DNA of 50,278 bases from assembly GCA_018817005.1 (NCBI GenBank), contig JAHIUF010000041.1, positions 1 through 50,278 on the forward strand, written 5' to 3'. The position numbers and the translations under genes are program-made. The stretch comes from Nanobdellota archaeon (GTDB lineage Archaea; Nanobdellota; Nanobdellia; Woesearchaeales; GCA-2686295). This document shows, piece by piece, positions 1-50,278 of this stretch; position 1 is the stretch's first letter, and the number at the start of each line of letters is the position of its first letter. The notes below the pieces were generated by a model. The model was not told the DNA's origin. It saw only the letters and a list, made by a program, of their open reading frames with translations, and searched no databases.

Positions 1-114
1 AACAAAAAACAAACTACTAATGAAAAGAAGACCACTATGCCAATTAAACCAAGTAACAGCAAGAATAATACTACACAACAGAAGACGAACTTCATACTTC
101 TCCAAGCTGGCTAA
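1..114 (+). CDS. 3' end of a truncated upstream CDS, Asn/Thr/Lys/Gln-rich C-terminal tail (speculative)
   Basis: Frame 1 is open from base 1 to TAA at 112-114: NKKQTTNEKKTTMPIKPSNSKNNTTQQKTNFILLQAG*. Confidence 0.4.
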   Translation, partial: NKKQTTNEKKTTMPIKPSNSKNNTTQQKTNFILLQAG

Positions 115-122
115 CGCCAGCT
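105..122. other. Perfect hairpin AGCTGGC-TAAC-GCCAGCT
   Basis: 7-bp perfect GC-rich stem with a 4-nt loop; the loop holds the TAA stop of the upstream frame. Confidence 0.6.
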
Positions 123-211
123 AGTTTCCACGCAACGCCCATAAAAGTAAAGATATTTAAATAAATCTAACTAATTTCTCTAATTTGTTACTAATAAATG
201 ATAAAAAAACG

Positions 212-232
212 AAAGGTTTAAAAATAACCTTT
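212..232. promoter_or_regulatory. Perfect inverted repeat AAAGGTT-N7-AACCTTT over a TATA-like core upstream of trmB paralog 1
   Basis: AAAGGTT TAAAAAT AACCTTT read directly; about 45 nt upstream of the ATG. Confidence 0.55.
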
Positions 233-276
233 ACTTTCCTAATGTTCCGAAGAAGAAATTTCGGGGGAAAAATAAA

Positions 277-1086
277 ATGATTGTACAAAAAGAATTTTTG
301 AAAAAAGTAAAAGAATTTGGTTTAAATACCTACGAAGCAAAGATATGGACAGCACTTCTTTCAAGAGGAGTAAGTACTGCTGGAGAACTTAGCGATATCG
401 CAAATGTCCCAAGAAGCAGAAGTTATGATGTCTTAGAAAGTTTAGAAAAGAAAGGTTTTATAATAATGAAAATTGGAAAACCAATAAAATACATAGCTGT
501 TCCTCCATCAGAAGTAATGGATAGAGTAAAAAAAAGAATTAAAGAAGATTCTGAAGAACAAATTACAAATCTTGAAAAAATAAAAGATTCTGAAGTTTTA
601 AAAGAATTAAATCTTCTTCACACTCAAGGTGTAGAAATGATTGACCCAACCGATATAACTGCATCCATAAAAGGAAGAGATAACTTATATTCTCATCTTG
701 ATTTAATGATTAAAACAGCAGAAGAAACAATCACGATTGTTACAACTGAAAATGGTTTAATAAGAAAAGCAGATGTGTTCAAAAGATCTTTTAAAAAAGC
801 CAAAGAAAGAGGTGTAACTATAAGAATTGCAGCACCAATAACACAAAATACAAAAGAAATTATGAAAGAATTAAGTGAATTTGCTGAAATTAGAAATACC
901 AAAATGAAAGCAAGATTTGTTGTTGTTGATGGAAAAGAAATAACATTTATGTTACTTAATGATGATGCAGTTCATCCATCATATGATATAGGTGTATGGA
1001 TAAACACACCATTTTTCGCTTCAACAGTAGAAGAATTATTTGAACTTGCTTGGAATGTAATGAAAAAAGCAGAACAATTAATTTAA
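277..1086 (+). CDS. TrmB family transcriptional regulator (paralog 1)
   Basis: N-terminal wHTH 'TYEAKIWTALLSRGVSTAGELSDIANVPRSRSYDVLESLEKKGF' plus C-terminal TrmB-type domain; paralog at 27235-28044. Confidence 0.88.
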   Translation: MIVQKEFLKKVKEFGLNTYEAKIWTALLSRGVSTAGELSDIANVPRSRSYDVLESLEKKGFIIMKIGKPIKYIAVPPSEVMDRVKKRIKEDSEEQITNLEKIKDSEVLKELNLLHTQGVEMIDPTDITASIKGRDNLYSHLDLMIKTAEETITIVTTENGLIRKADVFKRSFKKAKERGVTIRIAAPITQNTKEIMKELSEFAEIRNTKMKARFVVVDGKEITFMLLNDDAVHPSYDIGVWINTPFFASTVEELFELAWNVMKKAEQLI

Positions 1087-1182
1087 TTTAATTTTAATTT
1101 TTTCCCTTACTTTTCTTTTTTATTATTTATTTTTTCAATTAATACTAATTTTTATAAATAAAACTTATTTCTAATAGTATTA

Positions 1183-1890
1183 ATGATTCATAAAAACATA
1201 ATATTTATTGGAACATCCCACATATCAAAAGAATCAATTTTAGAGATAAAATTAAAAATAAATCAAGAAAAACCAGATATTATAACTGTTGAGCTTGATA
1301 AAAGAAGATATTATGCTTTAAAAAACAATCAACATCAAAAACAAAATTTTAATTTAAAAACAATTTCAAAAATTGGTTTAAAAGGATATCTTTTTTTAAT
1401 AATTGGACAATTTATTCAAAAAAAATTAGGATCTATAGTAAATATAGAGCCTGGTTCTGATATGCTTGAAGCAATAAAATTATGTGAAAAAAACAATATT
1501 CAATTAGAATTAATAGATAGAGATATAGAAAAAACATTAAAAAGATTTTCACAAAAAATTTCTTGGAGAGAAAAAATCACTTTAATATTTGATTTATTTA
1601 AAGGTTTTTTTCTAAAAAATAAAAATCCTAACTTAAATTTTAATTTAGAAAAAGTTCCTAAAAAAGAAATTATAGAAAAACTTTTGATTGAATTAAAAAT
1701 AAGATATCCAAACATTTATGAGGTCTTAATTGAAGAGAGAAATAATTTCATGGCAAAAAAATTATTTAAACTATCAAATGAAAATTCTAAAAAGAAAATT
1801 TTGTGCATTATTGGTGCAGGACATGAAAGTGGAATAATTGATTATTTGATGAAATTTCAACAATCAAACATAACATTTTTACCAGATTAA
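1183..1890 (+). CDS. TraB/PrgY family protein
   Basis: N-terminal 'IFIGTSHISKESI...IITVELDKRRYYAL' and C-terminal 'IIGAGHESGI' typical of TraB domains. Confidence 0.8.
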   Translation: MIHKNIIFIGTSHISKESILEIKLKINQEKPDIITVELDKRRYYALKNNQHQKQNFNLKTISKIGLKGYLFLIIGQFIQKKLGSIVNIEPGSDMLEAIKLCEKNNIQLELIDRDIEKTLKRFSQKISWREKITLIFDLFKGFFLKNKNPNLNFNLEKVPKKEIIEKLLIELKIRYPNIYEVLIEERNNFMAKKLFKLSNENSKKKILCIIGAGHESGIIDYLMKFQQSNITFLPD

Positions 1891-1955
1891 ATAGATTATT
1901 TAAAATAAAAAAAAAACAAAAACTTATTAAATCAAATAAACTATAAGTATTTTTA

Positions 1956-2729
1956 ATGAGAAATCTTATCCATAATATAAAAATATATTTTTCTTTTTCT
2001 AGAAAAGAACAATTTCAATTATTAATGGCTGCATTTGTTTTCGGTTTCATTTTAACTTTTAGACAATGGGGTGATAAAGAATTTAGTTTTAAGACCGGTT
2101 TTACAAATTTTATCTCTGCAATAATAATTATTTTTATTTCAATGTATTTATATGTTTCAGCTCAAAAATTAACAGCAATATATTTAGGTTACACAGTTAA
2201 ATATGAGGTGTGGATTAACGGGTTATTAATAGGTCTTCTTATAGCTTTTATGTCTTATGGTTGGATACCTGTTCTTTTTACAGGTACTCTTTTATTAATA
2301 CATTCAGAAAGATTAAGACTTGGAAAGCACAGATACGGGTTAAATATCAGAGATCAAGCAGTTGTTTCAATTGCAGGACCTTGTTTAAACTTGTTGATAA
2401 TTTTAATTTTTGTTCCAATATTAATTTCTAATCCTGAGTTAATAATTGTAAAATCTATAATAAAATTTAATTTTATATTCGCTTTTTTCTCACTTTTACC
2501 AATACCGACAATAAAAGGAACAAAACTTGGAAATGGAGGAACACCAGGGTTTAATATATTGTTCTATGCTAAGGGGTTGTTTGTTTTTTCAGTTTTAGTA
2601 TTTATAGTTTATTTTTTATTAATGCAAATAAGTATACAATCAAAATTATTAATTCCGTGGATTTTTGCGTTTATAATTTCAGGACTTTTAACATATGTTT
2701 TCTTTAAAGCACTGAATTTAATAGAATAA
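1956..2729 (+). CDS. Site-2-protease (M50)-like integral membrane protein with degenerate active site
   Basis: 'YVSAQKLTAIYLGY' where HExxHK is expected, 'NIRDQAVVSIAGPCLNLLI' M50-like core, 'LLPIPTIKGTKLGNGG' where an LDG motif is expected; multiple TM segments. Confidence 0.65.
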   Translation: MRNLIHNIKIYFSFSRKEQFQLLMAAFVFGFILTFRQWGDKEFSFKTGFTNFISAIIIIFISMYLYVSAQKLTAIYLGYTVKYEVWINGLLIGLLIAFMSYGWIPVLFTGTLLLIHSERLRLGKHRYGLNIRDQAVVSIAGPCLNLLIILIFVPILISNPELIIVKSIIKFNFIFAFFSLLPIPTIKGTKLGNGGTPGFNILFYAKGLFVFSVLVFIVYFLLMQISIQSKLLIPWIFAFIISGLLTYVFFKALNLIE

Positions 2730-2755
2730 ATTGTTAAAATAAATCTAAAAAAGTA

Positions 2756-3025
2756 TTACATAAAGCTAAAAAAACCTTTTTGTAAAAGATAAATAACGCT
2801 AATAATTGTTAATAATTTAAAGCTTATAATGGGTAAAATTAAGATATAAATACCTATAAAAATATCAACAAAGCTTGAAAAATCACCTTTAAAAATAAAA
2901 CCCTTTATAATTAAATATAAAGCAAAACTCGCACCTAATCTCCAAGGAATTAACGAAAAATTTAATAAGATGATAATTAAAGAAGATAATAAATCGAAAA
3001 AACCAAGTAATTTAGTAATTATCAT
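2756..3025 (-). CDS. Small membrane protein, unknown function
   Basis: 89-aa hydrophobic ORF filling the intergenic space; no competing ORF. Confidence 0.55.
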   Translation of the reverse strand: MIITKLLGFFDLLSSLIIILLNFSLIPWRLGASFALYLIIKGFIFKGDFSSFVDIFIGIYILILPIISFKLLTIISVIYLLQKGFFSFM

Positions 3026-3066
3026 TTTATTAAGAAAATGTTTTTATTATAAAAAAGTATTCAAAA

Positions 3067-3378
3067 ATGGCTTTTGCAGATAATTTTGTTGAATTAATGT
3101 TTCTAATACTGCTAGTTTTAGGCTTATTTACATCGTTGTTAACAAATCTTACTTTTTTTCATTACTTAATTATTTTTTTATTTGGAATAATTGTCATTTC
3201 ATTATCATCTAATGTAAAAAAACCTTCATTTCCTTTTTTTATAATAATAATAGGGTTTGTATTAGGGTTTTTAATTGGCACTGGAAAGAACAGATTTTTA
3301 ATTTTTATAATCTTTATTTTAGGAATAATCACTGGTTTTCTTTTAAAAAATAAAATAAAACCACATTTAAAAAAATAA
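3067..3378 (+). CDS. Small polytopic membrane protein, unknown function
   Basis: 103-aa ORF with about four hydrophobic segments and a Lys-rich C-terminus. Confidence 0.6.
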   Translation: MAFADNFVELMFLILLVLGLFTSLLTNLTFFHYLIIFLFGIIVISLSSNVKKPSFPFFIIIIGFVLGFLIGTGKNRFLIFIIFILGIITGFLLKNKIKPHLKK

Positions 3379-3502
3379 GTTTTTAGACGGAAAAAAGCCT
3401 TTTTTTTACGAAAAATTTATAAACTATCGTGCTTTTTGTAGACTATAAAAACAATTTAATAAATGAAGAAAGAATTTAAAGTTCTTTTTTCGGGGTGAAA
3501 AA

Positions 3503-3736
3503 ATGGCTGAAAAAGTAGCAAAAGTTGGTGTTAAAAAAGAAGCTGGATACCTATACTTCGTTGATAAAAACGGAGATGTTTCAAGAGCAGTTATGGCTCG
3601 AGGTGGCGGAAAAAAAGGAAAAGCAAAACCTGAAAAAGTAGCAAAAGCAGGCGTTAGAAAAGAATCCGGATACCTATACTTCGTTGATAAAAACGGAGAT
3701 GTTTCAAGAGCTAAAATGGCTCGAGGAAGGAAATAA
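3503..3736 (+). CDS. Small duplicated-domain protein (two 41-aa units), unknown function
   Basis: SD-like 'ggggtg' before ATG; units 'EKVAKVGVKKEAGYLYFVDKNGDVSRAVMARG' and 'EKVAKAGVRKESGYLYFVDKNGDVSRAKMARG'; upstream TATA-like 'aaatttataaac'. Confidence 0.8.
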   Translation: MAEKVAKVGVKKEAGYLYFVDKNGDVSRAVMARGGGKKGKAKPEKVAKAGVRKESGYLYFVDKNGDVSRAKMARGRK

Positions 3737-3812
3737 TTCCTTCTTATTTTTTTATTTTTAATTATTTTAATCTTATAAAACTTTTTAAAGAAGAATCTTA
3801 TTTCTAAAGTTC

Positions 3813-6068
3813 ATGTTAAAAGATTTTAAGGCAAGATTATATCAAGAAACAATTCTTTCGACAGCAGTATCAAATAACACATTAGTTGTTCTTCCGACAG
3901 GCATGGGAAAAACACTTATTGCGACACTTTTAATTGCAAACAGACTAACAAATTATCCTAATTCAAAAGTTTTAATTTTAGCACCAACAAGACCTTTAGC
4001 GGAGCAACACATTCAAACACTAAATAAATACACAACTTTAAACAAAGAACAAATAGTTTTGTTTACGGGTTTTGTAAAGCCAAAAAAAAGAGCCGAATTA
4101 TGGACTTCTGCAAAAATAATAGTAAGTACACCACAAGGTCTTGAAAATGATATTTTAGGAAGAAATATTTTTCTTGAAGATGTAAGTCTTTTAGTTGTAG
4201 ATGAAGCACATAGAGCGGTAAAGGATTATGCTTATGTTTTCGTAGCAAAACAATATTATAAAAAAGCAAAATATCCAAGAATTTTAGGATTAACAGCATC
4301 ACCAGGTTCTAACAAAGAAACAATAGCTGAAGTATGTAAAAATTTGTTTATAGAATCGATAGAAGTAAGAACTGATACTGACCCTGATATGAAACCATAC
4401 ATACAAGAAGTAGATATAACTTGGATTTCAGTGAATTTTCCAGAAAGTTTCAAAGAAATAAAATATTTTTTAGAAACTTGTTTTAAAACAAAACTTTCTG
4501 AAATGAAGAATTTAGGTCATTTAAATGGAAATGTAAATAACTATACAAGGGTTGCATTAATACAACTTCAAAGACAATTACAAGGTTTTATTGCACAAGG
4601 TGAAAAGGATTATAATATTTTAAAATCTATAAGTTTATTGGCAGAAGCAATGAAAGTTCAACATGCACTTGAACTTTTAGAAACACAAGGCCTTAATTCA
4701 CTTCTAAAATATTTTCAAAAATTAAAAGAACAAGCCAAAACTTCAAATGTGAAGGCTGTTAAAAACCTTGTTCAAGATATTAATTTTCGTTCAGCAGAAA
4801 TTAAATTAAACAATTTATTAGATAGAGGGGAAGAACACCCAAAATTATCCACTTTAAAGAATTTAATACAGACAGAAATTCAACGAAATAAAAATCTTAA
4901 AATAATTTTATTTGTGCAATACAGAAACAGTATAATTAAAATAAAAAAAATTCTGGATGAACTTAAAATAAAAAGTAAAATATTTATTGGTCAGGCAAAA
5001 AAAGAAGGATTAGGAATATCTCAAAAAGAACAAAAACAAATTCTTGATGAATTTAAGAATAATGAATTTAATTGTTTAATAAGCACATCTGTGGGTGAGG
5101 AAGGTTTAGATATACCACAAGTCAATCTCGTTGTTTTTTATGAACCAACACCTTCTGCAATAAGACACATACAGAGAAGAGGAAGAACTGGAAGACAAGA
5201 AAAAGGAAGAGTGATTATTTTAGTCACAAAAAACACTAGGGACGAAGGGTATAGGTGGTCTGCACATCATAAAGAAAAAAGAATGTACACAATCTTAAAA
5301 TCTTTAAAAGAGAATTTTTCAACAAACAACTTTGCTCTCGAAATAGAAAATAAATCCAATAAATCTTTAAATGATTTTGAGGATAAAGAGCGACTTAATC
5401 AAAAAAACGAAGAAAATGAAGAAACAACTTTTTTTGTAGACCATAGAGAGAAAGGATCTAAAGTTATAAAAGAATTAAATGAGTTTGGATGCATAATAAA
5501 ATTTACAACTTTAGATATAGGTGATTACTTACTATCAGAAGACATAGTTATTGAATATAAAACAAAAAAAGATTTTGTAGATTCAATAATAGACGGGCGG
5601 CTTCTTTCTCAGTTAAAAGAACTTATTAAATATAAAAAACCATTATTAATAATTGAAGGGGAGAGTGATATTTATTCTCAAAGAAACATACACCCAAATG
5701 CAATTAGAGGAATGCTTTCAACTATAGCTATAAGTTATAGAATTCCAATTATTCAAACAAATAACTATAAAGAATCAGCCGCTCTAATGTATATTATTGC
5801 CAAAAGGGAACAAGATCAAAATAAGAAAGAATTTCAAACACACACATCAAAACCTTTATCTTTAAAAGAACAACAAGAGTATATAATAAGTGCAATTCCA
5901 GGAGTTGGTTCTGTTCTTGCAAAACCACTTCTGCAAAAATTTAAATCTGTAAAAAAAGTGATAAATGCTTCTGAAGAACAATTAAAAAAAATAGCATTTA
6001 TAGGAAATAAGAAAGCATCAAAAATAAAAGAAGTTGTTGAATCTGAATATCAAGATAAATTATCATAA
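3813..6068 (+). CDS. hef: Hef-type SF2 helicase with C-terminal XPF/ERCC4 nuclease and HhH domains
   Basis: Walker A 'LPTGMGKT', 'DEAH' box, 'GLTASPG', motif VI 'HIQRRGRTGRQEKGR', ERCC4 region 'VDHREKGS...LDIGDYLLS..IVIEYKTKKDFVDSIIDGRL', terminal HhH 'IPGVGSVLAKPLLQKF'. Confidence 0.93.
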   Translation: MLKDFKARLYQETILSTAVSNNTLVVLPTGMGKTLIATLLIANRLTNYPNSKVLILAPTRPLAEQHIQTLNKYTTLNKEQIVLFTGFVKPKKRAELWTSAKIIVSTPQGLENDILGRNIFLEDVSLLVVDEAHRAVKDYAYVFVAKQYYKKAKYPRILGLTASPGSNKETIAEVCKNLFIESIEVRTDTDPDMKPYIQEVDITWISVNFPESFKEIKYFLETCFKTKLSEMKNLGHLNGNVNNYTRVALIQLQRQLQGFIAQGEKDYNILKSISLLAEAMKVQHALELLETQGLNSLLKYFQKLKEQAKTSNVKAVKNLVQDINFRSAEIKLNNLLDRGEEHPKLSTLKNLIQTEIQRNKNLKIILFVQYRNSIIKIKKILDELKIKSKIFIGQAKKEGLGISQKEQKQILDEFKNNEFNCLISTSVGEEGLDIPQVNLVVFYEPTPSAIRHIQRRGRTGRQEKGRVIILVTKNTRDEGYRWSAHHKEKRMYTILKSLKENFSTNNFALEIENKSNKSLNDFEDKERLNQKNEENEETTFFVDHREKGSKVIKELNEFGCIIKFTTLDIGDYLLSEDIVIEYKTKKDFVDSIIDGRLLSQLKELIKYKKPLLIIEGESDIYSQRNIHPNAIRGMLSTIAISYRIPIIQTNNYKESAALMYIIAKREQDQNKKEFQTHTSKPLSLKEQQEYIISAIPGVGSVLAKPLLQKFKSVKKVINASEEQLKKIAFIGNKKASKIKEVVESEYQDKLS

Positions 6069-6289
6069 ACAAGCAAGGTTTCTGTGTCATGTATTCCTTC
6101 GACAATAAAAATTTTGTTTTGGATAAACTGCTTTAAAGAAATTTCATCTTCAACAAAAATCTTAGCAATTATATCAAATCGACCATAAACTTCATGAATT
6201 TCTTCAATTTCAGGATATTCTTTAAGTTTAGAACTAACAATCTTTAATTTACCATGTTTTGCTCTAATAAGCATATAAGCAACAATCAT
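6050..6289 (-). CDS. Stand-alone Lrp/AsnC ligand-binding (RAM) domain protein
   Basis: 'MIVAYMLIRAKHGKLKIVSSKLKEYPEIEEIHEVYGRFDIIAKIFVED' is RAM-domain-like; no HTH; convergent 19-bp overlap with hef. Confidence 0.75.
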   Translation of the reverse strand: MIVAYMLIRAKHGKLKIVSSKLKEYPEIEEIHEVYGRFDIIAKIFVEDEISLKQFIQNKIFIVEGIHDTETLLVYDNLS

Positions 6290-6347
6290 TTCACCTTTTA
6301 AACAGTTTTCAAATTTAAATGTTTTGGTTAATTAGCTTAAATTTTCT

Positions 6348-7742
6348 TTGCAAAAAAATATAAACAAGAAAGATTTAACAAAACATATGCTTATAAGCAA
6401 AACGCTTAAATTCTATAAACGAGAGGATATAAGAAACGCAATAATAAGTTTTGCAAAGAATAAAGAAATCGCTGTTAGATATAGAAATAAGGGTTTTGGT
6501 AAAAGACCAGATGTTTTAATATATTCAAATGATGTTTTAGAGCATGCAAAAAGAGGAGCATCCTCATTTCATTGTTCGGAAGAATTATGGAAAAATCCTA
6601 TGCAAATAACTAAAAATTCCATAGCAAAGGATCTTACAGAATTAAGAATTGGATGGGATTTAGTTTTAGATATAGATTGTCACTTTTTTGAATATTCCAA
6701 ACTCGCAGCATATTATACAATAAAAGCTTTAGAACACCATGGAATAAAATCAATAACTTGTAAATATTCTGGAAATAAAGGGTTTCATATAGCTGTTCCT
6801 TTTGAAGCATTTCCAGAATCTGTTAATGGACAAGATATAAAAGAGTTGTTTCCCGAGGCCCCAAGAAGAATTGCAACATATATAAAATATTTAATAAAAG
6901 AGCCAGTTAGTAAAGCCATTATAAAACTGGAAAAAGGCAGTTTTAATGCAGTAATAAGAAAAACTGGTAAAAAATCAGAAGAAATAACAAGATATGAAGA
7001 AGTAGAATTTGGAGATAAAATACCAAAACTAGATGCAGAACCATTTTTAGATATTGATACTATTTTAATTTCTCAAAGACATCTTTACAGAATGCCTTAC
7101 TCTCTCCATGAAAAATCAGGTTTAGTGTCAATACCCATAAAAAAAGAAGATGTTTTAAAATTTAGAAAAGAAGACGCTGAACCAGATTTTGTTGTTCCAA
7201 AAAATTCTTTTTTAGATAGAAATGTTTCTGGAAAGGAAGCAACAAAACTTTTAGTTCAGGCTTTTGATTTTGAAATAAACGATGAACTAGTTGAAGATGA
7301 TCAAGAACGAAGTTATAAAAAAGAGTATGATGAATTGACATCTGCAATTTCAGAAGACTTATTCCCTCCCTGTATAAAAAAAATTTTAGAAGGTTTAGAA
7401 GATGGAAAAAAAAGAGCAGTATTTATTCTTTCCAACTTTTTATTAAGTGTTGGTTGGTCAATAGAGGAAATAGAAAAAAGACTTTTAGAGTGGAATAAAA
7501 AAAATTCAGAACCACTCAGAGAAACAATTCTCAAAGGGCAGTTAAGATATAGAAAATTGCAAAAGGATAAAATGCCACCGCCAAATTGTAATAATTTAGC
7601 TTATTATAAGGCATTTGGGGTATGTAAACCTGAACCTCTTTGTCAAAAAATAAAAAATCCCATACAATATTCAAAAATAAAGGTATTAAAGAATAAAACT
7701 TTTAACAAAAAAAAGAGAAAAAACAAAACAGAAGATTTATAA
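6348..7742 (+). CDS. Fused PriS-PriL-type DNA primase (single-chain archaeo-eukaryotic primase)
   Basis: PriS motifs 'LVLDIDCHFFEYSKLAAYY' (DxD), 'SGNKGFHI', 'RMPYSLHEKSGLVSIPI'; C-terminal PriL Fe-S-like Cys pattern 'FPPCIKKIL...PPPNC...GVC...LC'; non-ATG (TTG) start likely. Confidence 0.85.
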   Translation: MQKNINKKDLTKHMLISKTLKFYKREDIRNAIISFAKNKEIAVRYRNKGFGKRPDVLIYSNDVLEHAKRGASSFHCSEELWKNPMQITKNSIAKDLTELRIGWDLVLDIDCHFFEYSKLAAYYTIKALEHHGIKSITCKYSGNKGFHIAVPFEAFPESVNGQDIKELFPEAPRRIATYIKYLIKEPVSKAIIKLEKGSFNAVIRKTGKKSEEITRYEEVEFGDKIPKLDAEPFLDIDTILISQRHLYRMPYSLHEKSGLVSIPIKKEDVLKFRKEDAEPDFVVPKNSFLDRNVSGKEATKLLVQAFDFEINDELVEDDQERSYKKEYDELTSAISEDLFPPCIKKILEGLEDGKKRAVFILSNFLLSVGWSIEEIEKRLLEWNKKNSEPLRETILKGQLRYRKLQKDKMPPPNCNNLAYYKAFGVCKPEPLCQKIKNPIQYSKIKVLKNKTFNKKKRKNKTEDL

Positions 7743-7806
7743 ATAAAATACTTTTTCTCGGAGTATTCGAGTTTAGAATATAAATTCGCATTATAAACAC
7801 TTCAGC

Positions 7807-7843
7807 CTGAAAAAAAACCTTTTTCAGTACAGATAAATATCTG
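7807..7843 (+). promoter_or_regulatory. Tandem hairpins in the leader of the ribosomal protein operon
   Basis: CTGAAAAA-AAACC-TTTTTCAG (7807-7827) and CAGATA-AA-TATCTG (7830-7843); TATA-like 'gaatataaattc' just upstream. Confidence 0.5.
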
Positions 7844-7894
7844 ATTCTAAAGAGTTTTTTAAAGGTTAGAAGAGCAAATAATTTTTTATAGGAT

Positions 7895-8848
7895 ATGGTA
7901 AAAACAGGAAGACCAAGATATGGAAGTTTACAGTTTTCACCTAGAAAGAAAGCTAAAAGACAATATGCGAAAGTTCGTTTTTGGGCAGATGCGAAAGAAA
8001 CTAAACCATTAGGATTTGCAGGATACAAAGTAGGTATGATACATGTAATTGCAACAGATACACGAAAGAGTTCTACAACTAGCGGAGATCAAATTGCAAT
8101 ACCAGCAACAATTATTGAGTGTCCACCAATAAAAATTAATTCAGCAAGATTTTATAAGAAAAAAGGTTATGGAAGAGAAATAGCAAAAGAGGTTTTTTTT
8201 AAAGTAGAAAAAGAACTTCGAAGAAAAATAAAAACAACCCCTAATGAAAAAGAACTAGACCAAATAAATCCTAAAGAATATTCTCATATAACAATAACTG
8301 TTTATACACAACCAAAATTAGCAGGTTTCGGAAAGAAAAAACCAGAACTTTTTGAAGTTCATCTTGGAGGAACAGATGAAGAAAAATTGTCTTTTATTAA
8401 AGAAAACAAAGATAAAGAAATTTTTCTTGAACAAGTTCTTCAGGAAAATCAATACACAGATATTCATGCAGTCACAAAAGGAAAAGGAACTCAAGGGCCT
8501 GTAAAGAGGTTTGGAATTGGCTTGAAAAGTCATAAATCTGAAAAAGGAAGAAGAGCACCAGGAGCAATGGGTGGTTGGATTGGTCAACAACATTGGATGT
8601 GGAAAGTTCCAAAAGCAGGTCAAACAGGCTTTCATCAAAGAACAGAGTATAATAAACAAATTTTAAAAATAATGTCTCCGGATGATTTACCTTCTAAAGA
8701 ATATCATAAATATGGAAAATTAAAATCAAAAATAATTTTAGTTAAAGGATCAGTCGCTGGAAGTAAAAAGAGGCTAATAATATTAACAAATGCTATAAGA
8801 GCAAAAGATAAACCTTCATTACCAATTATAGAAACAATTGTGGTATAA
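7895..8848 (+). CDS. rpl3: Ribosomal protein uL3
   Basis: 'PRYGSLQFSPRKKAKRQ', 'VTKGKGTQGPVKRFGI', 'RRAPGAMGGWIGQQHWMWKVPKAGQTGFHQRTEYNK'. Confidence 0.97.
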   Translation: MVKTGRPRYGSLQFSPRKKAKRQYAKVRFWADAKETKPLGFAGYKVGMIHVIATDTRKSSTTSGDQIAIPATIIECPPIKINSARFYKKKGYGREIAKEVFFKVEKELRRKIKTTPNEKELDQINPKEYSHITITVYTQPKLAGFGKKKPELFEVHLGGTDEEKLSFIKENKDKEIFLEQVLQENQYTDIHAVTKGKGTQGPVKRFGIGLKSHKSEKGRRAPGAMGGWIGQQHWMWKVPKAGQTGFHQRTEYNKQILKIMSPDDLPSKEYHKYGKLKSKIILVKGSVAGSKKRLIILTNAIRAKDKPSLPIIETIVV

Positions 8849-8849
8849 A

Positions 8850-9797
8850 ATGAAATTAAAAGTATTAAATTTATCAAAAACAGAACTTAAATCAATTGAG
8901 TTACCAGAACAGTTTTATGAGCCAGTAAGACTTGATCTTATAAAAAGAGCAGTTCATGTAATTCAATCTAATAAAAAACAACCATATGGAGCAAATCCTG
9001 ATGCAGGAAAAAGAGCTTCAGCAAAAGTTTCAAGAAGAAGACATGATTACAGAGGATCTTACGGAAAAGGAATATCCAGAGTTCCAAGAAAGATTCTTTC
9101 AAGAAGAGGAACTCAAATGAATTGGGTTGGTGCTTTTGCTCCAGGAACTGTTGGAGGAAGAAGAGCACACCCTCCAAAAGCTGAAAAAATTATTACTGAA
9201 CAAATTAACATAAAAGAAAGACGAAAAGCAATTAGATCAGCACTATCAGCTTCATTAAAAAAAGATCTTGTAGAAAAAAGAGGCCACAAAGTGCCAGAAG
9301 CTTATCCTTTTATAATTGAAGATGCATTTGAAGAAATATCCACGACAAAAGAATTATGCTTAATACTAAAAAAGTTAGGTTTCGAACAAGAATTAGAACG
9401 TGTAAAAGTAAAAACAATTAATGCAGGAAAAGGCAAATTAAGAGGAAGAAAATACAAAACTAAAACAGGACCTTTATTTGTTATTTCAAAAGACTGTAAT
9501 TTGAAAAAGGCAGCCAAAAATTTAACTGGGTTTGATGTAGAAAAAATTGAGAAAATAAATGTTGAACTTTTAGCTCCAGGAACACATCCAGGAAGATTAA
9601 CCTTATACACTGAATCAGCAATAACAAAGTTAGGAAAAGAAAAATTATTCACAAAAAATTACAAAAAAAATCAAGAAATAAAAGAAGAAGAGCAAATAAA
9701 AGAAATAAAACAAGAAAAAGAATCAAAGGCAAAAACAAAAAAAGCCCCATCAACAACAAAACCAAAAAGTAAATCAACAATTAATGCTAAAAAATGA
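8850..9797 (+). CDS. rpl4: Ribosomal protein uL4 with charged C-terminal tail
   Basis: 'NKKQPYGANPDAGKRASAKVSRRRHDYRGSYGKGISRVPRK', 'GGRRAHPPKAEKI'; start moved to ATG at 8850. Confidence 0.96.
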   Translation: MKLKVLNLSKTELKSIELPEQFYEPVRLDLIKRAVHVIQSNKKQPYGANPDAGKRASAKVSRRRHDYRGSYGKGISRVPRKILSRRGTQMNWVGAFAPGTVGGRRAHPPKAEKIITEQINIKERRKAIRSALSASLKKDLVEKRGHKVPEAYPFIIEDAFEEISTTKELCLILKKLGFEQELERVKVKTINAGKGKLRGRKYKTKTGPLFVISKDCNLKKAAKNLTGFDVEKIEKINVELLAPGTHPGRLTLYTESAITKLGKEKLFTKNYKKNQEIKEEEQIKEIKQEKESKAKTKKAPSTTKPKSKSTINAKK

Positions 9798-10045
9798 ACA
9801 TAATAAAATATCCTTTATCAACAGAAAAATCCATAAGACTTATGGAATCAGAAAATAAATTAATATTCATAGTGGAAAGAAAAGTAACTAAAAGAGATAT
9901 AAAAGAAGCTCTTGAAACAAAATTTAAAGTGAAAGTTCAAAAAATAAATACTTTAATAACACCATCTGGGAAGAAAAAAGCATATGTAAAATTTTTACCA
10001 GAAACACCAGCTATAGATTTAGCTACAAAATTAGGATTAATGTAA
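9794..10045 (+). CDS. rpl23: Ribosomal protein uL23
   Basis: 'IIKYPLSTEKSIRLMESENKLIFIVERKVTKRDIKEALE'; 4-bp overlap with rpl4. Confidence 0.95.
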   Translation: MNIIKYPLSTEKSIRLMESENKLIFIVERKVTKRDIKEALETKFKVKVQKINTLITPSGKKKAYVKFLPETPAIDLATKLGLM

Positions 10046-10060
10046 GCAGGGAATGAATAA

Positions 10061-10765
10061 ATGGGAAAAAACCTAACACAACAAAAACGAGGAAAAGCAA
10101 GTCCAAGATATAGAGCGCCTAGTTTTAGATATAAAGGTCAAGCTAAAATTCCATCTTATTCCAAAGGATTAATATCAGATATTATCAAATGTTCAGGTCA
10201 TTCAGCACCATTACTAAAAATGACGTACGAAGACAGAACAACAGGGTTTATTATTGCAGCAGAAGGTATAAAGGTAAATGATGAAGTTCTGATTGGTGAA
10301 CAATCAGAACTTTCTGTAGGAAATGTTTTACCTCTTAAGAAAATACCTGAAGGAACAAGTATTTTTTGTGTAGAACTTACGCCAGGAGATGGAGGAAAAC
10401 TTGTAAGATCTTCAGGAACTGCCGCAAGAGTTATTTCAAGATTAAAAAATAAAGTTATAATTAAACTCCCATCAAAAAAACAAAAAGAATTACATCCTGA
10501 TTGTAGAGCAATAATTGGAATGGTTGCAGGTTCAGGAAGAACAGAAAAACCATTTGTTAAAGCAGGAAATAAACACAAAGCAATGAAAGCAAAAAACAAA
10601 TACTGGCCAAGTGTTTCTGGAACATCAATGAACTCAGTAGATCATCCTTTCGGAGGAAGTAAATCATCTTCTAAAGGAAGACCAACAATCGCTCCGAAAA
10701 ACGCTCCACCAGGAAGAAAAGTAGGAAAGCTACATCCTAGAAGAACAGGTAGAACTAAAGGTTAA
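10061..10765 (+). CDS. rpl2: Ribosomal protein uL2
   Basis: 'RGKASPRYRAPSFRYKG', 'VDHPFGGSKSSSKGRPTIAPKNAPPGRKVG'. Confidence 0.97.
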   Translation: MGKNLTQQKRGKASPRYRAPSFRYKGQAKIPSYSKGLISDIIKCSGHSAPLLKMTYEDRTTGFIIAAEGIKVNDEVLIGEQSELSVGNVLPLKKIPEGTSIFCVELTPGDGGKLVRSSGTAARVISRLKNKVIIKLPSKKQKELHPDCRAIIGMVAGSGRTEKPFVKAGNKHKAMKAKNKYWPSVSGTSMNSVDHPFGGSKSSSKGRPTIAPKNAPPGRKVGKLHPRRTGRTKG

Positions 10766-10779
10766 ATAGGTGATTTATA

Positions 10780-11157
10780 TTGGCAAAAGAATATTTATAT
10801 CAAGGAAAAAAATTGGAAGAACTTCAAGAGATGTCTTTAAATGAGCTTTCAGAAATATTGCCTGCAGCTCAAAGAAGAAAACTCAAAAGAGGTTTAACTG
10901 ATAATGAAAAAAAACTGTTAAAAAAACTTGAGAAAAAAAATGATATTAAAACTCACGAAAGACAAATGATTATATTACCGCAAATGGTTGGAAAGACATT
11001 AAGAGTTCATTGCGGAAAATCTTTTGAAATGGTCGTTATACAAGAAGAAATGATGGGTCATGCATTAGGAGAATTTGTGCTAACAAGAAAAAGAACAGCA
11101 CATAACGCGCCAGGAGTTGGTGCAACAAAATCAAGCTCTAGTGTATCAGTAAGATAA
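10780..11157 (+). CDS. rps19: Ribosomal protein uS19
   Basis: 'KTHERQMIILPQMVGKTLRVHCGKSFEMVVIQEEMMGHALGEFVLTRKR'; TTG start. Confidence 0.96.
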   Translation: MAKEYLYQGKKLEELQEMSLNELSEILPAAQRRKLKRGLTDNEKKLLKKLEKKNDIKTHERQMIILPQMVGKTLRVHCGKSFEMVVIQEEMMGHALGEFVLTRKRTAHNAPGVGATKSSSSVSVR

Positions 11158-11159
11158 AA

Positions 11160-11747
11160 ATGAGTCAATACAACTATTCATTCAAGGAAATTGATGAAAC
11201 AATGTCAAGAGCTGTAGGTAGAGATTTAGATTTATCTACAAAAAAAGCCATTGAAATTTGTTCATATATAAGAAATAGAAAAATTGACAGAGCAAAAACA
11301 ATCCTTGGAGAAGCAATTACGCTGAAAAAACCAATACCTTTCAAAAGATTTACAACAGGTGCAGGTCATAAGCCAGGAATGGCAGGAGGAAAATTTCCTA
11401 TTTCTGCAGCAACAGAGATTTTGAAAATTTTAAAATCTGCAGAAAGTAATGCAAAAAATAAAGGTTTAGGAAAATCATTGAAAATAATACATATTTCAGC
11501 ACAAAAAGCATCTTCACCATGGCACCATGGAAGAAAAAAACGCATTAAAATGAAAAGAACACATATAGAGGTTGTTCTTCAGGAAGAAAAAGAACAAAAA
11601 ATAAAACCAAAAAAAGTTGTTGAAGAAAAAAATAAAGACGAACAAAAAACAAAACAAACAGAGTTAAAAGATTCTGAAATTAAATCATTACCTCAAAAAA
11701 AACAAGCCACTAAAAATAAAAATGAAAACAAGGAGGCGAAAATTTGA
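11160..11747 (+). CDS. rpl22: Ribosomal protein uL22 with charged tail
   Basis: 'GRDLDLSTKKAIEICSYIRNRKIDRA', 'RKKRIKMKRTHIEVVLQE'. Confidence 0.95.
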   Translation: MSQYNYSFKEIDETMSRAVGRDLDLSTKKAIEICSYIRNRKIDRAKTILGEAITLKKPIPFKRFTTGAGHKPGMAGGKFPISAATEILKILKSAESNAKNKGLGKSLKIIHISAQKASSPWHHGRKKRIKMKRTHIEVVLQEEKEQKIKPKKVVEEKNKDEQKTKQTELKDSEIKSLPQKKQATKNKNENKEAKI

Positions 11748-12565
11748 TAGAAAGAAAATTTGTTGCTAATAACATCAAAGAATTTCTGATAAAGGAATTT
11801 GTTTCAACTAAACTCGGAAAAGTTGGACTTAGTGATGTTAAATTACAAAGAACGCCTCTAGGAGAAAAAATAATAATTTCAACTTCCAGACCAGGACTTG
11901 TGGTTGGAAGATCTGGAACAAACATAACCCAATTAACAAAAGACCTTAAAAAAAATTTTGATTTAGAAAATCCTCAAATAGAAATAGAAGAAATAAAAGA
12001 AATTCACCTTGATGCAAACATAATAGCGGAGTTCATTGCAGGGTCATTAGAACGATTCGGTTCAGCCAGATTTAAAGGGGTTGGGCATAAAGCAATGTCA
12101 GGTATAATGGGTGCAGGTGCATTAGGTGTGGAAATATTAATTTCAGGAAAAATACCTAGTAGTAGAGCTAAATCTTGGCGATTTTACATGGGTTACTTAA
12201 AAAAATGTGGTGATATATCAATTGTGGGCGTGAAAAAAGCATATACTGTGGCTAAACTTAAAACGGGAATTGTAGGTATAAAAGTAAGTCTCATGCTTCC
12301 TGATGTCAAGTTACCTGATAAAATAGACTTATTAGATGAAAAAGAAGAAATTATAGAAGAGTTGTCAAGAGAAGAATCAAAAGTTGTTGAAAAAGAATTA
12401 GAAGCAGCACTAGATCAACCAATAACTGACGCAGACAAAACAAAAGAAGAACCAAAAACAAAAAAGGAAAACAAAGACGACAAAACTTCAAAGAAAAAAA
12501 CATCAACAAAAACAAAGTCAAAGATCAAAAAAGATTCCAAGAACATAACTGAAAAGAAGAAATAA
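11744..12565 (+). CDS. rps3: Ribosomal protein uS3 with charged tail
   Basis: KH domain 'IIISTSRPGLVVGRSGTNITQLTKDL'; 'aggagg' SD before a TTG start. Confidence 0.96.
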   Translation: MIERKFVANNIKEFLIKEFVSTKLGKVGLSDVKLQRTPLGEKIIISTSRPGLVVGRSGTNITQLTKDLKKNFDLENPQIEIEEIKEIHLDANIIAEFIAGSLERFGSARFKGVGHKAMSGIMGAGALGVEILISGKIPSSRAKSWRFYMGYLKKCGDISIVGVKKAYTVAKLKTGIVGIKVSLMLPDVKLPDKIDLLDEKEEIIEELSREESKVVEKELEAALDQPITDADKTKEEPKTKKENKDDKTSKKKTSTKTKSKIKKDSKNITEKKK

Positions 12566-12576
12566 ATGGTGACAAT

Positions 12577-12765
12577 TTGAAATTCAAAGAACTAAAATCA
12601 TTAACAAAAGAAGACCTTGAAAAGAAATACTTAGAAGTAGAAATAGAACTAATAAAAGTTAATGCTCAAGTTGCTACTGGAACAACATTAAAAAATCCAG
12701 GACAAGTAAAACAGCTAAAGAAAATTTTAGCAAAAATAAAAACACTACAAAAACAAAATGAGTGA
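12577..12765 (+). CDS. rpl29: Ribosomal protein uL29
   Basis: 62 aa, position and 'ATGTTLKNPGQVKQLKKILAKIKTLQ'; TTG start. Confidence 0.93.
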   Translation: MKFKELKSLTKEDLEKKYLEVEIELIKVNAQVATGTTLKNPGQVKQLKKILAKIKTLQKQNE

Positions 12766-13072
12766 AATATGCACCACCTGCGGGTTGCCTAAAGAGCTTT
12801 GCGTTTGTGAAACAATCGCAAAAGAGAGTCAGAAAATATTAGCTGAACTTGTAAAGAAAAAGTTCGGAAAAACATATACACAAATAACAGGGATAAATGA
12901 AACAGAAATCGATATGAAAGATCTGGCTAAGAAACTTAAAAGTAAATTTGCTTGTGGAGGAACAGCAAAAGAAGGATACATTGAACTTCAAGGAGACCAC
13001 TTAAAGCAAATTAAAGACGAGCTCATAAGTTTAGGTTTCGCACCTGAAACAATAGAACTAAAACATAGATAA
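12758..13072 (+). CDS. Translation initiation factor SUI1/aIF1
   Basis: N-terminal Cys cluster 'CTTCGLPKELCVC', SUI1 core 'KKLKSKFACGGTAKEGYIELQGDHLKQIKDELISLGF'. Confidence 0.95.
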   Translation: MSEICTTCGLPKELCVCETIAKESQKILAELVKKKFGKTYTQITGINETEIDMKDLAKKLKSKFACGGTAKEGYIELQGDHLKQIKDELISLGFAPETIELKHR

Positions 13073-13077
13073 TTGCT

Positions 13078-13323
13078 ATGAAAAACGAACTCAAGGAGGA
13101 ATATATAGGATTCAATATCGAAGTGATTGAAACCAAAAATCAAACATTACAAGGATTGAAAGGAGAAATCCTTGACGAAACAAAAAATACTTTCAAAATC
13201 AAAACAAAAGACAAAATCAAAATAATACTAAAGAAAGGAAATATTTTCAAAATTAAAAATAAAATCATAAACGGTAACGAAATAATAAAAAAACCCGAAG
13301 AAAGAATAAAAATCAAGAACTAA
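13078..13323 (+). CDS. rnp1: Ribonuclease P protein component 1 (Rpp29)
   Basis: 'EEYIGFNIEVIETKNQTLQGLKGEILDETKNTFKI' and conserved location between SUI1 and uS17. Confidence 0.88.
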   Translation: MKNELKEEYIGFNIEVIETKNQTLQGLKGEILDETKNTFKIKTKDKIKIILKKGNIFKIKNKIINGNEIIKKPEERIKIKN

Positions 13324-13324
13324 A

Positions 13325-13645
13325 ATGGAAAAAACAAACTCAGAAAAAAATTGTGAAGACAAAAACTGTCCGTATCATGGAACAATAAGTGTAAGAGGCA
13401 GAACCTTCAAAGGTAAAGTTATAAGTGATAAAATGCATAAAACAGTGACAGTAGAATGGGAAAGAAGAAAATACATTCCAAAATATGAAAGATATGAAAA
13501 AAGAAGATCAAAAGTAAAAGCTCACAATCCTAATTGTATAAAAGCACAAGAAGGAGATTTAGTAGTTATAAAAGAAGTTAGACCAATATCAAAATCAAAA
13601 AATTTTGTCGTAATGGAAATAATAAATCAAAATGAAACCAATTAA
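13325..13645 (+). CDS. rps17: Ribosomal protein uS17
   Basis: 'CPYHGTISVRGRTFKGKVISDKMHKTVTVEWERRKYIPKYERYEKRRSKVKAHNP'. Confidence 0.96.
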   Translation: MEKTNSEKNCEDKNCPYHGTISVRGRTFKGKVISDKMHKTVTVEWERRKYIPKYERYEKRRSKVKAHNPNCIKAQEGDLVVIKEVRPISKSKNFVVMEIINQNETN

Positions 13646-14033
13646 AGCAACGATTGTTAAAGGATTATTAAGTGGATCGCAAATCCCTACTTGCGATAAT
13701 TCAGGAGCTAAGTTGATTAGAATAATAAGTGTAAAAGGACATAAAACTGTCAAAGGAAGAGTTCCTGCAGCAGGTGTCGGAGATTTAATACAAGCATCCG
13801 TAAAAAAAGGAAGACCTGATATGAGAAAACAAGTAGTTTTTGCAGTAATTGTCAGACAAAAAAAAGAATACAGAAGACCTGATGGAACAAGAATAAAATT
13901 TGAAGATAACGCAGCTGTTATTTTAAAAGATGACAAAGGAAACCCTAAAGGAACAATATTCAAAGGACCAATTGCAAAAGAAGCTTGTAATAAATGGCCT
14001 GGTGTTGCGAAAATAGCAAGCATAATAGTATAA
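13632..14033 (+). CDS. rpl14: Ribosomal protein uL14
   Basis: 'TCDNSGAKLIRIISVKG', 'YRRPDGTRIKFEDNAAVILKDDKGNPKGTIFKGPIAKE'. Confidence 0.97.
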   Translation: MKPIKATIVKGLLSGSQIPTCDNSGAKLIRIISVKGHKTVKGRVPAAGVGDLIQASVKKGRPDMRKQVVFAVIVRQKKEYRRPDGTRIKFEDNAAVILKDDKGNPKGTIFKGPIAKEACNKWPGVAKIASIIV

Positions 14034-14049
14034 ACACATAATAAATAAA

Positions 14050-14511
14050 ATGAAAGAAGCATTTTCAAAAACTTGGAACAAAAGTAAACAACCTAGAAAG
14101 CAAAGAAAGTATAGGTATAATGCACCACTTCATATAAGGGGTAAGTTTATGAACGTACATTTAAGTTCAGAACTTAAAAAAAAGTATGATAAGAGAAATG
14201 TAAGAGTGCGAGTTGGTGACAAAGTAAAGATTTTAAGAGGAAAATATAAGGGCAGGGAAGAAAAAGTTGAAAGAGTTGATTTGAAAAAAGAAATGGTTTT
14301 TCTTTCAAAAATAGACTTAACAAAAAAAGATGGAACAAAAATAATTCCAGGTATAAATCCTTCAAATCTTTTAATAACTGAATTAAACACGGACGATAAA
14401 AAAAGATTTAAAAAATTATCATTTCAAAAAACCAAACAAAAAATTGAACCAGAAGTTAAAGAAACTAAAAATGAATCAAAACCAAAAAAGGAGATAACGA
14501 AAAATGGTTAA
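14050..14511 (+). CDS. rpl24: Ribosomal protein uL24 with charged tail
   Basis: KOW motif 'VRVGDKVKILRGKYKGREEKVERVDLKK'. Confidence 0.95.
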   Translation: MKEAFSKTWNKSKQPRKQRKYRYNAPLHIRGKFMNVHLSSELKKKYDKRNVRVRVGDKVKILRGKYKGREEKVERVDLKKEMVFLSKIDLTKKDGTKIIPGINPSNLLITELNTDDKKRFKKLSFQKTKQKIEPEVKETKNESKPKKEITKNG

Positions 14512-15190
14512 AAATCACTTAAAAACAATAACTGCACCTAAATCTTGGCCAATAAATAGAAAAGAATCAGTGTTTGTAACAAGAGCAAAACCAGGTGCTC
14601 ATAAAATGGAATTATCATTACCTTTAGGTTTATGTTTAAGAAACATACTTAATAAAGCACAAACAAGAAAAGAAGCAAAAAACATACTTAATAATCAAGA
14701 ACTTTTTGTCAATAATAAAAGAAGAAAAGATGTAAGAAAAACAGTTGGAATAATGGATGTAATTGCAATACCAAAAATAGATGAGTACTATAGATTATTA
14801 ATAAATCAAAAAGGAAAACTGTTTGTATTAAAAATAGATAAATCAGAAGCGCAAATAACTCTTGCGAAGATAATGAATAAAACAAATATTGCAAAGGGAA
14901 AAACTCAAATTAATCTTTCAAATGGTTATAATGTGGTTGTTGAAAAAGACAATTATAAAACAAAAGACACAATCATATTTGATTTATTAAAAAAACAAAT
15001 ACGAGAGATTTTACCCTTTGAAAAAGGATCAACAATCTTAATTGTAGAAGGAAAATCGATAGGAAAAATAGCAAAAATTGTGGATTTCAAAGGTAATCAA
15101 ATTATCTTTGAATATGAAAAAAAACAGTATGAAACAACAAAAAATTATGCTTTTGTAATAGGAAAAGATAAACCAATAATCAAAGTTTAA
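14504..15190 (+). CDS. rps4e: Ribosomal protein eS4
   Basis: 'MVKNHLKTITAPKSWPINRKESVFVTRAKPGAHKMELSLPLGLCLRN'. Confidence 0.96.
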   Translation: MVKNHLKTITAPKSWPINRKESVFVTRAKPGAHKMELSLPLGLCLRNILNKAQTRKEAKNILNNQELFVNNKRRKDVRKTVGIMDVIAIPKIDEYYRLLINQKGKLFVLKIDKSEAQITLAKIMNKTNIAKGKTQINLSNGYNVVVEKDNYKTKDTIIFDLLKKQIREILPFEKGSTILIVEGKSIGKIAKIVDFKGNQIIFEYEKKQYETTKNYAFVIGKDKPIIKV

Positions 15191-15191
15191 A

Positions 15192-15704
15192 ATGAATTTA
15201 ATGAGAGAAATAAGGATAGAGAAAGTAACCTTAAATGTGGGTGCGGGAAAAGATCAGGATAAACTGAAAAAAGCCCAAAAACTACTCAAACACATAACAG
15301 GCATTGAACCAATTAAAACTATAACTCAAAAAAGAATTGCTGGTTGGGGTTTAAGACCAGGATTACCAATTGGTTGTAAGATAACAATCAGAAAAAAACC
15401 CGCAGTTGTCCTTTTAAAAAGACTCATAAAAGCCAAAGAAAACAAACTAGCAAAGACAACTTTTGATGATTTTGGAAATATATCATTTGGAATACTTGAA
15501 TACATAGACATACCTGAAACAAAATATGATCCAGAACTTGGAATGATGGGTTTACAAGCATCAATAACATTAGAAAGACCAGGATTTAGAATAAAGAAAA
15601 GAAAATTAATGAAGAGAAAAATACCTTTGAGTCATAAAATAACAAGGAAAGATGCAATTAATTTTATTAAAAAAGAATTTAATGCAAAAGTTGGTGAAGA
15701 ATAA
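15192..15704 (+). CDS. rpl5: Ribosomal protein uL5
   Basis: '[31 protein letters not shown]'. Confidence 0.96.
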
Positions 15705-15934
15705 TGACAACATCAGATTATAAAAAAATCCTAACACAAATAAAAAAGAAACCTGCAAAGTATAAGAAATACCTGAAACACAATGTTCCAGTAAAAAGAA
15801 AATTTGGAAAATCAGTAGAAAAGTGTAGGCGGTGCGGACGTTCAGGAGCACATATTAGTTCATATGGTTTACATTTATGCAGACAATGTTTTAGAGAAAT
15901 AGCAGTAAAATTAGGATTTAGAAAATATAGCTAA
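15704..15934 (+). CDS. rps14: Ribosomal protein uS14 (N-terminally extended)
   Basis: Zn motif '[36 protein letters not shown]'. Confidence 0.95.
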
Positions 15935-15945
15935 AAGGTGACAAA

Positions 15946-16338
15946 ATGAGTTTAAATGATCCACTATCAAATGTACTATCGCACATTCAGAATTATGCAA
16001 TGTTAGGAAAAACAGAATTAATAACAAAAAACAACTCTAAGATTATTAGAACTGTTTTGCAAATAATGCAAGATCACTTATATATTGGTGCTTTTGAAGA
16101 AATAAAAACTAGCAACGGAAACATGCTTAAAATAAATCTTATTGGAAATATTAATAAAACGGGCGTTATAAAACCAAGATTTCAAATAACAAAATCAACT
16201 TTTGAAAAATTTGAAAAAAGATATCTTCCGGCTAAAAATTTTGGGATAATAATAATTTCAACAAGTCAAGGAATTATGACTCATACAGAAGCAAAAAAGA
16301 AAGAAATAGGTGGAAAACTAATTTCATACTGTTACTAA
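15946..16338 (+). CDS. rps8: Ribosomal protein uS8
   Basis: 'DPLSNVLSHIQNY', 'YLPAKNFGIIIISTSQGIMTHTEAKKKEIGGKLISYCY'. Confidence 0.96.
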   Translation: MSLNDPLSNVLSHIQNYAMLGKTELITKNNSKIIRTVLQIMQDHLYIGAFEEIKTSNGNMLKINLIGNINKTGVIKPRFQITKSTFEKFEKRYLPAKNFGIIIISTSQGIMTHTEAKKKEIGGKLISYCY

Positions 16339-16339
16339 A

Positions 16340-16888
16340 ATGAAACAAGAAATACTTGAAGAAACAATTGAATTTCCGCAAGGAGTATCCTTAACAGTAG
16401 ATAAAGGTTTATTCAAAGTTTCCGGACCAAAAGGTGAAACAAGTAAAAAATTATATCATCCTAAAATTCAAATAATCAATGATGAAAATACTGTAACGTT
16501 TTCCGTAAAAAAAGCAACTAAAAAAGAAAAGAAAATAATTTATTCCTTTGTCGCTCACTTAAAAAATCTTTTGGTGGGTGTAACTGAAGGTTTCACTTAT
16601 AAATTAAAGATTTGTTCAGGGCACTTTCCTATGAATGTAACTGTTAAAGGAGATTTATTTGAAATAAAGAATTTTATAGGTGAAAAAGTACCAAGATCTT
16701 TTAAAATACCTCAAAAAGTAACTGTCAAAATTGATGGCTCAGAGGTTATAGTGCAAGGATTAAATAAAGAAGAAACAGGTCAGGTTGCAGCAGAAATTGA
16801 ACAACTCACAAAGAGACCTGGCTTTGATAAAAGAATATTTCAGGATGGAATATATATAACAGAAAAACCAAAAAAACAGGAAAATTAA
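16340..16888 (+). CDS. rpl6: Ribosomal protein uL6
   Basis: 'GVTEGFTYKLKICSGHFPMNVTVKGDLFEIKNFIGEKVPR'. Confidence 0.96.
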   Translation: MKQEILEETIEFPQGVSLTVDKGLFKVSGPKGETSKKLYHPKIQIINDENTVTFSVKKATKKEKKIIYSFVAHLKNLLVGVTEGFTYKLKICSGHFPMNVTVKGDLFEIKNFIGEKVPRSFKIPQKVTVKIDGSEVIVQGLNKEETGQVAAEIEQLTKRPGFDKRIFQDGIYITEKPKKQEN

Positions 16889-16902
16889 ATATTTAAAATA
16901 AA

Positions 16903-17511
16903 ATGAAAGAACTACTAAAACTCAGAAAAGTTATGAAAAAGAAAAAACCACTTTTCATTAAGACAGATGCTCATAAAAAGGCTAGACTTGATTATAAATG
17001 GAAGAAACCAAGAGGCCTTCATAACAAGATGCGACTTGAAAAAAAAGGTTATAGAAAAAAGGTTAAAGAAGGATATAAAACTCCAAGTAAAGTGCGAGGT
17101 TTAAGTCCCGATGGATTTGTTCCTGTAAATGTTAGAAATAATTTTGAATTAAAAAACTTAAACAAAGAAATTCATGGTGTTATTATTTCCGGAAAAGTAG
17201 GTTCTAAAAAGAAAGTTGAACTAATAGAAGAAGCAAAAAAATTAGGGTTAAAAATAATCAATTTCAATGCTGATAAAAAAATAGAACAGATTAAAACGTC
17301 TTTTGAAGAAAGAAAAACTCAAAAGAAGGAAAGGGAATCTGAAAAAGTAGAAAAAGTCAAACAAAAAAAGACGATAGAAGAAACAGTTAAAAAAGAAAAC
17401 AAAGAGAAAAAAGAAAAAACAGGGTTACAAGAAGTAGAATCATCAGAAGAAGATAAGAAAATTCAAGAAAAAAAAGAACAAGACAAAATATTGTCGCAAA
17501 AAAATAATTAA
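16903..17511 (+). CDS. rpl32e: Ribosomal protein eL32 with Lys/Glu-rich tail
   Basis: 'KARLDYKWKKPRGLHNKMRLEKKGYRKKVKEGYKTPSKVRGLSPDGF'. Confidence 0.95.
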   Translation: MKELLKLRKVMKKKKPLFIKTDAHKKARLDYKWKKPRGLHNKMRLEKKGYRKKVKEGYKTPSKVRGLSPDGFVPVNVRNNFELKNLNKEIHGVIISGKVGSKKKVELIEEAKKLGLKIINFNADKKIEQIKTSFEERKTQKKERESEKVEKVKQKKTIEETVKKENKEKKEKTGLQEVESSEEDKKIQEKKEQDKILSQKNN

Positions 17512-17546
17512 ATAATGATTAAAAATCATAAGTCGGAGGAAAACTA

Positions 17547-17999
17547 ATGAAGCTCACAGTACAAAAACGGTTGGCAGCAGACGTACTACGAGTATCTTCA
17601 AAGAAAGTGCGATTTGATGTTAGAAGATTAGAAGACATAAAAGAAGCAATTACAAAAACAGACATCAGATCATTAGTTTCCGAAGGTGTAATAAAAAAAG
17701 TTCAAGGAAAAGAAACCTCTAGAGGAAGAACTAGAGTTAAGGAAGCTCAGAAAAGAAAAGGACTTAGAAAAGGACCTTCAACTAAAAAAGGAAAAAAAAC
17801 ATCACGAGTTTCGAAAAAAGATATTTGGAAAGCTAAAATGAGAACTCAAAGAGCACTTTTAAAGAGTCTTAAAATAAATCAACTGATTTCACAAAAAACA
17901 TTTACAGATTTATACCGTAAATCAAAAGGAAATTTTTTCAGAAGTAAAAGACATATAAATCTATACCTCGAAGAACATAATTTAATCAAGAAAAAATGA
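17547..17999 (+). CDS. rpl19e: Ribosomal protein eL19
   Basis: 'LTVQKRLAADVLRVSSKKVRFDVRRLEDIKEAITKTDIRSLVSEGVIKK'. Confidence 0.96.
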   Translation: MKLTVQKRLAADVLRVSSKKVRFDVRRLEDIKEAITKTDIRSLVSEGVIKKVQGKETSRGRTRVKEAQKRKGLRKGPSTKKGKKTSRVSKKDIWKAKMRTQRALLKSLKINQLISQKTFTDLYRKSKGNFFRSKRHINLYLEEHNLIKKK

Positions 18000-18550
18000 A
18001 TAGAAAAAAAACTCGACTACAATATCAAAGAAAAAGAGAAGGCAAAACCAATTATAAAAAAAGATTGATTTTACTTCAAAGTAAAAAGACAAGACTAATA
18101 ATTAGAAAAACCAATAAGCACATACTAGCTCAATTTGTTGATTATAAACCTGATGGAGACATAGTTATTGTGGGTGTTAGTTCAAAAGCATTAGAAAAAC
18201 TGGGTTGGAATTATTCAACAAAAAATATTCCTGCAGCATACCTTACAGGTTTACTTTTAGGAAAGAAAGCTCAAGAAAAGAAGATAAAAGAAGCGATTTT
18301 AGATTTAGGTTTACAAACATCTATAAAAGGATCAAAATTGTATGCAACATTAAAAGGAGTAAAAGAAGCAGGCATATCTATAAATGCTTCTGAAGAAATA
18401 ATGCCTAATGAAGATAGGTTAAAAGGAAAGCACATAAATGATTATTATTCAAAAAATCCAGACCATTTTTCAAAGTATAAGAAAAACAAGGTGGATCCGA
18501 AAAACATTTCAAAAGATTTGGAGCAAATAAAAATAAAAATACTGAAATAA
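17996..18550 (+). CDS. rpl18: Ribosomal protein uL18
   Basis: 'QYQRKREGKTNYKKRLILLQSKKTRLIIRKTNKHILAQFVDY'. Confidence 0.95.
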   Translation: MNRKKTRLQYQRKREGKTNYKKRLILLQSKKTRLIIRKTNKHILAQFVDYKPDGDIVIVGVSSKALEKLGWNYSTKNIPAAYLTGLLLGKKAQEKKIKEAILDLGLQTSIKGSKLYATLKGVKEAGISINASEEIMPNEDRLKGKHINDYYSKNPDHFSKYKKNKVDPKNISKDLEQIKIKILK

Positions 18551-18551
18551 A

Positions 18552-19415
18552 ATGAATGAAGAAACCAATAGAATATGGAAACCAAAAACTGAACTTGGTA
18601 GAAAAGTTTTTGAAAAAGAATTAAAAGATATAGACGAAATTTTAAATAAAGGACAAACAATACTTGAGTCAGAAATAGTTGATAATCTTCTCACTTTAGA
18701 ATCAGACTTATTATTAATAGGTCAATCAAAAGGAAAATTTGGTGGCGGACAAAGAAGAATATTTAGACAAACCCAAAAAAAGACAAGAGAAGGAAATAAA
18801 CCAAAATTTACAACAATGGCTGTTGTCGGAGATAAAAATGGACACTTAGGAATTGGATATGGTAAATCAAAAGAGACTGTTCCAGCCAGAGAAAAAGCAA
18901 AAAGAAAGGCTAAATTAAATATATTCAAAATCAGAAGAGGATGTGGATCTTGGCAATGTAGTTGCAATGAACCTCATTCAATCCCTTTTTCCGTTGAAGG
19001 AAAATGCGGATCAGTAAAAATAAAACTAATTCCTGCACCAAAAGGAAAAGGCTTATGTATTGAAAATGAATGCGCAAAAGTATTATCCTTGGCAGGCATA
19101 AAAGATGTTTGGTCAAAAACAGAAGGGCAAACAAAAAACAAAATAAATCTTATTTTAGCATGTGAATTAGCATTAAAGAAGTTATTAGAAATGAAAATAC
19201 AAACAAAACACTTAGAAGAACTATCAATAATGGATGGTTCTGTGAAAAAAGATGAACCTGAAGTCTTACAAGATATTACAGAAGAAAAATCAGCTGTTAA
19301 TACAACTGATAAAAAAGAAGCAGAAACAAAAAATACTGAATCAAAATCAAAATCAAAAGAAAAAACAAAAGAAAAAACAGATGACAAAAAGTCTAAAAAG
19401 AATAAAAATGACTGA
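18552..19415 (+). CDS. rps5: Ribosomal protein uS5 with charged tail
   Basis: 'FRQTQKKTREGNKPKFTTMAVVGDKNGHLGIGYGKSKETVPAREKAKRKAKLNIFKIRRGCGSWQC'. Confidence 0.96.
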   Translation: MNEETNRIWKPKTELGRKVFEKELKDIDEILNKGQTILESEIVDNLLTLESDLLLIGQSKGKFGGGQRRIFRQTQKKTREGNKPKFTTMAVVGDKNGHLGIGYGKSKETVPAREKAKRKAKLNIFKIRRGCGSWQCSCNEPHSIPFSVEGKCGSVKIKLIPAPKGKGLCIENECAKVLSLAGIKDVWSKTEGQTKNKINLILACELALKKLLEMKIQTKHLEELSIMDGSVKKDEPEVLQDITEEKSAVNTTDKKEAETKNTESKSKSKEKTKEKTDDKKSKKNKND

Positions 19416-19839
19416 AGAAAAAACAGAAAAAACAGTTAAACCAAAACAAGAAAAAAAAGAAAAAGACTTATTAGCAGTTATTCTTATAAGAACAACAATA
19501 GGTTTAACATATGATATGAAAGAAACATTAAATTTTCTTCGTTTAAGAAGAAAATATACTTGTGTTGTGGTTGAAAAAGTACCAGAAAAACTAGGTATGC
19601 TTAATAAAGTTAAAGATTTTGTAACGTATGGAGAAATATCAAAAGAAACATTAAAAGAATTAATAGATAAACGAGGACAAGAAGATCCAAACAATAAAGG
19701 CAAATTAAAATCTCATTTTCATTTACATCCACCAAGAGGTGGTTTTGAAAGAAAAGGAACCAAAAAGCCTTTTACGAAAGGAGGAGTTCTTGGATATAGA
19801 AAAGAAAAAATTAATGATTTACTAAAAAGAATGTTGTGA
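19408..19839 (+). CDS. rpl30: Ribosomal protein uL30
   Basis: 'LAVILIRTTIGLTYDMKETLNFLRLRRKYTCVVV'; start moved to ATG 19408, overlapping the rps5 stop by 8 bp. Confidence 0.93.
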   Translation: MTEEKTEKTVKPKQEKKEKDLLAVILIRTTIGLTYDMKETLNFLRLRRKYTCVVVEKVPEKLGMLNKVKDFVTYGEISKETLKELIDKRGQEDPNNKGKLKSHFHLHPPRGGFERKGTKKPFTKGGVLGYRKEKINDLLKRML

Positions 19840-19844
19840 TTATT

Positions 19845-20354
19845 ATGACAGAAAACAAAAGAAAAAAAAATTCCAGACAAAGAGCCAGCCACACACATGG
19901 TTGGGGAGCTAAAAAAAAACATAGAGGTGCAGGCAATAGAGGCGGAAGAGGAAGAGCAGGATCTGGAAAAAGAGGAGACGCCAAGAAACCAAGTTTCTGG
20001 AAAGAAAAAGATGCTTATGGTAGAGCAAAAGGATTTAAATCAATAAAAAAACACCAGAAAACAATCAATATTTCAGAATTACATAAGTTCAACTCAACAG
20101 AAATAAACCTTAAATCTCAAGGTTACACAAAACTTTTAGCGATGGGAACTGTAGTTGAAAAATTCAATATTTCAGTTGAATACGCATCACAAAAAGCAAT
20201 TGAAAAAATAAAAAAAGCCGGTGGAGAAGTTAAACTCTTGGTTGAAAAGAAAATCAAGAAAACAGCAACTCAAGCAAAGCCTAAAAAGAAAATTGAAGAA
20301 GACAGTGAGGCTGAAGAAGAACCAAAAACAAAAGAGCAGGCACCCGAGAATTAA
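19845..20354 (+). CDS. rpl15: Ribosomal protein uL15 with charged tail
   Basis: 'SRQRASHTHGWGAKKKHRGAGNRGGRGRAGSGKRGDAKK'. Confidence 0.95.
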   Translation: MTENKRKKNSRQRASHTHGWGAKKKHRGAGNRGGRGRAGSGKRGDAKKPSFWKEKDAYGRAKGFKSIKKHQKTINISELHKFNSTEINLKSQGYTKLLAMGTVVEKFNISVEYASQKAIEKIKKAGGEVKLLVEKKIKKTATQAKPKKKIEEDSEAEEEPKTKEQAPEN

Positions 20355-20356
20355 AA

Positions 20357-21724
20357 ATGTCATTCTTAGAAAAGCTTCTGTACAATCTTCCAGAAGTCGC
20401 AGCCCCAAAGCAAAAAAGGCTTGCATTTAAAGAAAAACTAAAATGGACACTTATAACTTTAGTTTTATTCTTCATACTTGGTTTAGTTCCACTATACGGT
20501 CTAGGTGGAAATGCTCTTCAACAATTCGAATTTTTATCAGTAATACTTGGAGCTAGTTTTGGAAGTATAATTAGTCTTGGAATAGGACCTATAGTTACAG
20601 CATCAATAGTTTTACAGCTTTTAAACGGTTCAGGAATAGTTAAGTTTGACTTAACTAGTCATGAAGGAAAACAAAGATTTCAAGGAATACAAAAATTACT
20701 AGCAATAGGATTTGTAATATTAGAAGCAGCGATTTATGTAGGTATGGGTGGTCTTTCTCCGGCTGAAGGAATATCTAAAGGAATACTTATTTTTCAACTA
20801 TTTTTAGGTGGAATTATGATTATGTTTATGGATGAAGTTGTCAGTAAATGGGGTTTTGGCTCAGGAATAAGTCTTTTTATTGCAGCAGGTGTATCACAAA
20901 CAATATTTGTCAGAGCATTAAACTTTCTTCCAAGCCCAAGCAATCCGGAAATTGCAACAGGCGCCATTCCTGCATTTTTTCAATCATTAAGTGCAGGAGA
21001 TCCTTTAACAGCAGGTCTTATGCTTTCAGCAGTTGTCGCTACAATTTTAGTTTTTTTAATTGCAGTATACACTCAAGCTATGAAAGTAGAAATACCTTTA
21101 AGTTTTGGAAGAATAAGAGGACATGGAATTAGATGGCCTTTAAACTTTTTTTATACAAGCAACATACCTGTAATTCTTACAGCAGCTCTTGTGGCGAACG
21201 TCCAATTATTTGCGAGGTTGTTATATAATGTTGGGGTGCCCTTGTTAGGTCGATTTGCAGGGAATACGCCAGTTTCAGGACTTGCAGCTTGGCTTTATAG
21301 TCCAAACATTATTGGACAAGTAATAAGAGGAAATTTAACATTAGTATCATTAGGACAAGCAGGCGTATACTTATTATTTTTTATGGGTGGTTCAGTACTA
21401 TTCAGTTATTTTTGGGTTCAAACAGCAGGTCTTGATTCAAAATCTCAAGCAAAACAAATAATGTCTTCAGGATTACAAATTCCTGGTTTTAGAAAAGACC
21501 AAAGAGTGTTAGAAAGACTTCTTGATAGATATATTGGTCCTTTAACAATTATGGGTGGTCTTGCAGTAGGGCTTCTAGCAGCATTTGCAGACCTTACAGG
21601 CGCAATAGGCAGCGGCACGGGAATACTATTAACAGTAATGATCATATATAAGCTATACGAAGAAATTGCACAGCAACATATGATGGATATGAATCCTGCT
21701 TTAAGAAAATTCATGGGGCGATAA
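20357..21724 (+). CDS. secY: Preprotein translocase subunit SecY
   Basis: 'LGIGPIVTASIVLQLLNGSGIV', 'FGSGISLFIAAGVSQTIF', 'YIGPLTIMGGLAVGLLAAFADLTGAIGSGTGILL'. Confidence 0.97.
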   Translation: MSFLEKLLYNLPEVAAPKQKRLAFKEKLKWTLITLVLFFILGLVPLYGLGGNALQQFEFLSVILGASFGSIISLGIGPIVTASIVLQLLNGSGIVKFDLTSHEGKQRFQGIQKLLAIGFVILEAAIYVGMGGLSPAEGISKGILIFQLFLGGIMIMFMDEVVSKWGFGSGISLFIAAGVSQTIFVRALNFLPSPSNPEIATGAIPAFFQSLSAGDPLTAGLMLSAVVATILVFLIAVYTQAMKVEIPLSFGRIRGHGIRWPLNFFYTSNIPVILTAALVANVQLFARLLYNVGVPLLGRFAGNTPVSGLAAWLYSPNIIGQVIRGNLTLVSLGQAGVYLLFFMGGSVLFSYFWVQTAGLDSKSQAKQIMSSGLQIPGFRKDQRVLERLLDRYIGPLTIMGGLAVGLLAAFADLTGAIGSGTGILLTVMIIYKLYEEIAQQHMMDMNPALRKFMGR

Positions 21725-21726
21725 GT

Positions 21727-22488
21727 ATGTTTGAAAATTTTCTTGATCCAGTTTTTCGTCCTTTACTTAATTTGAGCTTCTTTTGGTCAATATTAATTAT
21801 TTCTTTTATGCTAACATTACTTATCACATTAGTCTATAAATACGCAACAGATCAACATTTAATGAAGAAATTAAAATCTGAAATGAAATCTTTGCAAAAC
21901 GAGTTAAAGAAGTTTAAAAATGATCCTAAAAAAGCAATGGCTCATCAAAAAAAAATAATGGAAAAAAACATGGAATATATGAAACATTCATTTAAGCCAA
22001 CTTTATATACATTTATACCAATCATCATCATTTTTGGTTGGTTAAATGCACATATGGCATATCTTCCAATAGAATCAGGGGTTGAGTTCATGGTTTCTGC
22101 AAGTTTTAAGCCAGGAACTTTTGGCGAAGCTTCACTTGAGGTTTTTCCTGAAGAAAACATCACTCTAATTTCAAATCAAATTCAAGAGATAGAAGATGGA
22201 AAAATTTTTTGGAAATTAATTGGTGATGAAGGTCAATATAGATTGGAATTCACTTTTAATTCTCGTAAATATGAAAAAAAACTGTTGATTACAAATACTC
22301 AGAATTATGAAAAACCAATTGAAATATTAAAGAATTCAGACATTTCTAAACTGGAAATACATAATAGCCCTGTAAAACCTTTAGGAACATTCAAAATATT
22401 TGGTTGGAGTCCTGGTTGGATTGGAACATATATTCTTTTTTCATTGTTATTTAGCACGGTTTTAAGGAAATTACTCAAAATAAGCTAA
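21727..22488 (+). CDS. DUF106 / EMC3-TMCO1 superfamily (archaeal YidC/Oxa1-like) membrane protein
   Basis: N-terminal TM, cytosolic helical hairpin 'KLKSEMKSLQNELKKFKNDPKKAMAHQKKIMEKNMEYM', follows secY. Confidence 0.87.
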   Translation: MFENFLDPVFRPLLNLSFFWSILIISFMLTLLITLVYKYATDQHLMKKLKSEMKSLQNELKKFKNDPKKAMAHQKKIMEKNMEYMKHSFKPTLYTFIPIIIIFGWLNAHMAYLPIESGVEFMVSASFKPGTFGEASLEVFPEENITLISNQIQEIEDGKIFWKLIGDEGQYRLEFTFNSRKYEKKLLITNTQNYEKPIEILKNSDISKLEIHNSPVKPLGTFKIFGWSPGWIGTYILFSLLFSTVLRKLLKIS

Positions 22489-22530
22489 CCCAACATAAGA
22501 TTTATAAATAAATACTTTATTCACAATAAA

Positions 22531-22797
22531 ATGCCAAGAGGAAAAGAAAAATCAAGAACACTAAGAAGAGTTTTTAAAAAACTACCAGGTGAAAGAACAA
22601 CTCTTCATTATGAAAAAAGAAAACCATCAAAGGCAAAATGCAGCGGATGTGATGCTTTATTAAAAGGTGTTCCAAGAGAAAGACCTTATAAGATGCAAAA
22701 CATGCCTAAAACTAAGAAACGTCCAGAAAGACCTTATGGTGGTGTATTGTGCACAAAATGTGCTAGAAAAAAGATAATTTCGCAAACAAGAAACTAA
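22531..22797 (+). CDS. rpl34e: Ribosomal protein eL34
   Basis: 'LPGERTTLHYEKRKPSKAKCSGCDALLKGVPRERPYKMQNMPKTKKRPERPYGGVLC'. Confidence 0.95.
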   Translation: MPRGKEKSRTLRRVFKKLPGERTTLHYEKRKPSKAKCSGCDALLKGVPRERPYKMQNMPKTKKRPERPYGGVLCTKCARKKIISQTRN

Positions 22798-22851
22798 TCT
22801 TAGATGCTTTGGCGACAAATCATCGTTCTTAAAGGATTAGGGAGGGAAAAA

Positions 22852-23328
22852 ATGGTTTTTGAAATAGGAAGATTATGTGTTAAAATTGCTGGAAGAGACG
22901 CAGGTCTAAGATGTGTTGTTATTGAAATATTGGAAGGAAACTTTGTTTTAATAGATGGTCAAACAAGAAGAAAGAAATGTAACCTAAAACATTTAGAACC
23001 GCTTGAAACAGTTTTGAAAATAAAGGCAAAGGCGACACACGCAGATGTTGTATCTGAGTTTAAAAAACTTAAATTAGAAATAAAAGAAACAAAGCCAAAA
23101 AAAGCTTCTGAAAGACCAAAGAAATTTAAGAAGAAAAAAGAACCTAGAAATAAAGAAGCATCAGAAAATACTGCAAAGCCAGAGATAAAAACAGTTGTAA
23201 AGAATATAACTGAAGAGAAAAAAACAGCTTCTAAGGTTAAAACAACCAAAGAATCAACTCCAGAAAAAAAGAAAGTGGTAAAGAAAACAACTGTCAAGAA
23301 AAAAGTCATAACTGAAAAAAAGAAGTGA
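22852..23328 (+). CDS. rpl14e: Ribosomal protein eL14 with Lys/Thr-rich tail
   Basis: 'FEIGRLCVKIAGRDAGLRCVVIEILEGNFVLIDGQTRRKKCNLKHLEPL'; 'ggaggg'-type SD before ATG 22852. Confidence 0.92.
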   Translation: MVFEIGRLCVKIAGRDAGLRCVVIEILEGNFVLIDGQTRRKKCNLKHLEPLETVLKIKAKATHADVVSEFKKLKLEIKETKPKKASERPKKFKKKKEPRNKEASENTAKPEIKTVVKNITEEKKTASKVKTTKESTPEKKKVVKKTTVKKKVITEKKK

Positions 23329-23333
23329 TTTTT

Positions 23334-23960
23334 TTATTCTTGTTTCTTTAATTTTTTTTTTTTCCTTTTAATAATTATTTCCCAATCTTCTTTATCTTCC
23401 ATCATCAGCAAATCTTTATCAAATTCAGAAAATACTAATCCTTGTTCATTTCTTTTTGCAATTATTTTTAATATTTTTTCAACTGCTTCTTTTGGATTTT
23501 TTGCACCTATGATTTTTTCATTTTTTCTTACATCCAAATACTTTCCTGAAATGTCTGCTGCAGTACCTCCGCTTGATGTAAGCGCGACAATAGGTTTTTT
23601 TGATATGTAGCCATAGGTTACTTCATTAAGAGTTCCAGCACCTCCATGAACAACAATTGCGCCATCACAAGAATTAAGATTTATTGCATCTCTGCTCCAA
23701 CCAATACCTGTGGCAATAACAATATCTGAATACTCATTTGATTTATGGATGTTTTCCCAAGGAATGATTGCAACAGTTGTGCCTCCTTTTTTTTTAGCCC
23801 CTTTCATACAAGCTTCCATCACTCCTAGTCCGCCGCCTGAGATAGTTATACAGTTATTTAATGCTATTTCTTCACCAACTTGTTCTGCAAGTTTATAGGC
23901 TTTTTTAGTACATATTGCTCTGCTTGACCCTAAAACCGCTATTTGAAGTTTTCTATTCAT
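23334..23960 (-). CDS. TIGR00725/LOG-like (SLOG superfamily) protein
   Basis: 'ISGGGLGVMEACMKGAKKKGGTTVAIIP', 'VVHGGAGTLNEVTYGYISKKPIVAL'. Confidence 0.85.
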   Translation of the reverse strand: MNRKLQIAVLGSSRAICTKKAYKLAEQVGEEIALNNCITISGGGLGVMEACMKGAKKKGGTTVAIIPWENIHKSNEYSDIVIATGIGWSRDAINLNSCDGAIVVHGGAGTLNEVTYGYISKKPIVALTSSGGTAADISGKYLDVRKNEKIIGAKNPKEAVEKILKIIAKRNEQGLVFSEFDKDLLMMEDKEDWEIIIKRKKKKLKKQE

Positions 23961-23985
23961 TATTTATCACCTAGTCTATTTTTAA

Positions 23986-25647
23986 TTATTTATTATTAAT
24001 TACTTGAATAAGATTAGTTAGATTGAGTTCAAAACAAGAAACAGGCATTTCTATATTAAACTGTTCAAGTACCTCGGGACTAATTTCACCAATATATGCT
24101 ACTGCTTTTTTTCCGACAAAAACTCTTCCAACACGTCCATTTATGAAAGATGGGTGTTTTGTTTCTTCAATAGCACAAGTCATGTCTAAGGCAGAAAATA
24201 ATATGTCAAGAATCTGTTTTATAGTTGTAAAGTTAACATCAGGGCCACATAAAGCAACTCCCAGCCTTGAGTTTTCTTCCACATTAGTTTCTTCTTTTGT
24301 ATTTGGTTTGAATACAGTCCCTATTTCGAATATGTTTTGAGGATATTCTTTGTTTGTATTTCTAGATAATATTTGCATTAAACTTGGAGTAATCCAGCTT
24401 CTTAAAACACTATATTCGCTTGTGCTAGGATTTTCTAACTCTATGACTTCTGATTTAAAACACATTTTTTCATTATGTTCATTAATGCTTGTTAAATGAT
24501 AAGATATTGTTTCTAAGATGCCTGTTCCCACTAGGATGTTTGCAATTTTTCTTTTAAAAACTTCAAATGAGTTTTCTTTTCCAATCGTTGAAACATTTGG
24601 AATTTCAGGTTCAAAATTATCATATCCATATGCAATAGCAATATCTTCTGCAATATCTATTTGATGTAAAATATCAGTTCTATAAGCAGGAACAAGTACT
24701 TTTTTATTTTCATATCCTAAACCCATTTTTTCAAGCAATATTTTTATCTCTTTTTCAGAAAGTTTTAGTCCAATCAATCTATTTACATAGTTAAGGTCTA
24801 GTTTCCATTCGACAGGATTAAGGTTTGGTGTGATTATCTTTTTCTTTTTATATAAAAGTTCCATTTGATAGATTTCTCCACCCATATCTGCAAGTGCAGT
24901 CACAATAATATTTAAACATTGATTTAAAGATTTAAAATCAAAACCGCTACATTCTATAAATACTTCTTTTGTGTTTTCGTTAATCTTTCCGGTTTTATGA
25001 GAATTTATTATTGGTGGCATAGATAGTATTTCATTTTTTGAATCAATAAAAATTGGAAAAACAGCTTTTCCTTCTAAAAGGTGTCCGTAATCTCTACCTG
25101 CAGGGTGTTGACTTAATATTTGAAGACCAGTCATTTCTCTTGGTGATTCTAATGGTTGAAATCTTATTTCATTAGGTTTTTTTGCAGTGTATGTTATGGG
25201 TGTTTTTATTTGTTCTAATGGATAAATACCTATTGCGAGTTTTTTTCTGTTTCGTCCAAGACTAACATGTAATTTTTCTTGTATTTGAATTATCTCACGA
25301 ATTTTTTCATCATTAAAAGTAAGATTTTTTACAATTGCACAAGCAGTATATGGTCTTACTTTTTTTACAGAATCATTAATTATTACTTGATAATCTTTTA
25401 ATGGTTTTTTCACACAATATTTTTTTAATCCAGTTTTTACTCCTATGAAACTTGAAAGAGCTCTTGCAAATCCTTGTTCTGAAAGCATATCTGGTCTGTT
25501 TGGAAAAACTTCAACAACAACCTCGTTGCCTTCTATTTTGTCCAGATCAGTTCCTAGCATGCTAATTCGGTCTTTAAGTAATTCTAAAGATAATTTTTTT
25601 CCAATAAGTTTTTCTAATACTTTTAAATTAAGGTTTACTGTGGGCAT
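23986..25647 (-). CDS. pheT: Phenylalanyl-tRNA synthetase beta subunit
   Basis: 'VEVFPNRPDMLSEQGFARALSSFIG', 'ECSGFDFKSLNQCLNIIVTALADMGG', 'YRTDILHQIDIAEDIAIAYGYDNF'. Confidence 0.96.
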   Translation of the reverse strand: MPTVNLNLKVLEKLIGKKLSLELLKDRISMLGTDLDKIEGNEVVVEVFPNRPDMLSEQGFARALSSFIGVKTGLKKYCVKKPLKDYQVIINDSVKKVRPYTACAIVKNLTFNDEKIREIIQIQEKLHVSLGRNRKKLAIGIYPLEQIKTPITYTAKKPNEIRFQPLESPREMTGLQILSQHPAGRDYGHLLEGKAVFPIFIDSKNEILSMPPIINSHKTGKINENTKEVFIECSGFDFKSLNQCLNIIVTALADMGGEIYQMELLYKKKKIITPNLNPVEWKLDLNYVNRLIGLKLSEKEIKILLEKMGLGYENKKVLVPAYRTDILHQIDIAEDIAIAYGYDNFEPEIPNVSTIGKENSFEVFKRKIANILVGTGILETISYHLTSINEHNEKMCFKSEVIELENPSTSEYSVLRSWITPSLMQILSRNTNKEYPQNIFEIGTVFKPNTKEETNVEENSRLGVALCGPDVNFTTIKQILDILFSALDMTCAIEETKHPSFINGRVGRVFVGKKAVAYIGEISPEVLEQFNIEMPVSCFELNLTNLIQVINNK

Positions 25648-25648
25648 T

Positions 25649-27181
25649 TTATTTTATCCAATCTTTTATTTCTCTTAATTGTTTTAAATCATTTTTGTAA
25701 AGCTCTCTGATATCATTTATTTTGAAAAATTCAAGTATTATTCTGTCAAATCCAGGCCCCCAAGCAAGCACAGGAATATCAATTCCAAGAAGGGGTTTTA
25801 CAACTTCAGGTCTGAATATGCCTGCACCTCCAAGTTCAAACCAGGTTTTATGAATTGGGTGTAATACATCTATTTCAACACTAAACTCAGTATATGGAAA
25901 GTATGCAGGTCTAAATCTTGCTTTTTCATATCCCATTTTTTTAAAAAATGCTTTTAAATAACCTAAGAGATGTCTGAAATTAGCGTTTTTATCTATGACA
26001 ATTCCTTCTGTTTGATTAAATTCGAAAAGGTGAGACCAGTCTAAGGTTTCGTTTCTAAAACATTTTCCTAGAGCAAAGAATTTTTTTGGAATATCCTTTT
26101 TACTTAGTTTTGCAAGAGTCTGAGCTGAAAGACAGGTTGTGTGTGTTCGAAGAACATTTTTTTTTGATGTTTCTTCATCCCACTCATATTGCCATCCTTT
26201 ACTATTCGTAGTCCACCCATTCTCGTGTGTGTTTTTTATTTTGTCAATAAATTCTTTTTTTGGAAGCTTTCCTGTTGCTGGTTTTTTGATAAAAAAAGTA
26301 TCTTGAAGATCTCTTACCGGATGATCTTGTGCTGTGAATAATGCGTCAAAGTTCCAAAAGGAGGTTTGTAGAAGGTTTCCAGTCATTTCTTCAAAGCCCA
26401 TATCAAGCCAGATTCTTCTAGCATAATCAATTGCTTGGTTTACAAAATGTCTTTTTCCCCTAGTTATTTTAGGAACGTTTATACTGACGTCGTAAGCTCT
26501 AAATTCTTTGTTTTTCCAGGATTTATCCTTAAGTATTTTTGGAGTTAAACGTTCAATAACTTCTTTTGTAGAAACACCTTTTTTCTTTACTTCTTCTCCA
26601 AGAATAGTTAGTTTGATTGTTCTTATTTTTTTAACATTTTTTTTTATTATTTCTTTTCTTTTAATTAGGTTTTCAAAAGCGAATATTTCTTCAGGTTTTA
26701 AAGAGTCTAATTCTATTGGAAAATCTTTTTTTAAGAATTGTTCTTCTAGAAATTCTTTTTCTAACAGTTTTTTCCCTTGTTCTGTTAATGTTATTATTAG
26801 TTCTTGTTCTTTAGTTATTGCTATTGCAGCTTTTTTTTTTAAGGAACCAATACAAATATTTATTTCTTCATCTTCAAGTTTTGCTTCTTTTTTTATTTCA
26901 CTAATTTTATTTTTACTTCTTGTTGCTTTTAGAAATCTTTTTTCAGGCAAACCTTCTTTTTTATATTTAACACCATTTTTATCTAATTCAATCAGTTCTT
27001 TTATTTCTTCATCAATTGTTATAATATTCTTATTTCCAAGCCATTGTATGGCTCTTGTGATTTCAACTTCTTTTAAGCCAGTATTTTTTTGTAATTCTGA
27101 GAACAAGATTTCTTTTTTAAGATGTGAAAGTGTTTTTATTTCTAAGGGGTGTAATTTCTTTATGATTGTATTTATGTTCAT
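25649..27181 (-). CDS. pheS: Phenylalanyl-tRNA synthetase alpha subunit
   Basis: 'FTAQDHPVRDLQDTFF', 'LGKCFRNETLDWSHLFEFNQTEG', 'FRPAYFPYTEFSVEI', 'ELGGAGIFRPEV'; N-terminal wHTH repeats. Confidence 0.96.
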   Translation of the reverse strand: MNINTIIKKLHPLEIKTLSHLKKEILFSELQKNTGLKEVEITRAIQWLGNKNIITIDEEIKELIELDKNGVKYKKEGLPEKRFLKATRSKNKISEIKKEAKLEDEEINICIGSLKKKAAIAITKEQELIITLTEQGKKLLEKEFLEEQFLKKDFPIELDSLKPEEIFAFENLIKRKEIIKKNVKKIRTIKLTILGEEVKKKGVSTKEVIERLTPKILKDKSWKNKEFRAYDVSINVPKITRGKRHFVNQAIDYARRIWLDMGFEEMTGNLLQTSFWNFDALFTAQDHPVRDLQDTFFIKKPATGKLPKKEFIDKIKNTHENGWTTNSKGWQYEWDEETSKKNVLRTHTTCLSAQTLAKLSKKDIPKKFFALGKCFRNETLDWSHLFEFNQTEGIVIDKNANFRHLLGYLKAFFKKMGYEKARFRPAYFPYTEFSVEIDVLHPIHKTWFELGGAGIFRPEVVKPLLGIDIPVLAWGPGFDRIILEFFKINDIRELYKNDLKQLREIKDWIK

Positions 27182-27234
27182 ATTTATCTTAAAAAAATAA
27201 TTATAGTATATAAATATTTAGAAAAAAGAAAAAA

Positions 27235-28044
27235 TTAAGCCTTTTTTAAAGGCTTCATTGCTTTCCAAGCAAGTTCAAATAAATCTTCTAAAGCTGATGC
27301 AAAAAATGGTGTGTTTATCCAGATACCTATATCATATGTTGGATGAACTTCTGTATCATCCATAACCATAAACACAACTTCTTTGCCATCTACAACTGTA
27401 AATCTTGCTTTTTTGTCTGTATGTCTAACTTCTGCAAGTCCAGCTAGTGCTTTTGCGGCTTCTTGTGTTTCTTTTGATAGAGGTGCTGCAATTCTTATTG
27501 TTACACCTCTTTTTTTGACTTCTTCAAATACTGCTTTTAAGCCTTCGGCTTTTCTTAACAGTCCTTGAGATGTAGTCATTATGGTTACAGTTTTTTCTGC
27601 ATTCTTTATAGTTAATTCTAAGTGGTTGTAAAGATTATGTCTTCCTCTAAGTGAACCTGAAAGATCTGATGGTTCTATAAGCTCCACACCTTGTGTATGT
27701 AATGAGTTTAATTCACCTAAAACATCAGTAGACTTTAACTTTTCAAGTCTATCAATTCTTTCATTTGCGTCCATTTTGACGTTTTTCTTTACTCTTTCTA
27801 CAACTTCATTTGGTGGAACAGCTATATATTTTATTGGCTTTCCAATTTTCATTATTACAAAACCTTTTTTTTCTAGGCTTTCCAATACATCGTAGCTTCT
27901 GCTCCTCGGGACATTTGCAATATCACTAAGTTCTCCAGCAGTACTTACACCTCTGGATAACAGTGCAGCCCATATCTTTACTTCGTAAAGATTTAACGAA
28001 AAATATCTCCGTAGTTTCGATAGAAACTCTTCTTTTACTATCAT
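27235..28044 (-). CDS. TrmB family transcriptional regulator (paralog 2)
   Basis: wHTH nearly identical to paralog 1: 'LYEVKIWAALLSRGVSTAGELSDIANVPRSRSYDVLESLEKKGFVIMKIGKPIKYIAVPP'. Confidence 0.88.
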   Translation of the reverse strand: MIVKEEFLSKLRRYFSLNLYEVKIWAALLSRGVSTAGELSDIANVPRSRSYDVLESLEKKGFVIMKIGKPIKYIAVPPNEVVERVKKNVKMDANERIDRLEKLKSTDVLGELNSLHTQGVELIEPSDLSGSLRGRHNLYNHLELTIKNAEKTVTIMTTSQGLLRKAEGLKAVFEEVKKRGVTIRIAAPLSKETQEAAKALAGLAEVRHTDKKARFTVVDGKEVVFMVMDDTEVHPTYDIGIWINTPFFASALEDLFELAWKAMKPLKKA

Positions 28045-28178
28045 TTTTCTAACCCCTCCAAAAGTAGGATTAATCACCCCTTTTTAATTTCAAAAACGCA
28101 TAACTACTATTTATATGTTACTATTTTTTACGCTTTTCTAATAGTCAAAACAAGCATATTTATAAACTTTACTGTTAA

Positions 28179-29027
28179 TTATTCTATCTTTCCGACGACA
28201 AAGAACTCGTTCAAGAACTCTATTTTCTGATATTTAACTTTGTTTTCATTTAATATTTTATAAATCCATGATCTTTTTCTTTCATCAATAACTTTTTTCC
28301 CACCAAGTGTTTTTTTTGAGAAGGATATAACTAAAAAATTTGAATTTATTTTTCTAATGATTTCTTTTGAAAGATTCCTTTTTACAGTTTCTAATGAATC
28401 AAGAAGTTTAAACATAAAACAAACATCAACTTTGTATTTTTCAAGAGCTTGATAATTTGTAGTTAAGTCTAAAGAAATTGTTTTTCCTGTTATTTCTTCT
28501 TGATCAAAAAATCTCTTTAAAAAATCAGTATCTTTTATGTTCATGTCTGAAGCGATGTAATATGGTTTACAACCAAGATAATGATAACTTAAGGGGTTTA
28601 ATCCACACCCCAAATCAAGAATTTTATTAGGTTTTCCCGTGATTTCGAATATTTGTTTGTAAACCTCTGAGTAAATAGGAATTCTTTCTTTAGATGATTG
28701 ATGTAAAGATAATAATTTGTTTATAATCTGTTCTCGTTCAGTTTTTACTTTTGCATTTTTAAGTTCGTTTAAAATAAAGTCTTTTTTTGAGTAATCTTTT
28801 GTTATAAAAACACCATAAATTTCTCGAAGCGATTTTCTCATTTCTTTTATAACAAATTTATATTCTTTACTTTTTTTATTACAATTATTCTCCTCTAATT
28901 TTCTTTTTAAGATAGGTTTTTTCTTTAAAAACAAGAGTAGTTTGGTTTTAACAAACTGTTCATCAAGGTTTTTTAATTCCTTTTTTGAAATTATATCTTT
29001 AGTTATATTTGAGATTAATTCTTCCAT
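28179..29027 (-). CDS. ArmA/RmtB/FmrO-like 16S rRNA methyltransferase family protein
   Basis: 'LLSLHQSSKERIPIYSEVYKQIF' (cf. ArmA 'HSSTNERVATLNDFYTYVF'), SAM motif 'ILDLGCGLNPLSY', 'YKVDVCFMFKLLDSLE', 'NFLVISFSKKTLGGK'; overlaps pelota by 13 bp. Confidence 0.78.
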   Translation of the reverse strand: MEELISNITKDIISKKELKNLDEQFVKTKLLLFLKKKPILKRKLEENNCNKKSKEYKFVIKEMRKSLREIYGVFITKDYSKKDFILNELKNAKVKTEREQIINKLLSLHQSSKERIPIYSEVYKQIFEITGKPNKILDLGCGLNPLSYHYLGCKPYYIASDMNIKDTDFLKRFFDQEEITGKTISLDLTTNYQALEKYKVDVCFMFKLLDSLETVKRNLSKEIIRKINSNFLVISFSKKTLGGKKVIDERKRSWIYKILNENKVKYQKIEFLNEFFVVGKIE

Positions 29028-30064
29028 CTTAAAATCCCTGCAATTCCTGATAAAGAGTCTAATCTTTTTGAAGGTTCATCAAAACTTATAATTTGAATGA
29101 TTCCTTGCATATTTTCACAAAGTTTCATCAATTTTTCCAGTTCTATATAGTTGCCTTTCTCTTTTCTTTGTTGCATATATGAGAAACTAACAAATAATTC
29201 TTTTACCGCACCAGCCTCTATCTTTTCTTTTGTTTCATTAAATCCGTAACAAGCATTATCATTAGATATTTCTTTTAGAAGTTTTTCAATAAGATTAATT
29301 TCTTTTGAAACATTATCTTTTTCAAGGGCCTTTTGAAGTTCAGGTCTTTTTATAACTTCATTAATTGAATTTTTGTTCACACTAGAAACTGTTGATTGGA
29401 TAATCTTTTTTTTCAGTTCTTCAGAACATTCTTTTATAAGATACTCTTTCCAAAAGCTAGGGCTTGCAGTGATTATTGTTTCAAAGCCATCTGTTTTTTC
29501 AAGTTCTTCAATTTTAGTTATTATTTCTTTGTAAAATCCACCTTTTGCGATATGATTCTTATCTTTTTTTTGTACGTCGCCAACAAGATGAGCAATGATT
29601 TCAAAACCCTGACTTTTAAGCTTTGCAAAATATGCTTCTTCTCTATCAAAAACAACTATTAACAAATTAATTTTTATATTTTGTACTGCCTCATTTATTC
29701 TCTCTAATTGAAATTTGAGCCACTGCTCTTTTTTTATGGTGATAACTGTGTTTACTTCCACATTAAAACTATGATGACTGCCTTTGGAAATATCATCTGG
29801 ACCAAGGGTTATGATTCCTAAAACCTTTAATATTTCAGAATACTGATGAAAATCAACTTTTTCAACTTGTAATTCTAAAAACATCGTTTTTCTAACAACT
29901 TTTACATTTCTATCGTCGCCAGATCCAATTTTTATTTTTCTTTCAGTCTTACCTTTAACAAAATCACTTGGTTCGATTAATTGGCTAAGATACCACAAAT
30001 CATTGATATTTTCAACCTGAATCGTTAATTCTCCTTTTTTCAATTGCTTCTTTATAAGTTTCAT
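29015..30064 (-). CDS. pelA: aPelota, mRNA surveillance / ribosome rescue factor
   Basis: 'ENINDLWYLSQLIEPSDFVKGKTERKI', 'VVFDREEAYFAKLKSQGFEIIAHL', 'IITASPSFWKEYL', 'CYGFNETKEKIEAGAVKELFVS'. Confidence 0.94.
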   Translation of the reverse strand: MKLIKKQLKKGELTIQVENINDLWYLSQLIEPSDFVKGKTERKIKIGSGDDRNVKVVRKTMFLELQVEKVDFHQYSEILKVLGIITLGPDDISKGSHHSFNVEVNTVITIKKEQWLKFQLERINEAVQNIKINLLIVVFDREEAYFAKLKSQGFEIIAHLVGDVQKKDKNHIAKGGFYKEIITKIEELEKTDGFETIITASPSFWKEYLIKECSEELKKKIIQSTVSSVNKNSINEVIKRPELQKALEKDNVSKEINLIEKLLKEISNDNACYGFNETKEKIEAGAVKELFVSFSYMQQRKEKGNYIELEKLMKLCENMQGIIQIISFDEPSKRLDSLSGIAGILRWKN

Positions 30065-30173
30065 AATATAATACTAAATTAATACTACTGAACTTTTTGA
30101 GATTTAAAAGTTTTTATCTTTTCCTTTTATAAAACCAATAAATTTAAATATGATGATTGCAGTATTTAACCAT

Positions 30174-31364
30174 ATGTCGGGAAAGAAAGGCCAAAGTGCA
30201 TCAAACACCGGAGCTCTAGTGATTATAATTGGCTTATTAATTATTCTTTACATTTTATTTTTACCCCCAAGTGAGAGAGCAGAACTTCTTGGTGAAGACA
30301 ATGAATCTGATGATGACAACAATAACGATTTGGACATTAATACGACTTTGTTATCAGAACACATTGGTCGATTGGATTATTTGAGGTATGACAATAAAAT
30401 ACATGACATCCCATCTTTTCGTATAATTACTCAAACTGAAGGAATTATTCTTAAATCGATTAATTCATTATATGTAAAATCGGGTTCTTTTGAAAAGATA
30501 TCTAAAAACTTAACCTTTGAAATTAATAAGGATTTGACAAAAAACACATTATTATCTTTTAATTTGAATGAAGCAAGAGGAAGATTGATAATAACGCTTA
30601 ATGGTCATGAAATATTCAGTGCAGATCTTAACACAGGAACTGCAAAGCCAATTTCTTTGTCACAAGAATATCTAGAATCAAAAAACCTTCTTTCCTTTAA
30701 AGTTTCAAATACCGGAATTGCATTTTGGAAAATAAATGAATACTCAATGGAAAATCTATTAATAACTGCAGATGTGACTGATCTTTCTCAAAGTGAAAGT
30801 CTTCAATTCTTTTATTTATCTGATGTTGAAGTATTAAATATGGATGATAGCACTTTAAGATTTTACGCAGACTGCGACTTAGATACTGTTGGTCCACTTA
30901 TAATAAAATTAAATGGTGTAAGAACATTTTCATCAACAGCTGATTGTGGAATTTACAACTCATTAATTCTCGATAAGAATTTATTACTTGAAGGAAAAAA
31001 TCAATTGGGATTTTTAACATCAAAAGGTTCATATCTTATAGATAGAGTTAGTGTAAGCACACAACTTAAAGAACTTAATTATCCGGTGTATTATTTTGAC
31101 ATGGATGAAGATTTGTTTGATGAGGATGGTGAGAAACTGAAAGAAGATTACAACATAATGCTAAGATTATCATTTGTAGACAATGAAGAAAAAAGAGCTG
31201 AGATAAAGATTAATGGTATCAGAACTAATCTTAGAACAGATGAACTAGAATATGAAAGAGAGATTGATTGGTATGTTCTCAGCGGATCCAATTCAATCGA
31301 GATAATACCTCAAACTTTACTTGAAATAAGAGAGATGCTTATTGAAGTTGAAGAAGAGGATTAA
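30174..31364 (+). CDS. Surface protein with N-terminal type IV-pilin-like (class III) signal and repeated beta-rich domains
   Basis: 'MSGKKGQSASNTGALVIIIGLLIILYILFLPPSERAELL' then acidic linker and long hydrophilic ectodomain. Confidence 0.65.
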   Translation: MSGKKGQSASNTGALVIIIGLLIILYILFLPPSERAELLGEDNESDDDNNNDLDINTTLLSEHIGRLDYLRYDNKIHDIPSFRIITQTEGIILKSINSLYVKSGSFEKISKNLTFEINKDLTKNTLLSFNLNEARGRLIITLNGHEIFSADLNTGTAKPISLSQEYLESKNLLSFKVSNTGIAFWKINEYSMENLLITADVTDLSQSESLQFFYLSDVEVLNMDDSTLRFYADCDLDTVGPLIIKLNGVRTFSSTADCGIYNSLILDKNLLLEGKNQLGFLTSKGSYLIDRVSVSTQLKELNYPVYYFDMDEDLFDEDGEKLKEDYNIMLRLSFVDNEEKRAEIKINGIRTNLRTDELEYEREIDWYVLSGSNSIEIIPQTLLEIREMLIEVEEED

Positions 31365-31458
31365 AACAGAAAAAATGTTTCTGGAGATGAACAAGTTTGG
31401 TTGATTCAGATTTAAAGAGCGTGACTTATTAGGAATTGAAAAAGAAAAAAAACAAAAA

Positions 31459-33912
31459 ATGGACAAAAATGAACAAGCAAGACTTTTAAATGATTTAAAG
31501 CGTTTTGAAGAGGCTAAAGAGCAGAATAAAGGTGTTCTGAGCGGTGCGAATTTGGAGCGAGTAAACTCTGAAATTGATAAAGATATTGAAGGAGTTAAAG
31601 CCAAAATTGATGTGAATCTTTTAAAAGATTTAAATGATTTAAAGCGTTTTGAAGAGGCTAAAGGGCAAAATAAAGGTGTTCTGAGCGGTGCGAATTTGGA
31701 GCGAGTAAACTCTGAAATTGAAAGAGATGTTGAAAAGATTAAAGCAAAAATCGAAGCGAGTTTGGCTGAAGAAGAAAAACCTTCTGTAGATGCTAATTCT
31801 GATGAACCAACCTTTGATTTAAAACATATAAAAGGAATAGGAAACAAGTATAATCAAAAACTTAATGATTATTTTAAAAAACGAGGAATTTCTTCACAAG
31901 AGGAAGTAATGAGTCATTTGAACTCGAAAGATTTTCACAATTCAGATGTTCATAATGGTGTAAAAAAAGCCGTCTCTAACCATTTTTCAGAAACTGTAAA
32001 AGAGACTGTACACCAAGTTTCGAATGCGATAAATTTTGTTAGTCCAATGATGGGTCCTGAAGGAATGGCTGTTGGTGCTTTAGCAAACAATGTTTCAAAA
32101 AACATTGAAAATCAGGAAATAAAACAATCTAATAGAGCATTTAAAAAGGAGATGAATAAGGAATTAAAAAATAAGAGTAAACTAATACAACAGGAAGAAC
32201 AAGAAGAAATTAAATTAAGACGAGAAGAAGAAAAAAAGCGTTTAAATGAAATCAAAGAGGATGGAACTCGTTCTGCGGATGAAAGATTAGGTGCTTTTCG
32301 AAAGCTTAAAGAAGTGGAAAAAGAAGAAAATTCAGAAAAACTTCATAAAAAAGCATTATCTTTAGCAGGAAAAGGAGCTCTTGTTGCAGGAAAAGGAGCC
32401 CTTAAATTTGGAAAAGGAGCTCTTAATGTTGGTTCAAATGCTCTTTCATCTGCTTCTGACGGTTTGAAAAATAAATGGTCAGCACTTGCAAACAGCCTTA
32501 CACCTTCAGGTGATGTAAAAAATATAGGTCTTCTTTTTATTGGAGCGGTGGTAATTCATATCTTAGACTGGTCTAGAGGATTTTTAAGAACAAGGGTTAT
32601 TGTAGATGATCCTGTATTTTGGATTTATTTTATATTCACTCTTTTTGCAATGTTTTTTGTTTATAAATCATCATTTTTAGAATCTAAAAAATATATACTC
32701 ATTTCAATAATTGCTTTTTTTCTACCTTTAATCACGAACTTTTTTCAACAAGATTTCTTGCAAGCAGTACTTCTTGCAAGTCCTATTTGGGTTATTTATT
32801 TAATGCTTAATCCTGAAGGTTCAAGACCTGTAGAAGTCATTGGAAAAATATATATTACTGGATGGATAATTCTAGGAATAATTTCTTTAACTTCATCTCT
32901 TGTTTTGCCCAGTACAATGGGTGGTGGAAAAATAAATCCTCTAGATGGCTGGAATTATTTAGTTGAAATTGCAGGTGCACCCATAAAAAAAGCATGGACT
33001 GGAATATCCACAATTCCTAAACGATTAGAGCAAACAATAAATCAAACTATTGGTTCAGCTTATTACACTGGCCAAGTAGAGCAAGGTCAGAACGAACCAG
33101 TAGGAATATATTTGAAAGATGTAAGGCCTTCTGCACCAGTATTTTTCGAAGGCTTACCAGTTTCCGTTTGGGCAACTATTCAAGGAAAAAGCTTTCAAGG
33201 CAGAATTCTTGTTGAAAGTGCTTGTTTTGCAGATAACGGGGTGTATGGAAAAATTGATCCTTCAGAACCCTTGGAAATTTTTTATGAAGAACAAAACACT
33301 CTTGGTTGTCGTTTTGAAAATGGATTTCCAGAAGGAGCTCATCAAGTATCTTTTTTATCAACCTTTAATTTCGAAACGTGGGGCTATTTAACTCAAACAT
33401 TTGTCGATAGAGAAACATATATGAGTTTTTCTCAAAATAATAAGAATATTAATTCAGAACTAGATATTAATAAAAAGGCTGAACCAATTTATACTAATGG
33501 ACCAATAGGTATTGGTATGATTGATTTAGACCAACCAATTGTTGTAGATTTAAAGAATCCTAAAGGACTTCCTGCTTTTGGTGTTACTCTTGAAAATCGG
33601 TGGCCACAAGGAAAAATTGAGAGAGTAGAACTTTTTGAAATAAGAACACCAAAAGAAATTAAACTTATCAATTGTGATAAACAACCAACAAGAGATAGTC
33701 CAAGAATTGAAGAGGAATTTAATGTTTATGAATTCAAAGTTACTGATCCAAGAGAATATTTTACATCTGTTACTTGTCGTATGAGCTTGCAAGATGAAAA
33801 TACTGCTTCACAATTTCTTGGGAAAGGACAAAAAAACATTAAGACTTTTGTTGTGATTGCAAAATATATTTATACAGTACAAGAATATACAAATATTAAT
33901 GTTGAAAAATAA
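31459..33912 (+). CDS. Large membrane protein with duplicated coiled-coil-like N-terminus, HhH-like segment, central TM bundle and C-terminal extracellular domain
   Basis: 817-aa ORF; tandem 48-aa repeats, 'LKHIKGIGNKYNQKLNDYF', several TM segments about residues 350-480. Confidence 0.75.
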   Translation: MDKNEQARLLNDLKRFEEAKEQNKGVLSGANLERVNSEIDKDIEGVKAKIDVNLLKDLNDLKRFEEAKGQNKGVLSGANLERVNSEIERDVEKIKAKIEASLAEEEKPSVDANSDEPTFDLKHIKGIGNKYNQKLNDYFKKRGISSQEEVMSHLNSKDFHNSDVHNGVKKAVSNHFSETVKETVHQVSNAINFVSPMMGPEGMAVGALANNVSKNIENQEIKQSNRAFKKEMNKELKNKSKLIQQEEQEEIKLRREEEKKRLNEIKEDGTRSADERLGAFRKLKEVEKEENSEKLHKKALSLAGKGALVAGKGALKFGKGALNVGSNALSSASDGLKNKWSALANSLTPSGDVKNIGLLFIGAVVIHILDWSRGFLRTRVIVDDPVFWIYFIFTLFAMFFVYKSSFLESKKYILISIIAFFLPLITNFFQQDFLQAVLLASPIWVIYLMLNPEGSRPVEVIGKIYITGWIILGIISLTSSLVLPSTMGGGKINPLDGWNYLVEIAGAPIKKAWTGISTIPKRLEQTINQTIGSAYYTGQVEQGQNEPVGIYLKDVRPSAPVFFEGLPVSVWATIQGKSFQGRILVESACFADNGVYGKIDPSEPLEIFYEEQNTLGCRFENGFPEGAHQVSFLSTFNFETWGYLTQTFVDRETYMSFSQNNKNINSELDINKKAEPIYTNGPIGIGMIDLDQPIVVDLKNPKGLPAFGVTLENRWPQGKIERVELFEIRTPKEIKLINCDKQPTRDSPRIEEEFNVYEFKVTDPREYFTSVTCRMSLQDENTASQFLGKGQKNIKTFVVIAKYIYTVQEYTNINVEK
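31486..31721 (+). repeat. Tandem direct repeat, 144-bp period, within the 817-aa CDS
   Basis: 'ttaaatgatttaaagcgttttgaagaggctaaag..gtgttctgagcggtgcgaatttggagcgagtaaactctgaaattga' occurs at 31486 and 31630. Confidence 0.9.
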
Positions 33913-33933
33913 ATACGAATTATTAAAAATAAA

Positions 33934-35145
33934 ATGAAAATAATAAGAATTTTGGTTTTGTGTTTTTTACTTTTTTTATTTACAGCTTGCACTTCTTCAG
34001 ATTATCGCGATACTAATTATTTTACAGGAACAAAAGGTTTGGAATTGGAATTTTTAGATGGGGGTCTTTTTTTAGAGGTTTATGAAAAATCAACTTTTCC
34101 ACAAACAATTGTTGTTTCAAACGAAGGCGCTTTTAATGTGAATTCTAGTCAGCCCGGAAAGATTTCTTTAACATTTGATTCTTTTTATCTAACAACTCTT
34201 TCAAATGCTGATCCGTTTCAAGTATTAAATTCACCGGTTTTGTTAAATGGCAAATCTTATCTGTTTCCAGAGGGGGAGGATAAATCTTTTGTTCTACCAA
34301 CATTTCAAGTAAAAGAAGTTGAAGGTCCAAGGGAATATCCTCAGACAATGGTTTTTGTTGACCTTTGTTATCCGTATCAAACAATTCTTGTGACAGAAAT
34401 TTGTATAGATACTTCTTCAGTAACGCACGATGCCAGATCACAGGTTTGTTCTGCTGAGGATCTTTCTTTTTCAAGTCAAGGTGCGCCTGTTGCAGTTAAT
34501 TCTGTTGCTGTTGAAATGCAACCTTTAGGAACAGTCATTAGACCGGTTTTTTTAGTGAGTATTGAAAATAAAGGTTCGGGCAGAGTTCTTAGTCCTGTTA
34601 ATGATAATCAAAAAAATATTGGTTGTGAAATGCAAGATAATTTAAGAAGTAAATGGAATCAAGTTAAAATAAGTGCAAAACTTACAAATGAAGATTTGAT
34701 TTGTGAACCTGAAATGATTCTTCTACGTAATGAAAAAGGATTTTCAAGATGTTATTCTGATAATCCGCAGTATAGTGCGGCGCTTAATTACTATGCTCCT
34801 TTAATGGTTGAACTAGATTATGTTTATAGTACAACAATTTCTCGAGATGTAAATATCAAAAGATTGATTCCATATCAACAAACACCAAATCCAGTCACTA
34901 ATTGTTATATTTGGCAGGTAAAAGTTGGAGGTACTTGCATTAACAAATGCGTGTTTTGTGCTAATAACCCTCTTGAAGATGTTTGTAAAAATACAGGTGT
35001 AAAAAAAGGCTTTACTTGTTCATGTACTGATAATGATTGCATCACCATGCAAAACTTAAAAAGCACCGATCAATGTATTTTTAGAGGCGGGATTGATCTT
35101 TGTCAAGATCCTTATTTTTGTTGTAATGTGTCGCAAAAACAATAA
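33934..35145 (+). CDS. Lipoprotein, surface paralog A, with 12-Cys C-terminal module
   Basis: Signal peptide and lipobox 'LFLFTAC'; 'CYPYQTILVTEICID' core shared with B and C; C-terminal Cys-rich region. Confidence 0.8.
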   Translation: MKIIRILVLCFLLFLFTACTSSDYRDTNYFTGTKGLELEFLDGGLFLEVYEKSTFPQTIVVSNEGAFNVNSSQPGKISLTFDSFYLTTLSNADPFQVLNSPVLLNGKSYLFPEGEDKSFVLPTFQVKEVEGPREYPQTMVFVDLCYPYQTILVTEICIDTSSVTHDARSQVCSAEDLSFSSQGAPVAVNSVAVEMQPLGTVIRPVFLVSIENKGSGRVLSPVNDNQKNIGCEMQDNLRSKWNQVKISAKLTNEDLICEPEMILLRNEKGFSRCYSDNPQYSAALNYYAPLMVELDYVYSTTISRDVNIKRLIPYQQTPNPVTNCYIWQVKVGGTCINKCVFCANNPLEDVCKNTGVKKGFTCSCTDNDCITMQNLKSTDQCIFRGGIDLCQDPYFCCNVSQKQ

Positions 35146-35247
35146 CAATAATCAAAATAATAACAAACAAGAGTAACAAAAGAACAACAATTAAATCAAT
35201 AATAAAAACAAGAAATTTTATATATTTAAAAGTATAAGGTGAGAATT

Positions 35248-36552
35248 ATGAAATCGAGAAAAACATTTTTTTTAACAACTCTAATAATGGTTATTCTGTT
35301 AATTGGTGCTTGTGACACTACAAGACCCAACACACAAACAGAAAATTTTTATCAAGGAAGTGAGGGTATTAGGATGCTTGTTGAACCAGATGCACCTCCA
35401 CCAAGATTATATTATTACAGTGATTCTTTAACAGATGATTATAATGATTTCTCTGTTGAGGTAATGCTTGAAAACAAGGGTGCTTCTTATACACAAGGAG
35501 GAATTTATGTTTCAGGATATGATCCAAACCTAATCGAATTTGAAGAAGTTTTAATATCACCTACAGGTGGCTCTTGGTTTGATAATTGTGCAATGGATTT
35601 TAACTTTAGAGATCTTTCTTCTTTAAGAAATGCTTTTGCAACTGTTGCAGGCTTTTTTTCATGTGATATTGGCGGTGGAGGGGTTGGTGTTTCTGGTGCT
35701 CCTGGTTCTAGACAAGCAATTGACAGAGTTGAAATTAACAACCTCTTTCAGATTTTTGGTTGGGAAAACCTTCCAGATATAGATTTAATGTGGGATCGTG
35801 ATGGCCAGGGAGGTTTAAGTCTTGATTTTAGCAAGTTTAACATGGATATAAGTGCTTTTTATCATGGAAAAGCCTTGCTTATGACTATGGCAGGTCTTAA
35901 CTTTTCAAATCAAGGAATTGAATTCATGCTAAGACCGGACAATTATGAATACCCTGGTGGCGAAATGGACTATATTACATTTCATGGTAAAATTAAAGAT
36001 ACCTGGCCTAATGGATTGGATGAAACAGATGTAACATTTCAAGTTCAGGCTTGTTACCTATACGCAACTTATGCAACACCTGTAATTTGTATAGATCCAA
36101 ATCCTTATGATGAATCAAAAAAAGTTTGTATTCCGGGTCAGATTGACATGAAAGGATCACAGGGTGCACCAGTCGCAATAACTAGTATTCAGCAAGAAAG
36201 CACCCCTAAAAAAATAATATTTACAATAAACATAAATAATGTTGGAAAAGGTGAGATCATACATCCTGGTTATTTGGAGAGATGTAATCCTTATTATCAA
36301 GGAAGGTTGAGTCCAGAACATAAAGATGTTATTATACTTGCTGATGTGAGGCTTGCGGGAAGCATGCAAAGACTTGATTGTACGCAAGATAACATAATAA
36401 AGCTCAGAGATGGTCGTGGTAAAATAGTATGTACTTACGAACTTGAATATGCCACCGTAAAATCAGCTTACACCGCGCCTTTATTCATAGAGCTTTGGTA
36501 TGGATACTCTGAGAATCAAAGAAGGTTTGTTCATATAAAAAGAGTTAGTTAA
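35248..36552 (+). CDS. Lipoprotein, surface paralog B
   Basis: Lipobox 'LLIGAC'; 'ACYLYATYATPVICID', 'GAPVAITSIQQES'; SD 'aaggtg' before ATG 35248. Confidence 0.8.
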   Translation: MKSRKTFFLTTLIMVILLIGACDTTRPNTQTENFYQGSEGIRMLVEPDAPPPRLYYYSDSLTDDYNDFSVEVMLENKGASYTQGGIYVSGYDPNLIEFEEVLISPTGGSWFDNCAMDFNFRDLSSLRNAFATVAGFFSCDIGGGGVGVSGAPGSRQAIDRVEINNLFQIFGWENLPDIDLMWDRDGQGGLSLDFSKFNMDISAFYHGKALLMTMAGLNFSNQGIEFMLRPDNYEYPGGEMDYITFHGKIKDTWPNGLDETDVTFQVQACYLYATYATPVICIDPNPYDESKKVCIPGQIDMKGSQGAPVAITSIQQESTPKKIIFTININNVGKGEIIHPGYLERCNPYYQGRLSPEHKDVIILADVRLAGSMQRLDCTQDNIIKLRDGRGKIVCTYELEYATVKSAYTAPLFIELWYGYSENQRRFVHIKRVS

Positions 36553-36655
36553 ATGTTCAGTTAATTTTTTTTAATACTTTCAAGTAGAAATAAAATAAAA
36601 AGATTTATATATTTTAAACTTAAATCATAAAGTTAGTTATTAGGAGGTTTTTAAA

Positions 36656-37618
36656 ATGAGGAAAGGGTTAATAAGTATTTTGTTGATTATATCTTTGCTT
36701 TTTGTAGCTTGTGGAGAAAAAGAATCGTCAACTAGCAGTAATGCAAAAGCATTTATTGGTGGAACAACAGGTCTTGCTGTTGAATTCATTGAAGGTGAAC
36801 CACCAGAGGAAGTAATAGATGGCGCAGCAATGCTTTTCACAACATCTGTAAAAATAAAAAATAAAGGAGAATGGGCAATAGCTAAAGAAAATATTACTCT
36901 TTCGTTAAAAGGATTTGATCCTGCAGACTTTGGCTTAACTTTAACTGAGATAACAGATGTTAATCCTGATGAAGATATTTTAAAAAATGATATAAATCCA
37001 GATACGGGCAACGCCATCAATTCACCAGATGTATATGTTACATTTCCCACATTGAATTTTCAAAGAGTTCTTTCAGGAAATCAGGAATTTCCTTTCGTAG
37101 TGGATGTTTGTTATAGTTATGGAACTCTTGCAAATTCAAAGCTTTGTATAAAAGAAAATCTTTTAGATACAATCAATGATGAGGTTTGTATTGTTTCTGG
37201 CTCAAAAAATGTAGAAAATTCCGGAGGACCAATTCAGGTTACTGGATTTGAAGAATTTACAGCCGGACAAGATAAAGTTTCATTTACTATAAATCTTGAA
37301 GATAAAGGGACTGGAAAACTTTCAGCTTTAGGATCAAGTTGTGATCAAACTCCTGCAAATAAAGGCGTAGTAAAAATTAGTGTTGATACTGGTCTTTCAG
37401 GTCTTGTGTGCAGTGGTCTTAGCAACTCAGTGGTTTCTGCAGGTACTGTTACAGCATATGTTGGAGAAACAAAGCTGTCTACAGGTCAAAAATCTGTGAG
37501 GTGTACTCAAACTATAGCAGAAAAGTCAGATAAGATTAAGATTGTCGACATAACTCTCGAGTATGATTATATGGAAACAATTGCATCAACTGTACTTGTA
37601 AAACATGTTGTGCAATAA
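36656..37618 (+). CDS. Lipoprotein, surface paralog C
   Basis: Lipobox 'LLFVAC'; 'VCYSYGTLANSKLCIKE', 'GGPIQVTGFEEF'; 'aggagg' SD. Confidence 0.8.
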   Translation: MRKGLISILLIISLLFVACGEKESSTSSNAKAFIGGTTGLAVEFIEGEPPEEVIDGAAMLFTTSVKIKNKGEWAIAKENITLSLKGFDPADFGLTLTEITDVNPDEDILKNDINPDTGNAINSPDVYVTFPTLNFQRVLSGNQEFPFVVDVCYSYGTLANSKLCIKENLLDTINDEVCIVSGSKNVENSGGPIQVTGFEEFTAGQDKVSFTINLEDKGTGKLSALGSSCDQTPANKGVVKISVDTGLSGLVCSGLSNSVVSAGTVTAYVGETKLSTGQKSVRCTQTIAEKSDKIKIVDITLEYDYMETIASTVLVKHVVQ

Positions 37619-37635
37619 TTTTTTTTATTTTTAAT

Positions 37636-37986
37636 ATGAGAAGAGCTTTGGTTGTGGATGATGAATTACCGAATAGGGAATTATTAGAATCGATTCTATC
37701 TGTAAAAAATTATGATGTCATAACTATTTCTTCTGGAAAAGAAGCTCTTTCTCAGGATATTTTCAATATTGATTTAATAACAGTTGATTATTAAATAGGT
37801 AGTATGAACGGTCTTGAATTAATATCGAAATTTAAGTATTTACAAGAAAACAATCATGTTCCAATAATATTAATTACTGGTTCTTATGATGTTGATAAAC
37901 AATCTATTGATTATCCAAATTTTTTAGGTATTTTACATAAACCTTTTTCTGTGAATGAATTTTATTTGAGAATTAACCAGTTATAA
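37636..37986 (+). pseudogene. Stand-alone response-regulator receiver (CheY-like) domain interrupted by an in-frame TAA at 37792-37794
   Basis: MRRALVVDDELPNRELLESILSVKNYDVITISSGKEALSQDIFNIDLITVDY*IGSMNGLELISKFKYLQENNHVPIILITGSYD...GILHKPFSVNEFYLRINQL; same frame on both sides of the stop. Confidence 0.8.
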
Positions 37987-38000
37987 TGTGCGCGTGTTTT

Positions 38001-38963
38001 TTATTTGTTTATCAACGCAAAAGTACTTATTAAAGCTTCGAGTTGAATAAACTCATCACTTCCTTCAACAAGTCTAAATTCTGCCGTTCCACATTCTTTC
38101 ATCATTTCAAGCTTTTTTTGATCATCAATTTCCAGAGACCAAATTTCTTTTTGTATTTGTTTTATGATGTCAAAACCTGATAGACCATATTCAAGTATTG
38201 TTTTTAGAAGTTTATCTTTTGCTTTTAAAAAATCTTTTTTTATTGTTAATTGTAATATTTCTTTAACTTCTTTTGGTCTTGCAACACTAGCAATTTCATA
38301 TATTAATTTACTTGTTATGTGCTTGTCTAATGCCGCACAACTTTGCATTATGTTTTCTACTTTTCTGCAGTCTCCTTCAGAAACTTCATAGAGAGCTTCT
38401 TTTGCATCTAAGTCAATTTTTAAATTTTCAGCGTGCATAATTTTTTCTATAATAACCATCATTTGTTCTTTTTTTAATGGTTTGAATCGAAAGACCGTAC
38501 ATCTTGATTGAATTGGATCAATGATTTTAGATGAGTAATTGCATGAGAGAATAAATCTGCAGGTTTGAGTGTAATTTTCCATGGTTCTTCTAAGTGCTTG
38601 TTGTGCTTCTTTTGTTAAAGCGTCACATTCATCTAAATAGATTATTTTAAAAGGAACATTTCCAATAGATCTTGTTCTTGCAAAATCTTTAACTTTCACT
38701 CTAACAACATCAATTCCTCTTTCATCAGAAGCATTGAGTTCCAACAAATTTTCTTTCCAAGTATCTTTGAATAGTTGTTTTGCAATAACGAGTGCAAGAG
38801 TTGTTTTTCCAACACCAGCAGGTCCTGCAAAGAGTACATGAGGCATGTTTTGTTGTTCAACAAAAGCTTTTGCTCTCTTAACAACTTCTTCTTGACCTTT
38901 AACTTCTGAAAATGTTTTAGGTCTATATTTCTCAGTCCAAATCGTGAAATTATTGATTTCCAT
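38001..38963 (-). CDS. rfcS: Replication factor C small subunit
   Basis: 'WTEKYRPKTFSEVKGQ', 'FAGPAGVGKTTLALVIA', 'LNASDERGIDVVR', 'IIYLDECDALTKEAQQALRRTMENY'. Confidence 0.96.
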   Translation of the reverse strand: MEINNFTIWTEKYRPKTFSEVKGQEEVVKRAKAFVEQQNMPHVLFAGPAGVGKTTLALVIAKQLFKDTWKENLLELNASDERGIDVVRVKVKDFARTRSIGNVPFKIIYLDECDALTKEAQQALRRTMENYTQTCRFILSCNYSSKIIDPIQSRCTVFRFKPLKKEQMMVIIEKIMHAENLKIDLDAKEALYEVSEGDCRKVENIMQSCAALDKHITSKLIYEIASVARPKEVKEILQLTIKKDFLKAKDKLLKTILEYGLSGFDIIKQIQKEIWSLEIDDQKKLEMMKECGTAEFRLVEGSDEFIQLEALISTFALINK

Positions 38964-39084
38964 CTTTTTTTGAGAACAAATTATTCTTTATAAGAGTTTT
39001 GCTTTTATGAACAGAGTCGTTTTTTCTATTTTTTTTAGGGGTGGACTATAAGTATATAAAACATTTTTAATTTCTGTTTTTTTA

Positions 39085-40002
39085 ATGAGAAAAATTTATC
39101 TTGTTTCAAATAATTATTCAACAAAGAACAAGTTGATACGTTGGAGAGAGATATCGTCTCTTTTAGAAAAAAAAGATGAATCAATAATTCTTTCTAAAGA
39201 AAACGTTGAAAAACTCACAAGTGTTATTGATTCAGAAGATTTTTTATGTATAAATGGGGGTGATGGAACAATTCAAAAGGTTCTTGATTATTTTTTAAAG
39301 CAAGAAAAAAAATTACCTATAATTGTTCCATTAAATGCAGGCGCCACCAATGCTCTTGCAAGAGATACAAATATTTTTGGAAGTCCTTATTCTATTTTAA
39401 AAAAAATCGTTTATTTAAGAAACGAACAATTTTTAATACAAACAAGATATTTAATGAAAATAACTGATTATAATTCACAAAAGATTTGTTATGGTTTTTT
39501 TGCAGGTTTTGGAATAATGCCTTATTTGTTTAAAAATCGACATGGAGACTTTTTAACAGGAAGAAAGACTCATTTGAAAGTTTCAAAAACCATTTTTTCT
39601 GCCTTACAAAAAAAAGATGTTTCTTATATAAACAAAAATATGACTTTGAATTATGAAGGAAGAATAATGAATGAAGATTTTTTTGTGCTTTTATTTTTGA
39701 CGACAGCAAAACCTTTGCCTTTTATGAAACCTTTATTTGATAATGAAAAAAATCATTTTTACATGATTGGCACGTCTGTAGATCCAAGAACTGCTGGAAA
39801 ACAATTCATGAGTCTTTTACTAGGTCAGAAACTTAAGAAAAAAGATTTATTTGTAAAAACTTTAAAAGAAATATCTATTTCTGGAAAAAACCTTGATTTT
39901 ATTGTTGATGGAGAACAATTTTTATCAAATAATGAGTCAATTAATAATATAAAAATAGAATTAGCTCAAGAACTTATTAGAATTCCAAGTTTAAAAAATT
40001 AA
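39085..40002 (+). CDS. Diacylglycerol kinase-like lipid kinase
   Basis: 'CINGGDGTIQKVLDYFL', 'IVPLNAGATNALARD', 'FIVDGEQF'. Confidence 0.83.
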   Translation: MRKIYLVSNNYSTKNKLIRWREISSLLEKKDESIILSKENVEKLTSVIDSEDFLCINGGDGTIQKVLDYFLKQEKKLPIIVPLNAGATNALARDTNIFGSPYSILKKIVYLRNEQFLIQTRYLMKITDYNSQKICYGFFAGFGIMPYLFKNRHGDFLTGRKTHLKVSKTIFSALQKKDVSYINKNMTLNYEGRIMNEDFFVLLFLTTAKPLPFMKPLFDNEKNHFYMIGTSVDPRTAGKQFMSLLLGQKLKKKDLFVKTLKEISISGKNLDFIVDGEQFLSNNESINNIKIELAQELIRIPSLKN

Positions 40003-40262
40003 ACTATATCTTCTTCTGCAACAACCAGAAAATCACCCATAGCGATTACTGCGCTGAAAGGTATGAGTATCTCTCCTTCTTTTGTTTTTTCAAGTTCTAG
40101 TTTTTCTGTATAAGCTGTTGGGTTTCCAAGCACCAAATGTATTAGTTCGCCAGAACTAGTTTCAAAAATGATATCTCCTACTTCTCCGAATTTTTTTCCG
40201 GTTTTAGAAACAACAGTTTTTCCGATTAATTGTTTTGAAAATTTTTTTTCCTCTTCAGCCAT
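39999..40262 (-). CDS. PRC-barrel domain protein
   Basis: 'FSKQLIGKTVVSKTGKKFGEVGDIIFETSSGELIHLVL'; 4-bp convergent overlap with the lipid kinase. Confidence 0.85.
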   Translation of the reverse strand: MAEEEKKFSKQLIGKTVVSKTGKKFGEVGDIIFETSSGELIHLVLGNPTAYTEKLELEKTKEGEILIPFSAVIAMGDFLVVAEEDIV

Positions 40263-40431
40263 AATTTACCACCATCATTTTACTTCTCTTATAGAGTGGC
40301 TACAAGTATTTAAAGCTTTTGATTTTGGCTTAACATTTCGTCATGATGTTCATAAGTGTATTCATAAATTCTTGAATTTTTTTCGAAAATCACACCAGAA
40401 TATTTATAAACTAATTTCTGTTTTTTAAATC

Positions 40432-40788
40432 ATGACTGTTTTAATTGCTTGTCTTTCAACAGGTAAAGGAACATGGGGACACGTTGCAAGCCTCATAAAT
40501 GCAGAAGATTGGGACAAAATATTTCTTATAACGAATGACTTTGGTAAAGAAAAGTTTACTTCAACAAAACCAGCTGAGTTTATTTGCATTGATTCAAATA
40601 AAGAAACGCTTGTTCTGCAAAATGAGTTAATTGATAAATTAAAAGGTAAAATATTAGATACTGAAGTTGCTTTAAACATGTTTTCGGGTTCTGGAAAAGA
40701 GCACATGGTTTTATTATCTGCTATTTTAAAACTAGGTTTAGGAATTAGACTGGTTTTAGTCTCTAATTCTGGTGTGGGAGAGTTATAA
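40432..40788 (+). CDS. Small Rossmann-like protein, possible stand-alone CARF-like domain
   Basis: 118 aa, 'MTVLIACLSTGKGTWGHVASLI..WDKIFLITND', 'LNMFSGSGKEHMVLLSAILKLGLGIRLV'. Confidence 0.5.
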   Translation: MTVLIACLSTGKGTWGHVASLINAEDWDKIFLITNDFGKEKFTSTKPAEFICIDSNKETLVLQNELIDKLKGKILDTEVALNMFSGSGKEHMVLLSAILKLGLGIRLVLVSNSGVGEL

Positions 40789-40811
40789 ATCAAATTTAAT
40801 TTAAAGAAAAC

Positions 40812-41402
40812 TCATTCTTGTTTGCTGATATAAACTCGATATCCACTTTTTTTTGCAATTTCTTCAACATTGCCAAAAACTTCAAACATTTTTTCAGAAA
40901 GTACTTTTCCCCCTTTATTATGTCTGGCAACAATCTGAAGAACACCGTTTCTTTTAAGATGTTTCTTTGCCCCCATCACCATTTCAAAACAAACATTTTT
41001 CCCTGCTGTTTGTGGAGGATTCATAATTATTGTATCAAAATGTTCCTTTACTTTTTCATAAATATTTGATTGAATTATTTTACCTGTTAAGTTATGAAGC
41101 TTAAGATTCATTCTTGTAAGTTTTAAAGCCCTACTATTTATATCAACAAAAGTGACTTTTGTATTAGAAAAAAGTTTCTTTATAAAAATCCCAACTACAC
41201 CAATACCACATCCAAGATCAAGAACTTCCCAGTCATTTTTCATAATTAAATTATTCAATAAAACATCTGTTCCTAAATCAAGTTTGTTCTTAGAGAAAAC
41301 ACCTGAACCACTATACAAATCAAATGATGCTTTTTTTGTTTTAACAAAAAATTTTGTAAGATTTAAAGGTGAATCTTGTTTTTCAGAGTAATAATGAGTC
41401 AT
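40812..41402 (-). CDS. RsmC/MJ0882-like class I SAM-dependent methyltransferase
   Basis: 'HYYSEKQDSPLN..', 'SGVFSKNKLDLGTDVLL', 'VLDLGCGIGVVGIFI', 'IIMNPPQTAGK'. Confidence 0.87.
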   Translation of the reverse strand: MTHYYSEKQDSPLNLTKFFVKTKKASFDLYSGSGVFSKNKLDLGTDVLLNNLIMKNDWEVLDLGCGIGVVGIFIKKLFSNTKVTFVDINSRALKLTRMNLKLHNLTGKIIQSNIYEKVKEHFDTIIMNPPQTAGKNVCFEMVMGAKKHLKRNGVLQIVARHNKGGKVLSEKMFEVFGNVEEIAKKSGYRVYISKQE

Positions 41403-41403
41403 T

Positions 41404-42030
41404 TTACATTATTTTAAGAATATGATATGCAAAAGCAGAGGCAACTCTTATCGATTCATTGCTATCAACATATTCAACATGTATGCAGTTTCCACTTGAA
41501 TAAACAATGTTTTGCTTGTTCTTCTTAAAATTAATCACTACAACATCTTCTTTTGCATCCATACAGGTTATGCTTATAGTAAGATTGTTTGGTTTTGTTA
41601 ATGCACTTTTTGTAGGAATATTAAAGAGTTTATATCTGTTGCCTGTAAGCTTTGCTATTTCAACTGCAGCAATGCCTTCATTTGGCGTTACATCGGGGCT
41701 CATAGTAATAAATATTTGTTTTGGTTTAGCCCAAATTTTATCCTCAATATTTTCTTCAACAACAATATCCTCCAAGTCTTTCGGATGATAGTGAAATGGG
41801 ATATCATATGGTTGAATTCCTATTTGTAACTGTGTCATCCATAATTTTTGCGATTCAGAATATTGGAAAGGAAAATTATTGTATGTTGAATAATCTTCTT
41901 TTTTGTTTTTTATTATTTTTTCAGAATAAGAAACTAATGCAAAACAAATAATTATTATAAGAATGAAAATGAATAGGTTTTTGTTCTTTTTGCTTGTTTT
42001 TTTAATGTTTTTTTTTACACGTTTAGTCAT
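41404..42030 (-). CDS. Single-TM membrane-anchored protein, tandem paralog of 42027-42611
   Basis: Basic N-terminus, TM 'NLFIFILIIIICFALVSY', ectodomain 'ITCMDAKEDVVVINF...GNCIHVE'; ATGA overlap. Confidence 0.7.
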   Translation of the reverse strand: MTKRVKKNIKKTSKKNKNLFIFILIIIICFALVSYSEKIIKNKKEDYSTYNNFPFQYSESQKLWMTQLQIGIQPYDIPFHYHPKDLEDIVVEENIEDKIWAKPKQIFITMSPDVTPNEGIAAVEIAKLTGNRYKLFNIPTKSALTKPNNLTISITCMDAKEDVVVINFKKNKQNIVYSSGNCIHVEYVDSNESIRVASAFAYHILKIM

Positions 42031-42611
42031 ACGATAACACCTAAAACTTTATACATTAAAAAATCTCTCAGTCTTAAAAGTTCTGTGTTTTGTCCATTCA
42101 AAACAATACAAGTTTTGTTTGTTTTTATATTTGTTTCTTGAGATGAGTTAAGAATAATCATTGGTATGTGTGTGGTTGCGTTTTGACAAGTTAAAACTGG
42201 TAATGCATAATCAGCAGATGCGCTTAAAACTCCATTTACAATAATTTTATCCATTTTTTCACTCAAATCTTTTCTTATTATATCCATATACATTAAATCA
42301 ATGTTTGGCGCGTTTGGATTGAATGTGATATAGAACATAGGTGTTGTTTTTAGTATATTAACAACATCTTCTGAAAGATTCAGGTAGTCTACTTGCGTTG
42401 GAAAAAAACTAAATCCATACAATTCGTTATTTACTTCTACAACATAAAAATTACCGTCTGTTTTGAATTTATAACCATTATACTCAAATTTTTGACTATC
42501 CTGACGGCCAATAATTATACCCATAACACTGAATATCATGAGAAACACTAGAACTCCACCCATCAAGATTTTTTTTCTTTTTTCTTTTTTCTTTTCAATT
42601 CTTCGAAGCAT
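42027..42611 (-). CDS. Single-TM membrane-anchored protein, tandem paralog of 41404-42030
   Basis: TM 'ILMGGVLVFLMIFSVMGIII', ectodomain 'LTCQNATTHIPMIILNSS...TNKTCIVLNGQ'. Confidence 0.7.
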   Translation of the reverse strand: MLRRIEKKKEKRKKILMGGVLVFLMIFSVMGIIIGRQDSQKFEYNGYKFKTDGNFYVVEVNNELYGFSFFPTQVDYLNLSEDVVNILKTTPMFYITFNPNAPNIDLMYMDIIRKDLSEKMDKIIVNGVLSASADYALPVLTCQNATTHIPMIILNSSQETNIKTNKTCIVLNGQNTELLRLRDFLMYKVLGVIV

Positions 42612-42718
42612 AAATTTTAAAAAACATGTTTCATTAAAAAATCTTTTCTTTTTTTCTCGTCACACTAAGAATTTTGTTTTCAAAAAAATTTATATAGTGT
42701 TCCTCATTATGAAGATAC

Positions 42719-45262
42719 ATGATTTCAGACAAGGAAATAAAGAAGAAGTTTAAACCCATTTTTTGGAAAAATCCAGATAAATTTTATCCAACTGATGTTT
42801 TAAGAAGTGAAGGTTTTGAAAGAAAGATTTGTCCTTCCTGTAAAAAACCATTTTGGACAACGACAAACAGAGTTATTTGCGGTGATCCTGCTTGTAGTAA
42901 TGAGTTTGGGTTTATTGGAAAATCACCTGCAAAAAATTCTTTGAGTTATGTTGAGGTTTGGACTAAGTTTTCTAAAATGTTTAAAAAATTCGGCTATACA
43001 CCTATAAATAGATATCCTGTTGTGTCCAGGTGGAATCCAACAATGGAGTATACTAATGCGAGCATTGCCGCATTTCAACCTTATGTTATTTCAGGGGAAA
43101 TAAAGCCGCCAGCAAATCCTTTAATTATACCCCAGTTTTGTCTTCGTTTTGGTGACGTTGATAATGTTGGTATTACTGGAAGCCACAATACTGGCTTTGT
43201 AATGATAGGTCAGCACATGTTTGTCCCGCCAGCAGATTGGGATCAAAATGAGGTTTTTCGACACATTCATTCTTGGATTAAAAATGGTTTAGGTCTTTCT
43301 AATGATGAAGTAACATTTCATGAAGACGCATGGGCTGGTGGAGGAAATTTTGGTTGTTGTATGGAATTTTTTTCAAGGGGTTGTGAACTTGGAAATCAAG
43401 TTTACATGCTTTATGAACAAACAAACAATGGATATAAAGAGCTTAACATGAAGGTTCTGGATATGGGTATGGGTCAGGAGAGAAATGCTTGGTTTAGTCA
43501 AGGAACAAACACTATGTATGACGCAATATTTCCGACAATTATCAAAAAACTTCTTCAAAAAACAGGCGTTAACAAGGATGATGATTTATTCAAAAGGTTT
43601 GTTCCTTATTCTGGTCTGCTTAATCTTGATGAAACAGAAAACATTAACAAATCATGGTCTTTGGTTGCAAAAAAAGTTGGTGTTTCAGTTTCTGAGCTTA
43701 AGTCAGGTATTCTTCCAATGTCAGAAATATATTCTGTTGCTGAACATTCTCGTTCTCTTCTTTTTGCTTTGAATGATGGTGCGCTTCCTAGTAATGTTGG
43801 CGGTGGTTATAATCTTCGTATGCTTTTGAGGCGCACTCTAGGATTTATTGATAAGAATGATTGGAATTTGTCCATTCCAGATATTTGTTCATGGCATGCT
43901 TCTTATTTAAAGAAAATTTTTCCTGAGCTTTCACAAAATCTTGATGGTGTTTCTGAGATTTTAAATGTTGAAAAAAGAAAGTATTTTGAAAATAAAAAAC
44001 GAAGTAAACAAATCATCTCTCAAGTTATTAAAACGGATGTTTCTGAAAAAAAGCTTTTAGAATTGTATGATAGTCAAGGTGTAAATCCGGAACAAGTAAA
44101 ATCTGAAGCTGCGAAAATTGGGAAAAAAATTGTTATTCCTGAAAATTTTTATGCCAAACTTTCTGAACTCCATGAACATTCCGAGCAAAAAACTCAGACT
44201 AGAAAATCTAGAGATGTGCCTGTAAGTGATGTTTTGGACACTAAGGCTTTGTACTTTGACAGTTATGATTATGTGGATTTTAAATCTGTTGTTCTAAAGG
44301 TTATTGATAACATGGTTGTTTTGGAAAAAACAGCTTTTTATCCAACATCAGGAGGACAACTTCACGATATTGGAACAATAAATGGTGTTAATGTTGTAGA
44401 TGTTTTTAAAGAAGGAGGAGTTATTGTTCATGTTCTTGAGAAAAAACCTTCTCTTTCTAAAAACAATTTGGCTGTTGGAAAAATTGATATTAGTAGACGT
44501 CTGCAACTAGCCCAGCATCATACAGCAACACACATATTAAATGGTGCTTGCAAAAAAATACTTGGAAAACACGTTTGGCAGGCAGGTGCTTCTAAATCAG
44601 AAGATAAGGCGAGGCTTGACATAACTCATTATGATCAATTAACAGATGAACAAGTAAAAAAAATAGGGTCTTTGGCAAACGAAATTGTTAGGAATAATCT
44701 TCCTGTTTACAAATCTTTTTTACCAAGAGATATTGCTGAAGCAAAATATGGATTTACGATTTATCAGGGTGGTGCTGTTCCTGGAAAAAAATTGAGAATC
44801 GTTGAAATACCAGGATTTGATGTTGAGGCTTGTGGTGGAACACACTTAAATCTCACAGGTGAATGTAAGTCAATAAAAATATTAAAAACCTCTAAGGTTC
44901 AAGATGGGGTTATTAGAATTGAATTTGCTTCTGGCGGAGCCGCATCTAGTTTTAAAAAAGAAGAGGACTCTTTTTTATCTGAAAGCGCGAAGATTTTGTT
45001 ATGTGAAAAAAGTCAAGTGCCTTTCAGGGCTCAAGAATTATTTGAAAAGTGGAAAATTGCGAAAAAAACTTTTAAGAAAAAACGAGAAATTAATATTTCT
45101 GAATTAGAGCTTGTTTCAAAAAAATCTTTTTCAGGTGATGCGTTGACTAAAACTGCAGAGATTTTAAATACGCAACCAGAGCATGTTCCTAAAACTCTAA
45201 AAAGATTTTTTTCTGAACTTGAAAGCTTGAAAAAATCATTGAATAAAGTTAAAAACTGTTAG
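42719..45262 (+). CDS. alaS: Alanyl-tRNA synthetase (archaeal type)
   Basis: 'NRYPVVSRWNPTMEYTNASIAAFQPYV', 'HHTATHILNGAC', 'EACGGTHLNLTGE'. Confidence 0.97.
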   Translation: MISDKEIKKKFKPIFWKNPDKFYPTDVLRSEGFERKICPSCKKPFWTTTNRVICGDPACSNEFGFIGKSPAKNSLSYVEVWTKFSKMFKKFGYTPINRYPVVSRWNPTMEYTNASIAAFQPYVISGEIKPPANPLIIPQFCLRFGDVDNVGITGSHNTGFVMIGQHMFVPPADWDQNEVFRHIHSWIKNGLGLSNDEVTFHEDAWAGGGNFGCCMEFFSRGCELGNQVYMLYEQTNNGYKELNMKVLDMGMGQERNAWFSQGTNTMYDAIFPTIIKKLLQKTGVNKDDDLFKRFVPYSGLLNLDETENINKSWSLVAKKVGVSVSELKSGILPMSEIYSVAEHSRSLLFALNDGALPSNVGGGYNLRMLLRRTLGFIDKNDWNLSIPDICSWHASYLKKIFPELSQNLDGVSEILNVEKRKYFENKKRSKQIISQVIKTDVSEKKLLELYDSQGVNPEQVKSEAAKIGKKIVIPENFYAKLSELHEHSEQKTQTRKSRDVPVSDVLDTKALYFDSYDYVDFKSVVLKVIDNMVVLEKTAFYPTSGGQLHDIGTINGVNVVDVFKEGGVIVHVLEKKPSLSKNNLAVGKIDISRRLQLAQHHTATHILNGACKKILGKHVWQAGASKSEDKARLDITHYDQLTDEQVKKIGSLANEIVRNNLPVYKSFLPRDIAEAKYGFTIYQGGAVPGKKLRIVEIPGFDVEACGGTHLNLTGECKSIKILKTSKVQDGVIRIEFASGGAASSFKKEEDSFLSESAKILLCEKSQVPFRAQELFEKWKIAKKTFKKKREINISELELVSKKSFSGDALTKTAEILNTQPEHVPKTLKRFFSELESLKKSLNKVKNC

Positions 45263-45299
45263 CTTGTTTTTTTGAAGAAAATTTTTATTCTTTTTAATA

Positions 45300-45737
45300 T
45301 CAATATGTTAATAGAATGCTTTGTTCTTCTTTGTAAGCTGTTGCACAGTGTTTGCAACAAAAGTTTAAGTTAACCTCATTTATTTCTTCTATGTGTCCGC
45401 TTTCATATAATTTACATCCGCAATGTGCGCAAACACTTAATTTTTGTGTGATTGTTATTTTAATTAGTTCTCCAAATTTATTCATAGTAACTCGTACGAA
45501 TTTTTCACCTTTTTGTGTTAATACATATCTTTTTTTATCTCTTTTTCCGAGTTGTTTTGTTTCTATTAATTCATTTTTTTGAAGTATTTTTAAGAATGGA
45601 TAAATTTGACTTGCACTAACATTTCTGTCGAGTTTTGTTGTTGTTTCTTTTATTATTTCATAACCATGTTTAGGTCCAGTACTTAATAAGCATAAAGTGT
45701 AGAATTTAATCATGTTGCTCACATTGATTTTAGTCAT
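45300..45737 (-). CDS. PadR-like wHTH regulator with C-terminal TRASH-like Cys cluster
   Basis: 'GPKHGYEIIKETTTKLDRNVSASQIYPFLKILQKNELIETK..RYVLTQKG' then 'CAHCGCKLYESGHIEEINEVNLNFCCKHCATAYKEE'. Confidence 0.8.
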   Translation of the reverse strand: MTKINVSNMIKFYTLCLLSTGPKHGYEIIKETTTKLDRNVSASQIYPFLKILQKNELIETKQLGKRDKKRYVLTQKGEKFVRVTMNKFGELIKITITQKLSVCAHCGCKLYESGHIEEINEVNLNFCCKHCATAYKEEQSILLTY

Positions 45738-45872
45738 TAGTTGTGTGGTTATGATGTTTTATTTAAAAAGCTATGTGTACTTTTTTTCAAGTATTATTTT
45801 AAAAAAAATTAATTATTACTAAAACACATACAATACAAACATTAGTTTCTAAACTATATGTTTCCATCTTGC

Positions 45873-45884
45873 TTTTTATATATA
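45873..45884 (+). promoter_or_regulatory. Probable TATA box of the 964-aa gene
   Basis: 'TTTTTATATATAG', about 75 nt upstream of the start codon. Confidence 0.5.
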
Positions 45885-45915
45885 GCAAACTTTAAAAGAA
45901 GAAGAAGTATTTCTA

Positions 45916-45942
45916 TTTACTGTAAAGTAAATAAACTTACAG
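45916..45942 (+). promoter_or_regulatory. Overlapping alternative hairpins just before the SD of the 964-aa gene
   Basis: TTTACT-GTAA-AGTAAA (45916-45931) versus CTGTAA(A)GT-AAATAA-ACTTACAG (45920-45942). Confidence 0.45.
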
Positions 45943-45954
45943 GGGGGATGCATT

Positions 45955-48849
45955 TTGGTAAACTTTTCACTTCTTGAACAAAAATTGATAAAAGTACTTC
46001 TTCATTATGGTTATTATGAATCTGATAGACGAGGAAGACCTGGAGATATATTTGAAAAAATGGATTTTTCTGGGAAGAAACAAATAAAAAATCCTAATGC
46101 ATATGTGCAAACAAAGATTTCTCAATTAAGACCCAAACTTCAAGAAATAGGTGTTTGTATAGGTCAAACAAAATCAGTGGTTTATGATAAAAATGTTTAT
46201 TGGATAGATTCAAAATCTGAAAAAAACTTATCAGATTTAGCAGCGTTTAATCAACAAAAAAAAGAAACGAAGATACTATATCTCGGAGAGTTGGCATGGG
46301 GTACAAAAGCCCATGATCATAGGGCAGAAATTGGTCTTCATGAATTATTGAAGAGAAATTATAATGGTAATAAACCTCTTATTGATTCAATCGATGCAGT
46401 TATCTTAAATGGTGGTGTAATGCCTTTTGTTCCGGAGTTTTATACAGTGCGAGCCTCTAGTTATATGAGACTTCTTGGAAAAAATCTTGCTGAAAGACAA
46501 AATGAAGAAACAAAAGAAGCAAAAGAAGAAGCACTTAAAAATTCAGGTCTTTCTGAAGAAGTACAAGACTATTATAAAAAACATGTTCAAGATAAAATAC
46601 TAACAAAAAAGGATGGAGAGGAAGTTGCAAGTTTAATGCTTCAAAATCTTTTAGGTTCGAACTTTAATGGTCAAGTTCACGCTTTATATGGTGAAGAAGA
46701 TGTAGAAAGTATGAAACAATTACTTGAAATAAGAATAACTGAAATTGAAGAGTACCATAAATATATCGGTTCAATTAAAGATAAAATTGAAAAATTAAAT
46801 GTTAATATAGAAGATTATAAAAAACAAATTTTAATTGATAATAAAAGAACAGAAATATTATCTAATCTTAACTCAGAATTGTTGAATTCTGAAAGTGAAG
46901 ATGACAACTCTAGTTTTCAATTAAAATTACAAGAGTTTGTTCTTAATAAAAAAGGACTTTTTGAAAATCTTAACAAACTACAAGAAAATAATGGATCTGA
47001 TTTTAAAGATTTTATCTTGAATTCTAAAACTATAAGAAGAGTTAACAGTAAAAAAACTCAATTAGAAAATAAAGTAAATACTTTGGAATTAAAAATAGGG
47101 GATGTAGCAGAAAAAATAAAAGATTATGAAGACAGATTATGGGCAAAGAAGAGACAATCTGAGGCTCCGGAGTTCTTTAGATTTACAAGAAGAATACAAA
47201 TAAGTCCTGATGAAGAATCAATTGTTTGGAATGTTATTGCAAATGAATATGCACACCACTACAGTAATATTGGCAGGGGATTTAATTTCAAACTTCATCC
47301 AGAATCAAGAAAAGATATTGAAGTAAATGGTTGGACTATAAGGATGGAGCACAACCCAAATCTTTATTCTGCTGCTCCTTTAAAGCAATCACTAAAATTG
47401 ATGTTAAAAAAGGCCAATCTTGATGTTGGGCGTGGTAGAACAAATACTGATGTGTATGTTTCTGCTCATGGAAGAGGTGGATTTAGAGCAAAATTCGAAG
47501 AAAAATACAGACAAGAGACGGTATTTGGCAAATATGCAGATATTTCTAAAACAACAACTTTCATCAAACAACCATCATTTTATGCAGAAGGAAATTTGGA
47601 TTACATGATAAGAAATAGACTTGTAAAAAATTGGATTGCAAATACTTATGCTCAAGAGCCACACGCAATGGGTGCTGTTTTACATACCCTTAATCCTGAT
47701 GGAAAACATAAAATTGCATATTTTGATACAGAATTATTAATAGATGTTGCAAACAGAGTTGAACAAATAGAAACCTACAAGAAAACGCTTTTAAGAGGAA
47801 ACTTGAAAGAGCAAACAAAAAAAGATTTAGAATCGGCAGTAAATGACTTAGAACAAAGTTTGCAATTAGGAAAAATTTACAAACACAAAAAAATTGATGC
47901 ACCAAACCTTTATCAAATGCACATACTTGGTGATGCACATATTGGTTCACCAAATTATCCTGGAAGATTGTCTAATTATGATATACTTAAAGCAGTTATT
48001 TCATTTCAGATGAAAACAAGAGTTCCGGAATATGTTCTTGGAAGTGAGTGGCTTCATGGATCGTTGAAATTCAGTAAATATAATAGTGATAAGAGTGGTT
48101 ATGGTTTATTGCAACACCAAATAGATATTACTACAAAGAACATAAAAGATGATCCAAATATTTCAGACACACAAAAGATTGAACTTTTATGTGAATTTGC
48201 AAAAGTTGCAAATTCGTACAATGTAAAACCAGTTATTGATCAACAAGCATCTGAAATTAAACACATGTTCGATAAATACATGAAGAAAATAATAAGAAAT
48301 GATGGTAAATTAATTTTTGCTGCAGGAAATCATTTGGGTTCATCAACTCCTTTAACAGATGAAGCATTTATAATGAAAAACATGTTTCCTGTAGAAGCTG
48401 AAGAAAACATTATAGCTTTTAAAAGTAGAGGTGCAGAACAAGGAAAAGGACAATATTTCTTACATGATGGAAGAAAACTTTATGTTGCTCACAAACTCAA
48501 AGGCGGAAAAGATGAGTTATTGCCAGCCATGGATCAGATAATGGCAATTGGTTCAGATGCAGACATAGTTGTCTGTTTTGATAAACACCATCCAATGGTT
48601 GGATTTGCTAATGGAAGAATATTTGCGGCATCACCAGGCATGCAAACATATAATGAATATGTTGATGAAGTTTCAAAACAGCCAGGTTTGAGAGGTGCAA
48701 TGAATCTTTACCTTTCTGATAATCCTATGATGAAAAAATTCTTTGAAGCAGAAATTGTTTTTGAAGAAACACTCGTAAATAAACAACCTGATTTAAAGAA
48801 CAAAAGAGACTTGCAAAAAGAATTAACAGAAAAACACATTCAATATTAA
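45955..48849 (+). CDS. wHTH plus duplicated metallophosphoesterase-like protein with central coiled coil
   Basis: C-half motifs 'ILGDAHIGS', 'AAGNHLGSS', 'LYVAHKLKGG', 'DKHHPMVGFANGRIFAASPG'; N-half degenerate 'ILYLGELAWGTKAHD', 'AVILNGGV', 'ALYGEEDVES'; TTG start after 'aggggggatg'. Confidence 0.72.
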   Translation: MVNFSLLEQKLIKVLLHYGYYESDRRGRPGDIFEKMDFSGKKQIKNPNAYVQTKISQLRPKLQEIGVCIGQTKSVVYDKNVYWIDSKSEKNLSDLAAFNQQKKETKILYLGELAWGTKAHDHRAEIGLHELLKRNYNGNKPLIDSIDAVILNGGVMPFVPEFYTVRASSYMRLLGKNLAERQNEETKEAKEEALKNSGLSEEVQDYYKKHVQDKILTKKDGEEVASLMLQNLLGSNFNGQVHALYGEEDVESMKQLLEIRITEIEEYHKYIGSIKDKIEKLNVNIEDYKKQILIDNKRTEILSNLNSELLNSESEDDNSSFQLKLQEFVLNKKGLFENLNKLQENNGSDFKDFILNSKTIRRVNSKKTQLENKVNTLELKIGDVAEKIKDYEDRLWAKKRQSEAPEFFRFTRRIQISPDEESIVWNVIANEYAHHYSNIGRGFNFKLHPESRKDIEVNGWTIRMEHNPNLYSAAPLKQSLKLMLKKANLDVGRGRTNTDVYVSAHGRGGFRAKFEEKYRQETVFGKYADISKTTTFIKQPSFYAEGNLDYMIRNRLVKNWIANTYAQEPHAMGAVLHTLNPDGKHKIAYFDTELLIDVANRVEQIETYKKTLLRGNLKEQTKKDLESAVNDLEQSLQLGKIYKHKKIDAPNLYQMHILGDAHIGSPNYPGRLSNYDILKAVISFQMKTRVPEYVLGSEWLHGSLKFSKYNSDKSGYGLLQHQIDITTKNIKDDPNISDTQKIELLCEFAKVANSYNVKPVIDQQASEIKHMFDKYMKKIIRNDGKLIFAAGNHLGSSTPLTDEAFIMKNMFPVEAEENIIAFKSRGAEQGKGQYFLHDGRKLYVAHKLKGGKDELLPAMDQIMAIGSDADIVVCFDKHHPMVGFANGRIFAASPGMQTYNEYVDEVSKQPGLRGAMNLYLSDNPMMKKFFEAEIVFEETLVNKQPDLKNKRDLQKELTEKHIQY

Positions 48850-48864
48850 CTTTTATTTTTTTTA

Positions 48865-50094
48865 TTACTTTCTTTGTTCAGATTTTGTATCTCTATTTTT
48901 TGTCGTATTGTTATTGCTTGTTCTTTTTCTTTCTGATGTTTTATTAGTACTTATTACAGGTCTTGTTTCACTCTTTTTTGTCGGAGTGTTTTTCGGTTTG
49001 GGTTTTGAGTAATATGTTTTGGTCTTCTCTTTTGGTGTTGGTTTTTGATAATTATTACTTGGTTTTGAATAATTATCATTGTTAGGTTTATATTTTGTTT
49101 CAGGCTTTTTATAAGGAATTGTTTCTTCTTTTTCTCTGTGTTCTTTAAGTTTTTTTACTTTTAGATTATTTATTTGTTCTTTTCTTTTCTGCTCTTCTTT
49201 TTGAATTTTTGATTCTAAATCATCAGGTCTCTTATGTGATTTAAAGTTTTTTTCTGGGTTGTTGTTTTTCGGTTGTCTATCTGCTATTCTTTGTGTTCTG
49301 CCAGTAGAATTTTCATAATCCTTTTTCTTTTGTCTATAATGATTATAATAATCATTTCTTGGATGATAATCATAATACCAACCAATCCAAATATCATTGT
49401 TTAAACCCCAATGTTGCCAATAAAGGTTTTGAAACATAGGATCATACCAATCCCATATATGATTATTATTTATATCAGTCCAAGGTCCATAATGATAAGG
49501 GTCAACATCCCATGCATTAGGAATACCATCCATGTCAAAATCCCATGCAGGTCTAACTTTATATGGATACATAAATTTATGAAAGTGATGTCCAGGATAA
49601 TAGATAAAATTAATATTCATTCTATCTTCATAGAAGTTAGAGTGCTCAGGATCTGTGAAGTAAACGTCTTCATGTCCGGTTGTTTCATTAAAGTTCACAA
49701 ACGTTGTTAAGTTTAAAACACCATATTCTGTTGTTGAACTCCCACCTCTTCTATCATAATAACCTAGAACTCTGACTTCTTTTTTATCTTCTGATTCATT
49801 AACTATTTGTCTTAATTCCCATAAAATATCATCATTTGACCAGTGACTATCTTCGTGAACTCTTATTTTGAAATATTTTCCGTCTTCATATGTTGCAAGT
49901 GTGAAATCTAAATCTGGGTTTTTATCATAATCTGCGACAATCGGTGTTCCTACAAATTCTCTTGTTTCAGAAAAAGATTTTCTATAACTTATTTGAGCAA
50001 ATGCGCTTCCAACCATAAGAAGTGTCGAAAGAACAACTGGTAAAAAAGTTTTTTTAATAGTTTGATAATTTTCTTTTAGAGAAAACGAGTTCAT
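48865..50094 (-). CDS. Secreted Trp/Tyr-rich protein with EF-hand/thrombospondin-3-like Asp motif and basic disordered tail
   Basis: Signal 'FLPVVLSTLLMVGSAFAQ', 'WDFDMDGIPNAWDVDPYHYGPWTDINNNHIWDWYDP', C-terminal Lys/Asn/Thr/Pro-rich about 180 aa. Confidence 0.75.
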   Translation of the reverse strand: MNSFSLKENYQTIKKTFLPVVLSTLLMVGSAFAQISYRKSFSETREFVGTPIVADYDKNPDLDFTLATYEDGKYFKIRVHEDSHWSNDDILWELRQIVNESEDKKEVRVLGYYDRRGGSSTTEYGVLNLTTFVNFNETTGHEDVYFTDPEHSNFYEDRMNINFIYYPGHHFHKFMYPYKVRPAWDFDMDGIPNAWDVDPYHYGPWTDINNNHIWDWYDPMFQNLYWQHWGLNNDIWIGWYYDYHPRNDYYNHYRQKKKDYENSTGRTQRIADRQPKNNNPEKNFKSHKRPDDLESKIQKEEQKRKEQINNLKVKKLKEHREKEETIPYKKPETKYKPNNDNYSKPSNNYQKPTPKEKTKTYYSKPKPKNTPTKKSETRPVISTNKTSERKRTSNNNTTKNRDTKSEQRK

Positions 50095-50149
50095 TTGTTA
50101 CCACCAATTATAATTAGACTTTAGGTTTTATAAATTTTTTTAATTTTAT

Positions 50150-50278
50150 TCATTTGTTTTCTTTATAATATTTGTAGTGTTCTCTGCACATTGGTTTGTA
50201 GAGTTCATCGGCTCCAACTTTTATTAATTCATCATTATAGGATGCGACATTATCGCCTATAAATCTTTGTGTCATAGG
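50150..50278 (-). CDS. tdk: Thymidine kinase, C-terminal fragment (runs off window)
   Basis: Reverse strand reads PMTQRFIGDNVASYNDELIKVGADELYKPMCREHYKYYKENK*; resembles TK 'TQR......VGA.E.Y.p.CR.HH'. Confidence 0.7.
   Translation of the reverse strand, partial: PMTQRFIGDNVASYNDELIKVGADELYKPMCREHYKYYKENK

What the first reader, a model, noticed from the sequence alone, without database searches (positions are those of the whole stretch)
28179..30064. Aminoglycoside-resistance-type 16S rRNA methyltransferase coupled to pelota
Seen: the ORF at 28179-29027 (-) overlaps the end of pelA by 13 bp and reads 'LHQSSKERIPIYSEVYKQIF...ILDLGCGLNPLSYHYLG...VDVCFMFKLLD...FLVISFSKKTLGGK'. Known: the G1405 N7-methyltransferase family (ArmA, RmtB, Sgm; Pfam FmrO) has the same order of motifs (ArmA, from memory: HSSTNERVATLNDFYTYVF..ILDFGCGFNPLAL..DVVFLLKML..FVISFPIKSLSGK). 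That family is known from aminoglycoside producers and resistant bacteria and modifies the decoding centre. Inference: this archaeon carries a native member, translationally coupled to the ribosome-rescue factor, which suggests a decoding-site modification tied to ribosome quality control.
Basis: partly seen in the sequence, partly recalled or inferred. Interest (0 to 1): 0.85.

Follow-up and report, generated by a model that had tools for sequence, protein, structure and literature searches.

The report
Archaeal cousin of aminoglycoside-resistance ribosome methylase
A DPANN archaeon carries its own intact version of the enzyme that makes bacteria resistant to aminoglycosides by methylating the ribosome's decoding site; about half of the sampled genomes of its phylum have it, often beside translation genes, so in these archaea it is probably a normal ribosome-modifying enzyme rather than a resistance gene.

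Summary
The ORF at 28179-29027 (-) is real, overlaps pelA by 13 bp and belongs to the G1405-N7 16S rRNA methyltransferase (FmrO/Rmt/ArmA/Sgm) family: Pfam FmrO 79 bits against a cut-off of 27, closest solved sequence Sgm (E 2e-22). The AlphaFold model (pLDDT 95) puts G1405 methylases in the first 16 PDB places. Catalytic and SAM residues are kept, and the genome's own 16S has G1405 and C1496. It is native: 173 of 371 sampled genomes of the phylum carry the family, nearly always once, in a clade apart from bacterial Rmt enzymes, and it diverges about as fast as pelota. That nanoarchaea have such an enzyme was reported in 2013 (PMC3655853); the breadth and operon contexts seem unreported.

The pelota link is real but restricted: 23 of 141 distinct loci, essentially one clade. 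Carriers and non-carriers elsewhere keep pelA-trmBL-pheS without it. Other deep lineages place it behind Pno1/Dim2 and aIF1A, or in unrelated contexts. So "tied to ribosome quality control" is not supported. A housekeeping 30S decoding-site methylation fits better. The target base is inferred, not shown. A trade-off with KsgA/Dim1 was tested and failed (p = 0.13).

The parts
28179..29027 (-). fmrO: 282-aa G1405-type 16S rRNA (guanine-N7) methyltransferase
   Evidence: Pfam PF07091 79 bits; NF000466 139 bits; PDB Sgm/RmtC/RmtF/RmtB by sequence and by fold
29015..29027 (-). 13-bp overlap of the end of pelA with the start of fmrO
   Evidence: sequence; the same overlap in 10 of 23 other pelA-linked loci
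29015..30064 (-). pelA (pelota/Dom34), upstream gene of the pair
   Evidence: TIGR00111 224.7 bits, above cut-off
28683..28703 (-). HQSSKER motif (residues 109-115); R115 aligns with RmtC R111
   Evidence: S111 and R115 in 97-98% of archaeal members and kept in the six bacterial enzymes
28593..28625 (-). SAM-binding motif I, KILDLGCGLNP (residues 135-145)
   Evidence: D138 99%, G142 100%, N144 98% in archaeal members; D138 and N144 also in all bacterial ones compared
28407..28409 (-). K207, aligned with RmtC K204
   Evidence: 98% of archaeal members and all bacterial enzymes compared
27235..28077 (-). TrmB-like transcriptional regulator downstream of fmrO; adjacent to pelA in genomes without fmrO at this place
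   Evidence: Pfam TrmB 2.2e-18; pelA-trmBL adjacency without fmrO in G012, G014, G015, G020, G041, G046
25649..27181 (-). pheS, next gene downstream in the conserved backbone
   Evidence: Pfam tRNA-synt_2d 1.1e-79; follows trmBL in G012, G014, G020, G041
23986..25647 (-). pheT, end of the backbone
   Evidence: Pfam tRNA_synthFbeta 4.7e-47

Best explanation
The gene encodes a native archaeal S-adenosylmethionine-dependent methyltransferase that docks on the 30S subunit and methylates N7 of the universally conserved guanine at E. coli position 1405 in helix 44 of 16S rRNA, as ArmA, RmtB, RmtC and Sgm do. In these DPANN archaea it acts as a lineage-specific housekeeping modification of the decoding site made during or after 30S maturation, probably tuning decoding or subunit quality, and not as an acquired antibiotic-resistance gene. 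In the window's clade it sits between pelA and trmBL and is probably co-transcribed and translationally coupled with pelota; this is co-expression with a translation gene rather than a dedicated rescue pathway. Shown by computation: family, fold, catalytic residues, distribution, inheritance, contexts, presence of the target base. Inferred: the methylated base, the timing, the benefit, the co-transcription.
For: Profile, PDB-sequence and fold matches all single out the G1405 methylases. SAM and catalytic positions shared with bacterial enzymes are 85-100% conserved across the archaeal members. G1405 and C1496 are present in the genome's own 16S and in all relatives read. 173 of 371 genomes of the phylum carry it, nearly always once, with no internal stops in any listed match. 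FmrO and PelA divergence correlate across 20 genomes (Spearman 0.69, 0 of 2000 permutations as high; mean identity 42% and 46%), and members group by archaeal family. On several deep archaeal branches it lies in a translation/30S-maturation cluster with Pno1/Dim2 and aIF1A. Archaeal and bacterial enzymes form separate groups. Its window neighbours are chromosomal core genes.
Against: No modification data: I found no measurement of m7G at this position in any DPANN archaeon. The gene is absent from about half of the sampled phylum, so the modification is dispensable. The score is below NCBIfam's equivalog cut-off. Genomes lacking the gene have the same decoding-site bases where read, so no rRNA co-change marks the modification. 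Many copies sit in contexts unrelated to translation.
Confidence: 0.7

Rival explanations
1. A true resistance gene: it protects the archaeon's ribosomes from aminoglycosides made by neighbouring bacteria.
For: Same family and fold as known resistance enzymes; patchy distribution.
Against: Vertical inheritance, single copy, separate clade and linkage to translation genes in deep lineages. Base pair 1409-1491, C-G in drug-sensitive bacteria (general knowledge), is A-U in the window's genome and is not C-G in any of the 21 genomes read, so the drug site is already imperfect.
Confidence: 0.1
2. The enzyme works with pelota in ribosome rescue: decoding-site methylation marks or controls rescued ribosomes.
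For: Overlapping genes kept across several families; one apparently independent pelA linkage, L066, inside a Pno1-linked clade.
Against: Linkage in only 23 of 141 loci, mostly one clade; pelA is in 58 of 60 relatives but fmrO in 19 of 60; pelA-trmBL is intact without fmrO in carriers and non-carriers.
Confidence: 0.08
3. The archaeal clade has changed its target: same fold, but it methylates a different rRNA or tRNA guanine.
For: Only 21-25% fold-aligned identity to the bacterial enzymes; archaeal-specific conserved residues such as R252 (89%), which the six bacterial enzymes lack.
Against: Catalytic positions and the N-terminal region, known in bacterial enzymes as the 30S-docking part (general knowledge), are kept; the target base is present.
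Confidence: 0.12
4. It stands in for the lost KsgA/Dim1 checkpoint on the 30S subunit.
For: 292 of 371 genomes of the phylum lack a KsgA match at E 1e-15, the window's genome included.
Against: No association between fmrO and absence of KsgA: 43 both, 130 fmrO only, 36 KsgA only, 162 neither, Fisher p = 0.13, odds ratio 1.5 in the opposite direction.
Confidence: 0.03

Closest known systems
G1405 16S rRNA (guanine-N7) methyltransferases Sgm, RmtB, RmtC, RmtF, ArmA (Pfam FmrO PF07091)
   Same: Fold over the whole length including the N-terminal region, SAM motif, HxSxxER, the catalytic lysine and the C-terminal glutamate
   Different: 21-25% identity; archaeal, chromosomal, vertically inherited, beside translation genes; separate clade; below NCBIfam's equivalog cut-off
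Nanoarchaeal rRNA (guanine(1405)-N7)-methyltransferase homologue of N. equitans and Nst1 (PMC3655853, 2013)
   Same: Same family in the same archaeal group; the paper called it shared with Bacteria and absent from other archaea then sequenced
   Different: That paper gives no pelA or Pno1/aIF1A linkage and only two genomes; the N. equitans sequence itself was not compared here
KsgA/Dim1 dimethyltransferase (16S A1518/A1519)
   Same: Methylates the 3' part of 30S rRNA in late maturation
   Different: Different family, different base; presence not linked to fmrO

Membership tests
G1405-N7 16S rRNA methyltransferase (FmrO/Rmt) | Profile match to FmrO above the curated cut-off | tested here: met
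   79.2 bits, cut-off 27
G1405-N7 16S rRNA methyltransferase (FmrO/Rmt) | Fold with N-terminal docking region plus Rossmann methyltransferase core | tested here: met
   AlphaFold pLDDT 95.1; PDB ranks 1-16 are Sgm, RmtC, RmtF, RmtB, ArmA (E 2e-16 to 9e-10), next 1e-6
G1405-N7 16S rRNA methyltransferase (FmrO/Rmt) | Conserved SAM-binding and catalytic residues | tested here: met
   R115, D138, N144, D201, K207, E274 kept in archaea and in all six bacterial enzymes compared; their roles are from general knowledge
G1405-N7 16S rRNA methyltransferase (FmrO/Rmt) | Target available: G1405 paired with C1496 in helix 44 | tested here: met
   present in the genome's own 16S and 20 relatives
G1405-N7 16S rRNA methyltransferase (FmrO/Rmt) | Methylates N7 of G1405 | not testable with these tools
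   needs rRNA mapping or enzyme assay
Bacterial Rmt equivalog (NCBIfam NF000466) | Score above the equivalog cut-off | tested here: not met
   139.4 bits, cut-off 250; so it is filed in the wider FmrO family, not as an Rmt equivalog
Acquired aminoglycoside-resistance gene | Mobile or antibiotic-cluster context, recent transfer | tested here: not met
   chromosomal, vertical, beside pelA, trmBL, pheS/pheT
Pelota-associated rescue factor | General linkage or co-occurrence with pelA | tested here: not met
   23 of 141 loci linked; pelA in 58 of 60 relatives, fmrO in 19 of 60

The most novel reading that the evidence does not exclude
N7 methylation of G1405, known as a resistance mark in bacteria, is a native decoding-centre modification of a large part of an archaeal phylum, made as part of 30S maturation with Pno1/Dim2 and aIF1A, and the bacterial resistance enzymes and the archaeal ones are two old branches of one ribosome-modifying family.
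Probability: 0.45. Interest if true: 0.75.

Novelty: new member of a known kind. Interest (0 to 1): 0.55.

Why it matters
If confirmed, a modification known as high-level aminoglycoside resistance, and costly to E. coli fitness and fidelity when introduced (PMC12406665), would be a normal part of ribosomes in a large, mostly uncultured archaeal phylum. That would bear on where the resistance enzymes came from and on how a decoding site lives with m7G1405, and it warns against counting these genes as resistance genes in metagenome surveys. It is directly testable in the cultured nanoarchaeal co-cultures.

Tried and rejected
Single-protein scan of genome contigs found no relative; the alignment-based scan found 430, of which 80 were kept. 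KsgA replacement: no association. Decoding-site sequence differences between carriers and non-carriers: none consistent at 1405, 1408, 1496 or 1499. Literature on DPANN and FmrO, or Woesearchaeota and aminoglycoside methyltransferases: nothing in the held library beyond PMC3655853. The papers on Sgm, on RmtC mutants and on N. equitans lacking Dim1 are not held, so residue roles are from memory and the last is cited only through PMC7897474. One alignment call failed on a stop codon and was redone in Python. Phyla outside this one could not be sampled, apart from 14 control genomes without a match.

Full report
Observation. The ORF at 28179-29027 on the minus strand encodes 282 residues from an ATG, and its first 13 bases overlap the end of pelA at 29015-30064. 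pelA is a full-length pelota by TIGR00111.

Family. Pfam FmrO matches with 79 bits against a cut-off of 27. Eight Rmt models of NCBIfam match, the general one best at 1.3e-40, but under its equivalog cut-off. Among solved structures the best sequence is Sgm, 1.9e-22, followed by RmtC and RmtF. An AlphaFold model made with an alignment of 38 archaeal members has mean pLDDT 95, and its first 16 PDB matches are Sgm, RmtC, RmtF, RmtB and ArmA before any other methyltransferase appears. Aligned with six bacterial enzymes, the archaeal members keep the SAM motif, the HxSxxER arginine, the lysine equivalent to RmtC K204 and the C-terminal glutamate. The functional roles of these residues are from memory, because the papers are not held.

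Target. The genome's own 16S gene, and those of 20 relatives, have G at 1405 and C at 1496. A1408 is present, and the 1409-1491 pair is A-U in the window's genome, not C-G.

Distribution. 173 of 371 sampled genomes of the phylum match the family at E 0.001, nearly always once; the 14 control genomes, four archaea among them, have none. A scan of the genome collection found 430 relatives; the 80 best kept are DPANN archaea by title, or archaeal bins with other or no finer names. That nanoarchaea encode this enzyme was stated in 2013 for N. equitans and Nst1 (PMC3655853).

Descent. In a tree of 149 sequences the six bacterial enzymes group together (support 91), with second copies from one archaeal family beside them (98), probably transfers from bacteria; nearly all other archaeal sequences lie apart. 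The tree is a quick one, drawn with a midpoint root, and the deep branches are weak. Members follow archaeal families. FmrO and PelA identities correlate over 20 genomes, Spearman 0.69 with 0 of 2000 permutations as high, and FmrO is about as diverged as PelA (42% against 46% mean identity). Part of that correlation comes from pairs that are physically linked.

Neighbourhood. Among 141 distinct loci, pelA lies upstream on the same strand in 23; 24 are divergent from a signal peptidase; 15 follow Pno1/Dim2 or aIF1A; 8 follow a small membrane protein; the rest vary. Pno1 (arCOG04150) and aIF1A were confirmed by NCBIfam; the signal peptidase, and the Nmd3-, DUF424- and aIF2-beta-like neighbours in the Pno1 cluster, are my reading of the sequences only. 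The pelA-linked loci form essentially one branch of the tree plus L066, which sits inside a Pno1-linked clade. The Pno1/aIF1A context occurs on several of the deepest archaeal branches, which hints that it is older.

The pelA locus elsewhere. In G012 and G014, which lack fmrO, and in G015, G020, G041 and G046, which have it elsewhere, pelA is followed directly by trmBL (and by pheS in G012, G014, G020 and G041) with no fmrO between. Pelota is found in 58 of 60 relatives, fmrO in 19. So fmrO entered or left an existing pelA-trmBL-pheS backbone. The coupling is conserved within its clade and probably means co-expression, but it does not show a joint function.

KsgA. 292 of 371 genomes lack a KsgA match at 1e-15, the window's genome among them. 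I tested whether fmrO replaces it: 43 genomes have both, 130 only fmrO, 36 only KsgA, 162 neither, Fisher p = 0.13. There is no trade-off. Absence of the dimethylation in N. equitans is known (PMC7897474).

Mechanism. The best reading is a native 16S methyltransferase that places m7G at 1405 on 30S subunits. Steps shown by computation: family, fold, active site, target present, inheritance, contexts. Steps inferred: base modified, stage of 30S maturation, effect on decoding. In E. coli, introduced G1405 enzymes interfere with nearby housekeeping methylation and alter fidelity (PMC12406665), so the mark is not neutral there.

Verdict. Family and native status are right; the pelota partnership as a quality-control system is over-read. 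The finding is a new member of a known kind with an unusual, probably housekeeping, setting.

Noticed in passing
L225 (16S of the window's genome) and L211-L230, L238: All 21 16S genes read have C at E. coli position 1499 (AAGTCGTCACAAGG), where the widely used 1492R primer site has A (general knowledge); the primer would mismatch in this order.
   Followed up: partly
whole genomes of the phylum: The nearly universal KsgA/Dim1 methylase is missing at E 1e-15 from 292 of 371 genomes, although the GGAA loop of helix 45 is kept in the relatives read.
   Followed up: partly
L201, L022, L030 (genomes G083 and G273): Some genomes of one family carry a second FmrO copy that groups with the bacterial Rmt enzymes, probably acquired from bacteria; a third genome, G323, also has two matches.
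   Followed up: partly
window 30150-31364 (+): A protein without a confident Pfam match (best E 0.14) lies next to pelA, mostly divergent from it, in nearly all relatives read, carriers and non-carriers alike.
   Followed up: no
L066: pelA-fmrO linkage inside a Pno1-linked clade, possibly a second independent joining of the two genes.
   Followed up: no
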